Below are positions 1-52,433 of a DNA stretch of 52,433 nucleotides, in pieces. Below the pieces are notes generated by a model. It worked only from the letters and a program-made list of their open reading frames with translations. It did not search any database and had not been told where the DNA came from. The position numbers were made by a program, and so were the translations under genes. Origin of the DNA: Caldifarciminota bacterium (GTDB lineage: Bacteria > SDB-A); the NCBI GenBank assembly GCA_016929715.1, contig JAFGIG010000030.1, positions 1 to 52,433 of the forward strand. The letters run 5' to 3'. Each line of letters opens with the position of its first letter. Positions within the stretch are counted from its first letter, which is position 1.

Positions 1-660
1 GAGAACATAAATCTCTGCAGGCTCCTCGGGATTAAATTTCAGCCAGTCAGCAAAATCCTATATTCAGAGATAGCAAGGTCCGCCGGAGAAGATCCTGATA
101 GAGCCGATCAACTCGCTCAAATGTTCGGACTCGGCAAAACCGGATTGATAAGGATGACGACGGGAGACGTCATTGACGCCGGAAACATGGTCCTTTTAGT
201 AGACACTCTCGCATTGCCGAAAATTTTCGTCGTCCCTTCATGCACCGTCATTAACGACGACAAAACTTGTCTTTCCGCGGTTCAAGACGAGAATTTCAAC
301 TTTTCTGAAAAAGTAATTCTCTCTCAAGAACCTGACATATCGCCGTCTTCCGGCGGCAGTGCACAGATAACGGAATACTCGCCGGACCGGATCAGAGCCA
401 AAATCTCAACCGGCGGTCCTGCTTTAATAGTGGTCAACGACAATTGGGCTCCGGGCTGGAAAGCTTATATTGACGGCGTCAAAACAGACGTATTGAGGGC
501 GAATTATACTCTTAGGTGCGTCGCGGTTCCGGATGCGGGGGAACACGATTTCGTTATGATTTACGACCCTCTTTCTGTTAAAATTGGATATGCTGTCACG
601 CTGTCGGCTATCATTCTTTGGTCAATTCTCGTGATCATCTGCTGGAGGAAGAAAATATGA
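1..660 (+). CDS. YfhO-like membrane protein, C-terminal part (partial)
   Basis: The frame is open from base 1, so the gene begins upstream of the window and only about 219 C-terminal residues are visible. The segment with APGWKAYIDG, then RANYTLRCVAVPDAGEH, is the typical C-terminal periplasmic beta domain of YfhO-family proteins. One hydrophobic helix and a basic WRKK tail follow. YfhO-family proteins are large multi-membrane-span proteins thought to add sugars to envelope polymers from a lipid-linked donor. The next gene starts inside this stop codon (ATGA) and makes polyprenol-phosphate mannose, a plausible donor. Family assignment is good; the exact substrate is unknown. Confidence 0.75.
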   Translation, partial: ENINLCRLLGIKFQPVSKILYSEIARSAGEDPDRADQLAQMFGLGKTGLIRMTTGDVIDAGNMVLLVDTLALPKIFVVPSCTVINDDKTCLSAVQDENFNFSEKVILSQEPDISPSSGGSAQITEYSPDRIRAKISTGGPALIVVNDNWAPGWKAYIDGVKTDVLRANYTLRCVAVPDAGEHDFVMIYDPLSVKIGYAVTLSAIILWSILVIICWRKKI

Positions 661-1370
661 GACCTCTCGTCGTTATCCCGACATATAACGAAATTGAGAA
701 TATAGAAAAAATCTTAAAAAAAATCCTGTCTCAGGACCCAAGACTAGAAATTCTCGTCGTCGACGATTCGTCTCCCGACGGAACAGGAGAAAAAGTTCTC
801 GGGATGAGAAAAGCTGACGGCAGAATACACCTGAAAAGAAGATCGGGAAAACTCGGCCTCGGAACGGCATACGTTGAAGGTTTCAAGTGGGCTATTGAAC
901 ACAAATACGACTGTGTTTTCGAAATGGACGCTGATTTTTCTCACGATCCGGCTATGCTTCCCGTGTTCCTCGAAGAAATAAAAAAATACGATCTCGTAAT
1001 AGGATCCAGATACATCAACGGCGTCAGCGTGATAAACTGGCCCATGAGCCGCCTTCTTCTGAGTTATTTCGCCAACAAATACGCATCTCTGGTCACAGGT
1101 TGTCCCATAAAAGACCTCACTGGAGGATTCAAATGCTTCAGAAGAGAGACTCTCGAAGCTATAGATCTTGATAAAGTGCATTCAGACGGATATTCATTTC
1201 AAATTGAGATAGATTTTAAGGTTTACGCCAAAGGATTTAGAATCAAAGAGATACCGATAATATTCGCCGACAGGACTGAGGGAAAAAGCAAGATGTCAAA
1301 AAAAATAGTCTGGGAGGCTATTTTCATGGTCTGGCGCCTCAGACTGGCCAGATTATTCAGAAAGCTATGA
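657..1370 (+). CDS. Polyprenol monophosphomannose synthase (DPM1-like GT2)
   Basis: This is a 237-residue GT-A glycosyltransferase that would transfer mannose (or another hexose) from a GDP-sugar to polyprenol phosphate on the cytoplasmic face. The start is read from LVVIPTYNE; VVDDSSPDGTGE and the metal-binding DADFSHDP follow, as in DPM1. LTGGFKCFRR and a GYSFQIEI segment are also typical. There are no C-terminal membrane helices, so it is the short soluble form. The ATG at 657 overlaps the previous stop and has GGAGG 8 bases upstream. A longer start at 618 would lie inside the previous gene and lacks support. The next gene again overlaps by ATGA, so the three are translationally coupled. 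Confidence 0.88.
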   Translation: MRPLVVIPTYNEIENIEKILKKILSQDPRLEILVVDDSSPDGTGEKVLGMRKADGRIHLKRRSGKLGLGTAYVEGFKWAIEHKYDCVFEMDADFSHDPAMLPVFLEEIKKYDLVIGSRYINGVSVINWPMSRLLLSYFANKYASLVTGCPIKDLTGGFKCFRRETLEAIDLDKVHSDGYSFQIEIDFKVYAKGFRIKEIPIIFADRTEGKSKMSKKIVWEAIFMVWRLRLARLFRKL

Positions 1371-2755
1371 TCGTCAGCAAAAACGAAAAGATAAATAAGT
1401 TTTTCTGCCTATGGGACCTTTTAGCCACAATCCTGCTTTTTGTTTTTCTTCAGTTCTTCATTCAGATTTTTTTTATTGATACTGAATACAGGACTGTTAT
1501 GCAGAGGCTTTTCAGGCTTCCCTGGGTCATACCTCTCATAATAGTAATTTGGGGTTTCTTTCTCAACGCATATCAGACATACCCGAAACCTGAAACCCGA
1601 AAGACCACTGAACTTCTTTTTTCGCTTATTAAAGCAGTCGTCACGGCAGGAAGCATTCTCGGGCTTTTCTTTTTCCTCACAAAATCATATATACAGAGTC
1701 GCGCTGTTTTCATCTCTTTCATTTCTATTGATTTCGCCGTTCTTCTTCTTAACAGGTTTATTCTTCTGAAAATGAAAAACAAAATGTTAAAGCTCAATAT
1801 AATAATCGTCTCGGACGATCAAAACAGAAGAAACGTCGAAAAGCTTATCCGTAAAAATTTATCCGTCGGAAAGCGAAACATCGAACTGATAAGAGTAGAA
1901 AAAGATATCACTGAAGATAAAATGACTGAAATCTACGACAAGATTAGCGCCGGTTCTATTGACTGGATAGTCGTAGGCCTCGGACCTTCAAATTACAGGC
2001 ATTACGAATCGCTTGTCGAGTTTTGCGAGGAAATAGGAGTCCCGGTATCTCTGCTGGTTGACGCCTCAATAAAACCGAAGATATCATGGCTGAAGGTTGA
2101 GGAAATTTCAGGACTTCCGTTCTTCACTTTTTATACTACAACTGGAAGGGTATGGGGAATCATAGCCAAAGACATCATAGATAAAGTTCTCGCCTTATTA
2201 GGTTTGGCAGCGCTTTTCCCCTTGATTATATTGATAGGAGCCGCGGTAAAAATCTCTTCTCCCGGAAAAATTATTTTCAGCCAAATCCGCTGCGGCTTTA
2301 ACGGCAAGAAGTTCAAAATGTATAAATTCAGGACAATGAGGGAAGGTTCGGAAGATTTACTGCCAGATCTCCTCGAGAGCAATCTCATCAAAGGACACGC
2401 TTTCAAACACCCGAAAGACCCGAGACTCACTCGAATAGGAAGATTTCTCAGAAGATGGAGCCTGGACGAACTTCCCCAGATGTTGAATATAGTGAGAGGA
2501 GAGATGAGCTTTGTCGGTCCGAGGCCCCCTCTTCCCGCTGAAGTCAGTATGTATAAAAACTGGCAGAAAAGGAAATTGTCCATGAAACCGGGATTGACTT
2601 GTCTCTGGCAAATAGGAGGAAGGAATAAAATCCTCGATTTCGACAAATGGGTCAAAATGGATCTTGAGTATATTGACAATTGGTCTTTGTGGCTTGATAT
2701 TACAATAATGCTGAAAACATTCCCCGCGATTATAAGCGGCATGGGAGCATATTGA
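1367..2755 (+). CDS. Polyprenyl glycosylphosphotransferase (WbaP/EpsE-like initiating enzyme)
   Basis: A 462-residue membrane enzyme that transfers a sugar-1-phosphate from a nucleotide sugar to undecaprenyl phosphate, the first step in making an exopolysaccharide or O-antigen repeat. About four N-terminal membrane helices (residues 10-130) are followed by a Rossmann-like middle domain. After another helix near 290 comes the bacterial sugar transferase domain with KFRTM, RRWSLDELPQ, FVGPRPP and PGLTCLWQI, all characteristic of the family. Length and order match two-domain PHPT enzymes such as WbaP. The ATG overlaps the stop of the mannose synthase. Substrate cannot be told from sequence. Confidence 0.9.
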   Translation: MIVSKNEKINKFFCLWDLLATILLFVFLQFFIQIFFIDTEYRTVMQRLFRLPWVIPLIIVIWGFFLNAYQTYPKPETRKTTELLFSLIKAVVTAGSILGLFFFLTKSYIQSRAVFISFISIDFAVLLLNRFILLKMKNKMLKLNIIIVSDDQNRRNVEKLIRKNLSVGKRNIELIRVEKDITEDKMTEIYDKISAGSIDWIVVGLGPSNYRHYESLVEFCEEIGVPVSLLVDASIKPKISWLKVEEISGLPFFTFYTTTGRVWGIIAKDIIDKVLALLGLAALFPLIILIGAAVKISSPGKIIFSQIRCGFNGKKFKMYKFRTMREGSEDLLPDLLESNLIKGHAFKHPKDPRLTRIGRFLRRWSLDELPQMLNIVRGEMSFVGPRPPLPAEVSMYKNWQKRKLSMKPGLTCLWQIGGRNKILDFDKWVKMDLEYIDNWSLWLDITIMLKTFPAIISGMGAY

Positions 2756-2771
2756 AAAATTTGGAGGATAT

Positions 2772-4913
2772 ATGTTTGCACTAATGATAATGGCTTTACT
2801 TTTAACTTCGGCAGACGGCATATCAGTTTACACTTCTCATTCATACGTAACCCGTCTTGCCAATTATGAAGGAAAACTGATAACAATGAGTTCAGGCGGA
2901 CTTTGCATAACCGACACTTCCGGCAACAGCGTTCTTATAAACAATTCGACAGGCTTGCTCGATAACAGCGTTTACGACGTCGCCTTCGACGGCAACTCAA
3001 ATATATTCGCTTCTTCTTCAAGGGGCATCACCGTGTTTTCTCCCGACCTATCCGAATATCTCCAGTTGACTTCTTTTTTTCAAGGACTGCCTCACGGAGA
3101 GATTAAGGAACTCGAATTCAGAAACGACACTCTTTGGGCGGCAGGTGAAAACGGTTGCTGGGTCTGGGAGACAGGAGGAAATCCGCTGATTTATTCTTCC
3201 GGCCATTCAAACAGATTTCTTTCCGATAAAAAGGTTTATTCTCTTCTTCTCCTCGGCGACAATCTTGTGGCCGGAACTTTGGAAGCCGTAATTTTTATTC
3301 CTGCCTCTTCTTTCGTTGACACTTCGTCATACATATACTACTCAAAAGGTCTTTCAGCTCAGGAATCCGTGCTATCTGTCATCTTGCATAAAGACACGCT
3401 GTGGATAGCCACCAACACATTCGTTAAATTTTTGTCCGGAGACAGCTTTGTTTCAACAGGCTTTAATTCCCGAAGAATGCGGCTCTCTATAGTCAACGAC
3501 ACTTTGTTCGTGAACGATTATGAAAACTGGTCCATAAAAAGACGAATCAACGGAGCATGGGTTCAATACGGGCCTGGAATACCTTCAAGACCCGTCAGTG
3601 TGACATTGAATCATGAAGGCAAAATCACAGCGGGAACAGCGACTCTGTCGAATTACACTTTCGAATCCAATCAATGGACACATTCGATTCCTCCCGGGCT
3701 TTTCAAGCCCCTCGTGTCCGCCGCGGCTATGCTCCCTAACGGCACGATTGCCGCCGTTCATTTCGGCATTGAAGACGACGACGCGGTTTCCATAAGATAT
3801 CCCGACGGAAACTGGGAAATAATAAGGTCTCTGAACTGGGATACCGCAGGCGACTGGGGAGCCGGCAGATTCATACAGCCCCGGGATGACTCCTCTTTTG
3901 TCATAGGAGTATGGGGCAGGCCCGGAGCTTTGATTTTTCTATATCCCGGAAAGACGAGTTCGGACACATCTACTTTTCAAAAACTGCCTCTTCCATACAC
4001 CGCCGTTCAGCAGCCAATAAGCGCCATGACAGTGACTCCCGACGGAGACGTATGGTGCGCCTCTTTCGACAATATGGCTCCTTATCTTTTCAGGGTGAAA
4101 CCGGACAGTACCGTATTGTCTTATTTCAGCAACCTTTTTATCTATACTTATTCCATCTGCATGCTGAAAGACGGCAGAATAGCCTTCGGAACCGCGCATC
4201 TTAACGCCAACGGCTTCGCGAGCGTGTTCGACCCCTCCGACTCGTCCCTTTCCTCTGAAATTGTAACTCTTTCAGGCAACGATATAAATTCTATTGATAA
4301 TTTTAAGGACGGAATGATATTTATAGGATCTAACGGCGGTATAAACACTTTTGACCTTGCCTCTTACAGAGTCATGGACACGATAACTTATTCAAGCACA
4401 CAGGGTGGACTCTCTGGTAATTCAGTTGTTTCACTTCTCTACATAAAAGGTAACGGACTCTGGGTTCTTTCTGAAAATGCCGGTCTTTCACACAGAAAAG
4501 AAGACGAAACATGGGAGAAGTTCGAGTCTCCTTCCGTCCTTCCCGGAATACCTGTCGGGTCGAACAGGGGAGGCCTTTTTTACAGTCCTGACACCGGCAT
4601 CCTCCTCGTTCCTACGAGCAACGGTTTGTGCGTTTTTCAAGTCGAAACTCAAAACGAAATTCCCGAAGGGGAACTTTTTATATATCCCAACCCATGGCGG
4701 TCGGATTCTCCTCTTACTTTCTCGGCTCAGGGAGCAACCGATTTTTACATTTTTTCTCTCGACGGAACGTTGGTTTTTTCATCTACATCCTCTTTAGCGG
4801 GGACTCTTGTCATTCAGCCTCAATCTCTTGAAAAAATTGCTTCGGGGCTTTATATTGTGATAGCCAAATCTGGGACAACTCTTTCGAGGGGAAGGCTCGT
4901 CATAGTCAAATAA
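2772..4913 (+). CDS. Secreted beta-propeller protein with T9SS-like C-terminal sorting domain
   Basis: A 713-residue exported protein. A short hydrophobic N-terminus (MFALMIMALLLTSADG) looks like a signal peptide. The body is a run of repeated units with DTLW, AAGEN and GLSGNSVVSL motifs like the two-component-regulator/ligand-sensor propellers of Bacteroidota. The last about 80 residues (YPNPWRSDSPLTFS, IFSLDGTLVFSS, ASGLYIVIAKSG) form a FlgD/Por-type Ig-like sorting domain that usually directs export through the type IX system and attachment at the cell surface. GGAGG lies 5 bases before the ATG. It follows the polysaccharide genes by 16 bases. No ligand can be proposed. Confidence 0.8.
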   Translation: MFALMIMALLLTSADGISVYTSHSYVTRLANYEGKLITMSSGGLCITDTSGNSVLINNSTGLLDNSVYDVAFDGNSNIFASSSRGITVFSPDLSEYLQLTSFFQGLPHGEIKELEFRNDTLWAAGENGCWVWETGGNPLIYSSGHSNRFLSDKKVYSLLLLGDNLVAGTLEAVIFIPASSFVDTSSYIYYSKGLSAQESVLSVILHKDTLWIATNTFVKFLSGDSFVSTGFNSRRMRLSIVNDTLFVNDYENWSIKRRINGAWVQYGPGIPSRPVSVTLNHEGKITAGTATLSNYTFESNQWTHSIPPGLFKPLVSAAAMLPNGTIAAVHFGIEDDDAVSIRYPDGNWEIIRSLNWDTAGDWGAGRFIQPRDDSSFVIGVWGRPGALIFLYPGKTSSDTSTFQKLPLPYTAVQQPISAMTVTPDGDVWCASFDNMAPYLFRVKPDSTVLSYFSNLFIYTYSICMLKDGRIAFGTAHLNANGFASVFDPSDSSLSSEIVTLSGNDINSIDNFKDGMIFIGSNGGINTFDLASYRVMDTITYSSTQGGLSGNSVVSLLYIKGNGLWVLSENAGLSHRKEDETWEKFESPSVLPGIPVGSNRGGLFYSPDTGILLVPTSNGLCVFQVETQNEIPEGELFIYPNPWRSDSPLTFSAQGATDFYIFSLDGTLVFSSTSSLAGTLVIQPQSLEKIASGLYIVIAKSGTTLSRGRLVIVK

Positions 4914-4914
4914 A

Positions 4915-6933
4915 ATGGGAAATTATATACAGCTTTCGGATTTTCTCTGTTCTGCTGAGCACCATTCCCTGTATGCGGAAAAACTCAAAAAAGAGGGTTA
5001 TGGACCTTTCGCGTCACACACTCTCAGGCTGACCAGATCCGTATCCGGCGCCTTTCACGCTCCGCAGGCAGTCTCTTTCGTCGAAAAACACAGGAAGACC
5101 GGCATTATAAGAGTGACTTTTGAAGGCAACCTCAAAACGGAACTATCTGATCTGTTGTTAAAAACCTTGACAAAAAAAACCCAGGAAAAGAACATAGATC
5201 TCGAAAAATCCATGTATCATCTCTATTCGAGGATAACTGAATCTGATCCCGACCTCGCGCCTGTAATCGACGCTTCTTTTTACAAACTCGCTGAAATAGC
5301 CACATCTCCCATCATTCTTTCCCTTCCGCCAAAAGAAGCCGTCAGAAAAGGAAATTCAATGGCATCCAGACTTAGAGAATCTGTAAGAAGCGTAAGAAAA
5401 CTTATGAAGAGCAGAAATCTAATTTTCAATGTCTGGCTGGACCTGACCATACTGCCCGTAATAGGTCCGGTGTGGGATGATCTTTCACTCGAATTGGTTT
5501 CAAATATAATAAGCGAGCTGGGCCTTCCGCCGACAATTTTCTCTTCAATTTACAAATCTGTGTCAAAATTTGCCATTTCAAAAGAGATAACAAAATTTAT
5601 AGACGAGAAACCGAAATTTACAGCTGACGATCTGTCATTTCTCGAAGAGAGAATAAGCAGGCTCGGTTCGGAGATATCAATAGAAGAAATCAAAAAACTC
5701 GAAAAATACTCCAAAAAGAATTCAGCCCAAATCAGCAGAAGATTCCATGTGATGTCAGAAAAACAATCACTCGGTTTTTCAGATGTAATGAACTCTTTTG
5801 AAAACCTTTTCGAGTTAATAGCTTTTCCGCCCCAAGATCTCTTGGGTCTGATTTCCGATGAACTCACTCAACAATACCGGTTTATTACTAAAATCGCCAA
5901 AAAAGACCAGAAAATCGAACAGGAAAACATAATTCTGAGAAATCTCAATCTCGCGGGAGGCAAATATATGGCCGATGCGAAAGGCGCCCTTGATGCGGTC
6001 CGCGCGATAATAGTAGGCGTGTTTGAACCCATAATGACTGCCAAATCCTTTGTGGAGGCAACAAAAATTTGGCCCGACGAAGAACTAAACGAGTCATGGA
6101 GCCCATGGGATACTGCAAATCACGCAGCTCTCGTTCTCATTGAAAACGAAAATTACTACAGGTTTGGACTTCATGGAAAGACCGTTCTCGAAAGGTCCAA
6201 AAACCTCCCTCTTTACAAAGAAATTAAAGAAAAATTGGATGCTTCTTCTTCAATAATGACTCTTGTATTCGGAGACATTGAGACAAACTCTGATGAGGAC
6301 ACGGAAGGATTGTTTTCGAGCGTCTCGGAAATAATCGGACAAATAGAATCCGCCGGCCTTGAAGTTCGATCTTTCGGTCCTTTGACTTTTGCCGTGACAG
6401 CGGATAATTCAGAAGGCGGAGCTGTTAAAATATCAAAAATCCTCGATTCTCTTATTCCCGCCGATGAAACTCCCGTCCCGGGGATCGGCATAGCTTCAGC
6501 TCTGCCCGGAGAGGGATTTCTCGCCAAGACATACCCCGGAGGAATCCTCGTCGCGGCGGGTGAAACCGTTAAACGCTCAATGATTCTCTCGAGACTTTCG
6601 TGGACAGTTAAAAGAGTCCTGTGCGATCTTTCTACGGCTCTCTCCCTGATAAAATACAGCGAAGAATTCAAAATTTTATCCTACAGGAGCGCGTCTTTTC
6701 CTCAGCTTGACGACCCAAGAGAAATTCTGGCTAATATTCTCTACAGAAGGACAGAACCTCATGACATAGCATTGGTGTATCCTCCTCTCTACATACAGTT
6801 TTTTGGAGCCCTAAATAAATCAAGACAGCTGATTTCGACAGACGACTACGGCGGCGAGATATCCACATTGATGGGGAATAATATTGAAGGACCTGTTTTC
6901 TCCGTCACAAAAAAGCCTAACGATTCAAGATGA
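4915..6933 (+). CDS. Orphan cytoplasmic protein, possible degenerate GGDEF/cyclase-like C-terminus
   Basis: A 672-residue protein without signal peptide or clear membrane helix; I do not recognise the family. Residues 1-330 are alpha-helical and charged, with a heptad-like stretch around 230-270. Residues about 440-570 read like a worn GGDEF or nucleotidyl-cyclase fold: a beta strand LVFGDIET, then FGPLTFAV where a GGDEF loop would stand, then GIGIASALPGEG where diguanylate cyclases carry SIGVA. No catalytic residues survive, so an enzymatic role is unlikely if this reading is right. It starts one base after the propeller stop and ends exactly where the convergent glycosyltransferase gene ends. 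A role in polysaccharide regulation is only inferred from position. Confidence 0.55.
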   Translation: MGNYIQLSDFLCSAEHHSLYAEKLKKEGYGPFASHTLRLTRSVSGAFHAPQAVSFVEKHRKTGIIRVTFEGNLKTELSDLLLKTLTKKTQEKNIDLEKSMYHLYSRITESDPDLAPVIDASFYKLAEIATSPIILSLPPKEAVRKGNSMASRLRESVRSVRKLMKSRNLIFNVWLDLTILPVIGPVWDDLSLELVSNIISELGLPPTIFSSIYKSVSKFAISKEITKFIDEKPKFTADDLSFLEERISRLGSEISIEEIKKLEKYSKKNSAQISRRFHVMSEKQSLGFSDVMNSFENLFELIAFPPQDLLGLISDELTQQYRFITKIAKKDQKIEQENIILRNLNLAGGKYMADAKGALDAVRAIIVGVFEPIMTAKSFVEATKIWPDEELNESWSPWDTANHAALVLIENENYYRFGLHGKTVLERSKNLPLYKEIKEKLDASSSIMTLVFGDIETNSDEDTEGLFSSVSEIIGQIESAGLEVRSFGPLTFAVTADNSEGGAVKISKILDSLIPADETPVPGIGIASALPGEGFLAKTYPGGILVAAGETVKRSMILSRLSWTVKRVLCDLSTALSLIKYSEEFKILSYRSASFPQLDDPREILANILYRRTEPHDIALVYPPLYIQFFGALNKSRQLISTDDYGGEISTLMGNNIEGPVFSVTKKPNDSR

Positions 6934-8169
6934 TTATCCTGTAATCCGGTCTAACTCGGCGCATAGATCGAGAGTGAGTTTTTTTCTCTCATAAACCCAA
7001 AGCCGGGATGCATCTTTTTCAGGTTCAGTGCCTTTGACGAAAAGTTCCCTTATTTTCAAGGCGAGTTCTTCATGGTCTTCGGGCGCGACAACGATACCCG
7101 CTCCGGTTTTTCTAAGGACATCAGCCGCATCGGTATCTTTCTGTATCGAGGCGATTATGGGCAATCCTGTCCCTAAATAATCAAACAGTTTGCCGGTTGT
7201 TACGGCATCGCCTTCAGATGGTGAAATGTAAAGCCAGAGAACATTTGCCTCGCAAGCTTTTTCAAGAGCCGCCTTGTGGTTCAGATAGCCTAATGCGCTC
7301 ACTCTGTTTGACAAACCGGCGTCTTTTGCCGCCTGAACGGCTTTTTGCGAACCTTTGCCTATAAAAACAGCCCTTATATCAAGATCTTTAAGCTCTGCCA
7401 TAGCTTTTATGAGAGGGTCAGGTTTTCTTCCCCTCCATAGCGATCCCATGTGGCAGAGGGTGAAACCTTCTCGTTTTTTTTTGCTTTTTTTGGGAAAATC
7501 TTCAGGGTCGAAACCTTGGCTTATGACAACGATATCTTTCCCGGGGTATCTTTCCGACATGCTCTTTTTTATCTTTTCGTTTATGACTATAACGACTGAA
7601 GAGTTGTTTACAATTATTTTTTCAAGCGAAAGGTTTATTTTTCTGTGGAACTTTGTAGCGCTTGGAAAGAGTTTCTCGTCTATCCAGGGGTCTCTGAAAT
7701 CCACTGCGAGCGGTATTCCCTGCCTTTTAGAAACAATTAATCCTGCTATTGCTGAAGAAAAAGGGGGGACGGAGCACATTACGGCGTCGAATCTCTTTTG
7801 CCTGCATAGTTTGATTCCGAAACTCGAGCAAAAGGGCACCCATCCTATTTGAGCATCGGGAAGCGCGAAAGAACGGGGTTTGCCGAATTGAGCGAGTTTA
7901 TCCCGTTTTTCAGAAATAAAATATTTTCTGAATGGACGGCAATGAAAATGGTCAAATGAAGGGACTCTGTGAATTTTGACAATTTCTTTTATCTCTTTTG
8001 CCAGCTCGTTATCGAAAGCGAAATACCACTTCGGCTTCGACGTAAGAACTTCGGCTTCCCATGTGCCGTATGAAAGATATTTACAGAACTTCGCCGCTCT
8101 CTGGACACCGGAAAGACCGAGCGGAGGGAAGAAATATGATATTAAAAGAAGTCTTTTAAAGCCTTTCAC
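6934..8169 (-). CDS. Glycosyltransferase family 4 (GT-B)
   Basis: A 411-residue GT-B enzyme expected to add a sugar from a nucleotide donor to a glycan or lipid. The N-terminus ISYFFPPLGLSGVQRAAKF is the acceptor-side GT4 opening. The C-terminal half carries CHMGSLWRGRKP, AVFIGKGSQ and the donor-binding SPSEGDAVTTGKLFDYLGTG, with the usual glutamate replaced by a D/G-rich loop but KLFDYL kept. The start is GTG at 8169, 6 bases after the upstream stop. It is the last gene of the long minus-strand block and its stop abuts the stop of the convergent orphan. Substrate unknown. Confidence 0.85.
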   Translation of the reverse strand: MKGFKRLLLISYFFPPLGLSGVQRAAKFCKYLSYGTWEAEVLTSKPKWYFAFDNELAKEIKEIVKIHRVPSFDHFHCRPFRKYFISEKRDKLAQFGKPRSFALPDAQIGWVPFCSSFGIKLCRQKRFDAVMCSVPPFSSAIAGLIVSKRQGIPLAVDFRDPWIDEKLFPSATKFHRKINLSLEKIIVNNSSVVIVINEKIKKSMSERYPGKDIVVISQGFDPEDFPKKSKKKREGFTLCHMGSLWRGRKPDPLIKAMAELKDLDIRAVFIGKGSQKAVQAAKDAGLSNRVSALGYLNHKAALEKACEANVLWLYISPSEGDAVTTGKLFDYLGTGLPIIASIQKDTDAADVLRKTGAGIVVAPEDHEELALKIRELFVKGTEPEKDASRLWVYERKKLTLDLCAELDRITG

Positions 8170-8175
8170 AGAAAT

Positions 8176-9180
8176 TTACCGCTTCTCGGTATCGTAGAAT
8201 ATTTTTCCGCCGATTCTCCTGAAAGTGATTGTTAAATTTTCTGTTTCCAGCCTGTCTTGATAGGGATATATGCCTTCAGTGACGACGGCGCTGAGTGTTT
8301 CTCTTTCGATAGCTCTCTTTTGAAAATGTTCAAGGCGTGTATTGGAATCTTTTTGTTGGTCTTTTGACAAAAAGAAAGCCGCTGTGGTCAGCGACGCCCC
8401 GATAATGAAAATGACTACAAGAAAAAAGAAGGCGGAAATAATATTGAATTCAATCTTTTTTTCAGGGCTCAGTGTTTGGGATCTTTTTTTGATGAGAGCA
8501 ACGGCTTTTTTTCGATTGAGAGACGCGAGTATTTTATAAATTTTAACTCTTGAAGGGATGGGAAGACACAGAATTTCACTTAAATATTTCTTGTTTCCTA
8601 TAAAGTTATACAAAAATTTTTCTTCCCTGTTGAGAGTGTCCATGGATATATTGTTCACTGACACAAGCGTTTCTTCGTCTCCAATTGATTCGACTATCAG
8701 TTCCATATTTTCCACGGCTTTATGATAATCGTTCCAGAGAGACTCAATGTCTTCTTCTATCTCAAGTTCTGACTTAGGATAGAGCAGTTCGTTTTCTGCG
8801 AAAGTTGTTCCCTGGATTTCATCGTTCTTGAGAGAAAAAACGTTGAAGGCAATATCGCGAATTTTACTTTTAATAAATCTTATCCGCTTCTCAGGTGAGA
8901 GATTTCCTGTAGAAGACAACAGTTCTCCCGGGCTCAATCCCTTCTCCTGGGCGGTTTTTTCCAATCCTGCAAATTCTTCGTCTCCGATTATTTCGCTGTC
9001 AGTTTGAATGTAGAACCAGAGAGGAATGGCTTTTCCGTCTTTTGTCTGCCATATAGCGGCGTTTAGTTTCCCTGTTGAAATTGTCAAAAAAATACTGTTT
9101 CCTGAAGAGGTTATAATAGAAAAAATACCGCTTTTACCCTCTTTGCTCAGTTTGCTCATCATGTCATAAATCATACTCAT
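8176..9180 (-). CDS. DUF4388-like protein with C-terminal membrane anchor
   Basis: A 334-residue protein. Residues 1-140 resemble the DUF4388 (PatA N-terminal-like) fold: KEGKSGIFSIITSSGNS and IFLTISTGKLNAAIW match the 'express a trait, read the input' pattern, and a segment near 110-150 (KIRDIAFNVFSLKNDEIQG) matches the second half. Residues 180-235 (NREEKFLYNFIGNKKYL) look like a winged-helix continuation common in these proteins. A membrane helix at about 247-270 leaves roughly 60 residues outside the membrane. Family members occur near two-component and polarity systems. The ATG overlaps the upstream stop (ATGA), pairing it with the zinc-motif membrane protein. Function unknown. Confidence 0.6.
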   Translation of the reverse strand: MSMIYDMMSKLSKEGKSGIFSIITSSGNSIFLTISTGKLNAAIWQTKDGKAIPLWFYIQTDSEIIGDEEFAGLEKTAQEKGLSPGELLSSTGNLSPEKRIRFIKSKIRDIAFNVFSLKNDEIQGTTFAENELLYPKSELEIEEDIESLWNDYHKAVENMELIVESIGDEETLVSVNNISMDTLNREEKFLYNFIGNKKYLSEILCLPIPSRVKIYKILASLNRKKAVALIKKRSQTLSPEKKIEFNIISAFFFLVVIFIIGASLTTAAFFLSKDQQKDSNTRLEHFQKRAIERETLSAVVTEGIYPYQDRLETENLTITFRRIGGKIFYDTEKR

Positions 9181-11123
9181 AAAAACCGGTCCTCATATCT
9201 CGATGCGAAATAAGAAAACAACCCGAAAAGCATATAAACTGCCGCGAAAACAATAAAAGAAGGCGCGAAAGAAACTGCGCTTTTTTCGCCCGCCCGCACA
9301 CTGTAAAACACGAAAAGAGTTATTATAACAGAGGTGACCGCGGCAAAATCAAATCTGAACCCTTTGCCTCTGATGTTGTGGACAAAGCCTGGCAAAAGCA
9401 TCGAATACGCGAAATAAAATCTTTTTCTCCTTTTGCTTAAGGACTCCGATATCTCGCTGATAATACTTTTCTCATCGGCGAGTTTGCCCAATTTTTCAAC
9501 ACGCGAAAGACACACAGAGCAAAGGAGCGTCCCTTTTTGACTTCTCTTGCAAAGGTTGCATACAGGCGCGCCGCATATAGAGCAAATCTCGACTGATATC
9601 TTTCTGAAAGCGGCAAAATTGAGAAGAAAACCGAGCCCGGCAAAAAACACCATGATAAATAGAGTTTTTTTCAGACTATATCCGAAAAAAAATGAAAACC
9701 TCTCATCGTATATCGAACCGTGCGAAAGGATTCCCGCCGGTTTGAGCAAGTCATGAGGCACGATATCGAGAGTAAGAAATTCAGAGGTCGGCAGAAGCGA
9801 AAGCATTCCGAAGCTTTTTTCCTCGAGAAATCCGGGAGAAACATTTTCCAGTTTTGTTTTGAAATACGCGGATTTTTCTTTCTGAAATGTTTTCAGGTGA
9901 TAAACATAGAGATTATAGTTAATTTCAGGAGACATGCTGTCGTTTCTCCACGCATTCTGAAAATAATAGAATGCCGAATCCTTCATTCCGACATCGAAAA
10001 AAAGACATCCCCTGTTATTGAAAACCACGTGTTTAGGAAGAGAAGATTCAATTCGTGAATAAAGAGATAGAGCGGATTTGAAATCCTTGTCTCTTCTGCA
10101 GAGCAGAGCTGAAGTGAAAACCTCGGCGTCAGAAGCTCCATCATCAGGGGCAGGGTTTCCTCCTCCTTCAAGATAGAGGATATTCTCATAGACGCTCCTC
10201 TGGGGCGACAAGGTTGTGTATGCTCTCAACGCGGCACTGGTCTCAACGGCAATCATAGAAAGTAGCAGAGCCCCGATACCTGCGACCGTCAATGAAAATT
10301 TCTCTTTTTTCCCGAGTAAAGGCAAAGACAGTCCGTAGATTAGTGCTCCGAGAAAAAAAGGTTTTCCCGCGAGAATGAAAAAAGAAGATAGAATCAGTGA
10401 AGAGGAAAACTTGGATGACAAATCAAGATATAAAAATTTCTTTGATAGATGATAGACGCTGTGCCATATATAGATAGCATTCTTAAAAAAAGCGCATATT
10501 AAAACATAAAAACCGAAGACCAGAAAAAATATTGCCGCTACATACAGCGGTGTCTGAACAAATTCAAGGGCGTTGAAGGGCTTTTTGAGAAGGGAAATAT
10601 ACCGGATTATTTCCGAAAATGTTTTCGAAAAAAATCTTTTACTCCAGTAACTGGAAATAATTTCTCTTGATACTGCGGGATCGTTTTTCATCTCTCTTGA
10701 CAGGTTCAAAAAAACCAGCTTTTCACCAACATCCGCAGTCTGCAACGATTTAGAATAAAAATACGCGCTTGCGTGCTTTGAACCGGACAATCCTTTGGAT
10801 GCCATTATATCAAGCATCCACTGCATTTCTTCTTTTTTGACGGAATCATCCTCCGCCAGGACATAGAAGTAAAAATGAATGAAAAAATTGTTTGACGCAA
10901 GGCTGTCCGCTTTCTTATAGTCGGACCGGAGAGCAAAAACCTTAAAAGGGTTTTCCTCCGGAGCCTCGTTAAGAATTCTCTGTGTATTGTCATCGGAAAT
11001 ATTCAGAACGCTGTCAATAGACGATGTCCTAAACGCTTCATAAAGCTCTTTCTGGGCTTGCAAAAGATCCGAGGGAACTACAGAACCGATAATAGAGAAA
11101 AAAACGAGAAAAATCATCTCCAT
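9177..11123 (-). CDS. Membrane protein with TPR-like region and three-CxxC zinc motif
   Basis: A 648-residue protein, not recognised as a named family. It has an N-terminal signal-like helix, a soluble helical region, membrane helices near residues 190-300, then a TPR-like segment around 330-420 (NNRGCLFFDVGMKDSAFYYF). Another helix lies near 490. CSICGAPVCNLC and LLCSVC at about 516-540 give three CxxC pairs typical of a zinc ribbon or B-box-like fold. Two more helices close the protein. Similar helix-TPR-zinc-helix layouts are seen in deltaproteobacterial and candidate-phylum proteins of unknown role. The ATG lies 10 bases inside the end of yraN, and the next gene overlaps by four bases. 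Confidence 0.55.
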   Translation of the reverse strand: MEMIFLVFFSIIGSVVPSDLLQAQKELYEAFRTSSIDSVLNISDDNTQRILNEAPEENPFKVFALRSDYKKADSLASNNFFIHFYFYVLAEDDSVKKEEMQWMLDIMASKGLSGSKHASAYFYSKSLQTADVGEKLVFLNLSREMKNDPAVSREIISSYWSKRFFSKTFSEIIRYISLLKKPFNALEFVQTPLYVAAIFFLVFGFYVLICAFFKNAIYIWHSVYHLSKKFLYLDLSSKFSSSLILSSFFILAGKPFFLGALIYGLSLPLLGKKEKFSLTVAGIGALLLSMIAVETSAALRAYTTLSPQRSVYENILYLEGGGNPAPDDGASDAEVFTSALLCRRDKDFKSALSLYSRIESSLPKHVVFNNRGCLFFDVGMKDSAFYYFQNAWRNDSMSPEINYNLYVYHLKTFQKEKSAYFKTKLENVSPGFLEEKSFGMLSLLPTSEFLTLDIVPHDLLKPAGILSHGSIYDERFSFFFGYSLKKTLFIMVFFAGLGFLLNFAAFRKISVEICSICGAPVCNLCKRSQKGTLLCSVCLSRVEKLGKLADEKSIISEISESLSKRRKRFYFAYSMLLPGFVHNIRGKGFRFDFAAVTSVIITLFVFYSVRAGEKSAVSFAPSFIVFAAVYMLFGLFSYFASRYEDRFL

Positions 11124-11491
11124 GGGGTATCCGTCAAAGCGTTTTCCAGATGAGTTAGTTCACCTGTTTCGGAATTAACGCAAATCAGATCGAGCCTCAC
11201 GTCCGTATTTCCCCACATCTTATTTTTGGCGAGGTAACTCTTGATGGCTTTGAGAAAAATCTTTCTCTGACCGACACTCCAGGATTCAAGATCGCTGTCC
11301 CAGCTTTCATCGCTCCTAGTTTTGACTTCTACAAACACAGCCAACCCTTTGAAAGAGGCGACAATGTCTATCTCAGCCTTTCCCACCCTTACATTTCTGC
11401 ATTTAACATTGTATCCTTTTTTCTTGAGATATTCAACGGCGATGTTTTCGCCAAATGCTCCCGTTTTCGCCTTTTCTGTTTTTTGAGGCAT
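11114..11491 (-). CDS. YraN/UPF0102 family endonuclease-like protein
   Basis: A 125-residue protein of normal length for UPF0102. [28 protein letters not shown] and VFVEVKTRS form the restriction-endonuclease-like core with the E-x-D...ExK arrangement. It commonly sits beside rnhB, as here, and is thought to act on DNA or recombination intermediates, without settled function. The ATG at 11491 has AAAGGAAAAG upstream. This start lies 59 bases inside the rnhB coding region in another frame, an unusually long overlap, so expression is probably coupled to rnhB. Confidence 0.88.
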   Translation of the reverse strand: MPQKTEKAKTGAFGENIAVEYLKKKGYNVKCRNVRVGKAEIDIVASFKGLAVFVEVKTRSDESWDSDLESWSVGQRKIFLKAIKSYLAKNKMWGNTDVRLDLICVNSETGELTHLENALTDTPWR

Positions 11492-12101
11492 TCTTTTCCT
11501 TTTTCAACGGTTTAAAAGACTTTCTGTGAATAGGTGAAGGGCCGAATCTGATAACTGCTTCAAGGTGTTTTTTTGTCAAATAACCGGCGTTTAGACAAAA
11601 TCCATAACCCGGATAGAGCAAATCATATAACTCCATCATTCTGTCTCTTATGACTTTTGCAACTATGGAAGCCGCCGCAATGGTATAGCTTTTCGAATCT
11701 CCTCTGACTATCGTCAGCTGAGTAATTCCGGGAATCGGGATTTCATAGATGCCGTCCACAAGCAAGTAATCAGGGAAAACAGAAAGCGAGGCGACGGCAT
11801 TTCTCATTGCTTCAAGAGACGCGTTGAGAATGTTGACCAAATCTATTCTTTCGGGTAGTGCGTAGCCTATTCCGATTTCATAAGCGGAAAAGGATATCTC
11901 GTGATAAAGATCTTCGCGTTTTTTTTTGGTAAGCTTTTTTGAATCTTCGACGCCTTTAATTCTCTTTTCCGCCGGTAAAACGCATGCCGCGGCGACAACC
12001 GGCCCGGCGAGAGGACCCCTGCCGGCTTCGTCAACACCGCAGATAACTCTCGCTCCTTCTCTCCTCGCTTTCCTTTCGAAGAAGAGATCCGGCAAATTCA
12101 C
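11433..12101 (-). CDS. rnhB: Ribonuclease HII
   Basis: A 222-residue enzyme that removes RNA from RNA-DNA hybrids and cleaves at single ribonucleotides in [20 protein letters not shown] carries the first two acidic metal ligands, LLVDG the third, and [18 protein letters not shown] the region of the fourth. The last about 25 residues are a basic tail ([14 protein letters not shown]) beyond the conserved fold, and it is this tail that overlaps yraN. Translation starts at GTG 12101, overlapping the rplS stop as GTGA. The rplS-rnhB-yraN order is common in bacteria. Confidence 0.95.
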
Positions 12102-12442
12102 CGCCTTTCTTTAATCTTCGCTGCCTTGCCGGTTCTCTGTCTCATGTAGTAGAGTTTGGATCTGCGAACTTTCCCTTTTTTGAGCACTTTTACGCTCGAG
12201 ATTACGGGAGAGTGAATTGGGAAAATTCTTTCCACTCCCACGCCGTCGGATATCTTCCTGACCGTAAAAGTGCCTCGCGAGCCCTTTCCGTTCTTCATCG
12301 CTATCACATCGCCTTTGAATAATCTTATCAGCGTTTTATCGCCTTCCTTTATTTTTATTCTCACGGCGACAGTATCGCCGACAGATATTTCAGGAGCATT
12401 CTGAGACATCTGCGAAGCTTCTATGGCTTTTAACTCTTCCAT
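12098..12442 (-). CDS. rplS: 50S ribosomal protein L19
   Basis: A 114-residue ribosomal protein located at the 30S-50S interface. [33 protein letters not shown] and RRSKLYYMR are conserved L19 blocks, and length is normal. The ATG at 12442 lies four bases after the trmD stop, with GGTGA upstream. It belongs to the classic rpsP-trmD-rplS operon. Confidence 0.97.
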
Positions 12443-12446
12443 TTTT

Positions 12447-13115
12447 TCACCTTTTTTTCCTTTCTTCCCTTTCTTTTGTCCTTTGGATTCTTCTCGATTC
12501 TCTCCATATCTCTATTTTCGAGTGATCCCCCGAAAGTAGGACTTCAGGGACCTTCATGCCCCTGAAAACCGACGGTCTAGTGTAAAGTTCCTCCTCGCAT
12601 AAGCCGTTTTCAAAAGAATCAAGCGCGAGATTTTCTTCGTTGTTGAGAACTCCCGGCAGTAATCTTACGATTGATTCCAGCATCACCAGCGCTGGAAGTT
12701 CTCCGCCCGAGAGTATAAAATCACCTATTGAAATTTCCTCATCGACGAAGTTGTCAATAAACCTCTGATCCACTCCTCTGTATCTGCCGCACACAATTAT
12801 TAAATGCTCTCTTTTTGACAATTCTCTCGCTTTTTTCCTGTTAAAAACGCATCCCTGGGGAGATGTCAAAATAGTCCATGAATTCATTTTTTTCAGTTTT
12901 TCGACTGCCGCGGATAAAGGAGGAGCGGTAAAAACCATTCCCGGTCCGCCTCCAAAGGGATAATCGTCAACCTTTCTGTGCGGATTGTCCGCAAACTCTC
13001 TGAGGTCGACAAATTCAATATCGGCAATTTTTTTTTCAACCGCTTTTGACAAAACGCCAAAAGCCGCGTATGGAACAACGGCTTCGGGGAAAATAGTCAC
13101 AACGTCTATCCGCAT
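12447..13115 (-). CDS. trmD: tRNA (guanine-37-N1)-methyltransferase
   Basis: A 222-residue SPOUT-fold enzyme that methylates G37 of tRNAs next to the anticodon, preventing +1 frameshifting. The N-terminus [13 protein letters not shown], the trefoil-knot segment [26 protein letters not shown] and [20 protein letters not shown] are diagnostic. Length is slightly shorter than the usual 230-250. The gene follows khpA after 39 bases; rimM, which usually lies between them, is absent. Its upstream ribosome-binding signal is weak. Confidence 0.97.
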
Positions 13116-13154
13116 TATTGAAAAACCGCCGCGCGATTGGCGGTCAGCCGGGCT

Positions 13155-13406
13155 TCAGTCCAAGATCTCGAGAATCGCCCTTTTGCCGGTTTTCATAGCG
13201 GCAGCGGAAACAATATGCCTCAGGGCTTTAGCTGTCCTGCCTTCTTTTCCGATTATTTTTCCGAGATCGCCTGAACCTACCTTGAGTTCGAGATAAACAG
13301 TTTTCTGATGGTCTGTAGAAGTTACTCTAACATCGTCCGGAGTATCGACGAGCTTTCTGGCAACGAACTCCACAAGTTCCTGAACCGTTTGGTTTGAATT
13401 GTTCAT
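13155..13406 (-). CDS. khpA: KH-domain RNA-binding protein KhpA
   Basis: An 83-residue single KH-domain protein. LVEFVARKLVDTPDDVRV at the start and the GxxG loop IIGKEGRTAKALRHIV mark the family (formerly YlqC). It binds RNA and, in Gram-positive bacteria, partners with KhpB in division and cell-wall control; in this operon it probably relates to ribosome biogenesis or translation. AAGGAG lies 7 bases before the ATG and the rpsP stop is 10 bases upstream. Confidence 0.93.
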   Translation of the reverse strand: MNNSNQTVQELVEFVARKLVDTPDDVRVTSTDHQKTVYLELKVGSGDLGKIIGKEGRTAKALRHIVSAAAMKTGKRAILEILD

Positions 13407-13416
13407 CTTTCGCTCC

Positions 13417-13665
13417 TTACTGAGTTTGTTCTTTTTTGTGTCTGCGTAGCAGGGACGAAACCGTTTCGGTGACAGAGGCTCCTTTTTGTATCCAGTTTGT
13501 CAATTTCTCGAAATCAAGACTGAACTCCGCTGGTTTTCTCGGATTATAATAACCGAGTTTTTCTATGCATTTTCCGTCTCTTCTGTGTCGTCTGTCTGCG
13601 ACTACGATGTGGTAAAAAGGTGAATTTCTTTTTCCGAATCTGGCAAGATGAATTCTGACTGACAA
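13417..13665 (-). CDS. rpsP: 30S ribosomal protein S16
   Basis: An 82-residue protein of the small subunit body. SVRIHLARFGKRNSPFYHI and VADRRHRRDGKCIEKLGYYNP are the S16 signature. The start is taken as TTG at 13663-13665 because AGGAGGT (13675-13681) lies 9 bases before it and S16 normally begins at this point. The ATG at 13713 would add 16 unconserved residues and would translate through the ribosome-binding site. First gene of the ribosomal operon proper, 51 bases after ffh. Confidence 0.95.
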   Translation of the reverse strand: MSVRIHLARFGKRNSPFYHIVVADRRHRRDGKCIEKLGYYNPRKPAEFSLDFEKLTNWIQKGASVTETVSSLLRRHKKEQTQ

Positions 13666-13674
13666 AAGTTCGAT

Positions 13675-13681
13675 ACCTCCT
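13675..13681 (-). promoter_or_regulatory. Ribosome-binding site deciding the rpsP TTG start
   Basis: AGGAGGT on the minus strand, a near-perfect anti-SD match, placed 9 bases upstream of the TTG at 13665. Its position inside the longer ATG-initiated frame argues that the ATG is not used. Confidence 0.75.
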
Positions 13682-13716
13682 CTTGGCATATTATTGTTGA
13701 TGAACGAAACCAAATA

Positions 13717-15051
13717 TTATCTTTTCTTTCTTTTCTTTGTCAAGCCTTTTGTCAAAGCTTTACGCGCCAAAGAACTTTTCCCCATCATCCCTTTCAGCAT
13801 CTTTTTTGACGCCTCGAACTGTTTGATCAAATTACTGACATCAGTAATTTGCGTCCCGCTTCCCGCCGCTATTCTTTTTTTTCTGCTCGCGTCAATGATT
13901 TGAGGCTTTTGCCTTTCCGACATCGTCATGGAAGATATAATGGCTTCCATTCTTTTTATCTCTTTTTCATCAATTTTAGCTCCCGCTCCGATGTTTAGGG
14001 GAAGCATCGAGAGAATGCTTTCCATGGGTCCCATTTTTTTTAGAGTTTTCAGCTGAGAAAGGAAATCGTCCAGCCCAAAAGAAAAATCCATCATTTTCTT
14101 CGCCATTTTTTCGGATTCAGTCCTGTCTGCCGCCTCTTGGGCTTTTTCAACCAAAGTGGCTATATCGCCCATGCCGGTGATCCGCTGAGCCATTCTATGG
14201 GGATAGAATTCCGAAAGATCTTCAGCTCGCTCGCCTGTTCCTAAAAATTTAACAGGTGCGCCGGTGACCGCTTTCATGCTCAAAGCGGCGCCGCCTCTCG
14301 CGTCTCCATCCATTTTCGTCAGCACAATACCGCTTATCCCGACTCTTTGGTTGAAAGATTCTGCTATTTGGAGTGCCTCCTGTCCTGTCATCGCGTCCAC
14401 AACGAGAAGAACTTCCTGCGGCTTGAATTTCTCTTTAATTTCCACCAGTTCGCCTATCATTTCTTCATCAACGTGCAGTCTTCCCGCGGTGTCGAGAAGA
14501 ACAGCTCCATTCATATTTTTCCGTGCACTCAAGAGCGAGTCTTCCACGCTTTTTAACGCGCTTGAAATGTTGACGGGTGAAAAGTGAAGTCCATACTTGG
14601 AACAGAGAACCTCTAACTGTTCTGAAGCCGCCGGTCTTTTTACATCGCAGGCGGACAACAGCGGATTCATTCCCTTATTTTTCAAAAAGACGCCAAGTTT
14701 GGCGCAGGTGGTTGTCTTGCCGCTCCCCTGCAATCCGACGAGCATTATGACAGGAGGGGTTCCGGCGAGCTTGAGTTCCTGTTTTAGACTTCCGAGAAGA
14801 GAGGTCATCTCATCCACAATAATCTTAGCTACGACATCGCCAGGAGAAAGGCTTTTCAAGACTTTTTCACCGACTGCTTTAACTCTTATCTCCTCGCAAA
14901 AATTCTTTGCTACTTTGTAGTTGACGTCAGCTTCGAGAAGGACATTTCTTACATCCCTGAGAATACTATCGACGTCTTTTTCAGTGAGGTATGACTTTCT
15001 TCTGAGTTTTAAAAACAAATCCGAAAAGTTTTTAGTCAGATTTTCAAGCAA
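13717..15051 (-). CDS. ffh: Signal recognition particle protein Ffh
   Basis: A 444-residue SRP GTPase that binds signal sequences and 4.5S RNA and delivers ribosomes to FtsY. The N domain is residues 1-90. The G domain has the P-loop GLQGSGKTTT (106-115), LLDTAGRLHVD and TKMDGDARGGAAL. The methionine-rich M domain occupies about 330-440, and a basic tail closes the protein. Translation starts at TTG 15051 (LENLTKNF fits Ffh N-termini), with AAGGAAG upstream, and overlaps the glycerate kinase end by 8 bases. The ffh-rpsP neighbourhood is widespread. Confidence 0.96.
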   Translation of the reverse strand: MLENLTKNFSDLFLKLRRKSYLTEKDVDSILRDVRNVLLEADVNYKVAKNFCEEIRVKAVGEKVLKSLSPGDVVAKIIVDEMTSLLGSLKQELKLAGTPPVIMLVGLQGSGKTTTCAKLGVFLKNKGMNPLLSACDVKRPAASEQLEVLCSKYGLHFSPVNISSALKSVEDSLLSARKNMNGAVLLDTAGRLHVDEEMIGELVEIKEKFKPQEVLLVVDAMTGQEALQIAESFNQRVGISGIVLTKMDGDARGGAALSMKAVTGAPVKFLGTGERAEDLSEFYPHRMAQRITGMGDIATLVEKAQEAADRTESEKMAKKMMDFSFGLDDFLSQLKTLKKMGPMESILSMLPLNIGAGAKIDEKEIKRMEAIISSMTMSERQKPQIIDASRKKRIAAGSGTQITDVSNLIKQFEASKKMLKGMMGKSSLARKALTKGLTKKRKKR

Positions 15052-16165
15052 TTCCGCTTCCTTTCTTCAGTATAGCCGCGATCAGTTTAGCAAGTTCTCT
15101 CGAAGTTTTTGCTAAATCTTTTTCCGCGTTAAAATTTTTATCACCCCAATGCCTTTGCCGGAAGACGCAAATTACGCTTCCCCCTTTGACTGATGAATCC
15201 GCAGATCCGGTCAAGACAAGCGCAGGAATTCCCGCTTCAAACGCTCTTTTTGAGATAAATCCTGTAATTTTTCCTTTTACAGATGTCGCGTCAACTTTCC
15301 CTTCTCCGGTTACCGCGAGAAAACTCTCTCTCAGTTTTTCTTCGAAAGAAGCCAGTGAACAAACAAATTCAGCTCCTTTTTTTGGACTACAGTCAAAAAA
15401 AACGCTCATCATAGCCGGAACACCGCCGGCTGCGCCGCCAAAAGGCACTCTTCCTATGTCCTTTCCTGTTTTTTTAATGACCACTTCTCTGAGATGTAAC
15501 GCTCCTTTTTCCAAATCCTCTATATCTCGACGGTTTGCACCTTTCTGCTGGGAATACAACCTGATTCCGCCGTTTTTACCGAAAAGAGAGTTTTGAACGT
15601 CACATAGAATTTCAAATTTCGTCAGAGCCGCTTTCGGATTAAATCCTGACAAATCTATATCAGAGATTTTTTTCAGATTAGCGCCGCAGGGTTTGATTTT
15701 CTTGCCTTTGGCGTCAAAATACTTCACTCCAAGAGCGGCCAAAATACCTGTTCCCACGTCTGCCGTAGCCGATCCTCCAGCGCAAAGAAGTATTTTTTGG
15801 GCTCCTGCCTTGATTGCCTTCTCAATGACTTCACCTGTTCCGAAAGTGCTGCCATAGAGAGCCGGTTTCATGGAAGGATCGGTGAGCTTCAAGCCCGATG
15901 AGAGAGCGAGTTCCACGAGCGCGGTATTTGTCTCAAGTGAAAGATACTCTGTTTTTATAGGTTTACCGAAGGGGTCTCTCGAAGAGACTTTTTTCTTTTT
16001 TCCTCCGGCAAAATACTTTACCGACTCGAGGGTCCCGTCTCCTCCGTCGGCGAGCGGCATGCTGATAGTTTCAAAAAAGAGGCTGAATTCCGATGAAATA
16101 ATCCTGCACGCTCTTACGGAGTTGATGGATCCCTTAAAACTTCCGGGGCAGATTAAAACTTTCAC
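15044..16165 (-). CDS. Glycerate kinase (GarK/GlxK family)
   Basis: A 373-residue kinase converting D-glycerate to 2- or 3-phosphoglycerate with ATP. The N-terminus VLICPGSFKGSINS, PLADGGDGTLES, LCAGGSATADVGTG and the C-terminal AVTGEGKVDATSVKGK are diagnostic of the GarK/GlxK family. Length is normal. It begins at GTG 16165, overlapping the upstream propeller stop as GTGA, and ends 8 bases inside ffh. Its metabolic context is not shown by neighbours. Whether the product is 2- or 3-phosphoglycerate cannot be decided here. Confidence 0.93.
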   Translation of the reverse strand: MKVLICPGSFKGSINSVRACRIISSEFSLFFETISMPLADGGDGTLESVKYFAGGKKKKVSSRDPFGKPIKTEYLSLETNTALVELALSSGLKLTDPSMKPALYGSTFGTGEVIEKAIKAGAQKILLCAGGSATADVGTGILAALGVKYFDAKGKKIKPCGANLKKISDIDLSGFNPKAALTKFEILCDVQNSLFGKNGGIRLYSQQKGANRRDIEDLEKGALHLREVVIKKTGKDIGRVPFGGAAGGVPAMMSVFFDCSPKKGAEFVCSLASFEEKLRESFLAVTGEGKVDATSVKGKITGFISKRAFEAGIPALVLTGSADSSVKGGSVICVFRQRHWGDKNFNAEKDLAKTSRELAKLIAAILKKGSGIA

Positions 16166-18210
16166 AGACCGAAATACGACATTGCGGTGTTGAAATGGGC
16201 ATCTTTAGCCTTTATCATCATAACTTCGCTTCGCATGCCGGCAATTTCGATTTGAAAATGTTCGGATTTTGAATCGAAAACGCCGTCTTTGGGCGAAGCA
16301 TCTTGCCAGTTGATGCCGTCGAAGCTGAAAGAAACCGAAATAATTCTCGATTTCGAATCCCGAACTGCGAAAACAGCTGAAGAACCGGAAAATGAAAAAT
16401 CATAAACTTCTGGCGGGGTGTTGTCTATGACAAAAACTTCTGAAAAAGCCGAATCGGTCAGAAATGAATTTGCGGGATTTGATATGCTGTCAGAGGCGAT
16501 TATTTTCAAAAAATACTCGCCGTCTCTAAAAAACTGCCGGTTGAATGCAAAATGCCTTTCCCTCAGGAGCCATCCTATTTTCAGCCATTCGGATTTATTT
16601 GATGGTCTGATATAGATATCGTATGTCATACTGTCTCCGTCGGGATCATTAGCCTCAAAGGAAAGTCCCTGATATGAGGTTTGAAATGAAACCGCATTCT
16701 GTGGGATCTGCCATCCCCCGAGAGAGAGAAGCCGCTTTTCCGGGTCTCCCGCCGAAAGGGGCTTTATATCCGGAACTGTCTGTGAAATTCCGTAGGAAGC
16801 GGATCCCGGGGCATATACAACCGGCACCTGGACAACAGGTTTTCTGTTTTGTGCGGAAAACAAAAACTCCAATTTATCTATGCGACCTGTGAAGGCAAGC
16901 CTGAACTGAATTTTGTTTCCCTGCGGAAGTTCATTCTTAAAAATGTCAAAATCCGCTGTCTCTCTTGTCCAGTCAGACCAGAATTCGTCGGGAGAAGAAG
17001 TGTTTCCTGTCCTGGCTTGTATTCTGACGCTCCCGTCTCCCGTCCAAAAGAAATTTCCCCAGACCGGCCGTTCTCCTCCGTCTATAACCCCTGTCGTGTA
17101 GATTCCTTGATTCGAGCTTTTTCCTGTCATGATATAGATTGTGAGGGGATTTGTCCCGAGAAGAGCGAACTTTCCGGAGTTGTCTTTGGCCCATGAGGTC
17201 AAAATACGTTCTTCCGGTGCCCGAAACATGCTTATCTCTCGTTTATTTGCATCGTAGAGAAATACTGATCCGTCCGGCGCTCCCACAGCGCAGTAAATGT
17301 TTTTTTGGATAGGAAAGACCGCCGTCACAGGGGGAGAAGGAGAGCTAAACAGCAGTTCATACCTTCCGCTTTGAAATCTATATACGTTTGAAGTGATTTC
17401 AGAAGAAGAAGGCGGAATATAAAAATACGGGTCAACTGTAAGCCTAAGTGAAGAAAGACCTGATATGTCAATGTTCCCCGACACTGTCGAAAAAAGAAGG
17501 CAATCGTCGGTTGCGCATATGGAGTTTATTTCGTTGCCGTTCGGATCCGCCTCGACGTAAGCAGAACCCGTCGTCAGGGAATAAGACAGAAGAAAACCTC
17601 TACCGGAAGTTCCTATGTAGAGAGTATCTCTTCTGACCGCAAGACTCACAGCAGACCTGTCTCCGGTTTCTATGCTGTCGAGAAGTTCTCCGGCGTAGGA
17701 TATAAGGTAGACTCTTCCCCTGTTCGAGGTCGCAAGCGCCAGCTTGCGGCCGGGCAGGCAAGCCATATCCCATACCGAAAGAGATTCTCTTTCAAAAATT
17801 TTTTCGACTGAAGACCCTCTGATTCTCAACACTTCTCCCGCAGGCGAGACAGCCGCAAAAACATTTTCGCCGTCAGAGCAAAGACCGAATATTCCTCCTC
17901 CGTCATAACGGATCAGAGTGTCAATTTTTCCTCCTTCTGCGGGATATGAAAACACACAAGCTGGAGAAGCGGAAGATATGTAATATCTGTTGCGGCATTG
18001 GACAATTCTCCAGCCGTATAAGACATCCAGCTGGAAAGCTTTTTCTATCTCATTCGATACGCTTATCGATCCGCCGATAGAGAGCAGGACATTCTCCATC
18101 TTCCCCAAAGAGAATTCTTCAAACGTATTTATAATCCGGTTCTGTGACTTTCCGGCGAAAACGCTCTGAGAAAACAAAAACAACAAAGCGGATACATAAA
18201 ACGGCTTCAT
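16162..18210 (-). CDS. Secreted beta-propeller/Ig-like protein
   Basis: A 682-residue exported protein with signal peptide KPFYVSALLFLFSQSVFA. Residues about 30-370 form propeller-like repeats (LCSDGENVFAAVSPAGEVL, LYIGTSGRGFLLSY). A jelly-roll or Ig-like part carries DPDGDSMTYDIYIRP, and the last domain begins near VIDNTPPEV, as in fibronectin-like modules of gliding and envelope proteins. No sorting domain is visible at the C-terminus. The ATG overlaps the stop of the S55 peptidase gene, so the two are probably made together. Binding partner unknown. Confidence 0.7.
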   Translation of the reverse strand: MKPFYVSALLFLFSQSVFAGKSQNRIINTFEEFSLGKMENVLLSIGGSISVSNEIEKAFQLDVLYGWRIVQCRNRYYISSASPACVFSYPAEGGKIDTLIRYDGGGIFGLCSDGENVFAAVSPAGEVLRIRGSSVEKIFERESLSVWDMACLPGRKLALATSNRGRVYLISYAGELLDSIETGDRSAVSLAVRRDTLYIGTSGRGFLLSYSLTTGSAYVEADPNGNEINSICATDDCLLFSTVSGNIDISGLSSLRLTVDPYFYIPPSSSEITSNVYRFQSGRYELLFSSPSPPVTAVFPIQKNIYCAVGAPDGSVFLYDANKREISMFRAPEERILTSWAKDNSGKFALLGTNPLTIYIMTGKSSNQGIYTTGVIDGGERPVWGNFFWTGDGSVRIQARTGNTSSPDEFWSDWTRETADFDIFKNELPQGNKIQFRLAFTGRIDKLEFLFSAQNRKPVVQVPVVYAPGSASYGISQTVPDIKPLSAGDPEKRLLSLGGWQIPQNAVSFQTSYQGLSFEANDPDGDSMTYDIYIRPSNKSEWLKIGWLLRERHFAFNRQFFRDGEYFLKIIASDSISNPANSFLTDSAFSEVFVIDNTPPEVYDFSFSGSSAVFAVRDSKSRIISVSFSFDGINWQDASPKDGVFDSKSEHFQIEIAGMRSEVMMIKAKDAHFNTAMSYFGL

Positions 18211-19829
18211 CTTTCCTCCACTATAATCCTGTTGACGATTGCTCCGCTGACGACCGAATTCATCTCTATTTCGCGAATTGCCAAAACTTTCAAAGCGGTG
18301 AAATTCGGCACCGCATTTATGTTTCCGTATTTAAGTATGCTCATGACCGAAACAGGAGTCCTTGAAAGAACATCCGCTCCCAGAGCGAGTTCAGCTTCTT
18401 TTTCGTATAAAACGATGTAAACTTTATTGTTAGAAGGCTGTTTTTCGAGCGCATCTAACAATTCGTCAAAACCGCGGTAATCAGACCAAAGAGGATTTTC
18501 CATAGAAAAAAAAAGCGAAAGGTTCAAAGCGTCGCAGGCGATAATGCCGAGAGTGTCGGGAAAATTGATCCCTTCGAAAGCTATATCGGTATTTACGACC
18601 CGGACGCGTGAATCGCCGAGTTCGAATGAAAGCGTCACCGACAATGTTTCGCCGGGGCTTATTTTCGACGCGCTCAACATCATATTCTTTATACTCGCTT
18701 TATTCGGCTCTCTTGAGCTGGCGATAATAACAGATACGGAATCAGGATAAACCCTGCGGAAAGAATTTGTCGCGATGATATTCAGAACCGACAATATTCC
18801 GTATGTCCAGCTGTCGCTCAAGGAATTTATTCCGTTGAATGAGTTGGATAAAGAAAGTTTTCTTCCCGCCGGAAGATGCAACTCGGTTCTGACGCTGAAA
18901 AAACCTCCATAACTGTAAAGGGAGCTCGTCTGAAGCGCGCTCAAAGAGAGCACAGGCACGAGAACAGGAGTGAAAAGCGAACTGCGGCAAACCCAGAATT
19001 CAAACTTTTTTTCGATATCTTCCGAACATACAATAACTTTCACGGGTATTACCTCCGGCACCGGCCCGATAATTCCCGAAACTGCTGTCGAGACATCACT
19101 TGTGATAGTTCCGGCAAGGTTAGTAGGAGAGGCCATCTTGAATCCGAGAGTGGAAAGAGGCATGACTGTATTGACGAAACCTCCGGCCATCGGATACTCG
19201 CAAGCTCCTTCTCCGAGAAAAGGGTGCCCGAAGCCGATTACAGTGTCTCCTTTTACGAGAGTGACGGTGCCTGTCGCTGCAACAGTCGCATCACCTCCCG
19301 CGAGAACAACACTCAGGACGCTTCCCGGCGATATTTGAGTTTCAATATCTTTTTCCCCTGAACCTTCGCTGAGAGTGAAATTATCAGGAAGATGATCGCC
19401 CAACAGTTCCGCAGCAGCAAAAGACAGGCCTGAAACGGATATACAGACCTCGTATTTCCTCAATCTGCCGCTCTCGATGAATCCCGAAAGGCCGTATTTA
19501 ACATCTTCCATCATTTCTTCAATGGGAGTGATTCCTGCTATCGGTTCTCTGCTGTCGGACCACGCCGCGGAAAGAGCTCCTATCAGAACGCCTTCGTAAT
19601 AAACCGGACTGCCGCTCATTCCGTAGAGAACGCCGGTTTTTTCGAAAAATTCTCCCTCGCACTTCGCTATTATCATATTTCCTGAAATTCTTCCAGAACT
19701 TACAGTTGTTATATAACTCAGTTCAAATGTGTCTATGCGGGTTCCCTTGAAAACCGAAAGTCCCGTCAGAGTTGCGCCTTCAGGAATCCAAACAGAAGCA
19801 AAGAGACATGAAAAAAAAATAGCATTCAT
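18207..19829 (-). CDS. SpoIVB-like (S55) serine peptidase domain protein
   Basis: A 540-residue protein with a short hydrophobic N-terminus, probably exported. SVFKGTRIDTFELSYI followed by GVLYGMSGSPVYYEGVLIGAL gives the S55-type core with the presumed nucleophile serine in GMSGSP. A second conserved block, GFGHPFLGEG then GTITSDVSTAVSGIIG, completes the family pattern. The C-terminal 300 residues are less conserved beta-rich sequence. Related proteins are frequent in Bacteroidota-like and candidate phyla outside sporulation, so the SpoIVB name indicates fold only. It is coupled by ATGA to the secreted propeller, a possible substrate or partner. Confidence 0.75.
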   Translation of the reverse strand: MNAIFFSCLFASVWIPEGATLTGLSVFKGTRIDTFELSYITTVSSGRISGNMIIAKCEGEFFEKTGVLYGMSGSPVYYEGVLIGALSAAWSDSREPIAGITPIEEMMEDVKYGLSGFIESGRLRKYEVCISVSGLSFAAAELLGDHLPDNFTLSEGSGEKDIETQISPGSVLSVVLAGGDATVAATGTVTLVKGDTVIGFGHPFLGEGACEYPMAGGFVNTVMPLSTLGFKMASPTNLAGTITSDVSTAVSGIIGPVPEVIPVKVIVCSEDIEKKFEFWVCRSSLFTPVLVPVLSLSALQTSSLYSYGGFFSVRTELHLPAGRKLSLSNSFNGINSLSDSWTYGILSVLNIIATNSFRRVYPDSVSVIIASSREPNKASIKNMMLSASKISPGETLSVTLSFELGDSRVRVVNTDIAFEGINFPDTLGIIACDALNLSLFFSMENPLWSDYRGFDELLDALEKQPSNNKVYIVLYEKEAELALGADVLSRTPVSVMSILKYGNINAVPNFTALKVLAIREIEMNSVVSGAIVNRIIVEER

Positions 19830-19838
19830 CTTAAATGC

Positions 19839-20447
19839 CTATATAGAAATGGAAACTTTGTTCATGTTGAAAAGTATGTGGTCGAGGTGATATCCTTCAG
19901 CTTCCGCGATTTTTGTCAATCCGAGAGTTTTGTTGAATCTGTTGGAATAACCCTCCGGAAATTCCGGGAACTGCAGTATGAACCATTTGTTGTCTTTCGC
20001 CTCAACCCGGATTATTCTTTGTTCATATGTGCTTTTGTGAAGATAAGTTTTTCCTTTTACAGTGACTCCGAAATCTATGAGCCTCACCATAACCGTCGCA
20101 AGAAGAGCTCTTTCTTCGACAATCCTCTTTTCAGGCTTGTTTCCTGTCGGCATCATAGGTTTGAGGTCGAAAAGGAAAATTATATCGCCTGCCGGTATCT
20201 GATAACTCGAATAAACTCTCAGGGGAGGGTTATCCCATTTGTTCTCGCCTTCAACAACAAGCTCCGAAACCTCGACGTCTCCGCCATGGGGAGAACCGTA
20301 GAAATTCAAAAAGTCTTTGTGCCCGACGTTGACGCCGTTGAAAAAAAATCCTTTGTCTATAGACCTCACCAAATTCTCATCTATCCATCCTGTTATCTTC
20401 GATGTTTTTGTAAGAACCACTGTTTTCCGCAGGCCGGGAACGAGCAT
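19839..20447 (-). CDS. Unrecognised protein of 202 residues
   Basis: No family is confidently recognised. The opening (LVPGLRKTVVLTKTSKITGWID) is faintly like small proteins that modify expression of a surface trait (DUF6812-like), but this is weak. It has no signal peptide or membrane helix and is beta-rich. GGAGG lies five bases before the ATG at 20447, which supports this start even though it lies 71 bases inside the PHP gene in another frame. The stop is 9 bases before the S55 peptidase start. Confidence 0.6.
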   Translation of the reverse strand: MLVPGLRKTVVLTKTSKITGWIDENLVRSIDKGFFFNGVNVGHKDFLNFYGSPHGGDVEVSELVVEGENKWDNPPLRVYSSYQIPAGDIIFLFDLKPMMPTGNKPEKRIVEERALLATVMVRLIDFGVTVKGKTYLHKSTYEQRIIRVEAKDNKWFILQFPEFPEGYSNRFNKTLGLTKIAEAEGYHLDHILFNMNKVSISI

Positions 20448-21288
20448 AGACTCCTCCTTTTTCCTTCAGTTTTTCAAGGATATTATAATCAATATCATAA
20501 TCGAATTTCAACAAATCTCTTCCGGATATTCCGTGATAATCCGTCCCCGCTGTCATTACCAGTCCGTAATCCCGTGCCTGCCTTGAAAACTCGTGTATCT
20601 GCTCGTGCGTGTGGGAAGGGTAATACACCTCGATTCCGTCGAGTCCGCTGTCTATCAATTTGAACAGTATTCTTTCGTATTCGGTTTTTGAAGGATAACC
20701 TTCTCCCGGATGAGCAAGGCATGCTACGCCCCCCGCCGAGTGTATTACCTCAATTCCCTCGCCGATTTCCAACCTGTATCTGGGAAGATAAGCCCTTCTG
20801 CCTTTTGCCAGATATTTAGCGAAAGCTTCGTGATAATTCTTTACGAATCCGACGGATACCATTGCCGCAGCGATGTGCAGTCTTCCGAGATTCTTTTTCT
20901 TACCTGATTTTTGTGCCAGCTCTTCATAGTCGAGGGAAAAACCGTCTTTTTCGAGTTTTTTAAGTATTTCTCTGTTCCTTCTCTCTCTCGAAGCGGAAAT
21001 TTTTTCCAGCGCCTTTTTCAGGGCGCTGTTATCCGGATCGAAAAGATATCCAAGGAGGTGGCATGTCGCCTTCTCTCCTGCTTCCAGACTCAACTCAACT
21101 CCGCTGATAACTTCGAGAGAATATTCATTTCCCATTATTTTCGCCGGGTAGTATCCCTCTATTGTGTCGTGGTCTGTTATGGCTATTGTCTTAAGTCCGC
21201 ACTTAAAAGCTTTTAATGCGATTATTTTGGGTTCGTCCTTTCCGTCGGAGCACGTAGTGTGTAGATGCAGGTTCAGTTTAGAGAGCAT
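20377..21288 (-). CDS. PHP-domain phosphoesterase (YciV/RNase AM-like)
   Basis: A 303-residue metal-dependent phosphoesterase. All PHP motifs are present: LHLHTTCSDG, ITDHDTIEG, GVELS, CHLLGY, CLAHPGEG and AGTDYHG. Relatives hydrolyse 3',5'-nucleoside bisphosphates or trim RNA 5' ends; the local substrate is unknown. The last about 15 residues (SGSYKNIEDNRMDR) lie beyond the conserved domain and overlap the next gene. It starts 9 bases after purN. Confidence 0.88.
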   Translation of the reverse strand: MLSKLNLHLHTTCSDGKDEPKIIALKAFKCGLKTIAITDHDTIEGYYPAKIMGNEYSLEVISGVELSLEAGEKATCHLLGYLFDPDNSALKKALEKISASRERRNREILKKLEKDGFSLDYEELAQKSGKKKNLGRLHIAAAMVSVGFVKNYHEAFAKYLAKGRRAYLPRYRLEIGEGIEVIHSAGGVACLAHPGEGYPSKTEYERILFKLIDSGLDGIEVYYPSHTHEQIHEFSRQARDYGLVMTAGTDYHGISGRDLLKFDYDIDYNILEKLKEKGGVYARSRPAENSGSYKNIEDNRMDR

Positions 21289-21297
21289 TGAGCGCCA

Positions 21298-21888
21298 TTA
21301 AATCCTGATTTCGCCTTTGCTTATTTTCCCGACAGTTTGTGTATAGAGCAAATGTTCGGCTTCAAGCACCTTCTTTGCGAGCGACGCTGGAGTATCATCT
21401 CCTAAAACTTCTACAGGTTCATGCGAGAGTATATCTCCGGAATCGTAATTTTCATTGACCAAATGGACGGTTGGACCTGTATATTTAACTCCGCTTTCAA
21501 GGACTTTTAGGTGGACCTTTTCGCCGAACATTCCTTTCCCGCCGAATTCCGGAAGCGGAGCAGGATGAATATTGACAATCCTTCTGCTGAAATCACAAAG
21601 CAGGGGATCCCTGACAAGCTCGTCGTAACCAGCCAAAGCTATAAAATTCACGCCGATATCCGATAAAAGACACGACATATGACGATATCTCCCTTTAGGA
21701 TAGTTTTTTTTCGAAAATAGAAACGCCGGCAGACCACAGTTACGCGCTGCTTCTAAGCCTTTTGCACTTTCCCTGTTGGAGACGACGCACAAGATTTTTC
21801 CTCTGATCTCTCCGGAGTCGCATGCGTTTTTTAACGCCAGCATATTCGAACCTCTGCCGGATATCAAGACGGCGATTTTAAGAATCAA
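21298..21888 (-). CDS. purN: Phosphoribosylglycinamide formyltransferase
   Basis: A 196-residue folate-dependent enzyme of purine synthesis that formylates GAR. VLISGRGSNM binds the phosphate, NIHPAPLP contains the catalytic Asn and His, and NENYDSGDIL contains the catalytic Asp. The usual GFMRIL segment is GYDELV here, a modest change near the folate site. The apparent start is TTG 21888 with only a weak GCGGA upstream. No other purine genes lie nearby. Confidence 0.92.
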   Translation of the reverse strand: MILKIAVLISGRGSNMLALKNACDSGEIRGKILCVVSNRESAKGLEAARNCGLPAFLFSKKNYPKGRYRHMSCLLSDIGVNFIALAGYDELVRDPLLCDFSRRIVNIHPAPLPEFGGKGMFGEKVHLKVLESGVKYTGPTVHLVNENYDSGDILSHEPVEVLGDDTPASLAKKVLEAEHLLYTQTVGKISKGEIRI

Positions 21889-21903
21889 AGATTTTCCGCG
21901 GTC

Positions 21904-22479
21904 TCAATGCCTGAACATAGACAAAATAGAAAAAAACACCGCGACTATCGAAGCTATGAGCGCGATTATGCTTGCGATGATAGGTTTGATGTCGTTTTTC
22001 TGCTTTGCGAGCTCAGATATAAGATTCTGCTGTTCAAAAAATTTTTTCTTAAGATTTTCCACGTCTCTGGTTAAATCGTTTGTTCCGAACTTTCTGTTGT
22101 CGTCGAACCTGTTATGTTTTTCGTATCTATCCGTTCTATTTACTTTTTTGTCCTGATACTGAAAAGACGACTGTCTGTTTTCGTTGGGCTTAAACTTTAC
22201 GTCGGTCTTTCCGGGATATCTTTTTCTTTCGGGAAACTGATCTTTTCTCGAAAAGCTTTTCTTTACCTTGTCTTTATTCTCTATTGATATCGAATGCTCC
22301 TTCGGTCCGTCTTTTACGGCTTGATTTTTATCTTGGTTTACCGATGCAGGGACTTGTTGTTTATCGTTTATTACACGTCCTTCCGAACCGGCACCGACTT
22401 TTTTTTCAGTCTCAATTTTTACTTCCACGTCGTGCGCCGAGCCTCTCGATCCGGGTCCTTTTCTCTTTGTCTCATCCAT
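21904..22479 (-). CDS. Charged, probably disordered protein with C-terminal membrane anchor
   Basis: A 191-residue protein of no recognised family. Residues 1-130 are almost all charged or polar (rich in K, R, D, E, N, Q), predicting disorder. Residues 133-160 (VENLKKKFFEQQNLISEL) form a short coiled coil, and a hydrophobic helix at about 166-188 ends two residues before the C-terminus (FRH). This makes it a tail-anchored protein facing the cytoplasm. AAGGAG lies 7 bases before the ATG, which overlaps the nadC end by 8 bases. Confidence 0.65.
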   Translation of the reverse strand: MDETKRKGPGSRGSAHDVEVKIETEKKVGAGSEGRVINDKQQVPASVNQDKNQAVKDGPKEHSISIENKDKVKKSFSRKDQFPERKRYPGKTDVKFKPNENRQSSFQYQDKKVNRTDRYEKHNRFDDNRKFGTNDLTRDVENLKKKFFEQQNLISELAKQKNDIKPIIASIIALIASIVAVFFSILSMFRH

Positions 22480-23329
22480 TTTTTTCTCCTTTTCTCACAA
22501 TGTCGAGGGCGATATCGAGCGATCTGTATGAATGGGTAAGCTTACCCACTGAAACAAAATCCACTCCAAGGGAAGAAAGAGTTTTTATCTTTTTTTCGTC
22601 AATTTTTCCCGAGACTTCAACTTCAGATCTGCCGGCGATTATCTTCATCGCTTTCTCGATATCTCTCAGATCCATGTTGTCGAGCATTATCCTGTCCGCG
22701 CCTTCTTTCAGCACAGCAGGTATCTGCTCTAATTTTGACACCTCGACTTCTATAAACTGTCCGGGAAAGCGTCTTTTAGCTTTGGCTATCGCCAGAGCCG
22801 CATCATTGTCACAGGAAGCTATATGATTGTCCTTTATCAGAACCATGTCGAAAAGGCCGAACCTGTGATTGACGCCCCCTCCTTTAAATACACTGTATTT
22901 CTCAATCTTTCTCTTGCCGGGAAAAGTCTTTCTCGTGTCGAGAATTTTTGTTTTTTCTCCGGCTTTTCTGACAAACTTTCCCGTGAGAGTAGCTATCCCG
23001 GACATTCTCTGAAGATAATTGAGAGCCACTCTTTCACCGGTCAAAATCGCTTTCAGCTTTCCTTCGATTTCTGTTAAAACATCTCCTTTTTTGATTTTAT
23101 CTCCGTCTTTTTTGCACGCCGCGAAGCGCACGCCTGAATCGAGCATCCTAAAAGTCTCTTTTGCGAACTCCATGCCCGCGAGTATTCCTTTTTCACGGGT
23201 TATGATAACCGCCGAAGCGCTGTCGCCGTTTTCGACGAGGGCTTCGGTCGTCAAGTCGCCTTTGCCGACGTCTTCCTTTAGTGCGAGCAAAACTTCTTCC
23301 CGAATTTCTTCGTCAGTGAAATCTATCAG
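22472..23329 (-). CDS. nadC: Nicotinate-nucleotide pyrophosphorylase (carboxylating)
   Basis: Converts quinolinate and PRPP to nicotinate mononucleotide in NAD synthesis. ALKEDVGKGDLTTE, LNYLQRMSGIAT, TRKTFPGKR, GGGVNHRFGL and LIKDNHIA are the conserved substrate-binding blocks. The first common start codon is TTG 23290, but conserved-looking sequence continues upstream in frame (IDFTDEEIREEVL). AAGGAG at 23336-23341 sits six bases before a CTG at 23327-23329, so I place the start there (285 residues, normal length). nadA and nadB are not in the window. Confidence 0.93.
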   Translation of the reverse strand: MIDFTDEEIREEVLLALKEDVGKGDLTTEALVENGDSASAVIITREKGILAGMEFAKETFRMLDSGVRFAACKKDGDKIKKGDVLTEIEGKLKAILTGERVALNYLQRMSGIATLTGKFVRKAGEKTKILDTRKTFPGKRKIEKYSVFKGGGVNHRFGLFDMVLIKDNHIASCDNDAALAIAKAKRRFPGQFIEVEVSKLEQIPAVLKEGADRIMLDNMDLRDIEKAMKIIAGRSEVEVSGKIDEKKIKTLSSLGVDFVSVGKLTHSYRSLDIALDIVRKGEKNG

Positions 23330-23350
23330 GAAAGACTCCTTCTCAAATTT

Positions 23351-24454
23351 TCAGATTATTTCCGAATAAAGGACAGTGCAATTTTTTCCGCGTCTTTTGG
23401 CATCATACATGGCTTTATCAGCAAAAAACAGCAATTCATCTTCATTTTTTACGCTTGGGATTTTTGAAATTTCAGCGATTCCAAGACTTATTGTTTTCCT
23501 GAAAACTGATTTTTTTGAATTAAATTCGAGGGCGGATATTTTCTTCCTTATTTTCTCAGCTATTTTTCCCGCCTGAATTTCATCAGTGTTAGGAAGAATC
23601 ATTAAAAATTCCTCACCTCCAAATCTACCGGCGGTATCTTCTTTCCTAACTCCGTCGAAAATAATTCCGGCTATCTTTTTGAGAACTTCATCTCCTACGA
23701 GGTGGCCGTGCTCGTCGTTGCACTTTTTGAAGTCGTCTATATCTATCATTACGCAGGACAGCGGAGACTTTTGTCTTTTTGCCCTGCTGAATTCTTTTAT
23801 AAGCGAATCCATTACATAAGCTCTGTTGTGGATGCCAGTAAGTTTGTCTGTTATCGCTGTCCTGTAAAGTTCCGTATTCTTTTTTTTCAGCTCCGAGTTG
23901 AGCATTTCAATTTTTACGTTGATTTTTCTGAGTTCTTCGTTTCTCTTTTCGAGCTCATGTTTTGCGCTTTCAAGTTCTTTGTAAAGGTCTTTTATCTTTT
24001 TCAGGTGCCCGAGCTGTATCAGATTTGTTCCGTCGGACCTTTTTAGCTTTTCAATAATTGCGTCAACAATATTCGAATAAGTTGCCGGTATCGCCTCGAA
24101 TATTTTTGAAAGCTCATTTGGTTCTACAACGGCTATCTCAGCGCCGGATACCGCGTAAACGCTCGCTGTAGTTGTCTTGTCGTGTCCGAGAACGCCCAGT
24201 TCGCCGAAAATATCTCCCTCATTTCTAGTCGCTATATGCACTTTTTTGCCGCCGGGCATCTCTTTTGTGACTTTTACACTGCCCCCGAGTATAAGAAAAA
24301 GATTCCCCGCGGGTGCATTCTCCTCAATTATCAGTTGGTCCGGTTTGAAATCCCTTACAAAGAAATACTCTTTTGGTATCTTTTTTATCTCTTCGGGACT
24401 GACATTCTTGAAAAAACGATTATCCGAAAGTTTTGAAACAGTGTTTGTATCCAT
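23351..24454 (-). CDS. CNB-fold diguanylate cyclase
   Basis: A 367-residue soluble protein. Residues 10-140 are a cyclic-nucleotide-binding-type fold (ENAPAGNLFLILGGSVKV, EGDIFGELGVLG). A coiled coil spans about 151-197. The GGDEF domain is complete: MIDIDDFKKCND, active-site GGEEF at 279-283, and inhibitory-site RKED at 270-273, so it should make c-di-GMP with product inhibition. In the CNB phosphate cassette the usual Arg is Thr (KTTTAS near 93-98), so binding of cAMP is uncertain. AAGGCGG precedes the ATG. It is divergent from the tandem cyclase gene, 105 bases away. Confidence 0.88.
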   Translation of the reverse strand: MDTNTVSKLSDNRFFKNVSPEEIKKIPKEYFFVRDFKPDQLIIEENAPAGNLFLILGGSVKVTKEMPGGKKVHIATRNEGDIFGELGVLGHDKTTTASVYAVSGAEIAVVEPNELSKIFEAIPATYSNIVDAIIEKLKRSDGTNLIQLGHLKKIKDLYKELESAKHELEKRNEELRKINVKIEMLNSELKKKNTELYRTAITDKLTGIHNRAYVMDSLIKEFSRAKRQKSPLSCVMIDIDDFKKCNDEHGHLVGDEVLKKIAGIIFDGVRKEDTAGRFGGEEFLMILPNTDEIQAGKIAEKIRKKISALEFNSKKSVFRKTISLGIAEISKIPSVKNEDELLFFADKAMYDAKRRGKNCTVLYSEII

Positions 24455-24559
24455 TTGCCGCCTTTTTTATAGCAAAAGCATTCTATATCATGGAATGTTA
24501 TTTTTCAACAACAGATTGCTAGCTGTTGACAAAGCCGCGAGAGAATTATAAATACTCCT
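24455..24559. promoter_or_regulatory. Divergent promoter region between diguanylate cyclase and adenylyl cyclase genes
   Basis: This 105-base gap must drive both genes. On the plus strand TTGACA (24526-24531) is followed after 15 bases by TATAAA (24547-24552); the start of transcription would fall within a few bases of the ATG at 24560, and no Shine-Dalgarno sequence precedes that ATG. On the minus strand a TATAGAAT-like -10 lies within 24478-24490, with a second TATAAA nearer the gene at about 24463-24470. An imperfect palindrome sits at 24479-24497. Confidence 0.5.
24479..24497. promoter_or_regulatory. Imperfect palindrome, candidate operator
   Basis: CATTCTAT-ATC-ATGGAATG: the two 8-base arms match as inverted repeats at 7 of 8 positions. 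It overlaps the likely minus-strand -10 region and lies about 30 bases upstream of the plus-strand -35. A dimeric regulator could bind here; identity unknown. Confidence 0.35.
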
Positions 24560-27500
24560 ATGCGCGATTTAGTTCCCTTTTTCATAACCCAAAATTACTC
24601 AAAAGACTTAAAAGAAGGAAAGTTCAGAGCCGCTGTCCTTTTCGTGGACATAACCGGTTTTACCCAGATGACAAAAAGACTTATGGAAAAGGGGACCGAA
24701 GGCATAGAAATACTGACCCTGACAATAAACGACGTGTTTACACCTGCTATTACAGCTGTTCGGGCTCGAGGAGGATTCATCTCGGTTTTCGGCGGAGACG
24801 CTTTTTACTCTCTTTTTAACTCAAAAACAATAGGTTTCAAGCAAAACGCCCTTTCTGCAGCTCAGGAGATTACCCGTCTTTTCTCTGAGTTCGGCATAAA
24901 AAAAACAGGAGCCGGCGTTTTCGAGTTATCTGTAAAAACGGGTCTTTCCATGGGCGAAATCGAATGGGGAATTATACAAAATCCTCATCAAAACACATAT
25001 TATTTCAAAGGTGATCCGCTCGATTCAGCCTCTAATATTCAAAGGTATTGCGCCAAAAATCACGTCGTAGTAGACAAAAATTTTGTGGACTCATTCAGGA
25101 ACCGAAAGAGATTCAGTCCTGTCGGGGAAGGAGCGTTCACTCCAGATTTCACAGCAAACCCTCCGAATTCGACCACACAGTTAGTCAAACGCAGAAATGC
25201 CAAACAGAAAGAATTCATGCCGGCAACCCTCTTGGACGGCTCCGTTAAAAGTGAATTCAGAGAAGTAGTGAGTATTTTTATATCGTTTGCCGATTCCCCT
25301 CTTTTTCGAGAAAAAATATCAAAAGTCATAGACATCGTCAATGAGACAGGCGGATATTTTAACAGAGTGAGTTACGGCGACAAAGGAGGCTTCATACTAG
25401 TTTTTTACGGGGCTCCGGAAGGCAGGGAGCTTCTCTGCGAGAGAGCCGCAAAGATGGCTCTGTCAGTCGCCGCAATACCACATTTTATGATATGCGCCGG
25501 AATAACCTTCGGAATGTGTTTTTCCGGCTTCACCGGAACTGAAGAAAGAGCCGAATACACCTGCCAGGGAGAAAGAGTCAACCTCGCCGCGAGGCTGATG
25601 ACGTTAAAAAAAGACAACCTGCCTCCGGAACCGAGAATATTGACGGATTACGTGGTCAAGGAAAAACTTTCGTATTCATTCAGTTTTGAATTCGTCTGCG
25701 ATTCCGTCTTAAAAGGTTTTGACGATCCGGTTCCTGTTTTCTGTCTCAAAGGAGAAAAAACAATGAGTCAAATCCTCAGAGGCGAAGCAGTCGGCAGAGA
25801 AAGACATTTCGAAAAAGCGTCCGAGGTTTTCAACAAGACAATCGAAAGCGGGGTTTTCGGAGGAATCCTCAAGATAGAAGGCGAAGCGGGAACAGGCAAG
25901 AGCTTTTTTGTGGCGGAACTTGTCAAAAGGCATCCGTCTTTCAACTGGATTTTCATGCCCTGCGACCAGATCTTCAAATACTCTCTAAACCCCGTCAAAC
26001 ATTTTCTGAATCTTTTTTTTGGGTTTGGAGAAAAAGCGGCTGAAAATGATAAAATCTCATCGGCGAAAGAAAAACTCGTAAAGATTTTTTCCGGAGAAGA
26101 TTTTTTGGATTCAGGTGAAATTGACGTCATGCTCTTTTTCTTATGCCAGGTAGCCGGCCTGAAATACGAAGACCCTAATTTCGCATCTTTAGACCAGAAA
26201 AACAGAAAAGACATGATCCTGCATTACACTAAGCTGTTTATTAAAACCCTCTCGAAAAAAAAACCGACAATAGTTTTTTTTGACGACTTTCACTGGATAG
26301 ACGATGACACGCTTGATTTAGCAAAATCCCTCTGCCATGGCACTGAAAAAAACCCTTTAATCCTAGTTACGGCCTCCCGCAGGGCTGAATCCGGCGAAAA
26401 TATATTCCAAGACGCCCGGGTGTCTGAGATATCACTCAAACCTTTCAACCGCGAAGATTCTTTCGAACTTGCGAAAAAAATACTCAAAACCGAAGACATT
26501 CCTCAACCCACCCTCGAATTTATCTTCGATAGATCTGAGGGAAACCCATTTTACATCGAACAGACCATTCGTTTTCTTCTCGAAAACGGATATTTCGACC
26601 TTGATTTCAGGTTGAGCTCTGATGCCTCTTTCATCCCTTCCGGTATCAGGTCAATAATTATCTCAAGGTTCGACCGGTTCGGCAGAGATTTGAAAAATGC
26701 CATGATCCGCGCGTCTGTTCTCGGCAGGGAATTTTCCACAGAAATTCTCGCAAAAATGATTTCCGCTAAAAATATTGAAAGAATTCTCGGCGAAGGCGAA
26801 AAGAACGTGGTCTGGATGCCTCAGGGAACCGGACTGTATTCTTTCAGCCACGCGCTCATAAGAGATTCAGTTTATGAAATGCAGTTAAAAAGCGAGCTGA
26901 GAATACTTCACCGCGACGCTGCGAGAGCCTACGAAAATCTGCCTGAGGACTACAAAGAAAAAAACACGGGAATTATAGCCTTTCACTATGATTTGTCAGA
27001 CGACAAGGATAAGGCTCCTGTCTATCTTAAAAAAGCTTTTCTTCTCGCTCAAAAATCCTTTTCAACCATAGATTCTCTGCGGTTTTGCGAAGCTCTCGAC
27101 AAATACTTGGAGCAGGGAAAAGAAAAACTCGAAAACTCTATAAAGAGAATTCGCCTGATTTCCGTCACGGGAAAGCTTGAAAAAGCCGAAGAGATAGCCC
27201 AAAAAACCCTCGCAGACTGCGAAGACGAAATCTCCCTTGCCGCAGAATGTCTTATCAGCCTTTGCGAAATCACTTTGAAACTTTTCAAAATGGACAAAAA
27301 TCTCGAATACCTTAAAAAACTCGATGTTCTTTCGGAAAAGCTCGAAGACAAAAAAATAAGAACTGAACTTTTCAAGCTCTATGGATTTTACTGGCACAGC
27401 CATGAAGATGAAAAAAAGGCTGTTGTATATTTCCAAAAAGCCCTGAATCTGACAAGAATCACAAAAGACAAAAAAGCCGAAGCAAAATGCCTTTCAGATA

Positions 27501-28369
27501 TTTCTGTTTTCTGCGGACGCGAAATAGGCTTGGAAAAAGTCCTCGATTACCTCTTTGAAGCCCTTAAAATAGCTGAGGAAACAGGCGATTTGCGAACTCT
27601 TGAGATTATTTTATCCAACTTAGGTCTCAGCTACGCTGAAATATACCTCGATATAGAGAACTCATTCATTTACTATCAGAAAGGAATCGAAATATGCCGC
27701 AGGACAGGAAATATATCTGCCCTAATGAATAATCTCAACAATTTAGCTACTATCTATCTCGCAAAAGGGGAGAAAAAAACAGCCGAAGAACTTTTGAAAA
27801 CTTCTCTGGACATGGCCGCCGAAAGCGGTCATAAACTTGCAACTGTAAACGCATACTGTAACCTTTCTGTTTTTTACAGAAATTTAAGAAAATTCCGAAG
27901 TGCACTCGACTGCATAAAAAGAGCTGAAAAAATCATCGAAAACACGCCTATGAAAGAATACTTGTTGGCGGTAAAAAAAGACAGGTTCGAGATATATGCC
28001 TATACGAAAGACGCTTTGATGGCAAAAAATGCCCTCGATGATATAAATTCACTTCACAGGAAAATAAACGGGGGGGAAGACCTTCCTGATCTCGTTTTCT
28101 ACGAATTGAGAGTAAAATTTCTCCAAACAGGGGATAAAAAGATACTGACTGAGATGGAAAAAGAAGCTGAAAAAACACCTCTAAAAAGCAGGAAAGCCCA
28201 CACCCATTATATTATCTGGAAGACTTCAGATTCCCCTGAAAGCGCCGAGATTTCTCTCAATCTTTACAGGGAACTCATCCAAGAACCTCCAAAGGATTTT
28301 AAGGACATCTACTGGGTCATAAGAAAAAAAGAACTCGAGAATTATTTCAGGGACATGCGGGAATCCTGA
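24560..28369 (+). CDS. Tandem class III cyclase-AAA ATPase-TPR protein (soluble adenylyl cyclase-like)
   Basis: A 1269-residue cytoplasmic protein. C1 (about 20-190) has metal-binding Asp30 in FVDITGF and Asp80 in FGGDAF, but its N-x3-R motif is lost (LDSASNIQ). C2 (about 230-395) lacks the first metal Asp (SIFISF), but has Lys275 in GDKGGF, Thr334 in EYTCQG, Asn341 and Arg345 in VNLAARL. Together they can build one active site with adenine-type determinants, plus one pseudo-site. A P-loop near 440 (GEAGTGKS) and Walker B near 573 (VFFDDFHWIDDD) mark a STAND-type ATPase, then TPRs from about 780 to the end. The same order is found in animal ADCY10. It probably makes cAMP; no Shine-Dalgarno precedes the ATG. 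Confidence 0.85.
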   Translation: MRDLVPFFITQNYSKDLKEGKFRAAVLFVDITGFTQMTKRLMEKGTEGIEILTLTINDVFTPAITAVRARGGFISVFGGDAFYSLFNSKTIGFKQNALSAAQEITRLFSEFGIKKTGAGVFELSVKTGLSMGEIEWGIIQNPHQNTYYFKGDPLDSASNIQRYCAKNHVVVDKNFVDSFRNRKRFSPVGEGAFTPDFTANPPNSTTQLVKRRNAKQKEFMPATLLDGSVKSEFREVVSIFISFADSPLFREKISKVIDIVNETGGYFNRVSYGDKGGFILVFYGAPEGRELLCERAAKMALSVAAIPHFMICAGITFGMCFSGFTGTEERAEYTCQGERVNLAARLMTLKKDNLPPEPRILTDYVVKEKLSYSFSFEFVCDSVLKGFDDPVPVFCLKGEKTMSQILRGEAVGRERHFEKASEVFNKTIESGVFGGILKIEGEAGTGKSFFVAELVKRHPSFNWIFMPCDQIFKYSLNPVKHFLNLFFGFGEKAAENDKISSAKEKLVKIFSGEDFLDSGEIDVMLFFLCQVAGLKYEDPNFASLDQKNRKDMILHYTKLFIKTLSKKKPTIVFFDDFHWIDDDTLDLAKSLCHGTEKNPLILVTASRRAESGENIFQDARVSEISLKPFNREDSFELAKKILKTEDIPQPTLEFIFDRSEGNPFYIEQTIRFLLENGYFDLDFRLSSDASFIPSGIRSIIISRFDRFGRDLKNAMIRASVLGREFSTEILAKMISAKNIERILGEGEKNVVWMPQGTGLYSFSHALIRDSVYEMQLKSELRILHRDAARAYENLPEDYKEKNTGIIAFHYDLSDDKDKAPVYLKKAFLLAQKSFSTIDSLRFCEALDKYLEQGKEKLENSIKRIRLISVTGKLEKAEEIAQKTLADCEDEISLAAECLISLCEITLKLFKMDKNLEYLKKLDVLSEKLEDKKIRTELFKLYGFYWHSHEDEKKAVVYFQKALNLTRITKDKKAEAKCLSDISVFCGREIGLEKVLDYLFEALKIAEETGDLRTLEIILSNLGLSYAEIYLDIENSFIYYQKGIEICRRTGNISALMNNLNNLATIYLAKGEKKTAEELLKTSLDMAAESGHKLATVNAYCNLSVFYRNLRKFRSALDCIKRAEKIIENTPMKEYLLAVKKDRFEIYAYTKDALMAKNALDDINSLHRKINGGEDLPDLVFYELRVKFLQTGDKKILTEMEKEAEKTPLKSRKAHTHYIIWKTSDSPESAEISLNLYRELIQEPPKDFKDIYWVIRKKELENYFRDMRES

Positions 28370-30095
28370 AAGTGAAAACGCTCCCCTCGTTTGTTTTTGA
28401 AAACACGCCTATTTCTCCTCCGTGAAGCTCTATTAGTCTTTTGACTATGGAAAGCCCGAGTCCTGTTGTCTGTTCTCCTTCCGTCCCCTCTCTTTTCGCC
28501 TCCGTGAATTTATCGAATATTTTAGGCTTCATTTCTTCCGGAATTCCAATTCCGCTATCTTCCACGGACACGACGGCATATAGGATATCCCCCGACAATT
28601 CCCTTTTGTGTGTTATTGAAATCCTGCCGCCTCTTGGCGTGAATTTGAGGGCGTTAGAAAAAAGATTCTGCATTATCTGCCAGAATCTGTTGAAATCAAC
28701 CATGCAAATACAGTTCCCCCCTTCGTTGCTCAATTCGAAATTCACGCCTTTTTTCCCTGAAAGCCTCCTGAAATCGCCGGCAAATTCGGAGATGAGATCG
28801 GCTATGTTCATCTCCGCAAGTTCGAGCCTAAAATCTTCGCTCTCGATTTTGTTTATCTCGAGAATGTCTTCAACGAGAACGAGAGCCCTTTGGACGTAAT
28901 GCTTTATGACTTCAAGAGTTTCTTCTGCCTCTGCGTTCAGATTCTGCAGATGCGCAAGCATTTGGGACAACGGTATAATCGAACCTATCGTTCCCTTGAG
29001 GTCGTGGGAAACAACTCTCATTATAGCGTCTTTGGACTTGTTCAGCTCCGTCAGTTCTTCGTTTTTTTCGGCAAGTTCGGCGTTTTGTTTTTCTATCATC
29101 ATATTAGCACCGGCAAGTTCTTCGTTTTTCATCCTGTAAATTTCAGTTTCTCTTTCTCTGAGCTTGACCTCGAAACGGGCGTCCATTTCTGCGATTCTCG
29201 ATGTTTTTTCTTCATTGAAAATAACGTCCATCTTCTCGGCGTATATCCGGCTGAAATAAAGAGCTTTCTGATATTCTTCTTTTTCTTCGTATAGCTCTGA
29301 TAAGGTTTTTGCAGCGTTCATCTGACCTAAATTATTGTCAGTCGAGAAATATATTTCAAAAGCCTCCCTGACATATTCAAGGGATTTCTCAGTATCTCCC
29401 TTCTCTTTCATTATCAGTCCAAAGTTGAAAAGAGGCGGAGCCTCACCGTTCCTGTCACCTATTTCACGCTTCAAAGCAATAGCTTTTTCGTAATATGAAA
29501 GGGCTTCCTCCAAAGCGCCTGTCTCCCTGTAAACCTCGCCGATGTTGTTCAGTATAAAAGACAATGGCCTTTTGTTTCCGGCGCTTTCGGCGGCTTTTTT
29601 CGCCCTTTCGAGGTATTCAAGGCTTTTCGCGAAGTCTCCTAAACGCCTGTAGACGTTTGCGATATTGTTACAGCTCTGCTGTATGAACTTCTGCAGGCCT
29701 TCCTTTTCCCTTATCTCGAGAGATTTTTTCATATAGAAAAGGGCTTTTTCGGTTAGGTTCATTTTGGCAAATACAACTCCCATGCCTTCGTATGAACTCG
29801 TAAGCCTGTCCGGGTCTGTCTCTGATGACGCCACTTTCTGAAAATATTCTATCGCCTTATCGAAGTCGGACATGTGAAAACACAAAAACCCCAAGCGGAG
29901 GAAGGCTCTGTTTTTAAGGTCTTCGATACTGTTTTTTTCGCATATCTCCAGCGCCGTCAAAGCGCAGTTGAATGAAGGGACGGTTTCCGAAGCTTCAAAA
30001 AATTCTTTTGCTTTTTCAAGGAGATATGTGGCTTTTTCTCTGTCAGTCGAAAGGACGTCCGCTTCGCTGAAAACGATATTTGTTTTATCGGCCAT
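28347..30095 (-). CDS. Soluble TPR sensor histidine kinase
   Basis: A 582-residue cytoplasmic kinase. Residues about 20-300 are TPR units (GDFAKSLEYLERAKKA, GALEEALSYYEKAIAL), 300-355 a coiled coil. The H-box VVSHDLKG carries the phosphoacceptor near His364. N-box QNLFSNALKFT, G1 DSGIGIP, F-box IFDKF and G2 TTGLGLSIVKRL are intact, so it should be active. There is no membrane helix, so it senses an internal partner. The 3' end overlaps the convergent cyclase gene by 23 bases. No cognate response regulator is adjacent; both neighbours share TPR regions, which may be coincidental. Confidence 0.92.
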   Translation of the reverse strand: MADKTNIVFSEADVLSTDREKATYLLEKAKEFFEASETVPSFNCALTALEICEKNSIEDLKNRAFLRLGFLCFHMSDFDKAIEYFQKVASSETDPDRLTSSYEGMGVVFAKMNLTEKALFYMKKSLEIREKEGLQKFIQQSCNNIANVYRRLGDFAKSLEYLERAKKAAESAGNKRPLSFILNNIGEVYRETGALEEALSYYEKAIALKREIGDRNGEAPPLFNFGLIMKEKGDTEKSLEYVREAFEIYFSTDNNLGQMNAAKTLSELYEEKEEYQKALYFSRIYAEKMDVIFNEEKTSRIAEMDARFEVKLRERETEIYRMKNEELAGANMMIEKQNAELAEKNEELTELNKSKDAIMRVVSHDLKGTIGSIIPLSQMLAHLQNLNAEAEETLEVIKHYVQRALVLVEDILEINKIESEDFRLELAEMNIADLISEFAGDFRRLSGKKGVNFELSNEGGNCICMVDFNRFWQIMQNLFSNALKFTPRGGRISITHKRELSGDILYAVVSVEDSGIGIPEEMKPKIFDKFTEAKREGTEGEQTTGLGLSIVKRLIELHGGEIGVFSKTNEGSVFTFRIPACP

Positions 30096-30122
30096 AGAAC
30101 TACCTTTCGATTTTCTGCCAGT

Positions 30123-30150
30123 ATTTTAATCTGGTTTTAAGCATATTCAA
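30123..30150 (-). promoter_or_regulatory. Putative sigma70-type promoter for the TPR histidine kinase gene
   Basis: Minus strand TTGAAT (30145-30150), 16-base spacer, TAAAAT (30123-30128). The 5' leader would be about 20 bases and contains AAAGGTAG before the ATG at 30095. Confidence 0.5.
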
Positions 30151-30212
30151 AGTGTTATTTTCGATCCGTTTTTTCGCACTCGTTCACCTTTGCTGTCCAC
30201 GGACACATAAAA

Positions 30213-30240
30213 CAAAAAAAGGGGGCAAAAGCCCCCTTTT
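30213..30240 (-). terminator. Rho-independent terminator of the secreted protein gene
   Basis: Stem GGGGGC/GCCCCC (30221-30226 with 30231-30236), four-base loop, extended by A-T pairs. On the minus strand it is followed by seven T residues and lies 56 bases after the stop at 30296. On the plus strand only four T residues follow, so it mainly serves the minus strand. Confidence 0.88.
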
Positions 30241-30295
30241 AGCAATCCTGCCAGAAAAAATTATCTGACCCTGTCAAATAAATTTTGATCTGAAT

Positions 30296-32170
30296 TTATT
30301 TGACAAGATTGACCTTCAAAGACCTCTCTGAGCCGTTGACGTTCGCCCTGAGGAAGTAAAGTCCCGTTGATAGATCTTCTGTGTTAAATCCGAGGTTGTG
30401 ATTCCCTGATGAAAGTTTCCCCGAGAAAAGCGTCCTGACGTTTCTTCCCGAGACGTCAAAAAGCGATACCGTTACGTCGGATTCGGTCACAAGCGAAAGG
30501 TTGTATAGAGAAGCCGAGGTGACAAAAGTCGGGCAGGCGAGTCTGAACAGAGATGGAACGCTGACGCCAATTTCATCAACGCCGACGGAAGACCATGTTC
30601 CGTGGGCGATGACCCAGACTTCCTGAATTCCTGCGTCCCTTGAAGGAGCCCATGAACCCGTGAACTCATACGCCCTTCTGCTGACAGCTCCCGGGGGAAC
30701 TGCGTTAGTTCCCGTCGAGAAAGATGCGTTTGTCACAGTAATCGCTCCGACATAAAACGCGCCTTCTGTTATCGATATGGAGGGGTTTACAGGTATGTTG
30801 AACCAAAATCCTGCATTTCCCGTGTTCACTGTCATTCTCGAAGAAAAAAGAATGGTCCCCGGTCCGCCGTCTGTTCCGTCATCGTCCATTACGACAAAAT
30901 CCACGCTTCCGGCTGTTGTCACGGTTGCGGGATAAAAGCCTATCGAGTCAAGCGTGAAAGGATAATTCGGGGGAACAAACATATTGCCGTATCCGGACGA
31001 ATCGCCGTTCCACGAAGAGCCTGTGGCAGGTTCTGTGAAGTAACCGAGCCAGGATGGCGCGGCTTTCGCCTGCAGTCTAAATGTAATCGAATCATTGGCA
31101 GGTGTCATATCGCCGGTCATGTATGTCCTGACCTGAACTCTGTATGTTGTGTCAATATCCGGGACTGAGAAAGGGTCAAAAGTGCATGTATCTAAGTCAC
31201 CGGGGTTGAGCGTGTTGTAGATTGTTATTGTGTCGGCGAAAACTATCGAAGCTCCGGATTTATAGTATATCCTCAGAATCACGTTGAAAGTGCTTTCCGG
31301 CTGGTTGCCGAAATTCTTTACTTCGGCGACGGGGGTGAAATCCGCGCCTCTGTCTATGAATATTCCTCCTGAAAGAGGATTGTCAACCCAGGAAATTCCG
31401 ACATCGTGGACAGCGAGCGTAGTAGTTTCCGGGGGAATATATGCAACTGCCATTCCGTCAACAGGCCTTGCCGCTCCAGCGCCCGCTACGCCGTCTCTGA
31501 AATACTGAAGTCCTATTGTCTTTGTTATATTCTGTATGCCTACAATGTCGGCTTCGCCGCTGTGGTTGTAGGTTCCGTTCTGAGGGCCGTATTGCATGGT
31601 TATACAGCTGTCAGCCTTTGTCAGGATGACCTGAAACGTGTGGTATGTGCCTGCCACATCCCATTCTTTTACGCTGTCGTATGTGACAATGAATGTGTCG
31701 AGAGTCGGCGAGGTGTAGTAATAACAGCTTCCGTAAGCCGCACCCGGAGAGAAATCGAGGTCTCCGGTGTAAATCGCAATCAAATCCGGCGGAGCCAGAG
31801 TGCTGGGCAGATTTTGGAAGGGATGCGCGAAATTCTGATTGCTCGAAAAAGAAAGATATCCGTTGGATCCGACATATACCTGATCCACCGCATACCAGTA
31901 GTAGGGGAAATCAAAACCGATGGGAAACGGACCCATGACATTGTCGTCCATAAGTCCAGTGACCTGTGTCCCTATAGTCGAAATGTCTATCCAGTTGAAA
32001 GTCGGTCCGCCCGGATCTCCGGATTTGACATAGACGTATCCGTAGGCGTCGGGGTTGCCCGAATCGGGGGAGAACAGGTTCACATCAGGCGACCTGAAAC
32101 CGCCCGTCCATGGCATAGCCGTCATCGCCGCGGCCGCGAAAAACGCAACCACTAAAAGCATTCTCTTCAT
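30296..32170 (-). CDS. Secreted surface protein with CARDB-like and T9SS-like sorting domains
   Basis: A 624-residue exported protein. Signal peptide MLLVVAFFAAAAMTAM near the N-terminus. Residues about 60-230 hold a domain with PIGFDFPYYW, VYVGSNGYLSFSS and YGSCYYYTSP, as in nidogen-like or adhesin-type modules. Near 260-360 (VHDVGISWVDNP, AEVKNFGNQPESTF) is a CARDB-like Ig domain. The last 80 residues (SLFDVSGRNVRTLFSGKL, STGLYFLRANVNG) are a FlgD/Por-type sorting domain ending NLVK. It has its own promoter (TTGACA at 32233-32238), GGAAAGGAG before the ATG, and a strong terminator, so it is a single-gene unit and perhaps well expressed. Confidence 0.82.
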   Translation of the reverse strand: MKRMLLVVAFFAAAAMTAMPWTGGFRSPDVNLFSPDSGNPDAYGYVYVKSGDPGGPTFNWIDISTIGTQVTGLMDDNVMGPFPIGFDFPYYWYAVDQVYVGSNGYLSFSSNQNFAHPFQNLPSTLAPPDLIAIYTGDLDFSPGAAYGSCYYYTSPTLDTFIVTYDSVKEWDVAGTYHTFQVILTKADSCITMQYGPQNGTYNHSGEADIVGIQNITKTIGLQYFRDGVAGAGAARPVDGMAVAYIPPETTTLAVHDVGISWVDNPLSGGIFIDRGADFTPVAEVKNFGNQPESTFNVILRIYYKSGASIVFADTITIYNTLNPGDLDTCTFDPFSVPDIDTTYRVQVRTYMTGDMTPANDSITFRLQAKAAPSWLGYFTEPATGSSWNGDSSGYGNMFVPPNYPFTLDSIGFYPATVTTAGSVDFVVMDDDGTDGGPGTILFSSRMTVNTGNAGFWFNIPVNPSISITEGAFYVGAITVTNASFSTGTNAVPPGAVSRRAYEFTGSWAPSRDAGIQEVWVIAHGTWSSVGVDEIGVSVPSLFRLACPTFVTSASLYNLSLVTESDVTVSLFDVSGRNVRTLFSGKLSSGNHNLGFNTEDLSTGLYFLRANVNGSERSLKVNLVK

Positions 32171-32209
32171 AAAATACTCCTTTCCTTTTAAGTTAAAGGA
32201 TGAAAAGAA

Positions 32210-32238
32210 ATCTAATACTATAGCTGAAGATATGTCAA
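32210..32238 (-). promoter_or_regulatory. Sigma70-type promoter for the secreted protein gene
   Basis: Perfect -35 TTGACA on the minus strand (32233-32238), 17-base spacer, -10 TTAGAT (32210-32215). An alternative -10 TATTAG lies two bases nearer. The leader of about 30 bases holds the GGAAAGGAG ribosome site. Confidence 0.6.
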
Positions 32239-32258
32239 GAGAGTTGTTTTAGAAATTT

Positions 32259-33476
32259 CTACGTCTTCAATTCTTTTTTCTTCGCGGCGGGAAAGAGGAC
32301 GTTGTTGAGTATCAGCCTGTAGCCGGGAGAATTCGGGAAAAGAGAAAGGTCGGTCGGGGGGTCGCCTACATAATGTGTGAAATCCTCGGGGTCGTGCCCC
32401 CCAAGATAAGCGAAACTGCCCTGTCCCAGATTTCCGCAGAGGTATTTTATCTCGTCGGCGCCGGGGACGTCCCCGAGGAGTGTTATCTCAGACCTGACGC
32501 AGGATCGCCTGAAACCGGTGCACTGTCCCAGAAACTCCCTGACTGTCCCCACATGGTTCTGGACAAGCATAGAAGGGACGGGGTCTTCCTTTGCGCTGAA
32601 CTCGTATAGTCTGAAAAAGACGTTTTCGCCCCTGAGATGAGCCTCCTGCGAGACATCTATCGTCGAGTGTTCGTATATGTTCGGATCCATTATTATTTCG
32701 AAATCCGTGAAAGCGGGCGAACGGGAAAAATCCACTTCACCCGTTCCGACGGGATCTCCGTCGAAAGGCGACGCGACTATGTCCCTGCCGTAAGCGGCGA
32801 GAGCTATTTCCCATGTATCGGTTGCAGAACACATGGCGAAAAGATATCCGCCGTTTTCCACGTATTCGTATAGCTTTCTTGCGACTTCATGCTTCAATTT
32901 CCAGACCTTGTCATACCCGAGGAGCCTTGCTGTCTCTTCATTGAGCCGAACCTGGTCCTTATACCACTGAGTATTGGCATAGGAAGCCCAGAACTTGCCG
33001 TATTGGCCCGTGAAATCCTCGTGATGGAGGTGGACCCATTCATAATCGGACAGCTTGTCTTCCATAACCTCGACGTCCCATATCCTGTCATAGCTTATAC
33101 CGGCGTAATCGAGCGCCATGACAACGGCATCGTCCCAGGGTTGAGCCCCTGGAGTTTGATAGACAGCCACTTTCGGGGCTTTGTGAAGGAGGACGACGTC
33201 GGCGTTCATATTCTCTATCTCGGATTTTATGAGGGCTTCTTTTTCAGGAGATATCAGGGAATAACCGACTCCGGATCTTTTCAGGTCGTCCTCAATACCG
33301 GAATTGTCTTCCAAAATGAAACTTCCGCCTCTGTAGTTTATAAGCCATTCGACTTCGAGCCCCACTTCGAGAGATCTGTATGCTACACCGTATGCCTTGA
33401 GGTGATTTGTCTGTGACATGTCCATGGGAACAAAAATCCTCTGGATCAGAGCGAAAAAAATTGACAAAATATTCAA
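32259..33476 (-). CDS. 'Asparagine synthetase B-like' protein of unknown function
   Basis: A 405-residue protein. FVPMDMSQTNHLKAYGVAY at the start and EWLINYRGGSF match a family often labelled asparagine synthetase B in Bacteroidota. None of the class II glutaminase or synthetase motifs are visible, so the label is doubtful. The middle GGYLFAMCSATDTWEIAL resembles the nucleophile elbow of glutamine-amidotransferase-like or ThuA-like folds, and YLGGHDPEDFTHYVGDPP near the end fits such a fold too. The first about 15 residues are hydrophobic (ILSIFFALIQRIFV) and may export it. Its ATG overlaps the CCA enzyme stop. Confidence 0.6.
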   Translation of the reverse strand: MNILSIFFALIQRIFVPMDMSQTNHLKAYGVAYRSLEVGLEVEWLINYRGGSFILEDNSGIEDDLKRSGVGYSLISPEKEALIKSEIENMNADVVLLHKAPKVAVYQTPGAQPWDDAVVMALDYAGISYDRIWDVEVMEDKLSDYEWVHLHHEDFTGQYGKFWASYANTQWYKDQVRLNEETARLLGYDKVWKLKHEVARKLYEYVENGGYLFAMCSATDTWEIALAAYGRDIVASPFDGDPVGTGEVDFSRSPAFTDFEIIMDPNIYEHSTIDVSQEAHLRGENVFFRLYEFSAKEDPVPSMLVQNHVGTVREFLGQCTGFRRSCVRSEITLLGDVPGADEIKYLCGNLGQGSFAYLGGHDPEDFTHYVGDPPTDLSLFPNSPGYRLILNNVLFPAAKKKELKT

Positions 33477-34879
33477 TTTTTTTCTCTTTTTTTGGACTCT
33501 ATTATTCTTTTCGCCAATAAAATTCCTTCTTCGAGGCTGTCGAAATCACCGTCGAGCTGGGCTTCATAGAGTTCTTTCAGGACATCTCCCATGAAGGGTG
33601 AAGGTTCTATACCGAGTTTCAGAAGATGCCTTCCCATAACTATTGGTTTGAGCTGTTCCTCTTGGATTTTCATGTCTCTGAGAGTTCTATCGAGCCAAAG
33701 GATCTCTTCCGAGTCGCCGAAGACCTGACCTCTGCCGAATTTGTCCGCCATAAAAAGTGCTTTCAGGAGTTCGAGCTCAGTCCCACCGAAAAGCCTCCTC
33801 ATTGCGCCTTTTGTTACTATATCGCGCGACTTCCATAAATCGTATATCCTGTGGTGAGACAAGACGAGAGAAGACACTCTTTCCGTGACCGATTTCGGAG
33901 CCTTCCATCTGGAGAGGACTATTTTGGCAATTTTCGCGCCCGCAGGCTGATGCCCCGGCGAAATCAATCTGCCGGCTTTTCTGCCTTCTTGCGCCTGTTT
34001 TGTAGAGACCGTCTTGCCTATGTCGTGAAAGAGAACAGACAGCATGAAGACGAATTTGTCTTCTTCGGAAAGCATATTTTCTCTGAGTGAAGCGGCGACG
34101 TCGAGAGACAGGACAGTGTGAATAAAAACACTTCCCTCTGGATGCCATATTATGTCCTGAGAGCATTCTACCATCGAGGATATCTCGGGTTCCGATGAAA
34201 AGAGAAAAAGCGAGTGTGCGGCGAGAAAACCTCTGCCGGGAAAATCCCCTTCGACGAGCATTTTCTTAATTTCCGCGAAAATTCTCTCTCTCGGCAAACT
34301 CTTTGTGTCTGTTCTTCTGCACAATTCGGCGGTATTTGTCTCTATAGGAAAACCGAGCGATGCCGCGAACCTCATCGCCCTGTATGCCCTCAAGGGATCT
34401 TCGCCGAAGTGATTGGCGTCGCAAGCCCTGAGTATTCCTGTCTTCATGTCCTTGACTCCTCCGAGAGGGTCAATAATTTCGCCTGTCAGCGCGTCTTTCA
34501 GAACGCTGTTTACTGTGAAATCTCTCCTCCTGCAGGCTTCATAATACGATAGCCCCGGGTCGGCTTTTACCTCGAATCCTTTGTGCCCCTCGCCGATTCT
34601 CCTGTCCCTTCTCGGCAGAGATATCTCAAGGTTGCCGATTCTGTAAACGGCGAATGATTTTCCGGTCAAATCGACTTTTCCAAATTTTTTAAGAATCTTT
34701 TCGAGAGCATCTGGAGACAGTCCGTAGACCTCAGCGTCTATATCTTCGTTTCTTCTCATCCTCCCGAGCATGACATCACGGACCGTTCCTCCCACTTCAA
34801 AAAGCCTGCCTCCGGATTCTTTCACTTCTAAAGCAATTTTCTGAAGGAGCGTTTTTGCCTCCCGGACTTTATCTGTCAA
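33473..34879 (-). CDS. cca: CCA-adding tRNA nucleotidyltransferase with HD domain
   Basis: A 468-residue class II nucleotidyltransferase. GGTVRDVMLGR, NEDIDAEVYG (catalytic DxD), RRRDFTVNS and EDPLRAYRAMRFAASLGF are the head and neck motifs, and LFHDIGKT is the HD signature. It adds or repairs the 3' CCA of tRNAs; this fits the tRNA-Leu in this window, whose gene lacks an encoded CCA. Poly(A) polymerase activity is an alternative for this family. It is coupled to both neighbours by short overlaps. Confidence 0.88.
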   Translation of the reverse strand: MTDKVREAKTLLQKIALEVKESGGRLFEVGGTVRDVMLGRMRRNEDIDAEVYGLSPDALEKILKKFGKVDLTGKSFAVYRIGNLEISLPRRDRRIGEGHKGFEVKADPGLSYYEACRRRDFTVNSVLKDALTGEIIDPLGGVKDMKTGILRACDANHFGEDPLRAYRAMRFAASLGFPIETNTAELCRRTDTKSLPRERIFAEIKKMLVEGDFPGRGFLAAHSLFLFSSEPEISSMVECSQDIIWHPEGSVFIHTVLSLDVAASLRENMLSEEDKFVFMLSVLFHDIGKTVSTKQAQEGRKAGRLISPGHQPAGAKIAKIVLSRWKAPKSVTERVSSLVLSHHRIYDLWKSRDIVTKGAMRRLFGGTELELLKALFMADKFGRGQVFGDSEEILWLDRTLRDMKIQEEQLKPIVMGRHLLKLGIEPSPFMGDVLKELYEAQLDGDFDSLEEGILLAKRIIESKKREKN

Positions 34880-35174
34880 AAAAACCTTCCCCCTCCGGGC
34901 ATCTGCAGGGGTTATCTTTGCAGGAAGGGCATTTACCTACATATCTGAGAACTGCTTTTTCAACGTCCACGTCAGCGAGATTTGCCATTGTCATCAGCCA
35001 TGCCAAAACATCGGCGAATTCGTTTTCGCAGTCACTGAGTTTCTTTTTTCTCAGGGCCTGAGAGAGTTCGCCGACTTCCTCCACAAAATGGTTGAAACTC
35101 TTTGAGATCCCTCTTCTTTCATCTCTTTCCCCGAACAGAACCCGGATATTTTCCTGAAATTCCTTTAGAGTCAT
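34869..35174 (-). CDS. MazG-like nucleotide pyrophosphohydrolase with C-terminal Cys cluster
   Basis: About 101 residues. MTLKEFQENIR opens the MazG-like fold; EEVGELSQAL and NEFADVLAWL give the ExxE...ExxD magnesium site, so it probably hydrolyses NTPs or dNTPs. The C-terminus adds KCPSCKDNPCRCP, four cysteines that could bind a metal, beyond the usual fold. I take the ATG at 35174, which has GGGGACAAGG upstream, over the ATG at 35213, which has none and adds 13 unconserved residues. It leads a three-gene minus-strand operon and overlaps the CCA gene by 11 bases. Confidence 0.82.
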   Translation of the reverse strand: MTLKEFQENIRVLFGERDERRGISKSFNHFVEEVGELSQALRKKKLSDCENEFADVLAWLMTMANLADVDVEKAVLRYVGKCPSCKDNPCRCPEGEGFFDR

Positions 35175-35213
35175 GCCTTGTCCCCTTTTAGTAAGCAAAT
35201 ATGTATTTTGCAT

Positions 35214-35295
35214 AATACCATTTCCCTTGATTGCTGAAAAATTATATTATATCTCTTAATGCGTAAAAGCATCTTTTAATTGGGCTTGTTTAAGC
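35214..35295. promoter_or_regulatory. Divergent intergenic region with likely -10 elements
   Basis: Minus strand TATAATATAAT (complement of 35241-35251) gives a strong -10 for the MazG-cca operon, with no clear -35. On the plus strand TTGATT (35227-35232) and TATATC (35248-35253) are a weak pair for the CPBP gene. The plus-strand gene has no good ribosome site. Confidence 0.35.
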
Positions 35296-36165
35296 ATGAT
35301 AAAATCCGTAAAAGAAATATTGGGTCAGACATTTCTGACTCGTGAAGCCTGGGTGTTCTGGGCGTCTTCTTATATAATACTTTCCCTGATGTATAGATCC
35401 GCTCCCTATTGGAGCTCTCTGGTCCTCAATTATGTCTATTCGACTTTTCTTTTTCTGCTGTTGCCCATTACGGTAGTCTCTTTCCCTAAAGAAAAAAAAC
35501 CCGGCAAGCTCATCTTCTGGTTCACGGCTCTTTTTTTCTCGCTTGGTCCGCTTCTCGCGGCAGAATTATTCCCAAAAATCAGGGCTTCTCTTTTCCCGCC
35601 TTACTCGCCTGCAACAGGGCCTCTCAACGGTCTTGCCGTCGGCATATCCTTCACGGCGCCATGCGCCCTGATAGTATTCACTTATTGTCTGTATTCCGGT
35701 TTCAGCCTTCGTTCGATAGGTTTGGGGACTGGAAAATGGAAATTCTGGCTTCCGCTCGTTTCAGTATTGGTTCTTATAATGACTCCTGTGCTCTTGTATT
35801 TTTCGAAAAAGCCGGATTTTATAGCCACTTATCCGCTTTTTCGACACATGATAAAAAACACAGGAGACTTCTGGGCCATAGATATTTCCTGGTTTTACTA
35901 CCTCTACATATGGGAATTCTTTTTCAGAGGATTCATGCTTTTTTCCCTCGCCAAAAAGACGGGTCCTGCGAGGGCAATTTTCATTCAAGCCGTTGTTTTC
36001 GCTTTCGCCCATCTCGGAAAGCCGGAAATTGAAGTCTATTCCTCTATGATAGGGGGTGTCCTCGTCGGGATTCTTTCTTATTTATCAGGTTCAGTTCTTC
36101 CCGGAGCTCTCATTCATTGGCTTATAGCCATAATAATGGATGTATTCGTGTTCTTCTTCAATTGA
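35296..36165 (+). CDS. CPBP family intramembrane metalloprotease
   Basis: A 289-residue protein with about eight membrane helices. The C-terminal CPBP (Abi) domain has WEFFFRG (the E-x3-R motif, with the first of the two usual Glu replaced by Trp), FAFAHLGKP (FxxxH) and LIHWLIAIIMD (HxxxD). These place the metal site in the membrane as in Rce1-like proteases. Substrate unknown; relatives process prenylated proteins or peptides, or act in bacteriocin immunity. The ATG has only a weak upstream signal. Confidence 0.82.
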   Translation: MIKSVKEILGQTFLTREAWVFWASSYIILSLMYRSAPYWSSLVLNYVYSTFLFLLLPITVVSFPKEKKPGKLIFWFTALFFSLGPLLAAELFPKIRASLFPPYSPATGPLNGLAVGISFTAPCALIVFTYCLYSGFSLRSIGLGTGKWKFWLPLVSVLVLIMTPVLLYFSKKPDFIATYPLFRHMIKNTGDFWAIDISWFYYLYIWEFFFRGFMLFSLAKKTGPARAIFIQAVVFAFAHLGKPEIEVYSSMIGGVLVGILSYLSGSVLPGALIHWLIAIIMDVFVFFFN

Positions 36166-36174
36166 TCTGCTGAT

Positions 36175-36203
36175 TTGATAAAGCTTGGAATTAGTGATAT
36201 AAA
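36175..36203 (+). promoter_or_regulatory. Strong sigma70-type promoter for the roadblock/outer-membrane operon
   Basis: TTGATA (36175-36180), exactly 17 bases, then TATAAA (36198-36203) preceded by TGA, an extended -10. AAGGAG (36214-36219) then serves the ATG at 36225, giving a leader of about 15 bases. Confidence 0.7.
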
Positions 36204-36224
36204 CTTATATAAAAAGGAGTAGTA

Positions 36225-36626
36225 ATGATAGAATACGCGATTTCAACTCACGCCGATAAGATACTCTCCATGCTCGAGAAATTTGTCGGTGATCACAACT
36301 TCGTCGAAGGTATGACGATAGCTGACAAGGACGGCCTTTCGATTGTCAGCTATTTCCATTCAGAGACACAGGAAGAGATTCTCGCGGCAATATCTCCCGT
36401 GATAATTAAAGACCTTTCTTCTCTTCCTCTCGGCGAAATCAGATATTTTATAGCAATGGGAAAAGATGCTTTTGCGGTCGTCAAACCTCTTGACTCGCAG
36501 ACGTTCCTTTCCATGTTCTCTCAACTTGACGTATGGAACGGACTCATGGGTCAAAAAGACATAATCACGGATTTCGAGATACTGACCGCTCAGCTCATGC
36601 GGCTGGGAAACAGAAATGAAACTTAA
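36225..36626 (+). CDS. Roadblock/LC7-like protein
   Basis: A 133-residue cytoplasmic protein with the alpha-beta pattern of the roadblock/LC7 fold: GMTIADKDGLSIVSYFHS, then an acidic helix, EIRYFIAMGKDAFAVVKPL, then a final helix. Such proteins are regulatory partners of small GTPases (for example MglA) in polarity, or scaffold subunits. No GTPase gene is adjacent. It has a strong promoter and ribosome site, and its last 11 bases overlap the start of the large outer-membrane protein gene, so the two are coupled. Confidence 0.65.
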   Translation: MIEYAISTHADKILSMLEKFVGDHNFVEGMTIADKDGLSIVSYFHSETQEEILAAISPVIIKDLSSLPLGEIRYFIAMGKDAFAVVKPLDSQTFLSMFSQLDVWNGLMGQKDIITDFEILTAQLMRLGNRNET

Positions 36627-39450
36627 AATATACTTGCCCCTTCTCTCTCTTTTATTCATTCAGAACTTGACCGCGCAGTATTTCGGCCAGAACAAACTGC
36701 AATACAGGAATTTCGACTGGAAAGTAACCCAGACAGAACACTTCAAAATCTACTATTATCAAGGAATGGACGAAATAGCTTTTTTTGCCTGCCAGGTGGC
36801 CGAAGACGCTTATTCATCATTATCCGTTAATTTCAACCATGAATTCAAGGAAAAAATTCCCGTCCTCATTTACAGGAGCCCGAACGACTTTTCTCAGACC
36901 AACGTAATACTCGATTTGATTTCCGAATCCGTCGGCGGCTTCACAGAATTTTTGAAAAACAGAGTCGTCGTTCCTTTTAACGGCTCTTATTCCGACTTCA
37001 GGCATGTCCTCGCCCACGAGATAACCCACGCGTTTCAAAACGACGTCTTATACGGACAGTCGAATATTTTCCTCAAAATGTATTCCATGGACATACCCCT
37101 TTGGTGGTTTGAAGGCTCAGCCGAATTCGAGTCAAACGGATGGAATTCAGAATCATACATGTATATCAGAGACCTTGTTTTCTCTAACAAACTCGTCAGC
37201 CTCGAAGAGCTCGATTACTACGGCGGATACATAATCTACAAAGAAGGCCAGTCCGTGATGTATTTCATAGCCGAGAAATACGGAAGGCAGAAAATCGGAG
37301 AGATATTCCACAATATAAAAATAACAGGATCTCTCAGAAAAGCGATCCAAAAGACACTGAACATAGAATATGAAAAGTTCAGCGAGGAATGGACAAAATT
37401 TCTCTATTCGCTTTACTGGCCGGATTACAACGCATACGCCGACATAGACGGCTACTCTGTCAGGCTGACAGATACAAAAAACCTTTACAACCGTATAAAC
37501 CTTTCGCCTATTATTTCCCCCGACGGACTCCAAGTCGTTTTCATAAGCGATGCCGGAGTCTACATAGACATCCTCAAGATGTCGGCTCTTTCCGGAAAAA
37601 TCGAAAAGAAACTCGTAGGAGGGCAGAGGACGCCACAGTTTGAAGGGCTTCACATTTTGACGAGTCATGCTTCGTGGTCTCCTGACGGTGAAAAAATAAT
37701 TATTTCTTCCCTGAGCGAGGGCAGGGACCTTTTCTGGATACTGGACGCTAATTCAGGCAGGATCCTCAGAAAGCTCGATTTCGATCTCGACATAGTCCGC
37801 TCTCCTTATTGGTCTAATGAGAACATCATATATTTCGTCGGAACAGCAAACGGCAGGACCGACATATTTTCATCCGACCCTGAAGGGAATTTTCTCCGAA
37901 AAATAACCGACGATGTATTCGACGACAGAGATCCTTTTGTTTCTTCGGACCACAAGTTTTTATACTGGTGCAGCGACAGAAATGAAGGCGAGAATTGGGA
38001 ATACGGAAGTTATTCTGTTTTTCAAATGAATCTCGAAGACGGTTCGGTTCGGGAACTCACGCCGAGAAACCAATCCCTTTCAAATCCCTATGTCCTGTCT
38101 TCAGGCGAAGACGGGAAACAGCATCTTCTCTTTCTCGCTTCATACACTCCGGGCAACAACCTGTTTTCCTGCGACCTTGAAACAGGCGAGATAACCCAGC
38201 TGACTAACCTGCCCGGGGAAATCCAGAGTTTTTCCTTGGATTCAAAGTCGAGCAGAATGGTTATGAGTGTTTACACATCAGGAAAATGGGACATTTTCAC
38301 GGTTCAGAACCCTCTCGAAACACTCGACACTTTCGACTTTGCCTTCGACAGTTCGAAATACATAGAGGTCTATTCCACTGTCCAAAAACCCGGAGACTCC
38401 CTTTCATGGGCTAAGCCGAGTTTAGAGATAAGCGCAGACTGGGGTCAGGCATCAATGGCTTATTCAAGCCTATACGGCTTTGCAGGACTTCTTACGGTCG
38501 CATTGAGCGATTTTATGGGCAATCACAGGTTCCTAATACAGACAGACCTCGCCCAGGACATATTGAAGTCGAATTTCAACATAATTTATTTTTATCTTCC
38601 CAAAAGATGGGACACCGGTTTCGGCATTTATCAGCAGAGTTTCGCTTACTGGTATAAAAGGGACACGATAAACGTGGACAAATACCTCGGGGGTGAATTC
38701 CTTTTTTTGTATCCTTTGAACAGGTTTCAGAGGTTCGATTTGATGCTCGACATATATCAGATAGATCGAAAAAAATATTTCTATGATTCATTCAGAGATG
38801 AGGTGTTTTTTTCGCGTGAGACTTCCGAGGTTTTTTTGGCGCCTTCTCTTTACTATGTTTTCGACAACACACTGTGGGGATACACTTCCCCTTTCCTCGG
38901 AACGAGAATGCGATTCGGGGGAGGACTGGCACAGAGAATTTCCACAAATTCGAGATATCACTGGGGAAGTTTCGACTTGAGGAAATACTGGCGTATCACG
39001 CCCCGCAGCAACGTAGCCTTCAGATTATATCTCGCCGGCATAAGAGGAACAGATCCGCCGAATCTTTATCTCGGTGGATACAACAATCTCAGAGGATACG
39101 AAATAAACGAATTCAGCGGATTCAACACGGGATTTTTCTCTCTCGAAGCGAGGTTCCCTTTCATTGATTATCTGAATGTTATATTTCCTCTGCCTGTTTT
39201 TTTGGGCGGGATAAGGGGATGCCTGTTCGTAGACGCCGGCGGGACAGCGAAGGAAGTTAATGAATTTAAGGTTTTTTCAGACGACCCTGAAAAGGGCTTC
39301 GGGCTCGAAGACTTGAAGATGGACATAGGCTGCGGGATTCGCATGTTTTTCATGACGGCTGTCCTGAAACTCGATTTTGCGGTCCCCACCGATTTGAGGG
39401 ACTTGAACAACAGGACAAAGATATATTTTTCAATCGGGGAAGATTTCTGA
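36616..39450 (+). CDS. Outer-membrane fusion: gluzincin-like protease, TolB-like propeller, Omp85-like barrel
   Basis: A 944-residue exported protein (signal peptide LPLLSLLFIQNLTA). A peptidase-MA-type domain carries HEITH at residues 134-138, with the third ligand in WWFEGSAEFE about 30 residues on. Residues about 280-570 are TolB/WD40-like blades (SPDGLQVVFISDAGV, WSPDGEKIIISS, YWCSDRNEG). From about 600 to the end is a beta-barrel with RMRFGGGLAQRIS, NLYLGGYNNLRGYE and FLGGIRGCLFVDAGG, the D15/Omp85 signature. Similar fusions occur in FCB-group bacteria. It could process or gate surface proteins; the partner is unknown. Confidence 0.82.
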   Translation: MKLKIYLPLLSLLFIQNLTAQYFGQNKLQYRNFDWKVTQTEHFKIYYYQGMDEIAFFACQVAEDAYSSLSVNFNHEFKEKIPVLIYRSPNDFSQTNVILDLISESVGGFTEFLKNRVVVPFNGSYSDFRHVLAHEITHAFQNDVLYGQSNIFLKMYSMDIPLWWFEGSAEFESNGWNSESYMYIRDLVFSNKLVSLEELDYYGGYIIYKEGQSVMYFIAEKYGRQKIGEIFHNIKITGSLRKAIQKTLNIEYEKFSEEWTKFLYSLYWPDYNAYADIDGYSVRLTDTKNLYNRINLSPIISPDGLQVVFISDAGVYIDILKMSALSGKIEKKLVGGQRTPQFEGLHILTSHASWSPDGEKIIISSLSEGRDLFWILDANSGRILRKLDFDLDIVRSPYWSNENIIYFVGTANGRTDIFSSDPEGNFLRKITDDVFDDRDPFVSSDHKFLYWCSDRNEGENWEYGSYSVFQMNLEDGSVRELTPRNQSLSNPYVLSSGEDGKQHLLFLASYTPGNNLFSCDLETGEITQLTNLPGEIQSFSLDSKSSRMVMSVYTSGKWDIFTVQNPLETLDTFDFAFDSSKYIEVYSTVQKPGDSLSWAKPSLEISADWGQASMAYSSLYGFAGLLTVALSDFMGNHRFLIQTDLAQDILKSNFNIIYFYLPKRWDTGFGIYQQSFAYWYKRDTINVDKYLGGEFLFLYPLNRFQRFDLMLDIYQIDRKKYFYDSFRDEVFFSRETSEVFLAPSLYYVFDNTLWGYTSPFLGTRMRFGGGLAQRISTNSRYHWGSFDLRKYWRITPRSNVAFRLYLAGIRGTDPPNLYLGGYNNLRGYEINEFSGFNTGFFSLEARFPFIDYLNVIFPLPVFLGGIRGCLFVDAGGTAKEVNEFKVFSDDPEKGFGLEDLKMDIGCGIRMFFMTAVLKLDFAVPTDLRDLNNRTKIYFSIGEDF

Positions 39451-40388
39451 CAAAAAGATTTTTCGAAAAACATTCGCATTGGCTGTATCTGTTTCCGGCT
39501 CTGTCAGTTCTCGTAGTTTTCAAACTTTTTCCTATTCTTCTGTCGCTAATCGTCAGTTTTTTCAAGTGGAACATGGCGGGTCCGAATACTTTTATTTCAT
39601 TCGGCAATTACCTGAACGTTTTGACTGACTCTCTATTTTGGAATGCTTTTCTAAACACTTTATACTACACCGCTTTCAGCCTTCCTTTCTCAATAGGACT
39701 TTCCATGTTTTTCGCCGTAATGCTCAATTCGGTGACCAAAGGCAGGACTTTTTTCAGAGTTGTTTACTATCTGCCGGTGATAACCTCCATAGTCGCCGTA
39801 TCGGTCATCTGGAAATGGATCTATCACCCCAGAGTCGGCTTGATAAATTCATTTCTTTCGATCCTGAACATTACCGGACCGGAATGGCTCGGAGAATACA
39901 GAGGGATTTTTGAAATTTTTTCGGGTAAAAATTTGCCCTATCTTTTAAAAGGCCCTTCCCTCGCCCTTTTGAGCCTTGCCGCAATGTCAGTCTGGAAAAG
40001 CCTGGGATACGATGTTTTAATTTTTCTCACCGGTCTCCAGAGCATTCCGCAGACTTACTATGAAGCGGCGAAACTCGACGGCGCGGGTTCATGGAAGACC
40101 TTCAGGCACGTTACTTTGCCTTTATTGTCTCCGACGACTTTTTACGTCTTCATTATGTCCACGATAAGCTCTTTTCAGGTCTTCGCTCCGGTCTGGCTGA
40201 TGACCGGTCCTCCGGCGGGAGGACCTCTCGACAGCACTAACGTCGTCGTATTCTATCTATACGAGAAAGCTTTTCAGTTTTTCAAGTTCGGAGCAGCGAG
40301 CGCCACAGCGTTCATTCTTTTTTCAGTCCTCCTCGTTTTGACTGCGATTCAGAAAAGATACTCGGAAAGGAAGGTCTTCTACGGTTAA
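39447..40388 (+). CDS. Sugar ABC transporter permease (MalF/UgpA type)
   Basis: Inner-membrane half of a carbohydrate importer, about 313 residues with six helices. The EAA loop is YYEAAKLDGAGSWKTFRHVTLPLLSP. An ATG at 39573 would cut away the first helix. The open frame upstream reads TKRFFEKHSHWLYLFPALSV, then FKLFPILLSLIVSFFKW, a typical MalF N-terminus. The only plausible start is CTG at 39447, which overlaps the previous stop as CTGA behind GGGGAAG. Transcribed with the second permease and binding protein; the ATPase subunit is not in the window and may be a shared MsmK/UgpC type. Confidence 0.88.
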   Translation: MTKRFFEKHSHWLYLFPALSVLVVFKLFPILLSLIVSFFKWNMAGPNTFISFGNYLNVLTDSLFWNAFLNTLYYTAFSLPFSIGLSMFFAVMLNSVTKGRTFFRVVYYLPVITSIVAVSVIWKWIYHPRVGLINSFLSILNITGPEWLGEYRGIFEIFSGKNLPYLLKGPSLALLSLAAMSVWKSLGYDVLIFLTGLQSIPQTYYEAAKLDGAGSWKTFRHVTLPLLSPTTFYVFIMSTISSFQVFAPVWLMTGPPAGGPLDSTNVVVFYLYEKAFQFFKFGAASATAFILFSVLLVLTAIQKRYSERKVFYG

Positions 40389-40416
40389 AAGCAAAAAGAT
40401 ACTTGTCTACACTGTT

Positions 40417-41199
40417 TTGTCCGCGGGAGCCTTAGCGATGATCTTGCCGTTTTACTGGATGGTCCTAACCGCTTTCAAAACTCCTTCTGAAGCGATTTCC
40501 GTTCCCCCGACGTGGATTCCGTCCGAATGGACATTTTCAAATTTCTCCGAGGCATGGTCAAAAGTCCCTTGGTTGAAATACTTTTTTAATACTGCTTTGG
40601 TCGCTGTTTTCATACTCGCTGGAAATCTTTTGACGTCAATTTTAGCGGGATTCGCTTTTTCCAACTTCGATTTCAAGGGCAAAGAAAAAGTATTTCTACT
40701 ATTTCTCGCCACGATGATGATTCCGATGCCTGTATACATAATACCGGGATATCTGATTCTGACATACTTGAACTGGATAGACACATATGCGGCGCTCATA
40801 GTTCCCTGGACTGTGAGTGTTTTTTCGGTTTTTCTTGTCCGACAGCACATGAAGACTATTCCTCGTGAACTCTGGGATGCCGCGAGAATTGACGGATGCG
40901 GCAAGTTCGGATATCTGTGGAGAATTGTGGTTCCCCTTATAAAACCCGCTCTCGCGACAGTTTCAATTTTTTCAGTAGTGAGTTCATGGAACAGTTTTCT
41001 ATGGCCGCTCGTTGTCACGAACTCAAAACATTTAAGGCCGATTCAGGTGGGGCTCGCCTATTTTACTCAGGAACAGAGCACTGATTACACTCTTCTTTCC
41101 GCCGCGGCGACTTTCACAGCCCTTCCCCTCATAGTTCTGTTTCTTTTCGCCCAAAAAAGGATAATAAACAGTTTCGCCAGATCAGGGTTAAAAGATTGA
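40417..41199 (+). CDS. Sugar ABC transporter permease (MalG/UgpE type)
   Basis: Second permease, about 260 residues or slightly more. LPFYWMVLTAFKTPSEA, the EAA loop ELWDAARIDGCGKFGYLWRIVVPL and the C-terminal AQKRIINSFARSGLKD are typical. The TTG at 40417 begins inside the first helix and has no ribosome site. The frame is open upstream and reads VKSKKILVYTVL, the expected basic leader. AAGGAAGG at 40367-40374 points to a start near 40381-40384 (ACG or GTT), so the real N-terminus is probably about 11 residues longer with a non-standard start. The stop overlaps the next gene. Confidence 0.88.
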   Translation: MSAGALAMILPFYWMVLTAFKTPSEAISVPPTWIPSEWTFSNFSEAWSKVPWLKYFFNTALVAVFILAGNLLTSILAGFAFSNFDFKGKEKVFLLFLATMMIPMPVYIIPGYLILTYLNWIDTYAALIVPWTVSVFSVFLVRQHMKTIPRELWDAARIDGCGKFGYLWRIVVPLIKPALATVSIFSVVSSWNSFLWPLVVTNSKHLRPIQVGLAYFTQEQSTDYTLLSAAATFTALPLIVLFLFAQKRIINSFARSGLKD

Positions 41200-42443
41200 A
41201 TAAAAGATTCTTTGCTCTTTTTTCTCTCGCCGTTTTATCTTGTTCGAACGGACAACGGGGAAAGGTAACGGTCACTTTCTGGCACGCCATGGGAGGAAGA
41301 CTCGGGACTGTTCTCGACAGCCTTGTAGAAGATTTCAACGGCAAACATACTGAGATTAGAATCATCTCATCTTCCGTCGGAAATTACGGCGCGCTCGCCC
41401 AGAAGCTTATGGCTTCAGTCATGGCAGGTAAACCTCCTGTTATGGCACAGAGCTACGAATCATGGACGGATCAATTCCGAAGAGCGGGAGCAATTGTCCC
41501 GCTTAACGCTTTCGTTGAATCCGACGCGGGATATTCTAAGGACGAAATAGAAGATTTTTTCAGGCCTGTCTGGGAAAACAACTATTGGGGAGACACTATT
41601 TGGAGCATGCCGTTCAATAAAAGCCTCGGAGTTCTCTTCTACAACGCGGATTTTTTCGATTCAGCCGGCATAAGCTTTCCTTCTACATGGGAAGAAATGG
41701 TCAGATTGTGTTCTCTTTTCCCCCCCGAAAAAAATGATTATTACGCTTTCGCACTGCCTTCCAACACTTGGTTTTTTGAAACAGCCCTTTTTCAGAGAAA
41801 AGGCAGACTCTTGGACGATGCCACAGGAGAAGTTTATTTTGACGACAGCATTTCCGCACAACTTCTGACAGAGCTTGTTTTTCTTCTCAAATCGGGAAAC
41901 TGCCGTCTGGGAACCGGCTACGATGGGCAGGATGAATTCGTCTCCGGAAATATTCTGATTTCATGGGGCAGTGTCGTGTCCTATTCTTTCATGGCAAAAA
42001 AGAACCCTTCGTTCAGAATAGGAATCGCCACCTTACCCGCTCCTTTATGGGGAGAGGACGTCAGCGTCATATCCGGAACAAATATTGTTATTTTTTCAAA
42101 GTCGTCTCCGGAACAGCAAGTTGCCGCATGGGAGTTTATCAAATGGTTCAATTCTCCCGAAGTCCAGGCGGCTTGGTCTGCCAGCACCGGATACGTTCCG
42201 ACTCGGAAAAGCTCTCTTGACGCCCGAATTATGAAATCTTACATGTCCGGAATACGCGGACTCGAAGAAGTATATCTAAAAATGTCGGACGCCTTAACAG
42301 AACCGAAAACCGGAGCATGGTTCGCAGGGAGAATATACCTTTCCAGATCAATCGAATACGCCCTAAGAGAGGTCGTTTCGCCCGAAAAAAGCCTCCGAAT
42401 CGGCGCTGATAAACTAAGACGCGACCTCCGGGAAGATTTTTAA
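41196..42443 (+). CDS. Sugar-binding lipoprotein of ABC transporter
   Basis: A 415-residue extracellular solute-binding protein, family 1 (UgpB/MalE-like). The signal FFALFSLAVLSC ends in a lipobox, anchoring it to a membrane. VTFWHAMGG, VLDSLVEDFNGKH and WEFIKWFNSPEVQAAW are family motifs. It captures a sugar or glycerol-phosphate-like ligand for the two permeases upstream. The start is TTG 41196, overlapping the previous stop (TTGA). The specific ligand is unknown. Confidence 0.93.
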   Translation: MNKRFFALFSLAVLSCSNGQRGKVTVTFWHAMGGRLGTVLDSLVEDFNGKHTEIRIISSSVGNYGALAQKLMASVMAGKPPVMAQSYESWTDQFRRAGAIVPLNAFVESDAGYSKDEIEDFFRPVWENNYWGDTIWSMPFNKSLGVLFYNADFFDSAGISFPSTWEEMVRLCSLFPPEKNDYYAFALPSNTWFFETALFQRKGRLLDDATGEVYFDDSISAQLLTELVFLLKSGNCRLGTGYDGQDEFVSGNILISWGSVVSYSFMAKKNPSFRIGIATLPAPLWGEDVSVISGTNIVIFSKSSPEQQVAAWEFIKWFNSPEVQAAWSASTGYVPTRKSSLDARIMKSYMSGIRGLEEVYLKMSDALTEPKTGAWFAGRIYLSRSIEYALREVVSPEKSLRIGADKLRRDLREDF

Positions 42444-42451
42444 CTGTTTCG

Positions 42452-42480
42452 TTTTACCAGAGACCAAATAATGATATAAT
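42452..42480 (+). promoter_or_regulatory. Promoter of tRNA-Leu
   Basis: Consensus -10 TATAAT at 42475-42480, ten bases before the tRNA, with TTTTAC (42452-42457) 17 bases upstream as a weak -35. The same transcript may continue into tig. Confidence 0.6.
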
Positions 42481-42490
42481 TGGTTTCTCT

Positions 42491-42571
42491 GCGAGAGTGG
42501 CGGAACCGGCAGACGCGCTGGACTTAGGATCCAGTCCTAATAGGGTAGGGGTTCGACTCCCCTCTCTCGCA
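42491..42571 (+). tRNA. tRNA-Leu (anticodon UAG)
   Basis: 81 bases fold as a class II tRNA. Acceptor GCGAGAG pairs with CTCTCGC (42564-42570), discriminator A42571. The anticodon stem CTGGA/TCCAG surrounds loop CTTAGGA with anticodon TAG at 42525-42527. A long variable arm follows, and the T arm is AGGGG-TTCGACT-CCCCT. CCA is not encoded (AAT follows), so it depends on the CCA-adding enzyme, found here at 33473-34879. Confidence 0.97.
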
Positions 42572-42608
42572 ATACGATCAAACACAGCGTATTTGAAACC
42601 TGGAGGAA

Positions 42609-43886
42609 ATGTTGAAAGTGACAATCGAAAAGATATCACCTGTAAAGAGAAACCTATTGATAGAAGAATCTTCCGAAGTGATAGACATAGAAGAGAAGAA
42701 GATAATCTCGGAAATCGCATTCACTCATAGATTCCCCGGATTCAGAAAAGGCAAAGTCCCTTATTCTATCGTCAGAAAGATGTTCGGCGACGACATAGCC
42801 GAAACAAGCCTGAACAGCGCAATAGAAAATCTTTCAAGAAAGGCAGTTGAACAGGAAAAACTCGTCCCCATAGGCGGGATAGAGGAAAAAAACGTCAAGA
42901 TTGAAAACGGAATGCTCAGTTTTACTATAACATTCGAGGTTCAGCCTGAAATAGAAGATTATCCTCTCGAAACTCTTGAGGTCGAAAAATCAGTATATTC
43001 CGTGTCTGAAAAACTCGTAAACGAGAGACTCGACCTCATCAGGGAAAGATGCTCGTTTCTGACGACAGCCGAAAGAAGTTCCGCCAAAGGTGATTTCATT
43101 CAGTGCGATATTTCGGCGCGTGACGAAAACGGCGGAGAAATCCCGGAAATTTCCTTCAAAGACAAGATGATAAGCATTGAAGAAGATTATTTTTGGAAAG
43201 GATTTCCGGAAAACATGATAGGCAGAAACAAAAACGACGCTTTTTCTTTTTCTTTCATGATACCTGAAGAAGATCACAAATACGGGGGCAAAAACATTCT
43301 TTTCGATGTTGTGATAAAAGAGATAAAAGAAAAGACTGTCCCCGAACTTGACGACGACCTCGCGAAAGAATTCAACTACAGCGACGTCAAAGAAATGAAA
43401 AGCGATGTTGAAAATAAACTCAGAGAAGAATTAAAAGCTAAAAGCGATGAGGAATTCTATAACAATGTCCTAAGGACTCTTGAGGACGCATATGTTTTTG
43501 AAGTCCCTTCGGCGGTCATAGATAAGGAAACCGAAGACATGCTCGACTTGCTTACTCATAAGCTAAAAATAGAAAAAAACAAGGAAAACCTCAAGTCAGA
43601 AATATCTGAAACGGCAAAAAAAAGAGCAAAGGGCAACATGATTCTCGATCACCTTTCCCAAAAACTCAGCGTTGATATCTCTGATGAAGAACTGAGAGAG
43701 AGTCTTTTGATGGAGATATCAAACGAAGTCGGTTACGACAAACTCAGCAGGCCCGCAATTAAAAGTAAGCTCAATGACTCTGAGTTCGTAAGAAGGGTAT
43801 ATCTAAAAATAAGACGCACAAAAACTTTCGAAAAAATCATTCAAATCATAACAGTCAAGGAGGTTCGGGAAAATGAACCGGAATGA
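42609..43886 (+). CDS. tig: Trigger factor
   Basis: A 425-residue ribosome-associated chaperone and prolyl isomerase. The ribosome-binding domain has [11 protein letters not shown], the FKBP-like domain covers about 150-245 ([16 protein letters not shown]), and a long helical C-terminal domain follows. GGAGG at 42602-42606 is only two bases from the ATG at 42609; the TTG codon right after it (42612) has better spacing and may be the true start. tig-clpP-clpX is a standard gene order, and clpP overlaps by 14 bases. Confidence 0.95.
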
Positions 43887-44523
43887 GCCGAAATCCTATG
43901 TCGTCCCTCTAGTCATTGAAAGGACATCAAGAGGAGAACAGGCATACGACATATATTCTCGTCTTCTTAAAGACAGAATAATTTTTATAGGGTCGCCAAT
44001 AGACGACAACGTAGCAAACGCCGTAGTAGCACAGCTTTTGTTTCTCGAAGCTGACGACCCGGAAAAGGACATAAATCTTTACATAAATTCACCCGGCGGA
44101 AACATCACTTCCGGGCTGGCTATATACGACACTATGAGATTCATTAAACCGGATATTTCTACTACCTGCCTCGGTCAGGCGACAAGCATGGCTGCTGTTC
44201 TTCTTTCGACAGGCAAAAAAGGCAAGAGGTTTGCCCTCCCTCATTCGAGAATCATGATTCATCAGCCATGGGGCGGGGTTCAGGGACAGGCAATAGACAT
44301 AGAAATAGAAGCCCGGGAAATTCTCAAGATGAGAAAAGAGCTTGAGAAAATTCTTTCCTATCATACCGGACAGACTATAGAGAAGATATCTGCGGATTCA
44401 GACAGAAATTTCTGGATGAACGCCGACGAAGCCAAAGAATACGGCATTGTCGATGAAGTCATACTTTCAAGATCCAAAGAATCACAGGAAAAAAACGGAT
44501 CCGATGATGAAAAAGAAGATTAA
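43873..44523 (+). CDS. clpP: ATP-dependent Clp protease proteolytic subunit with Asn in the triad
   Basis: A 216-residue Clp[20 protein letters not shown], the nucleophile Ser105 in [11 protein letters not shown] and His130 in [10 protein letters not shown] are normal. Where other ClpP proteins have R-D-x-F-x-S/A (catalytic Asp), this one reads [13 protein letters not shown], so the third triad residue is Asn179. Listeria ClpP1 is known to carry Asn at this position and has altered activity. An acidic tail ([10 protein letters not shown]) ends the protein. It forms a tetradecamer that degrades proteins unfolded by ClpX, encoded next door. Confidence 0.95.
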
Positions 44524-45793
44524 GGACGATTTCGGCAAGACCTGTTCTTTCTGCGGTTCAAAGGAGAATATAGGCAATTATCTAATCCACGGAAGAAATT
44601 CCTATATATGCGTTAATTGCGTCAAACTGCTTTATGAATCCATATTCAAATCTCAGGAAAAAACCCTTCCTTTCACTTCCGGAGCTTTTGATCTTCCTCT
44701 GCCCAGCGAGATAAAAGCTCAGCTCGACGAATATGTTATAGGTCAGGATTACGCCAAAAAAGTGATATCCGTAGCAGTTTACAACCACTACAAGAGGATA
44801 ATCAGCTCCATGCGCGAGAGTGATGTGGAAATAGAAAAAAGCAACATACTTTTAATCGGACCGACAGGCTGCGGAAAGACACTCATAGCAAAAACTCTCG
44901 CTAACATACTCCATGTTCCATTCGCGATTTCAGACGCGACAACTCTGACTGAAGCCGGTTATGTCGGGGAAGACGTGGAAAATGTCATAACAAGGCTCCT
45001 TCAGTCATGCGACTACAACATCGGAGAAGCCGAAAAGGGCATTGTGTATATAGACGAAATAGATAAAATCAGCAGACTCAGCGAAAACAGGTCTATAACC
45101 AGAGATGTCTCCGGAGAAGGAGTTCAACAGGCGCTCCTCAGGCTTGTCGAAGGAACTATAGCCAATATTCCTCCATACGGAGGCAGAAAACATCCGGAAC
45201 AGCAATTTCTTCCGGTTAATACATCTAAAATACTTTTCATCTGCGGAGGAACTTTCGACGGGATAGAGACAATAATAGAAAAGCACATGGGGAAAAATGT
45301 CCTCGGTTTCCACGGGCCAAAATCCAGCAGTGACGACTCTTTTCAATTTTATCCCGACGCTTCAAAATCTCTCGGAGCAAGAGCCTTCGTGGAACAGGAC
45401 GACCTTGTGAAGTTCGGAATGATTCCTGAATTCGTCGGACGTTTCCCTATAATTGCCCCTCTTCAGGACCTCGACAGGGACACAATGAAAAAAATCCTCC
45501 TTGAACCCAAAAACGCGGTTATCAAACAATACAAAGAACTCGCTAAAATCGAAAACATCGACCTTTCCTTCACAGGCGAGGCTATAGATGAAGTGTGCGA
45601 GATGGCGGTAAAGAAAAAAATAGGGGCAAGGGGACTTAGATCCATAATAGAAGCGACCATGCTCGACATCATGTTTGAAATTCCCAATCTCAAAAAAAGT
45701 AAAAATCTTAAAAAGTGCCTAATAACGAAAGATGTTATAACAAAAAAAGCCGCACCCGTTTATAATTTCACGAGAAAGGCTTCGTCGCAGTGA
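44504..45793 (+). CDS. clpX: ATP-dependent Clp protease ATPase subunit ClpX
   Basis: A AAA+ unfoldase of about 429 residues. The N-terminal zinc domain has [17 protein letters not shown] and CVNC. Walker [16 protein letters not shown], pore loop GYVGEDVE, Walker [11 protein letters not shown], and [21 protein letters not shown] are typical. Of the possible starts, ATG 44504 or 44507 (overlapping the clpP end, with GGA a few bases upstream) fits the usual ClpX N-terminus. An earlier ATG at 44447 lies deep in clpP and adds unconserved residues. It feeds substrates to ClpP. Confidence 0.96.
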
Positions 45794-45809
45794 AAAAGAA
45801 CGGACAACC

Positions 45810-47261
45810 ATGAAAGAGAAGTTCTTCGAAAAAGCATGTGAACTGCCTTTGCCGGTCAGTTTCAGAATTTACGTAAAAAAACATCTTACACCCAACAGAG
45901 CCCTCTTGACCGGTTTTATATTTTTAATTTTTCTGGGTTCTGTTCTTCTGAGTCTTCCTTTCTCATATACCGGAGATTCTCCCTCCCCTGTCAACTGCAT
46001 ATTTACTTCGACCTCCGCCCTCTGTGTTACAGGTTTAATAGTGGAAGACACTGCCGTAAAATGGACACTTTTCGGCAAGACGATAATACTTTTACTCATA
46101 CAGACAGGCGCTCTCGGATACATGACTTTCGCGAGTTTTCTTATCATTTCTCTCGGAGGAAAAGTGACTGTTTACCCGAGGCTTATCATGAAAGAATCCT
46201 TTGCCAGCCAGAATATATACGGACTTGGCAGATTTGCAAAGCGCGTCATAGCTATGACCTTTTTTTTTGAACTAATAGGCGCTTTTTTTCTTTCTTTCGC
46301 TTTCGTCCCAAAATTCGGTTTTGCGAGAGGATTCGGGCATGCGATATTCAACAGTATCAGTGCGTTCTGCAATGCGGGTTTTTCAACCTTCTCGGATAGC
46401 CTTGTCTCATTCAGAACTGATCCCGTTGTTGTTACAACTGTTTCAACTCTGGTTATTTTAGGCGGGATCGGTTTTGTTGTTCTTTTGGACCTGAAGAAAT
46501 ATTGTGGTCTAAAAATAAAAAATATTTTTTCAAAATATCCCACAGGCCCAAAGCCTATTCTGATTCCATACTCTAAGATGATTCTTATCGCGTATGCTAT
46601 TCTCATTGTCTTTCCTTTCTTTTTTTTCTGGTTCAATGAATATGCATTGAGAGCGGATATTTCATTTGCTGAAAAGATTTATTCTTCTTTTTTTCAGGCG
46701 GTGACTCCCAGGACAGCGGGTTTCAACACAGCTGACTTTAATATTTTCACCAACGCTTCTCTCATCGTCGTGATAGTCCTCATGTTCATTGGAACGGGTT
46801 CAGGAAGCACAGGCGGAGGAGTAAAAATTTCAACGGTAGCTCTCGCGCTTTCAACTCTTGTAGCTACTTTACAGGGAAGAGAAAAAATTTCCATCCTGAA
46901 AAGAAGCGTCCCTCCTGCGCAGATATTCAGAGCGTTTTCCCTGATAACCCTTTCGATACTATGGATAATACTGATTTTCGTTTTGATTCAGCTCTTCAGC
47001 GACGGCTATGAAATCGAAAGGATTATATACAAGCTGGTGTTTGAGATAGTGTCGGCTTTCGGGACGGTTGGCTTATCTCTGGGATCTAAAACAAATCCCG
47101 CCCATTCATTTTCATCCGACCTGCCCTCTATAGGCAAACTTCTGCTAGTATCGACTATGATAATGGGCAGACTCGGGCCTCTTACTTTCGGAGCCGCTCT
47201 CGTTAAAAGGACTAAATCCAAAAAAATAAACTATGTCAAAGGGTTTATGCCCATAGGATGA
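45810..47261 (+). CDS. Potassium uptake protein, TrkH/KtrB family
   Basis: A 483-residue integral membrane potassium transporter. The four pore-loop filters are visible in order: SALCVTGLI, SAFCNAGFST, PRTAGFNTAD and SAFGTVGLSLG, each with the selectivity glycine. Length is closer to KtrB than TrkH. The next gene encodes its RCK regulatory subunit. The ATG lies 16 bases after clpX with a weak ribosome site. Confidence 0.94.
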   Translation: MKEKFFEKACELPLPVSFRIYVKKHLTPNRALLTGFIFLIFLGSVLLSLPFSYTGDSPSPVNCIFTSTSALCVTGLIVEDTAVKWTLFGKTIILLLIQTGALGYMTFASFLIISLGGKVTVYPRLIMKESFASQNIYGLGRFAKRVIAMTFFFELIGAFFLSFAFVPKFGFARGFGHAIFNSISAFCNAGFSTFSDSLVSFRTDPVVVTTVSTLVILGGIGFVVLLDLKKYCGLKIKNIFSKYPTGPKPILIPYSKMILIAYAILIVFPFFFFWFNEYALRADISFAEKIYSSFFQAVTPRTAGFNTADFNIFTNASLIVVIVLMFIGTGSGSTGGGVKISTVALALSTLVATLQGREKISILKRSVPPAQIFRAFSLITLSILWIILIFVLIQLFSDGYEIERIIYKLVFEIVSAFGTVGLSLGSKTNPAHSFSSDLPSIGKLLLVSTMIMGRLGPLTFGAALVKRTKSKKINYVKGFMPIG

Positions 47262-47274
47262 TCTCATATTTGTA

Positions 47275-47979
47275 TTGAAAAAGGAAAACCTTGCCGTTAG
47301 AATAAACTATATGGACAATAGAAGCGATTATAAGTATTTCGGTATAATTGGAATCGGAAGATTCGGATTTTCAATAGCCGAGAGTCTTGTTTCGAACGGA
47401 GCCAGGGTTCTGGCTTTCGACAAGAACGAAGAATCTCTTGTCCCTCTTCAGAATCTTGTTGAATCAGTAGTCATAGGAGACGCAACCGACCAGAAGACCC
47501 TCATGGATTCAGGATTTCAATACACTGATATCGTCATAGTCAGTTTTGCTCAGGAACTGGCGACGAGTATTCTCACCACAATGCTTTTAAAGGAAATAGG
47601 TGTAAAGAGAATAATCGCCAAAGCGAGAAATTTTACGCACGAAAAAATATTGAAAAAAATCGGAGCTGACGAGGTTGTTCTCCCTGAAATTGATTCCGGA
47701 AGAAGACTCGCAAATCAGCTGACTTCACCGGGTTTTCAGGAGATTATTGAATTCACTCCGGGATACTCGATAGTTGATGTCAATACCCCTAAATCCTTTA
47801 TTGGAAAGACTATCAAGGAACTGGGTCTCAGAACGCACTACAATGTCAATGTGCTGGCGGTAAAAAAACCCGGCAGTATATTGAACATCTCGCCCAATCC
47901 TGAAACCCTCTTTGAAAAAAACGACATAGTAACTCTTCTTGGAAAAGACGAAGACCTTAAAAACTTCTCGAGGATCTGA
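47275..47979 (+). CDS. Potassium uptake regulatory subunit, TrkA/KtrA (RCK) family
   Basis: A 234-residue cytoplasmic protein. The RCK-N domain has GIIGIGRFGFSIAES and a nucleotide-binding Asp in VLAFDKNEE. An RCK-C domain starts near 150 (YSIVDVNTPKSFIGKT). It binds ATP/ADP or NAD(H) and gates the KtrB-type channel; the RCK-C domain is a known c-di-AMP target in some bacteria. TTG 47275 is the first start; ATG 47311 (MDNRSDYKYFG) would give a more usual N-terminus, but neither has a strong ribosome site. Confidence 0.9.
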   Translation: MKKENLAVRINYMDNRSDYKYFGIIGIGRFGFSIAESLVSNGARVLAFDKNEESLVPLQNLVESVVIGDATDQKTLMDSGFQYTDIVIVSFAQELATSILTTMLLKEIGVKRIIAKARNFTHEKILKKIGADEVVLPEIDSGRRLANQLTSPGFQEIIEFTPGYSIVDVNTPKSFIGKTIKELGLRTHYNVNVLAVKKPGSILNISPNPETLFEKNDIVTLLGKDEDLKNFSRI

Positions 47980-47980
47980 C

Positions 47981-49453
47981 GTGGCAAAAAACAATAAAGT
48001 CCTTGTTGTGGACGACGAAGAGACTCTGGCATCATTTCTTTCTAAAATCATAGAGAACGACCCGCTCCTCGACTGTCAGGTCAAGACCGCTTTTACAGGC
48101 GAAGAAGCTATTGAAAAAATAATGTCGTTCAAACCCGACCTTGTGCTTTGCGACATTAAACTGCCAAACATGAACGGAATTGAGGTCTTGTCGAGAGCCA
48201 AATCTCTCGATCCTCAGATTTATTTTGTTATGATGACGGGATTCACCTCTGTTGATTCAGCCATAGCTTCCCTTCGGGAAGGCGCTTACGATTATATTAA
48301 TAAACCTTTTGACGCCAACGAAATGAAAGTCATTGTCAGAAATGCTTTGGACCAGCGGAAACTGAAAACGGAAAAAGAGTGGCTCTTAAGAGAACTCAAG
48401 GAGAGAAACGAAATACTTTTAGAGCAAAAAAGTATGCTCGAAAAAAATCTTGAAATAAGAATCGAAGAGCTGAACAAACTTCAGAAGCTTTCGAATCTCC
48501 TGAGTGAAAGCTTCGGCATAGCGTCTCTGATTAAAGTCATCCCAAAGATACTCGCCATGACTCTCGACGCTGACGGTTCTTTTCTTTCATGGTTCAGCGA
48601 ATTCGACAGCACTCTCACTGTCAGAAATACTTTTCAGACTGAAGACATCTTTCCGAAAGGCATGACTCTCGATCTTTCATCTCCTCCTTTCGACATTATA
48701 CTTAAGGAAAAACAGCCGCCGGTTGTGGTTTTCGACTACCCATGCGGCGGGGGGAGGAAAATCCCTGTCCTCGCAGTATGCCAACTTCTCGGCGCCGACA
48801 GGCCTTTCGGTTTGGTCGGTTTTGTATACAGTGAACAGCGAATGGAGACGGACAAAATATTCGTCTCTCTGATTTCTACTGCCTCGAGCATAGTTTCGCT
48901 TTCAATTAAAAATTCGCAGTTTTTCGAGACTATAAAGAAAAAGGACCTTGAAATAATGTCTTTTGTCCTTTCGCTTACCGAGACTTTCGGAGTCAGCAAA
49001 AACTTTCAGCAAAAATCTGCAAACATAGCAGTAGAAATAGCCAAAGAACTCTCCGTCGAAGAAAAATACATGCGACAGCTCCGATACGCCACCTTATTCA
49101 TGCTGTTCGGCATTTCGATCCCGGGCCTTTCAACCCTGAATCAAGCCATAGATAAACTCGTCGGGCTGATTTCAAATCTCGAATTTTTATCCGAACCTCT
49201 TTCATACATACTTCTCTGCCAGGAAAATTTCGACGGGTCCGGAAAAAACGGCATGAAAGGCTCTTCTATTCCGGAAGCCGGCAGAATCCTGAGAGTAATA
49301 TCCGACTTCGTCCTATACATGAAAAGATACACTATGGAGAAATCGATTTCCGCCATTAGGGAGGGCTCCGGAAAATATTACGATCCTAAGATAACCGAAT
49401 CTTTCATTTCCCTTATTTCGCAGGTCAAACTTTCGGAAAACCTCTATGCCTGA
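47981..49453 (+). CDS. Response regulator with GAF-like and degenerate HD-GYP domains
   Basis: A 490-residue protein. The REC domain is complete: acidic pair 11-12, phosphoacceptor Asp58 in LVLCDIKLP, Thr86, Lys108. A coiled coil covers about 120-170, then a GAF-like sensor domain to about 320. The last 160 residues align with HD-GYP, ending DGSGKNGMKGSSIPEAGRIL. But HD is ML, the HHE motif is CQE and GYP is GKN, so no metal ligands remain and c-di-GMP hydrolysis is unlikely. GTG 47981, with AGGA six bases upstream, starts two bases after trkA; an ATG at 47939 lies inside trkA. Confidence 0.85.
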   Translation: MAKNNKVLVVDDEETLASFLSKIIENDPLLDCQVKTAFTGEEAIEKIMSFKPDLVLCDIKLPNMNGIEVLSRAKSLDPQIYFVMMTGFTSVDSAIASLREGAYDYINKPFDANEMKVIVRNALDQRKLKTEKEWLLRELKERNEILLEQKSMLEKNLEIRIEELNKLQKLSNLLSESFGIASLIKVIPKILAMTLDADGSFLSWFSEFDSTLTVRNTFQTEDIFPKGMTLDLSSPPFDIILKEKQPPVVVFDYPCGGGRKIPVLAVCQLLGADRPFGLVGFVYSEQRMETDKIFVSLISTASSIVSLSIKNSQFFETIKKKDLEIMSFVLSLTETFGVSKNFQQKSANIAVEIAKELSVEEKYMRQLRYATLFMLFGISIPGLSTLNQAIDKLVGLISNLEFLSEPLSYILLCQENFDGSGKNGMKGSSIPEAGRILRVISDFVLYMKRYTMEKSISAIREGSGKYYDPKITESFISLISQVKLSENLYA

Positions 49454-50288
49454 TAAAGCAAGAGAGCCGGTTTTTTCCGGGCAGTTTTACCCCGGGGACA
49501 GGCATTCTCTCGAAAAAGAACTCTCCTTTTTATTGCCGGATGCATCCTCACTTTCTTTCAGAGGAAAAGTTTCAGGGCTTGTTCTTCCGCACGCCGGATA
49601 CGCATTTTCCGGGGAAACAACGGGAAAAGCCGTTGCGTCTGTTGATCCTGAAAAATACGAAAAAACTACAGTCATTCTTCTTGCGCCATGTCACAGATAC
49701 CCTTCCAAAGGCGCATCAGTTTATAAATCCGGAGCATGGAAAACACCTCTGGGAAATGTCCCCGTGGACGAAGAGTTAACCGAATTACTGCTGAGAGAAT
49801 CCGCTTTATTCGACGACAGCGAAATGCCACATTTATCTGAACACAGCATTGAAGTCCAGCTGCCTTTCTTTCAGTATGTTTTTAAGTCCAGACCCCTTAG
49901 AATTGTCCCGATAGCAGTCGGAAATCAGTCATCAGAATTCTGCCTTTCTTTGGGCGAATCGTTGAAACCGCTCGCTGGAAATGACAGAATTTTCGTTGCC
50001 AGCAGCGATCTTTATCACGGATATTCTCTTTCAGAATGCGAAATAAACGACGAGGAAGTTGTCGGGTCGGTCCAGTCATACGATCTGAAAAAGCTTTGCG
50101 ATATAGCAGACAGAGGCACAAAAGTTTCTGATCAAGCGGGTTGCGGGATAGGACCTATAATTGCTCTCTTGACTGCCCTCAAAGATATTAAAAAAGATAT
50201 ATTCCTCTCAAAAAAAGCAAACTCATCCGAATCGCCCTATTCGGATGGAGGCTACGTCGTAGGTTACGCGTCTTTCGTCATCTTATGA
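49446..50288 (+). CDS. MEMO1-family protein (AmmeMemoRadiSam system protein B)
   Basis: A 280-residue protein of the MEMO1 dioxygenase-like fold. VLPHAGYAFSG and APCHRYPSKGA hold the two conserved histidines, HSIEVQLPFFQYVF is typical, and AGCGIGPIIALLTAL has the cysteine equivalent to human MEMO1 Cys244, so the metal-binding triad is kept. Bacterial members travel with AMMECR1 and a radical SAM protein; only AMMECR1 is present here. The ATG overlaps the regulator end by 8 bases. The reaction is unknown. Confidence 0.92.
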   Translation: MPDKAREPVFSGQFYPGDRHSLEKELSFLLPDASSLSFRGKVSGLVLPHAGYAFSGETTGKAVASVDPEKYEKTTVILLAPCHRYPSKGASVYKSGAWKTPLGNVPVDEELTELLLRESALFDDSEMPHLSEHSIEVQLPFFQYVFKSRPLRIVPIAVGNQSSEFCLSLGESLKPLAGNDRIFVASSDLYHGYSLSECEINDEEVVGSVQSYDLKKLCDIADRGTKVSDQAGCGIGPIIALLTALKDIKKDIFLSKKANSSESPYSDGGYVVGYASFVIL

Positions 50289-50836
50289 ATCTCGACAAAA
50301 AAGAACAATCTGTTCTTCTCCGAGCAGCAAGAGAGACCATAGTTTCGGCAGCAAGCGGGTTAAATTTACCCCAACCTCCAACCGCACAAGGAAGGCTTTC
50401 AGAAAAACGCGGTATTTTCGTCACGCTTCATAAAATAGGCGAACTCAGGGGATGTATAGGATACGTAGTCGGAATCAAACCTCTTAACCAGGCTGTAATT
50501 GACATGGCTTTTGCCGCTTCGCAGGAAGACCCCAGGTTCCCCCCGGTCAAAAAAGAAGAAATAAATGATATTGAAATAGAGATATCAGTATTGAGCGTTC
50601 CGGAAATTGTTCAAAATCCTTCTGAAATTACCGTCGGGAAAGACGGGCTCATAGTTAAAAAGGGTTTCCGTCAGGGGCTGCTGCTCCCCCAGGTAGCTGT
50701 AGAATGGGGATGGGACAGGGAAACATTTCTCAGTCATGCTTGCATGAAAGCCGGACTGACTCCGGATTCGTGGAAAGAAACCGGAGTCGAAATCTTTATA
50801 TTCAACGCCCAAGTGTTCAGTGAATCTGATGGTTGA
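50285..50836 (+). CDS. AMMECR1-family protein (AmmeMemoRadiSam system protein A)
   Basis: A 183-residue protein. RGIFVTLHKIGELRGCIGY contains the invariant LRGCIG motif, and EDPRFPPVKKEE, LLLPQVAVEWGWDRETFLSH are conserved. Function is unsettled in every organism. It starts inside the MEMO1 stop codon (ATGA), so the two are coupled. The last 20 bases overlap the convergent GT39-like gene. Confidence 0.93.
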   Translation: MNLDKKEQSVLLRAARETIVSAASGLNLPQPPTAQGRLSEKRGIFVTLHKIGELRGCIGYVVGIKPLNQAVIDMAFAASQEDPRFPPVKKEEINDIEIEISVLSVPEIVQNPSEITVGKDGLIVKKGFRQGLLLPQVAVEWGWDRETFLSHACMKAGLTPDSWKETGVEIFIFNAQVFSESDG

Positions 50837-52433
50837 CGGGAAAAACTAAAAACGCATCGTTTGGATTTGTTTTGATCCCTTCGGAAATCATGTAGTGAAC
50901 CAGATTACTATCCCCCGTTTTTTGAGCGACTAAAGCTCCGAGCAACCAAGCGCTTGAGGATCCAATGTTTGTTTCCCTGTATTTTTTCAGGTAAAAGACT
51001 GCCGAATCCAGGGCTTTCTCCTGAAGGAAAAGGCATGATTTTTCATAATCTGTCAAATAGTAACCGCCTTTTCCTGTCAAATACAGCATGTATAAATCGC
51101 CGCCGACAACAAAAGGTCTCAGTGCGGCTGCACTGCGCGAAAGATAATCTGAAAGACCAGACGAATCAAATCCGCTGATAATCAGATGTGTCACTCCGTA
51201 TTTTTCGATAAAGCCGCTGTCAATCATCCAATCAAACGCTGCAAGTGATTTTATCTCTGTTCCAAGCGTAAGAGCGGGTGCCAGTGAACCCGCAATAAGA
51301 GCTCTTTCTCCTACAATGGATTCAATTTCAAATGATGCCCCTTTTACTGATTGCATCGGAAATAATAGCCATGAAATTATGCGGTAGTTGTCGCAGGAAA
51401 AGTGAAGAATACATAACAATGCTATCAGATACGGGATGAACTTATCCGCTTTTCTGCTGACATAACGTGTTAGTATAACAACTGCAACTGACACAGCGGA
51501 AGAAACGAGCAGTAGAGGAAACCGGACAATCCTTAAGGAAAAAGCTGTGAACTGATATGAAAAAAACAGTGAAAATATTAAAACAGGTATTGTGCTTCTT
51601 TTACCTTTCGAAACTCCCTTTTCTCTATGCTCTCCGAAAGAAGAAACGAGAATAGCAGCGGCATAAACAAAATAAAGAAGAAATCTCGCCGGTCTGTATG
51701 GGAAGAACACAGTATAAAAAACGATTAGAGAACCGAGCCAGCACAACGCCAGAAGCTGAATATCCCCTATTTTATTTTGCCGGGCAATAAAAGCTGCCGC
51801 AAAAAACCCTGAAAAAACTACGAACGGAGTCGAAAAAGTCAAATCAGGTATTCCCGCTCCCAAAACTCTGTAAAAAAACAGATAAATATCCGCTTTTTGA
51901 TTTTCAGTGACTGATTTTAAGCCTGACATAAAATATGAATTGAACATTTCTTTGAACGGCAAATACAGAAAGATAAACCAAAAAGCGAAAACAACAGCTA
52001 TACCTGCAAAATAATTTATAAGCGATTTTTTGTTTTTAACTGATATATAAATAATTCCGGCGGGTAGAAAACTTACGGCGTGAATTTTTGTAAATAATAT
52101 TGCAGCAGCGGTGAAAATTCCCGCCGACAAGTATTTATTCTTCACTATAAAAAAAACGGCAAACATAAGAAAACACGTTGACGCGTTTTCAGCTAAAGGC
52201 GTTCTGCCGTAAACAGTTAAAGGGTATGAAAACAGGATGAAACAGGAAGCAACTAAACCCCTAATTGTCTTTCCGAAAGAAAGAAATACTGCAAAAGCAG
52301 CCAAAAGACAAAAAAATAAACCCGGTAAGACGGCTGAAAAAGCGTTTGTTCCAGCTATTTTGTAAAATAAAAATGAAACAAGACCCAAAGCGGGAGAAAA
52401 AAGAAACCCTGAAAAAGGCGGATTTTCAATATA
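50817..52433 (-). CDS. GT39-like (ArnT/PMT-type) membrane glycosyltransferase, N-terminus missing
   Basis: The frame is open to the window end, so at least 538 residues are present and the start lies beyond. Visible from the edge: ENPPFSGFLFSPALGL, matching the HPPL-type loop of GT39 proteins, then about ten membrane helices. The last 150 residues are soluble: GVTHLIISGF, then a TPR-like region (AVFYLKKYRETN, SEGIKTNPNDAFL). Such proteins move sugars from polyprenyl phosphate onto lipids or proteins outside the cytoplasm. The TTG at 52386-52388 is not the start because conserved sequence continues upstream. Confidence 0.78.
   Translation of the reverse strand, partial: YIENPPFSGFLFSPALGLVSFLFYKIAGTNAFSAVLPGLFFCLLAAFAVFLSFGKTIRGLVASCFILFSYPLTVYGRTPLAENASTCFLMFAVFFIVKNKYLSAGIFTAAAILFTKIHAVSFLPAGIIYISVKNKKSLINYFAGIAVVFAFWFIFLYLPFKEMFNSYFMSGLKSVTENQKADIYLFFYRVLGAGIPDLTFSTPFVVFSGFFAAAFIARQNKIGDIQLLALCWLGSLIVFYTVFFPYRPARFLLYFVYAAAILVSSFGEHREKGVSKGKRSTIPVLIFSLFFSYQFTAFSLRIVRFPLLLVSSAVSVAVVILTRYVSRKADKFIPYLIALLCILHFSCDNYRIISWLLFPMQSVKGASFEIESIVGERALIAGSLAPALTLGTEIKSLAAFDWMIDSGFIEKYGVTHLIISGFDSSGLSDYLSRSAAALRPFVVGGDLYMLYLTGKGGYYLTDYEKSCLFLQEKALDSAVFYLKKYRETNIGSSSAWLLGALVAQKTGDSNLVHYMISEGIKTNPNDAFLVFPVNHQIH

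What the first reader, a model, noticed from the sequence alone, without database searches (positions are those of the whole stretch)
24560..28369. Bacterial protein with the full domain plan and split active site of soluble adenylyl cyclase
The order C1-C2-AAA-TPR matches animal ADCY10. The sequence shows complementary loss of motifs. C1 keeps both metal aspartates (30, 80) but lost the N-x3-R pair. C2 lost the metal Asp but keeps Asn341/Arg345 and the Lys275/Thr334 pair expected for adenine. This predicts one active and one pseudo-site within a single chain, as in sAC, where the pseudo-site binds bicarbonate. The ATPase and TPR parts suggest control by a partner protein.
Basis: partly seen in the sequence, partly recalled or inferred. 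Interest (0 to 1): 0.75.

Follow-up and report, generated by a model that had tools for sequence, protein, structure and literature searches.

The report
STAND-gated bacterial soluble adenylyl cyclase
This bacterial gene encodes a relative of the animal enzyme soluble adenylyl cyclase: a predicted one-site cAMP maker joined to a likely NLR-type molecular switch, without the two residues that bind bicarbonate in mammals, and it is one of 14 such genes in a 2-million-base genome.

The parts
24560..28369 (+). 1269-aa tandem cyclase - STAND ATPase - TPR protein
   Evidence: ORF; Pfam; PDB sequence search
24614..25153 (+). C1 cyclase domain (residues 19-198), supplies both metal aspartates
   Evidence: Pfam; model; alignment
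24647..24649 (+). Asp30, first metal Asp (sAC Asp47)
   Evidence: alignment; D in 53 of 56 family rows
24785..24787 (+). Val76, place of sAC Lys95 (bicarbonate): lost
   Evidence: function of K95 from PMC12867704 (passages)
24797..24799 (+). Asp80, second metal Asp (sAC Asp99)
   Evidence: D in 56 of 56 family rows
25031..25033 (+). Ser158, place of sAC Arg176 (bicarbonate switch): lost
   Evidence: 0 of 56 family rows basic here
25244..25762 (+). C2 cyclase domain (residues 229-401), supplies Thr, Asn and Arg of the site
25364..25366 (+). Arg269, place of the base-recognising sAC Lys334
   Evidence: K or R in 37 of 56 family rows
25559..25594 (+). Thr334, Asn341, Arg345 (sAC Thr405, Asn412, Arg416)
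25790..26368 (+). AAA_16 / STAND nucleotide-binding domain (residues 411-603)
   Evidence: Pfam; model and fold searches
25880..25903 (+). Walker A GEAGTGKS (441-448)
   Evidence: its glycines and Lys invariant in 41 rows
26270..26296 (+). Walker B IVFFDDFHW (571-579)
27011..28366 (+). TPR superhelix (about residues 818-1268), predicted sensor
   Evidence: secondary structure; Pfam
23351..24454 (-). Divergent neighbour: cNMP-binding domain + GGDEF (GGEEF and RxxD present; phosphate-binding Arg replaced by Thr)
   Evidence: Pfam
28347..30095 (-). Convergent neighbour overlapping by 23 bases: TPR + histidine kinase
   Evidence: Pfam; beside the cyclase in all four genomes of the family

Best explanation
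This gene encodes a class III cyclase of the soluble adenylyl cyclase type that likely makes cAMP at one composite site and is predicted to be switched by its own STAND ATPase-TPR half rather than by bicarbonate. Shown by sequence: C1 carries the two metal aspartates (D30, D80), C2 carries T334, N341 and R345, each domain lacks the other's set, and both bicarbonate residues are replaced (V76, S158). Predicted by modelling: C1 and C2 pair head to tail like human sAC, leaving one complete site and one pseudo-site; the rest is a P-loop STAND module (GRE start, Walker A, DD Walker B, GNP) followed by a long TPR superhelix, as in MalT and Apaf-1. Inferred: in the resting, ADP-bound form the module restrains the cyclase; a ligand or partner protein bound by the TPRs lets ADP be exchanged for ATP, the STAND part opens or oligomerises, and the cyclase core is freed to turn ATP into cAMP (Thr334 would favour adenine). 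Inferred: the signal would be read by cyclic-nucleotide-binding proteins; the genome has five such matches, four of which keep the phosphate-binding arginine. The flanking cNMP-GGDEF protein looks like an ancestral reader whose arginine was lost in this genus. The gene is one of 14 such paralogues, which would form a set of parallel sensors sharing one output.
Confidence: 0.7

Rival explanations
1. A bicarbonate sensor as in mammalian sAC: bicarbonate binds the pseudo-site and frees Asp80 for catalysis.
For: Same fold and same two-site geometry in the model; single-domain structures among the matches include CyaC, from a group of enzymes that bicarbonate stimulates according to PMC3918592 (passage).
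Against: Both residues that hold bicarbonate in human sAC are replaced here; none of 56 genome rows and none of 113 database rows has both. PMC12867704 (passages) reports that sea urchin and salmon sAC, each lacking one of the two, do not respond to bicarbonate but to pH; control by pH is not excluded here.
Confidence: 0.06
2. A pseudo-cyclase: the pair binds ATP without cyclising it and serves as a nucleotide-sensing scaffold for the STAND half.
Against: All four metal and phosphate residues are kept in this protein and invariant in its six-row set of close relatives.
Confidence: 0.17
3. An active cyclase with another product (cGMP or a pyrimidine cNMP).
For: Base-contact residues vary: position 269 is Glu in 18 of 113 database rows; PADLOC gives weak matches to Pycsar cyclases, best E 1.4e-6.
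Against: Thr at 334 with a basic residue at 269 resembles the Lys/Thr pair of sAC rather than the Glu-based pair of guanylyl cyclases (recalled).
Confidence: 0.12
4. Part of an anti-phage defence system of the Pycsar or Avs type, with a phage protein sensed by the TPRs and a cNMP-binding effector next door.
For: STAND-TPR architecture; Avs3 appears among Foldseek rows, weakly (TM 0.18); the neighbour's cNMP-binding part matches PycTIR (E 1.8e-11).
Against: The neighbour's effector half is a GGDEF diguanylate cyclase with intact motif, not a TIR or membrane domain; 13 of 14 paralogues group with a gene of another species, which is unlike mobile defence islands; the 20 neighbouring proteins scanned with Pfam are housekeeping, secretion or signalling proteins by domain (PADLOC was run only on three window proteins).
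Confidence: 0.05

Closest known systems
Soluble adenylyl cyclase, ADCY10 (human; PDB 4clf and others)
   Same: C1-C2 tandem, head-to-tail pairing in the model, metals from C1, Thr/Asn/Arg from C2; C1 and C2 each group with their sAC counterparts; sACfl also has a P-loop after C2 (passage)
   Different: K95/R176 replaced by V76/S158, K334 by R269; about 24% identity in the structural alignment; a STAND-TPR half is modelled here, while that part of sACfl is not characterised
Bacterial class 3 cyclase / predicted ATPase / TPR proteins (253 hits)
   Same: Tandem cyclase with AAA and mostly TPR domains; same split site in 113 of 113 rows examined
   Different: Lys at the K95 place in 47 of 113 rows; here Val
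CyaC of S. platensis (1wc0, 1wc1)
   Different: The solved chains are single catalytic domains, not a tandem; bicarbonate-stimulated per PMC3918592 (passage)
STAND proteins: 8bob_C (MalT by recall; title: negative regulation of the maltose system), 6mfv (STAND with TPR sensor), Apaf-1 (3shf, 3sfz)
   Same: STAND nucleotide-binding module followed by a superhelical or repeat sensor
   Different: Output domain here is a tandem cyclase (outputs of the others recalled: DNA-binding, caspase recruitment)
TOMM system kinase/cyclase fusion (TIGR03903)
   Same: Stretch 392-856 matches (150 bits)
   Different: Far below its cut-off (705.75 bits); the match covers only the middle of the protein
6yii, class III cyclase-like ATP-binding protein of P. 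aeruginosa
   Different: Its title calls it an ATP-binding protein; here the catalytic set is kept

Membership tests
sAC-type tandem class III cyclase | Two fused class III domains on one chain | tested here: met
sAC-type tandem class III cyclase | Head-to-tail C1-C2 pairing as in sAC | tested here: met
sAC-type tandem class III cyclase | One split site: both metal Asp in C1, Asn/Arg in C2 | tested here: met
sAC-type tandem class III cyclase | Base recognition by Lys334 and Thr405 | tested here: inconclusive
   Thr kept (334), Lys replaced by Arg269
sAC-type tandem class III cyclase | Common origin of the tandem with ADCY10 | tested here: met
   short sAC fragments on long branches, bootstrap not settled, only five single-domain rows, all of this genome
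sAC-type tandem class III cyclase | Produces cAMP from ATP | not testable with these tools
   needs assay
Bicarbonate-regulated sAC | Lys95 and Arg176 pair | tested here: not met
   V76 and S158
STAND ATPase | P-loop, DD Walker B, GxP and hhGRE motifs | tested here: met
   GRE at 412-414, GEAGTGKS 441-448, FFDDFHW 573-579, GNP 661-663; (motif names recalled)
STAND ATPase | STAND fold with superhelical sensor | tested here: met
STAND ATPase | Nucleotide-dependent oligomerisation and output control | not testable with these tools
   needs biochemistry
Pycsar defence system | PycC cyclase with a TIR or membrane effector | tested here: not met
   weak PycC match only (E 1.4e-6); the neighbour is cNMP-GGDEF

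The most novel reading that the evidence does not exclude
The 14 tandem proteins (13 to 15 in three relatives) are an NLR-like intracellular receptor array in a small-genome bacterium: diverged STAND-TPR sensors, each for its own ligand or partner, all reporting through one shared cAMP pool read by a handful of cNMP-binding proteins, with some receptors kept after their cyclase died. The human sAC regulatory half would then be a surviving single copy of such a receptor.
Probability: 0.3. Interest if true: 0.72.

Novelty: new member of a known kind. Interest (0 to 1): 0.47.

Why it matters
The regulatory domains of full-length sAC, an enzyme pursued as a contraceptive target, are described as not yet functionally characterised, and heterologously expressed human sACfl came as a complex with Hsp70 (PMC12802110, passages). 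Bacterial relatives that likely share the tandem by descent and carry a recognisable STAND-TPR module would offer tractable models for how that half gates the cyclase. That no row examined has the K95/R176 pair suggests that bicarbonate control is not the ancestral mode of the family, in line with the 2026 report of pH control in non-mammalian sAC (PMC12867704, passages). A set of 14 such proteins with five cNMP-binding matches in a 2-Mb genome raises the question of how one messenger serves so many sensors.

Tried and rejected
Bicarbonate pseudo-site: rejected, both residues replaced. Lys275 as base lysine: rejected. Independent sAC-like tandem by convergence: not supported; the domain tree and AU test favour one origin, with the cautions that the sAC rows are short fragments on long branches, that only five single-domain cyclases, all of this genome, stand outside, and that the groups tested were named after seeing the tree. 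A family-only expansion: I first took the expansion as special to this family, but full scoring of 25 genomes gave 15 and 14 matches in G108 and G244 and 9 each in G106 and G243 (matches at E <= 1e-35, split or partial ones included, so G000-G003 read 14, 17, 14 and 18 there). The wide search (386 genomes) scored at most 4 candidates a genome, so its counts are lower bounds; only presence (42 of 386) is used, and some of those matches cover one domain only. I assumed that L057's neighbour was a TPR-histidine kinase; Pfam showed a T2SSE/MshEN ATPase. PADLOC and NCBIfam gave only weak or below-cut-off matches. Literature: WOR-3 with adenylate cyclase, 0 papers; adenylyl cyclase with STAND, TPR, bacteria and class III, 0; soluble adenylyl cyclase with tetratricopeptide, bacterial and AAA, 0; the listings showed no title on this family. 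All in the open-licence library only. No structure coordinates were available to me, so no distances in the site were measured.

Rows dropped before counts: 62 ORFs passed the coverage filter; I left out five of G000 (L062, L063, L064, single cyclase-AAA-TPR; L065 4496-7795, a very diverged tandem; L065 13989-16400, CHASE2-cyclase) and one of G001 (L076 6299-6931), leaving 56; six fragments, at contig ends or in short frames, were shown but not counted. Of 253 database hits only the 120 listed were examined; seven were left out as copies of genome rows. The 129-row tree used hits up to P0075 without P0001, P0003, P0004 and P0005. A4 left out nine diverged proteins and six cut at contig ends. 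The domain tree used 30 of the tandem proteins.

Full report
What is there. The ORF at 24560-28369 on the + strand is 1269 aa without interruption. Pfam gives Guanylate_cyc at 24-180, AAA_16 at 411-603 and TPR near the C-terminus. Against the PDB by sequence the best hit is human ADCY10 (4clf, E 8.9e-12), with separate alignments for C1 (22-176 on 39-194) and C2 (247-349 on 312-420). The start is supported by the M-x-x-L-x-P-x-F-I start that most paralogues share.

Active site. In the sAC alignment D30 and D80 match Asp47 and Asp99; T334, N341 and R345 match Thr405, Asn412 and Arg416; K126 matches Lys144 (functions from Table 1 of PMC12867704 seen as a passage, and for Thr405 from PMC12250328, passage). 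sAC Lys95 and Arg176, which hold bicarbonate, match Val76 and Ser158. By spacing from the conserved glycine, C1 has D155 and N159 where C2 has its Asn and Arg, and C2 has no Asp at the metal places.

Family in this genome. A search of the 1.98-Mb genome (142 contigs, 94.67% complete) found 31 matching stretches. I read out 14 full tandem proteins including this one, the other 13 being 22 to 33% identical to it over C1-C2, a fifteenth that is very diverged (L065 4496-7795), three single-cyclase STAND-TPR proteins (L062-L064) and four other proteins with a class III domain or match (one in L065, two in L066, one in L067). The same genus and family hold 13 (G001), 14 (G002) and 15 (G003) near-complete ones plus fragments. 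13 of the 14 group with a gene of another of these genomes at SH-aLRT 95 or more, so the set is old. Large sets are also present in G108 (15 matches), G244 (14), G106 (9) and G243 (9), and 42 of 386 sampled genomes, this family included, have at least one match at E <= 1e-35, counts there being capped.

State of the sites. Over 56 rows: D30 53, D80 56, N341 53, R345 50, Lys or Arg at 269 37, Thr or Ser at 334 46; basic at 76 4, basic at 158 none, both none. All four metal/phosphate residues in 47 of 56, all six in 32 of 56 (7 of 14 here, 7 of 13, 8 of 14, 10 of 15). Group L058/L080/L096 has lost D30 and R345 in three species: kept but presumably dead cyclases. Among 113 database rows the four residues are complete in 113, position 76 is Lys in 47 and Arg in 4, position 158 is Arg in 2, both basic in none. 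The Lys95 equivalent is thus common in bacterial relatives, while the Lys/Arg pair was not seen.

Origin. In a tree of 67 single domains, the 30 bacterial C1s with sAC C1 form one group (100/98), the 30 C2s with sAC C2 another (98/85), and five single-domain cyclases of this genome lie outside both. Forcing the two sAC domains together is rejected (p 0.004), as is placing sAC C2 with the bacterial C1s (p 0.005). The sAC rows are short fragments on long branches, the bootstrap had not settled and the groups were named after the tree was seen, so I treat a shared tandem as likely, not proven.

Organism. Two of the database hits named candidate division WOR-3 (P0003, P0004) lie on contigs whose lengths equal those of G002 and G001 contigs that carry the same genes, so this family is likely WOR-3; G003 contigs match records titled Desulfuromonas sp. 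SDB in length.

Neighbourhood. Upstream and divergent, 105 bases away, is a cNMP-binding + GGDEF protein; downstream and convergent, overlapping by 23 bases, a TPR-histidine kinase. All three lie on one contig in G002; in G001 and G003 the cyclase and kinase are together and the cNMP-GGDEF gene begins within about 85 and 75 bases of the end of another contig, so linkage there is likely but not shown. The GGDEF protein has GGEEF and an RxxD inhibition site. Its phosphate-binding Arg is Thr in this genus, but Arg in G003 and in a cNMP-binding gene that abuts a related cyclase in Candidatus Sabulitectum. Each of the four genomes has five cNMP-binding matches; in this genome four keep the Arg. A cAMP-to-c-di-GMP relay is thus likely ancestral here and doubtful today.

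Mechanism. Likely steps: TPRs bind a ligand or partner (inferred), the STAND module exchanges ADP for ATP and changes shape or oligomerises (inferred from MalT and Apaf-1, recalled), the cyclase core, held low at rest, becomes active (inferred; sACt without the presumptive autoinhibitory domain has higher specific activity than sACfl, PMC12802110, passage), and cAMP is made (predicted from the site).

Known or new. Bacterial sAC with a P-loop NTPase domain is in print: PMC6660944 (passage) says so and cites Roelofs and Van Haastert 2002 and Kobayashi et al. 2004, which I saw only as references (the second is not held). The loss of the bicarbonate residues has a parallel in non-mammalian sAC (PMC12867704, passages). 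One search for WOR-3 with adenylate cyclase found no paper, and two for the architecture found none. The protein is a new member of a known kind; the size and age of the repertoire and its decayed members are the less expected part.

Noticed in passing
L058 5086-8799 -, L080 1310-5029 -, L096 1304-5029 +: Grouped tandem cyclases that lost D30 and R345 yet are found in three species; L058 keeps its P-loop (the other two not checked): likely conserved pseudo-cyclases.
   Followed up: partly
P0017, P0024, P0027, P0030, P0036 and others: 18 of 113 tandem relatives have Glu at the base-recognition place, in the five named with Ala at the Thr place; possibly a guanylyl or other specificity.
   Followed up: no
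window 23351-24454: cNMP-GGDEF protein whose phosphate-binding Arg became Thr in the genus while GGEEF and RxxD are kept; Arg is present in G003 (L128).
   Followed up: partly
L138 11145-11900: In Candidatus Sabulitectum a cNMP-binding gene with intact phosphate cassette abuts a tandem cyclase gene tail to tail.
   Followed up: partly
L136, L137 (LKUE01000277.1, LKUE01000418.1): Contigs titled Desulfuromonas sp. SDB equal G003 contigs in length, and G003 falls in the same family as genomes that seem to be candidate division WOR-3; the title may be wrong.
   Followed up: no
L055 5523-13189; L052 4036-11744: Two pairs of tandem cyclase genes lie head to tail with overlapping ends; the L055 pair fall in neighbouring groups of the tree, the L052 pair do not.
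   Followed up: partly
L057 9113-12175: Beside another paralogue: a T2SSE/MshEN ATPase gene and a small cNMP-binding protein with intact arginine.
   Followed up: partly
L083 (G001:C79): A lone C1 fragment in a 167-aa frame with stops just beyond; a likely decayed copy.
   Followed up: no
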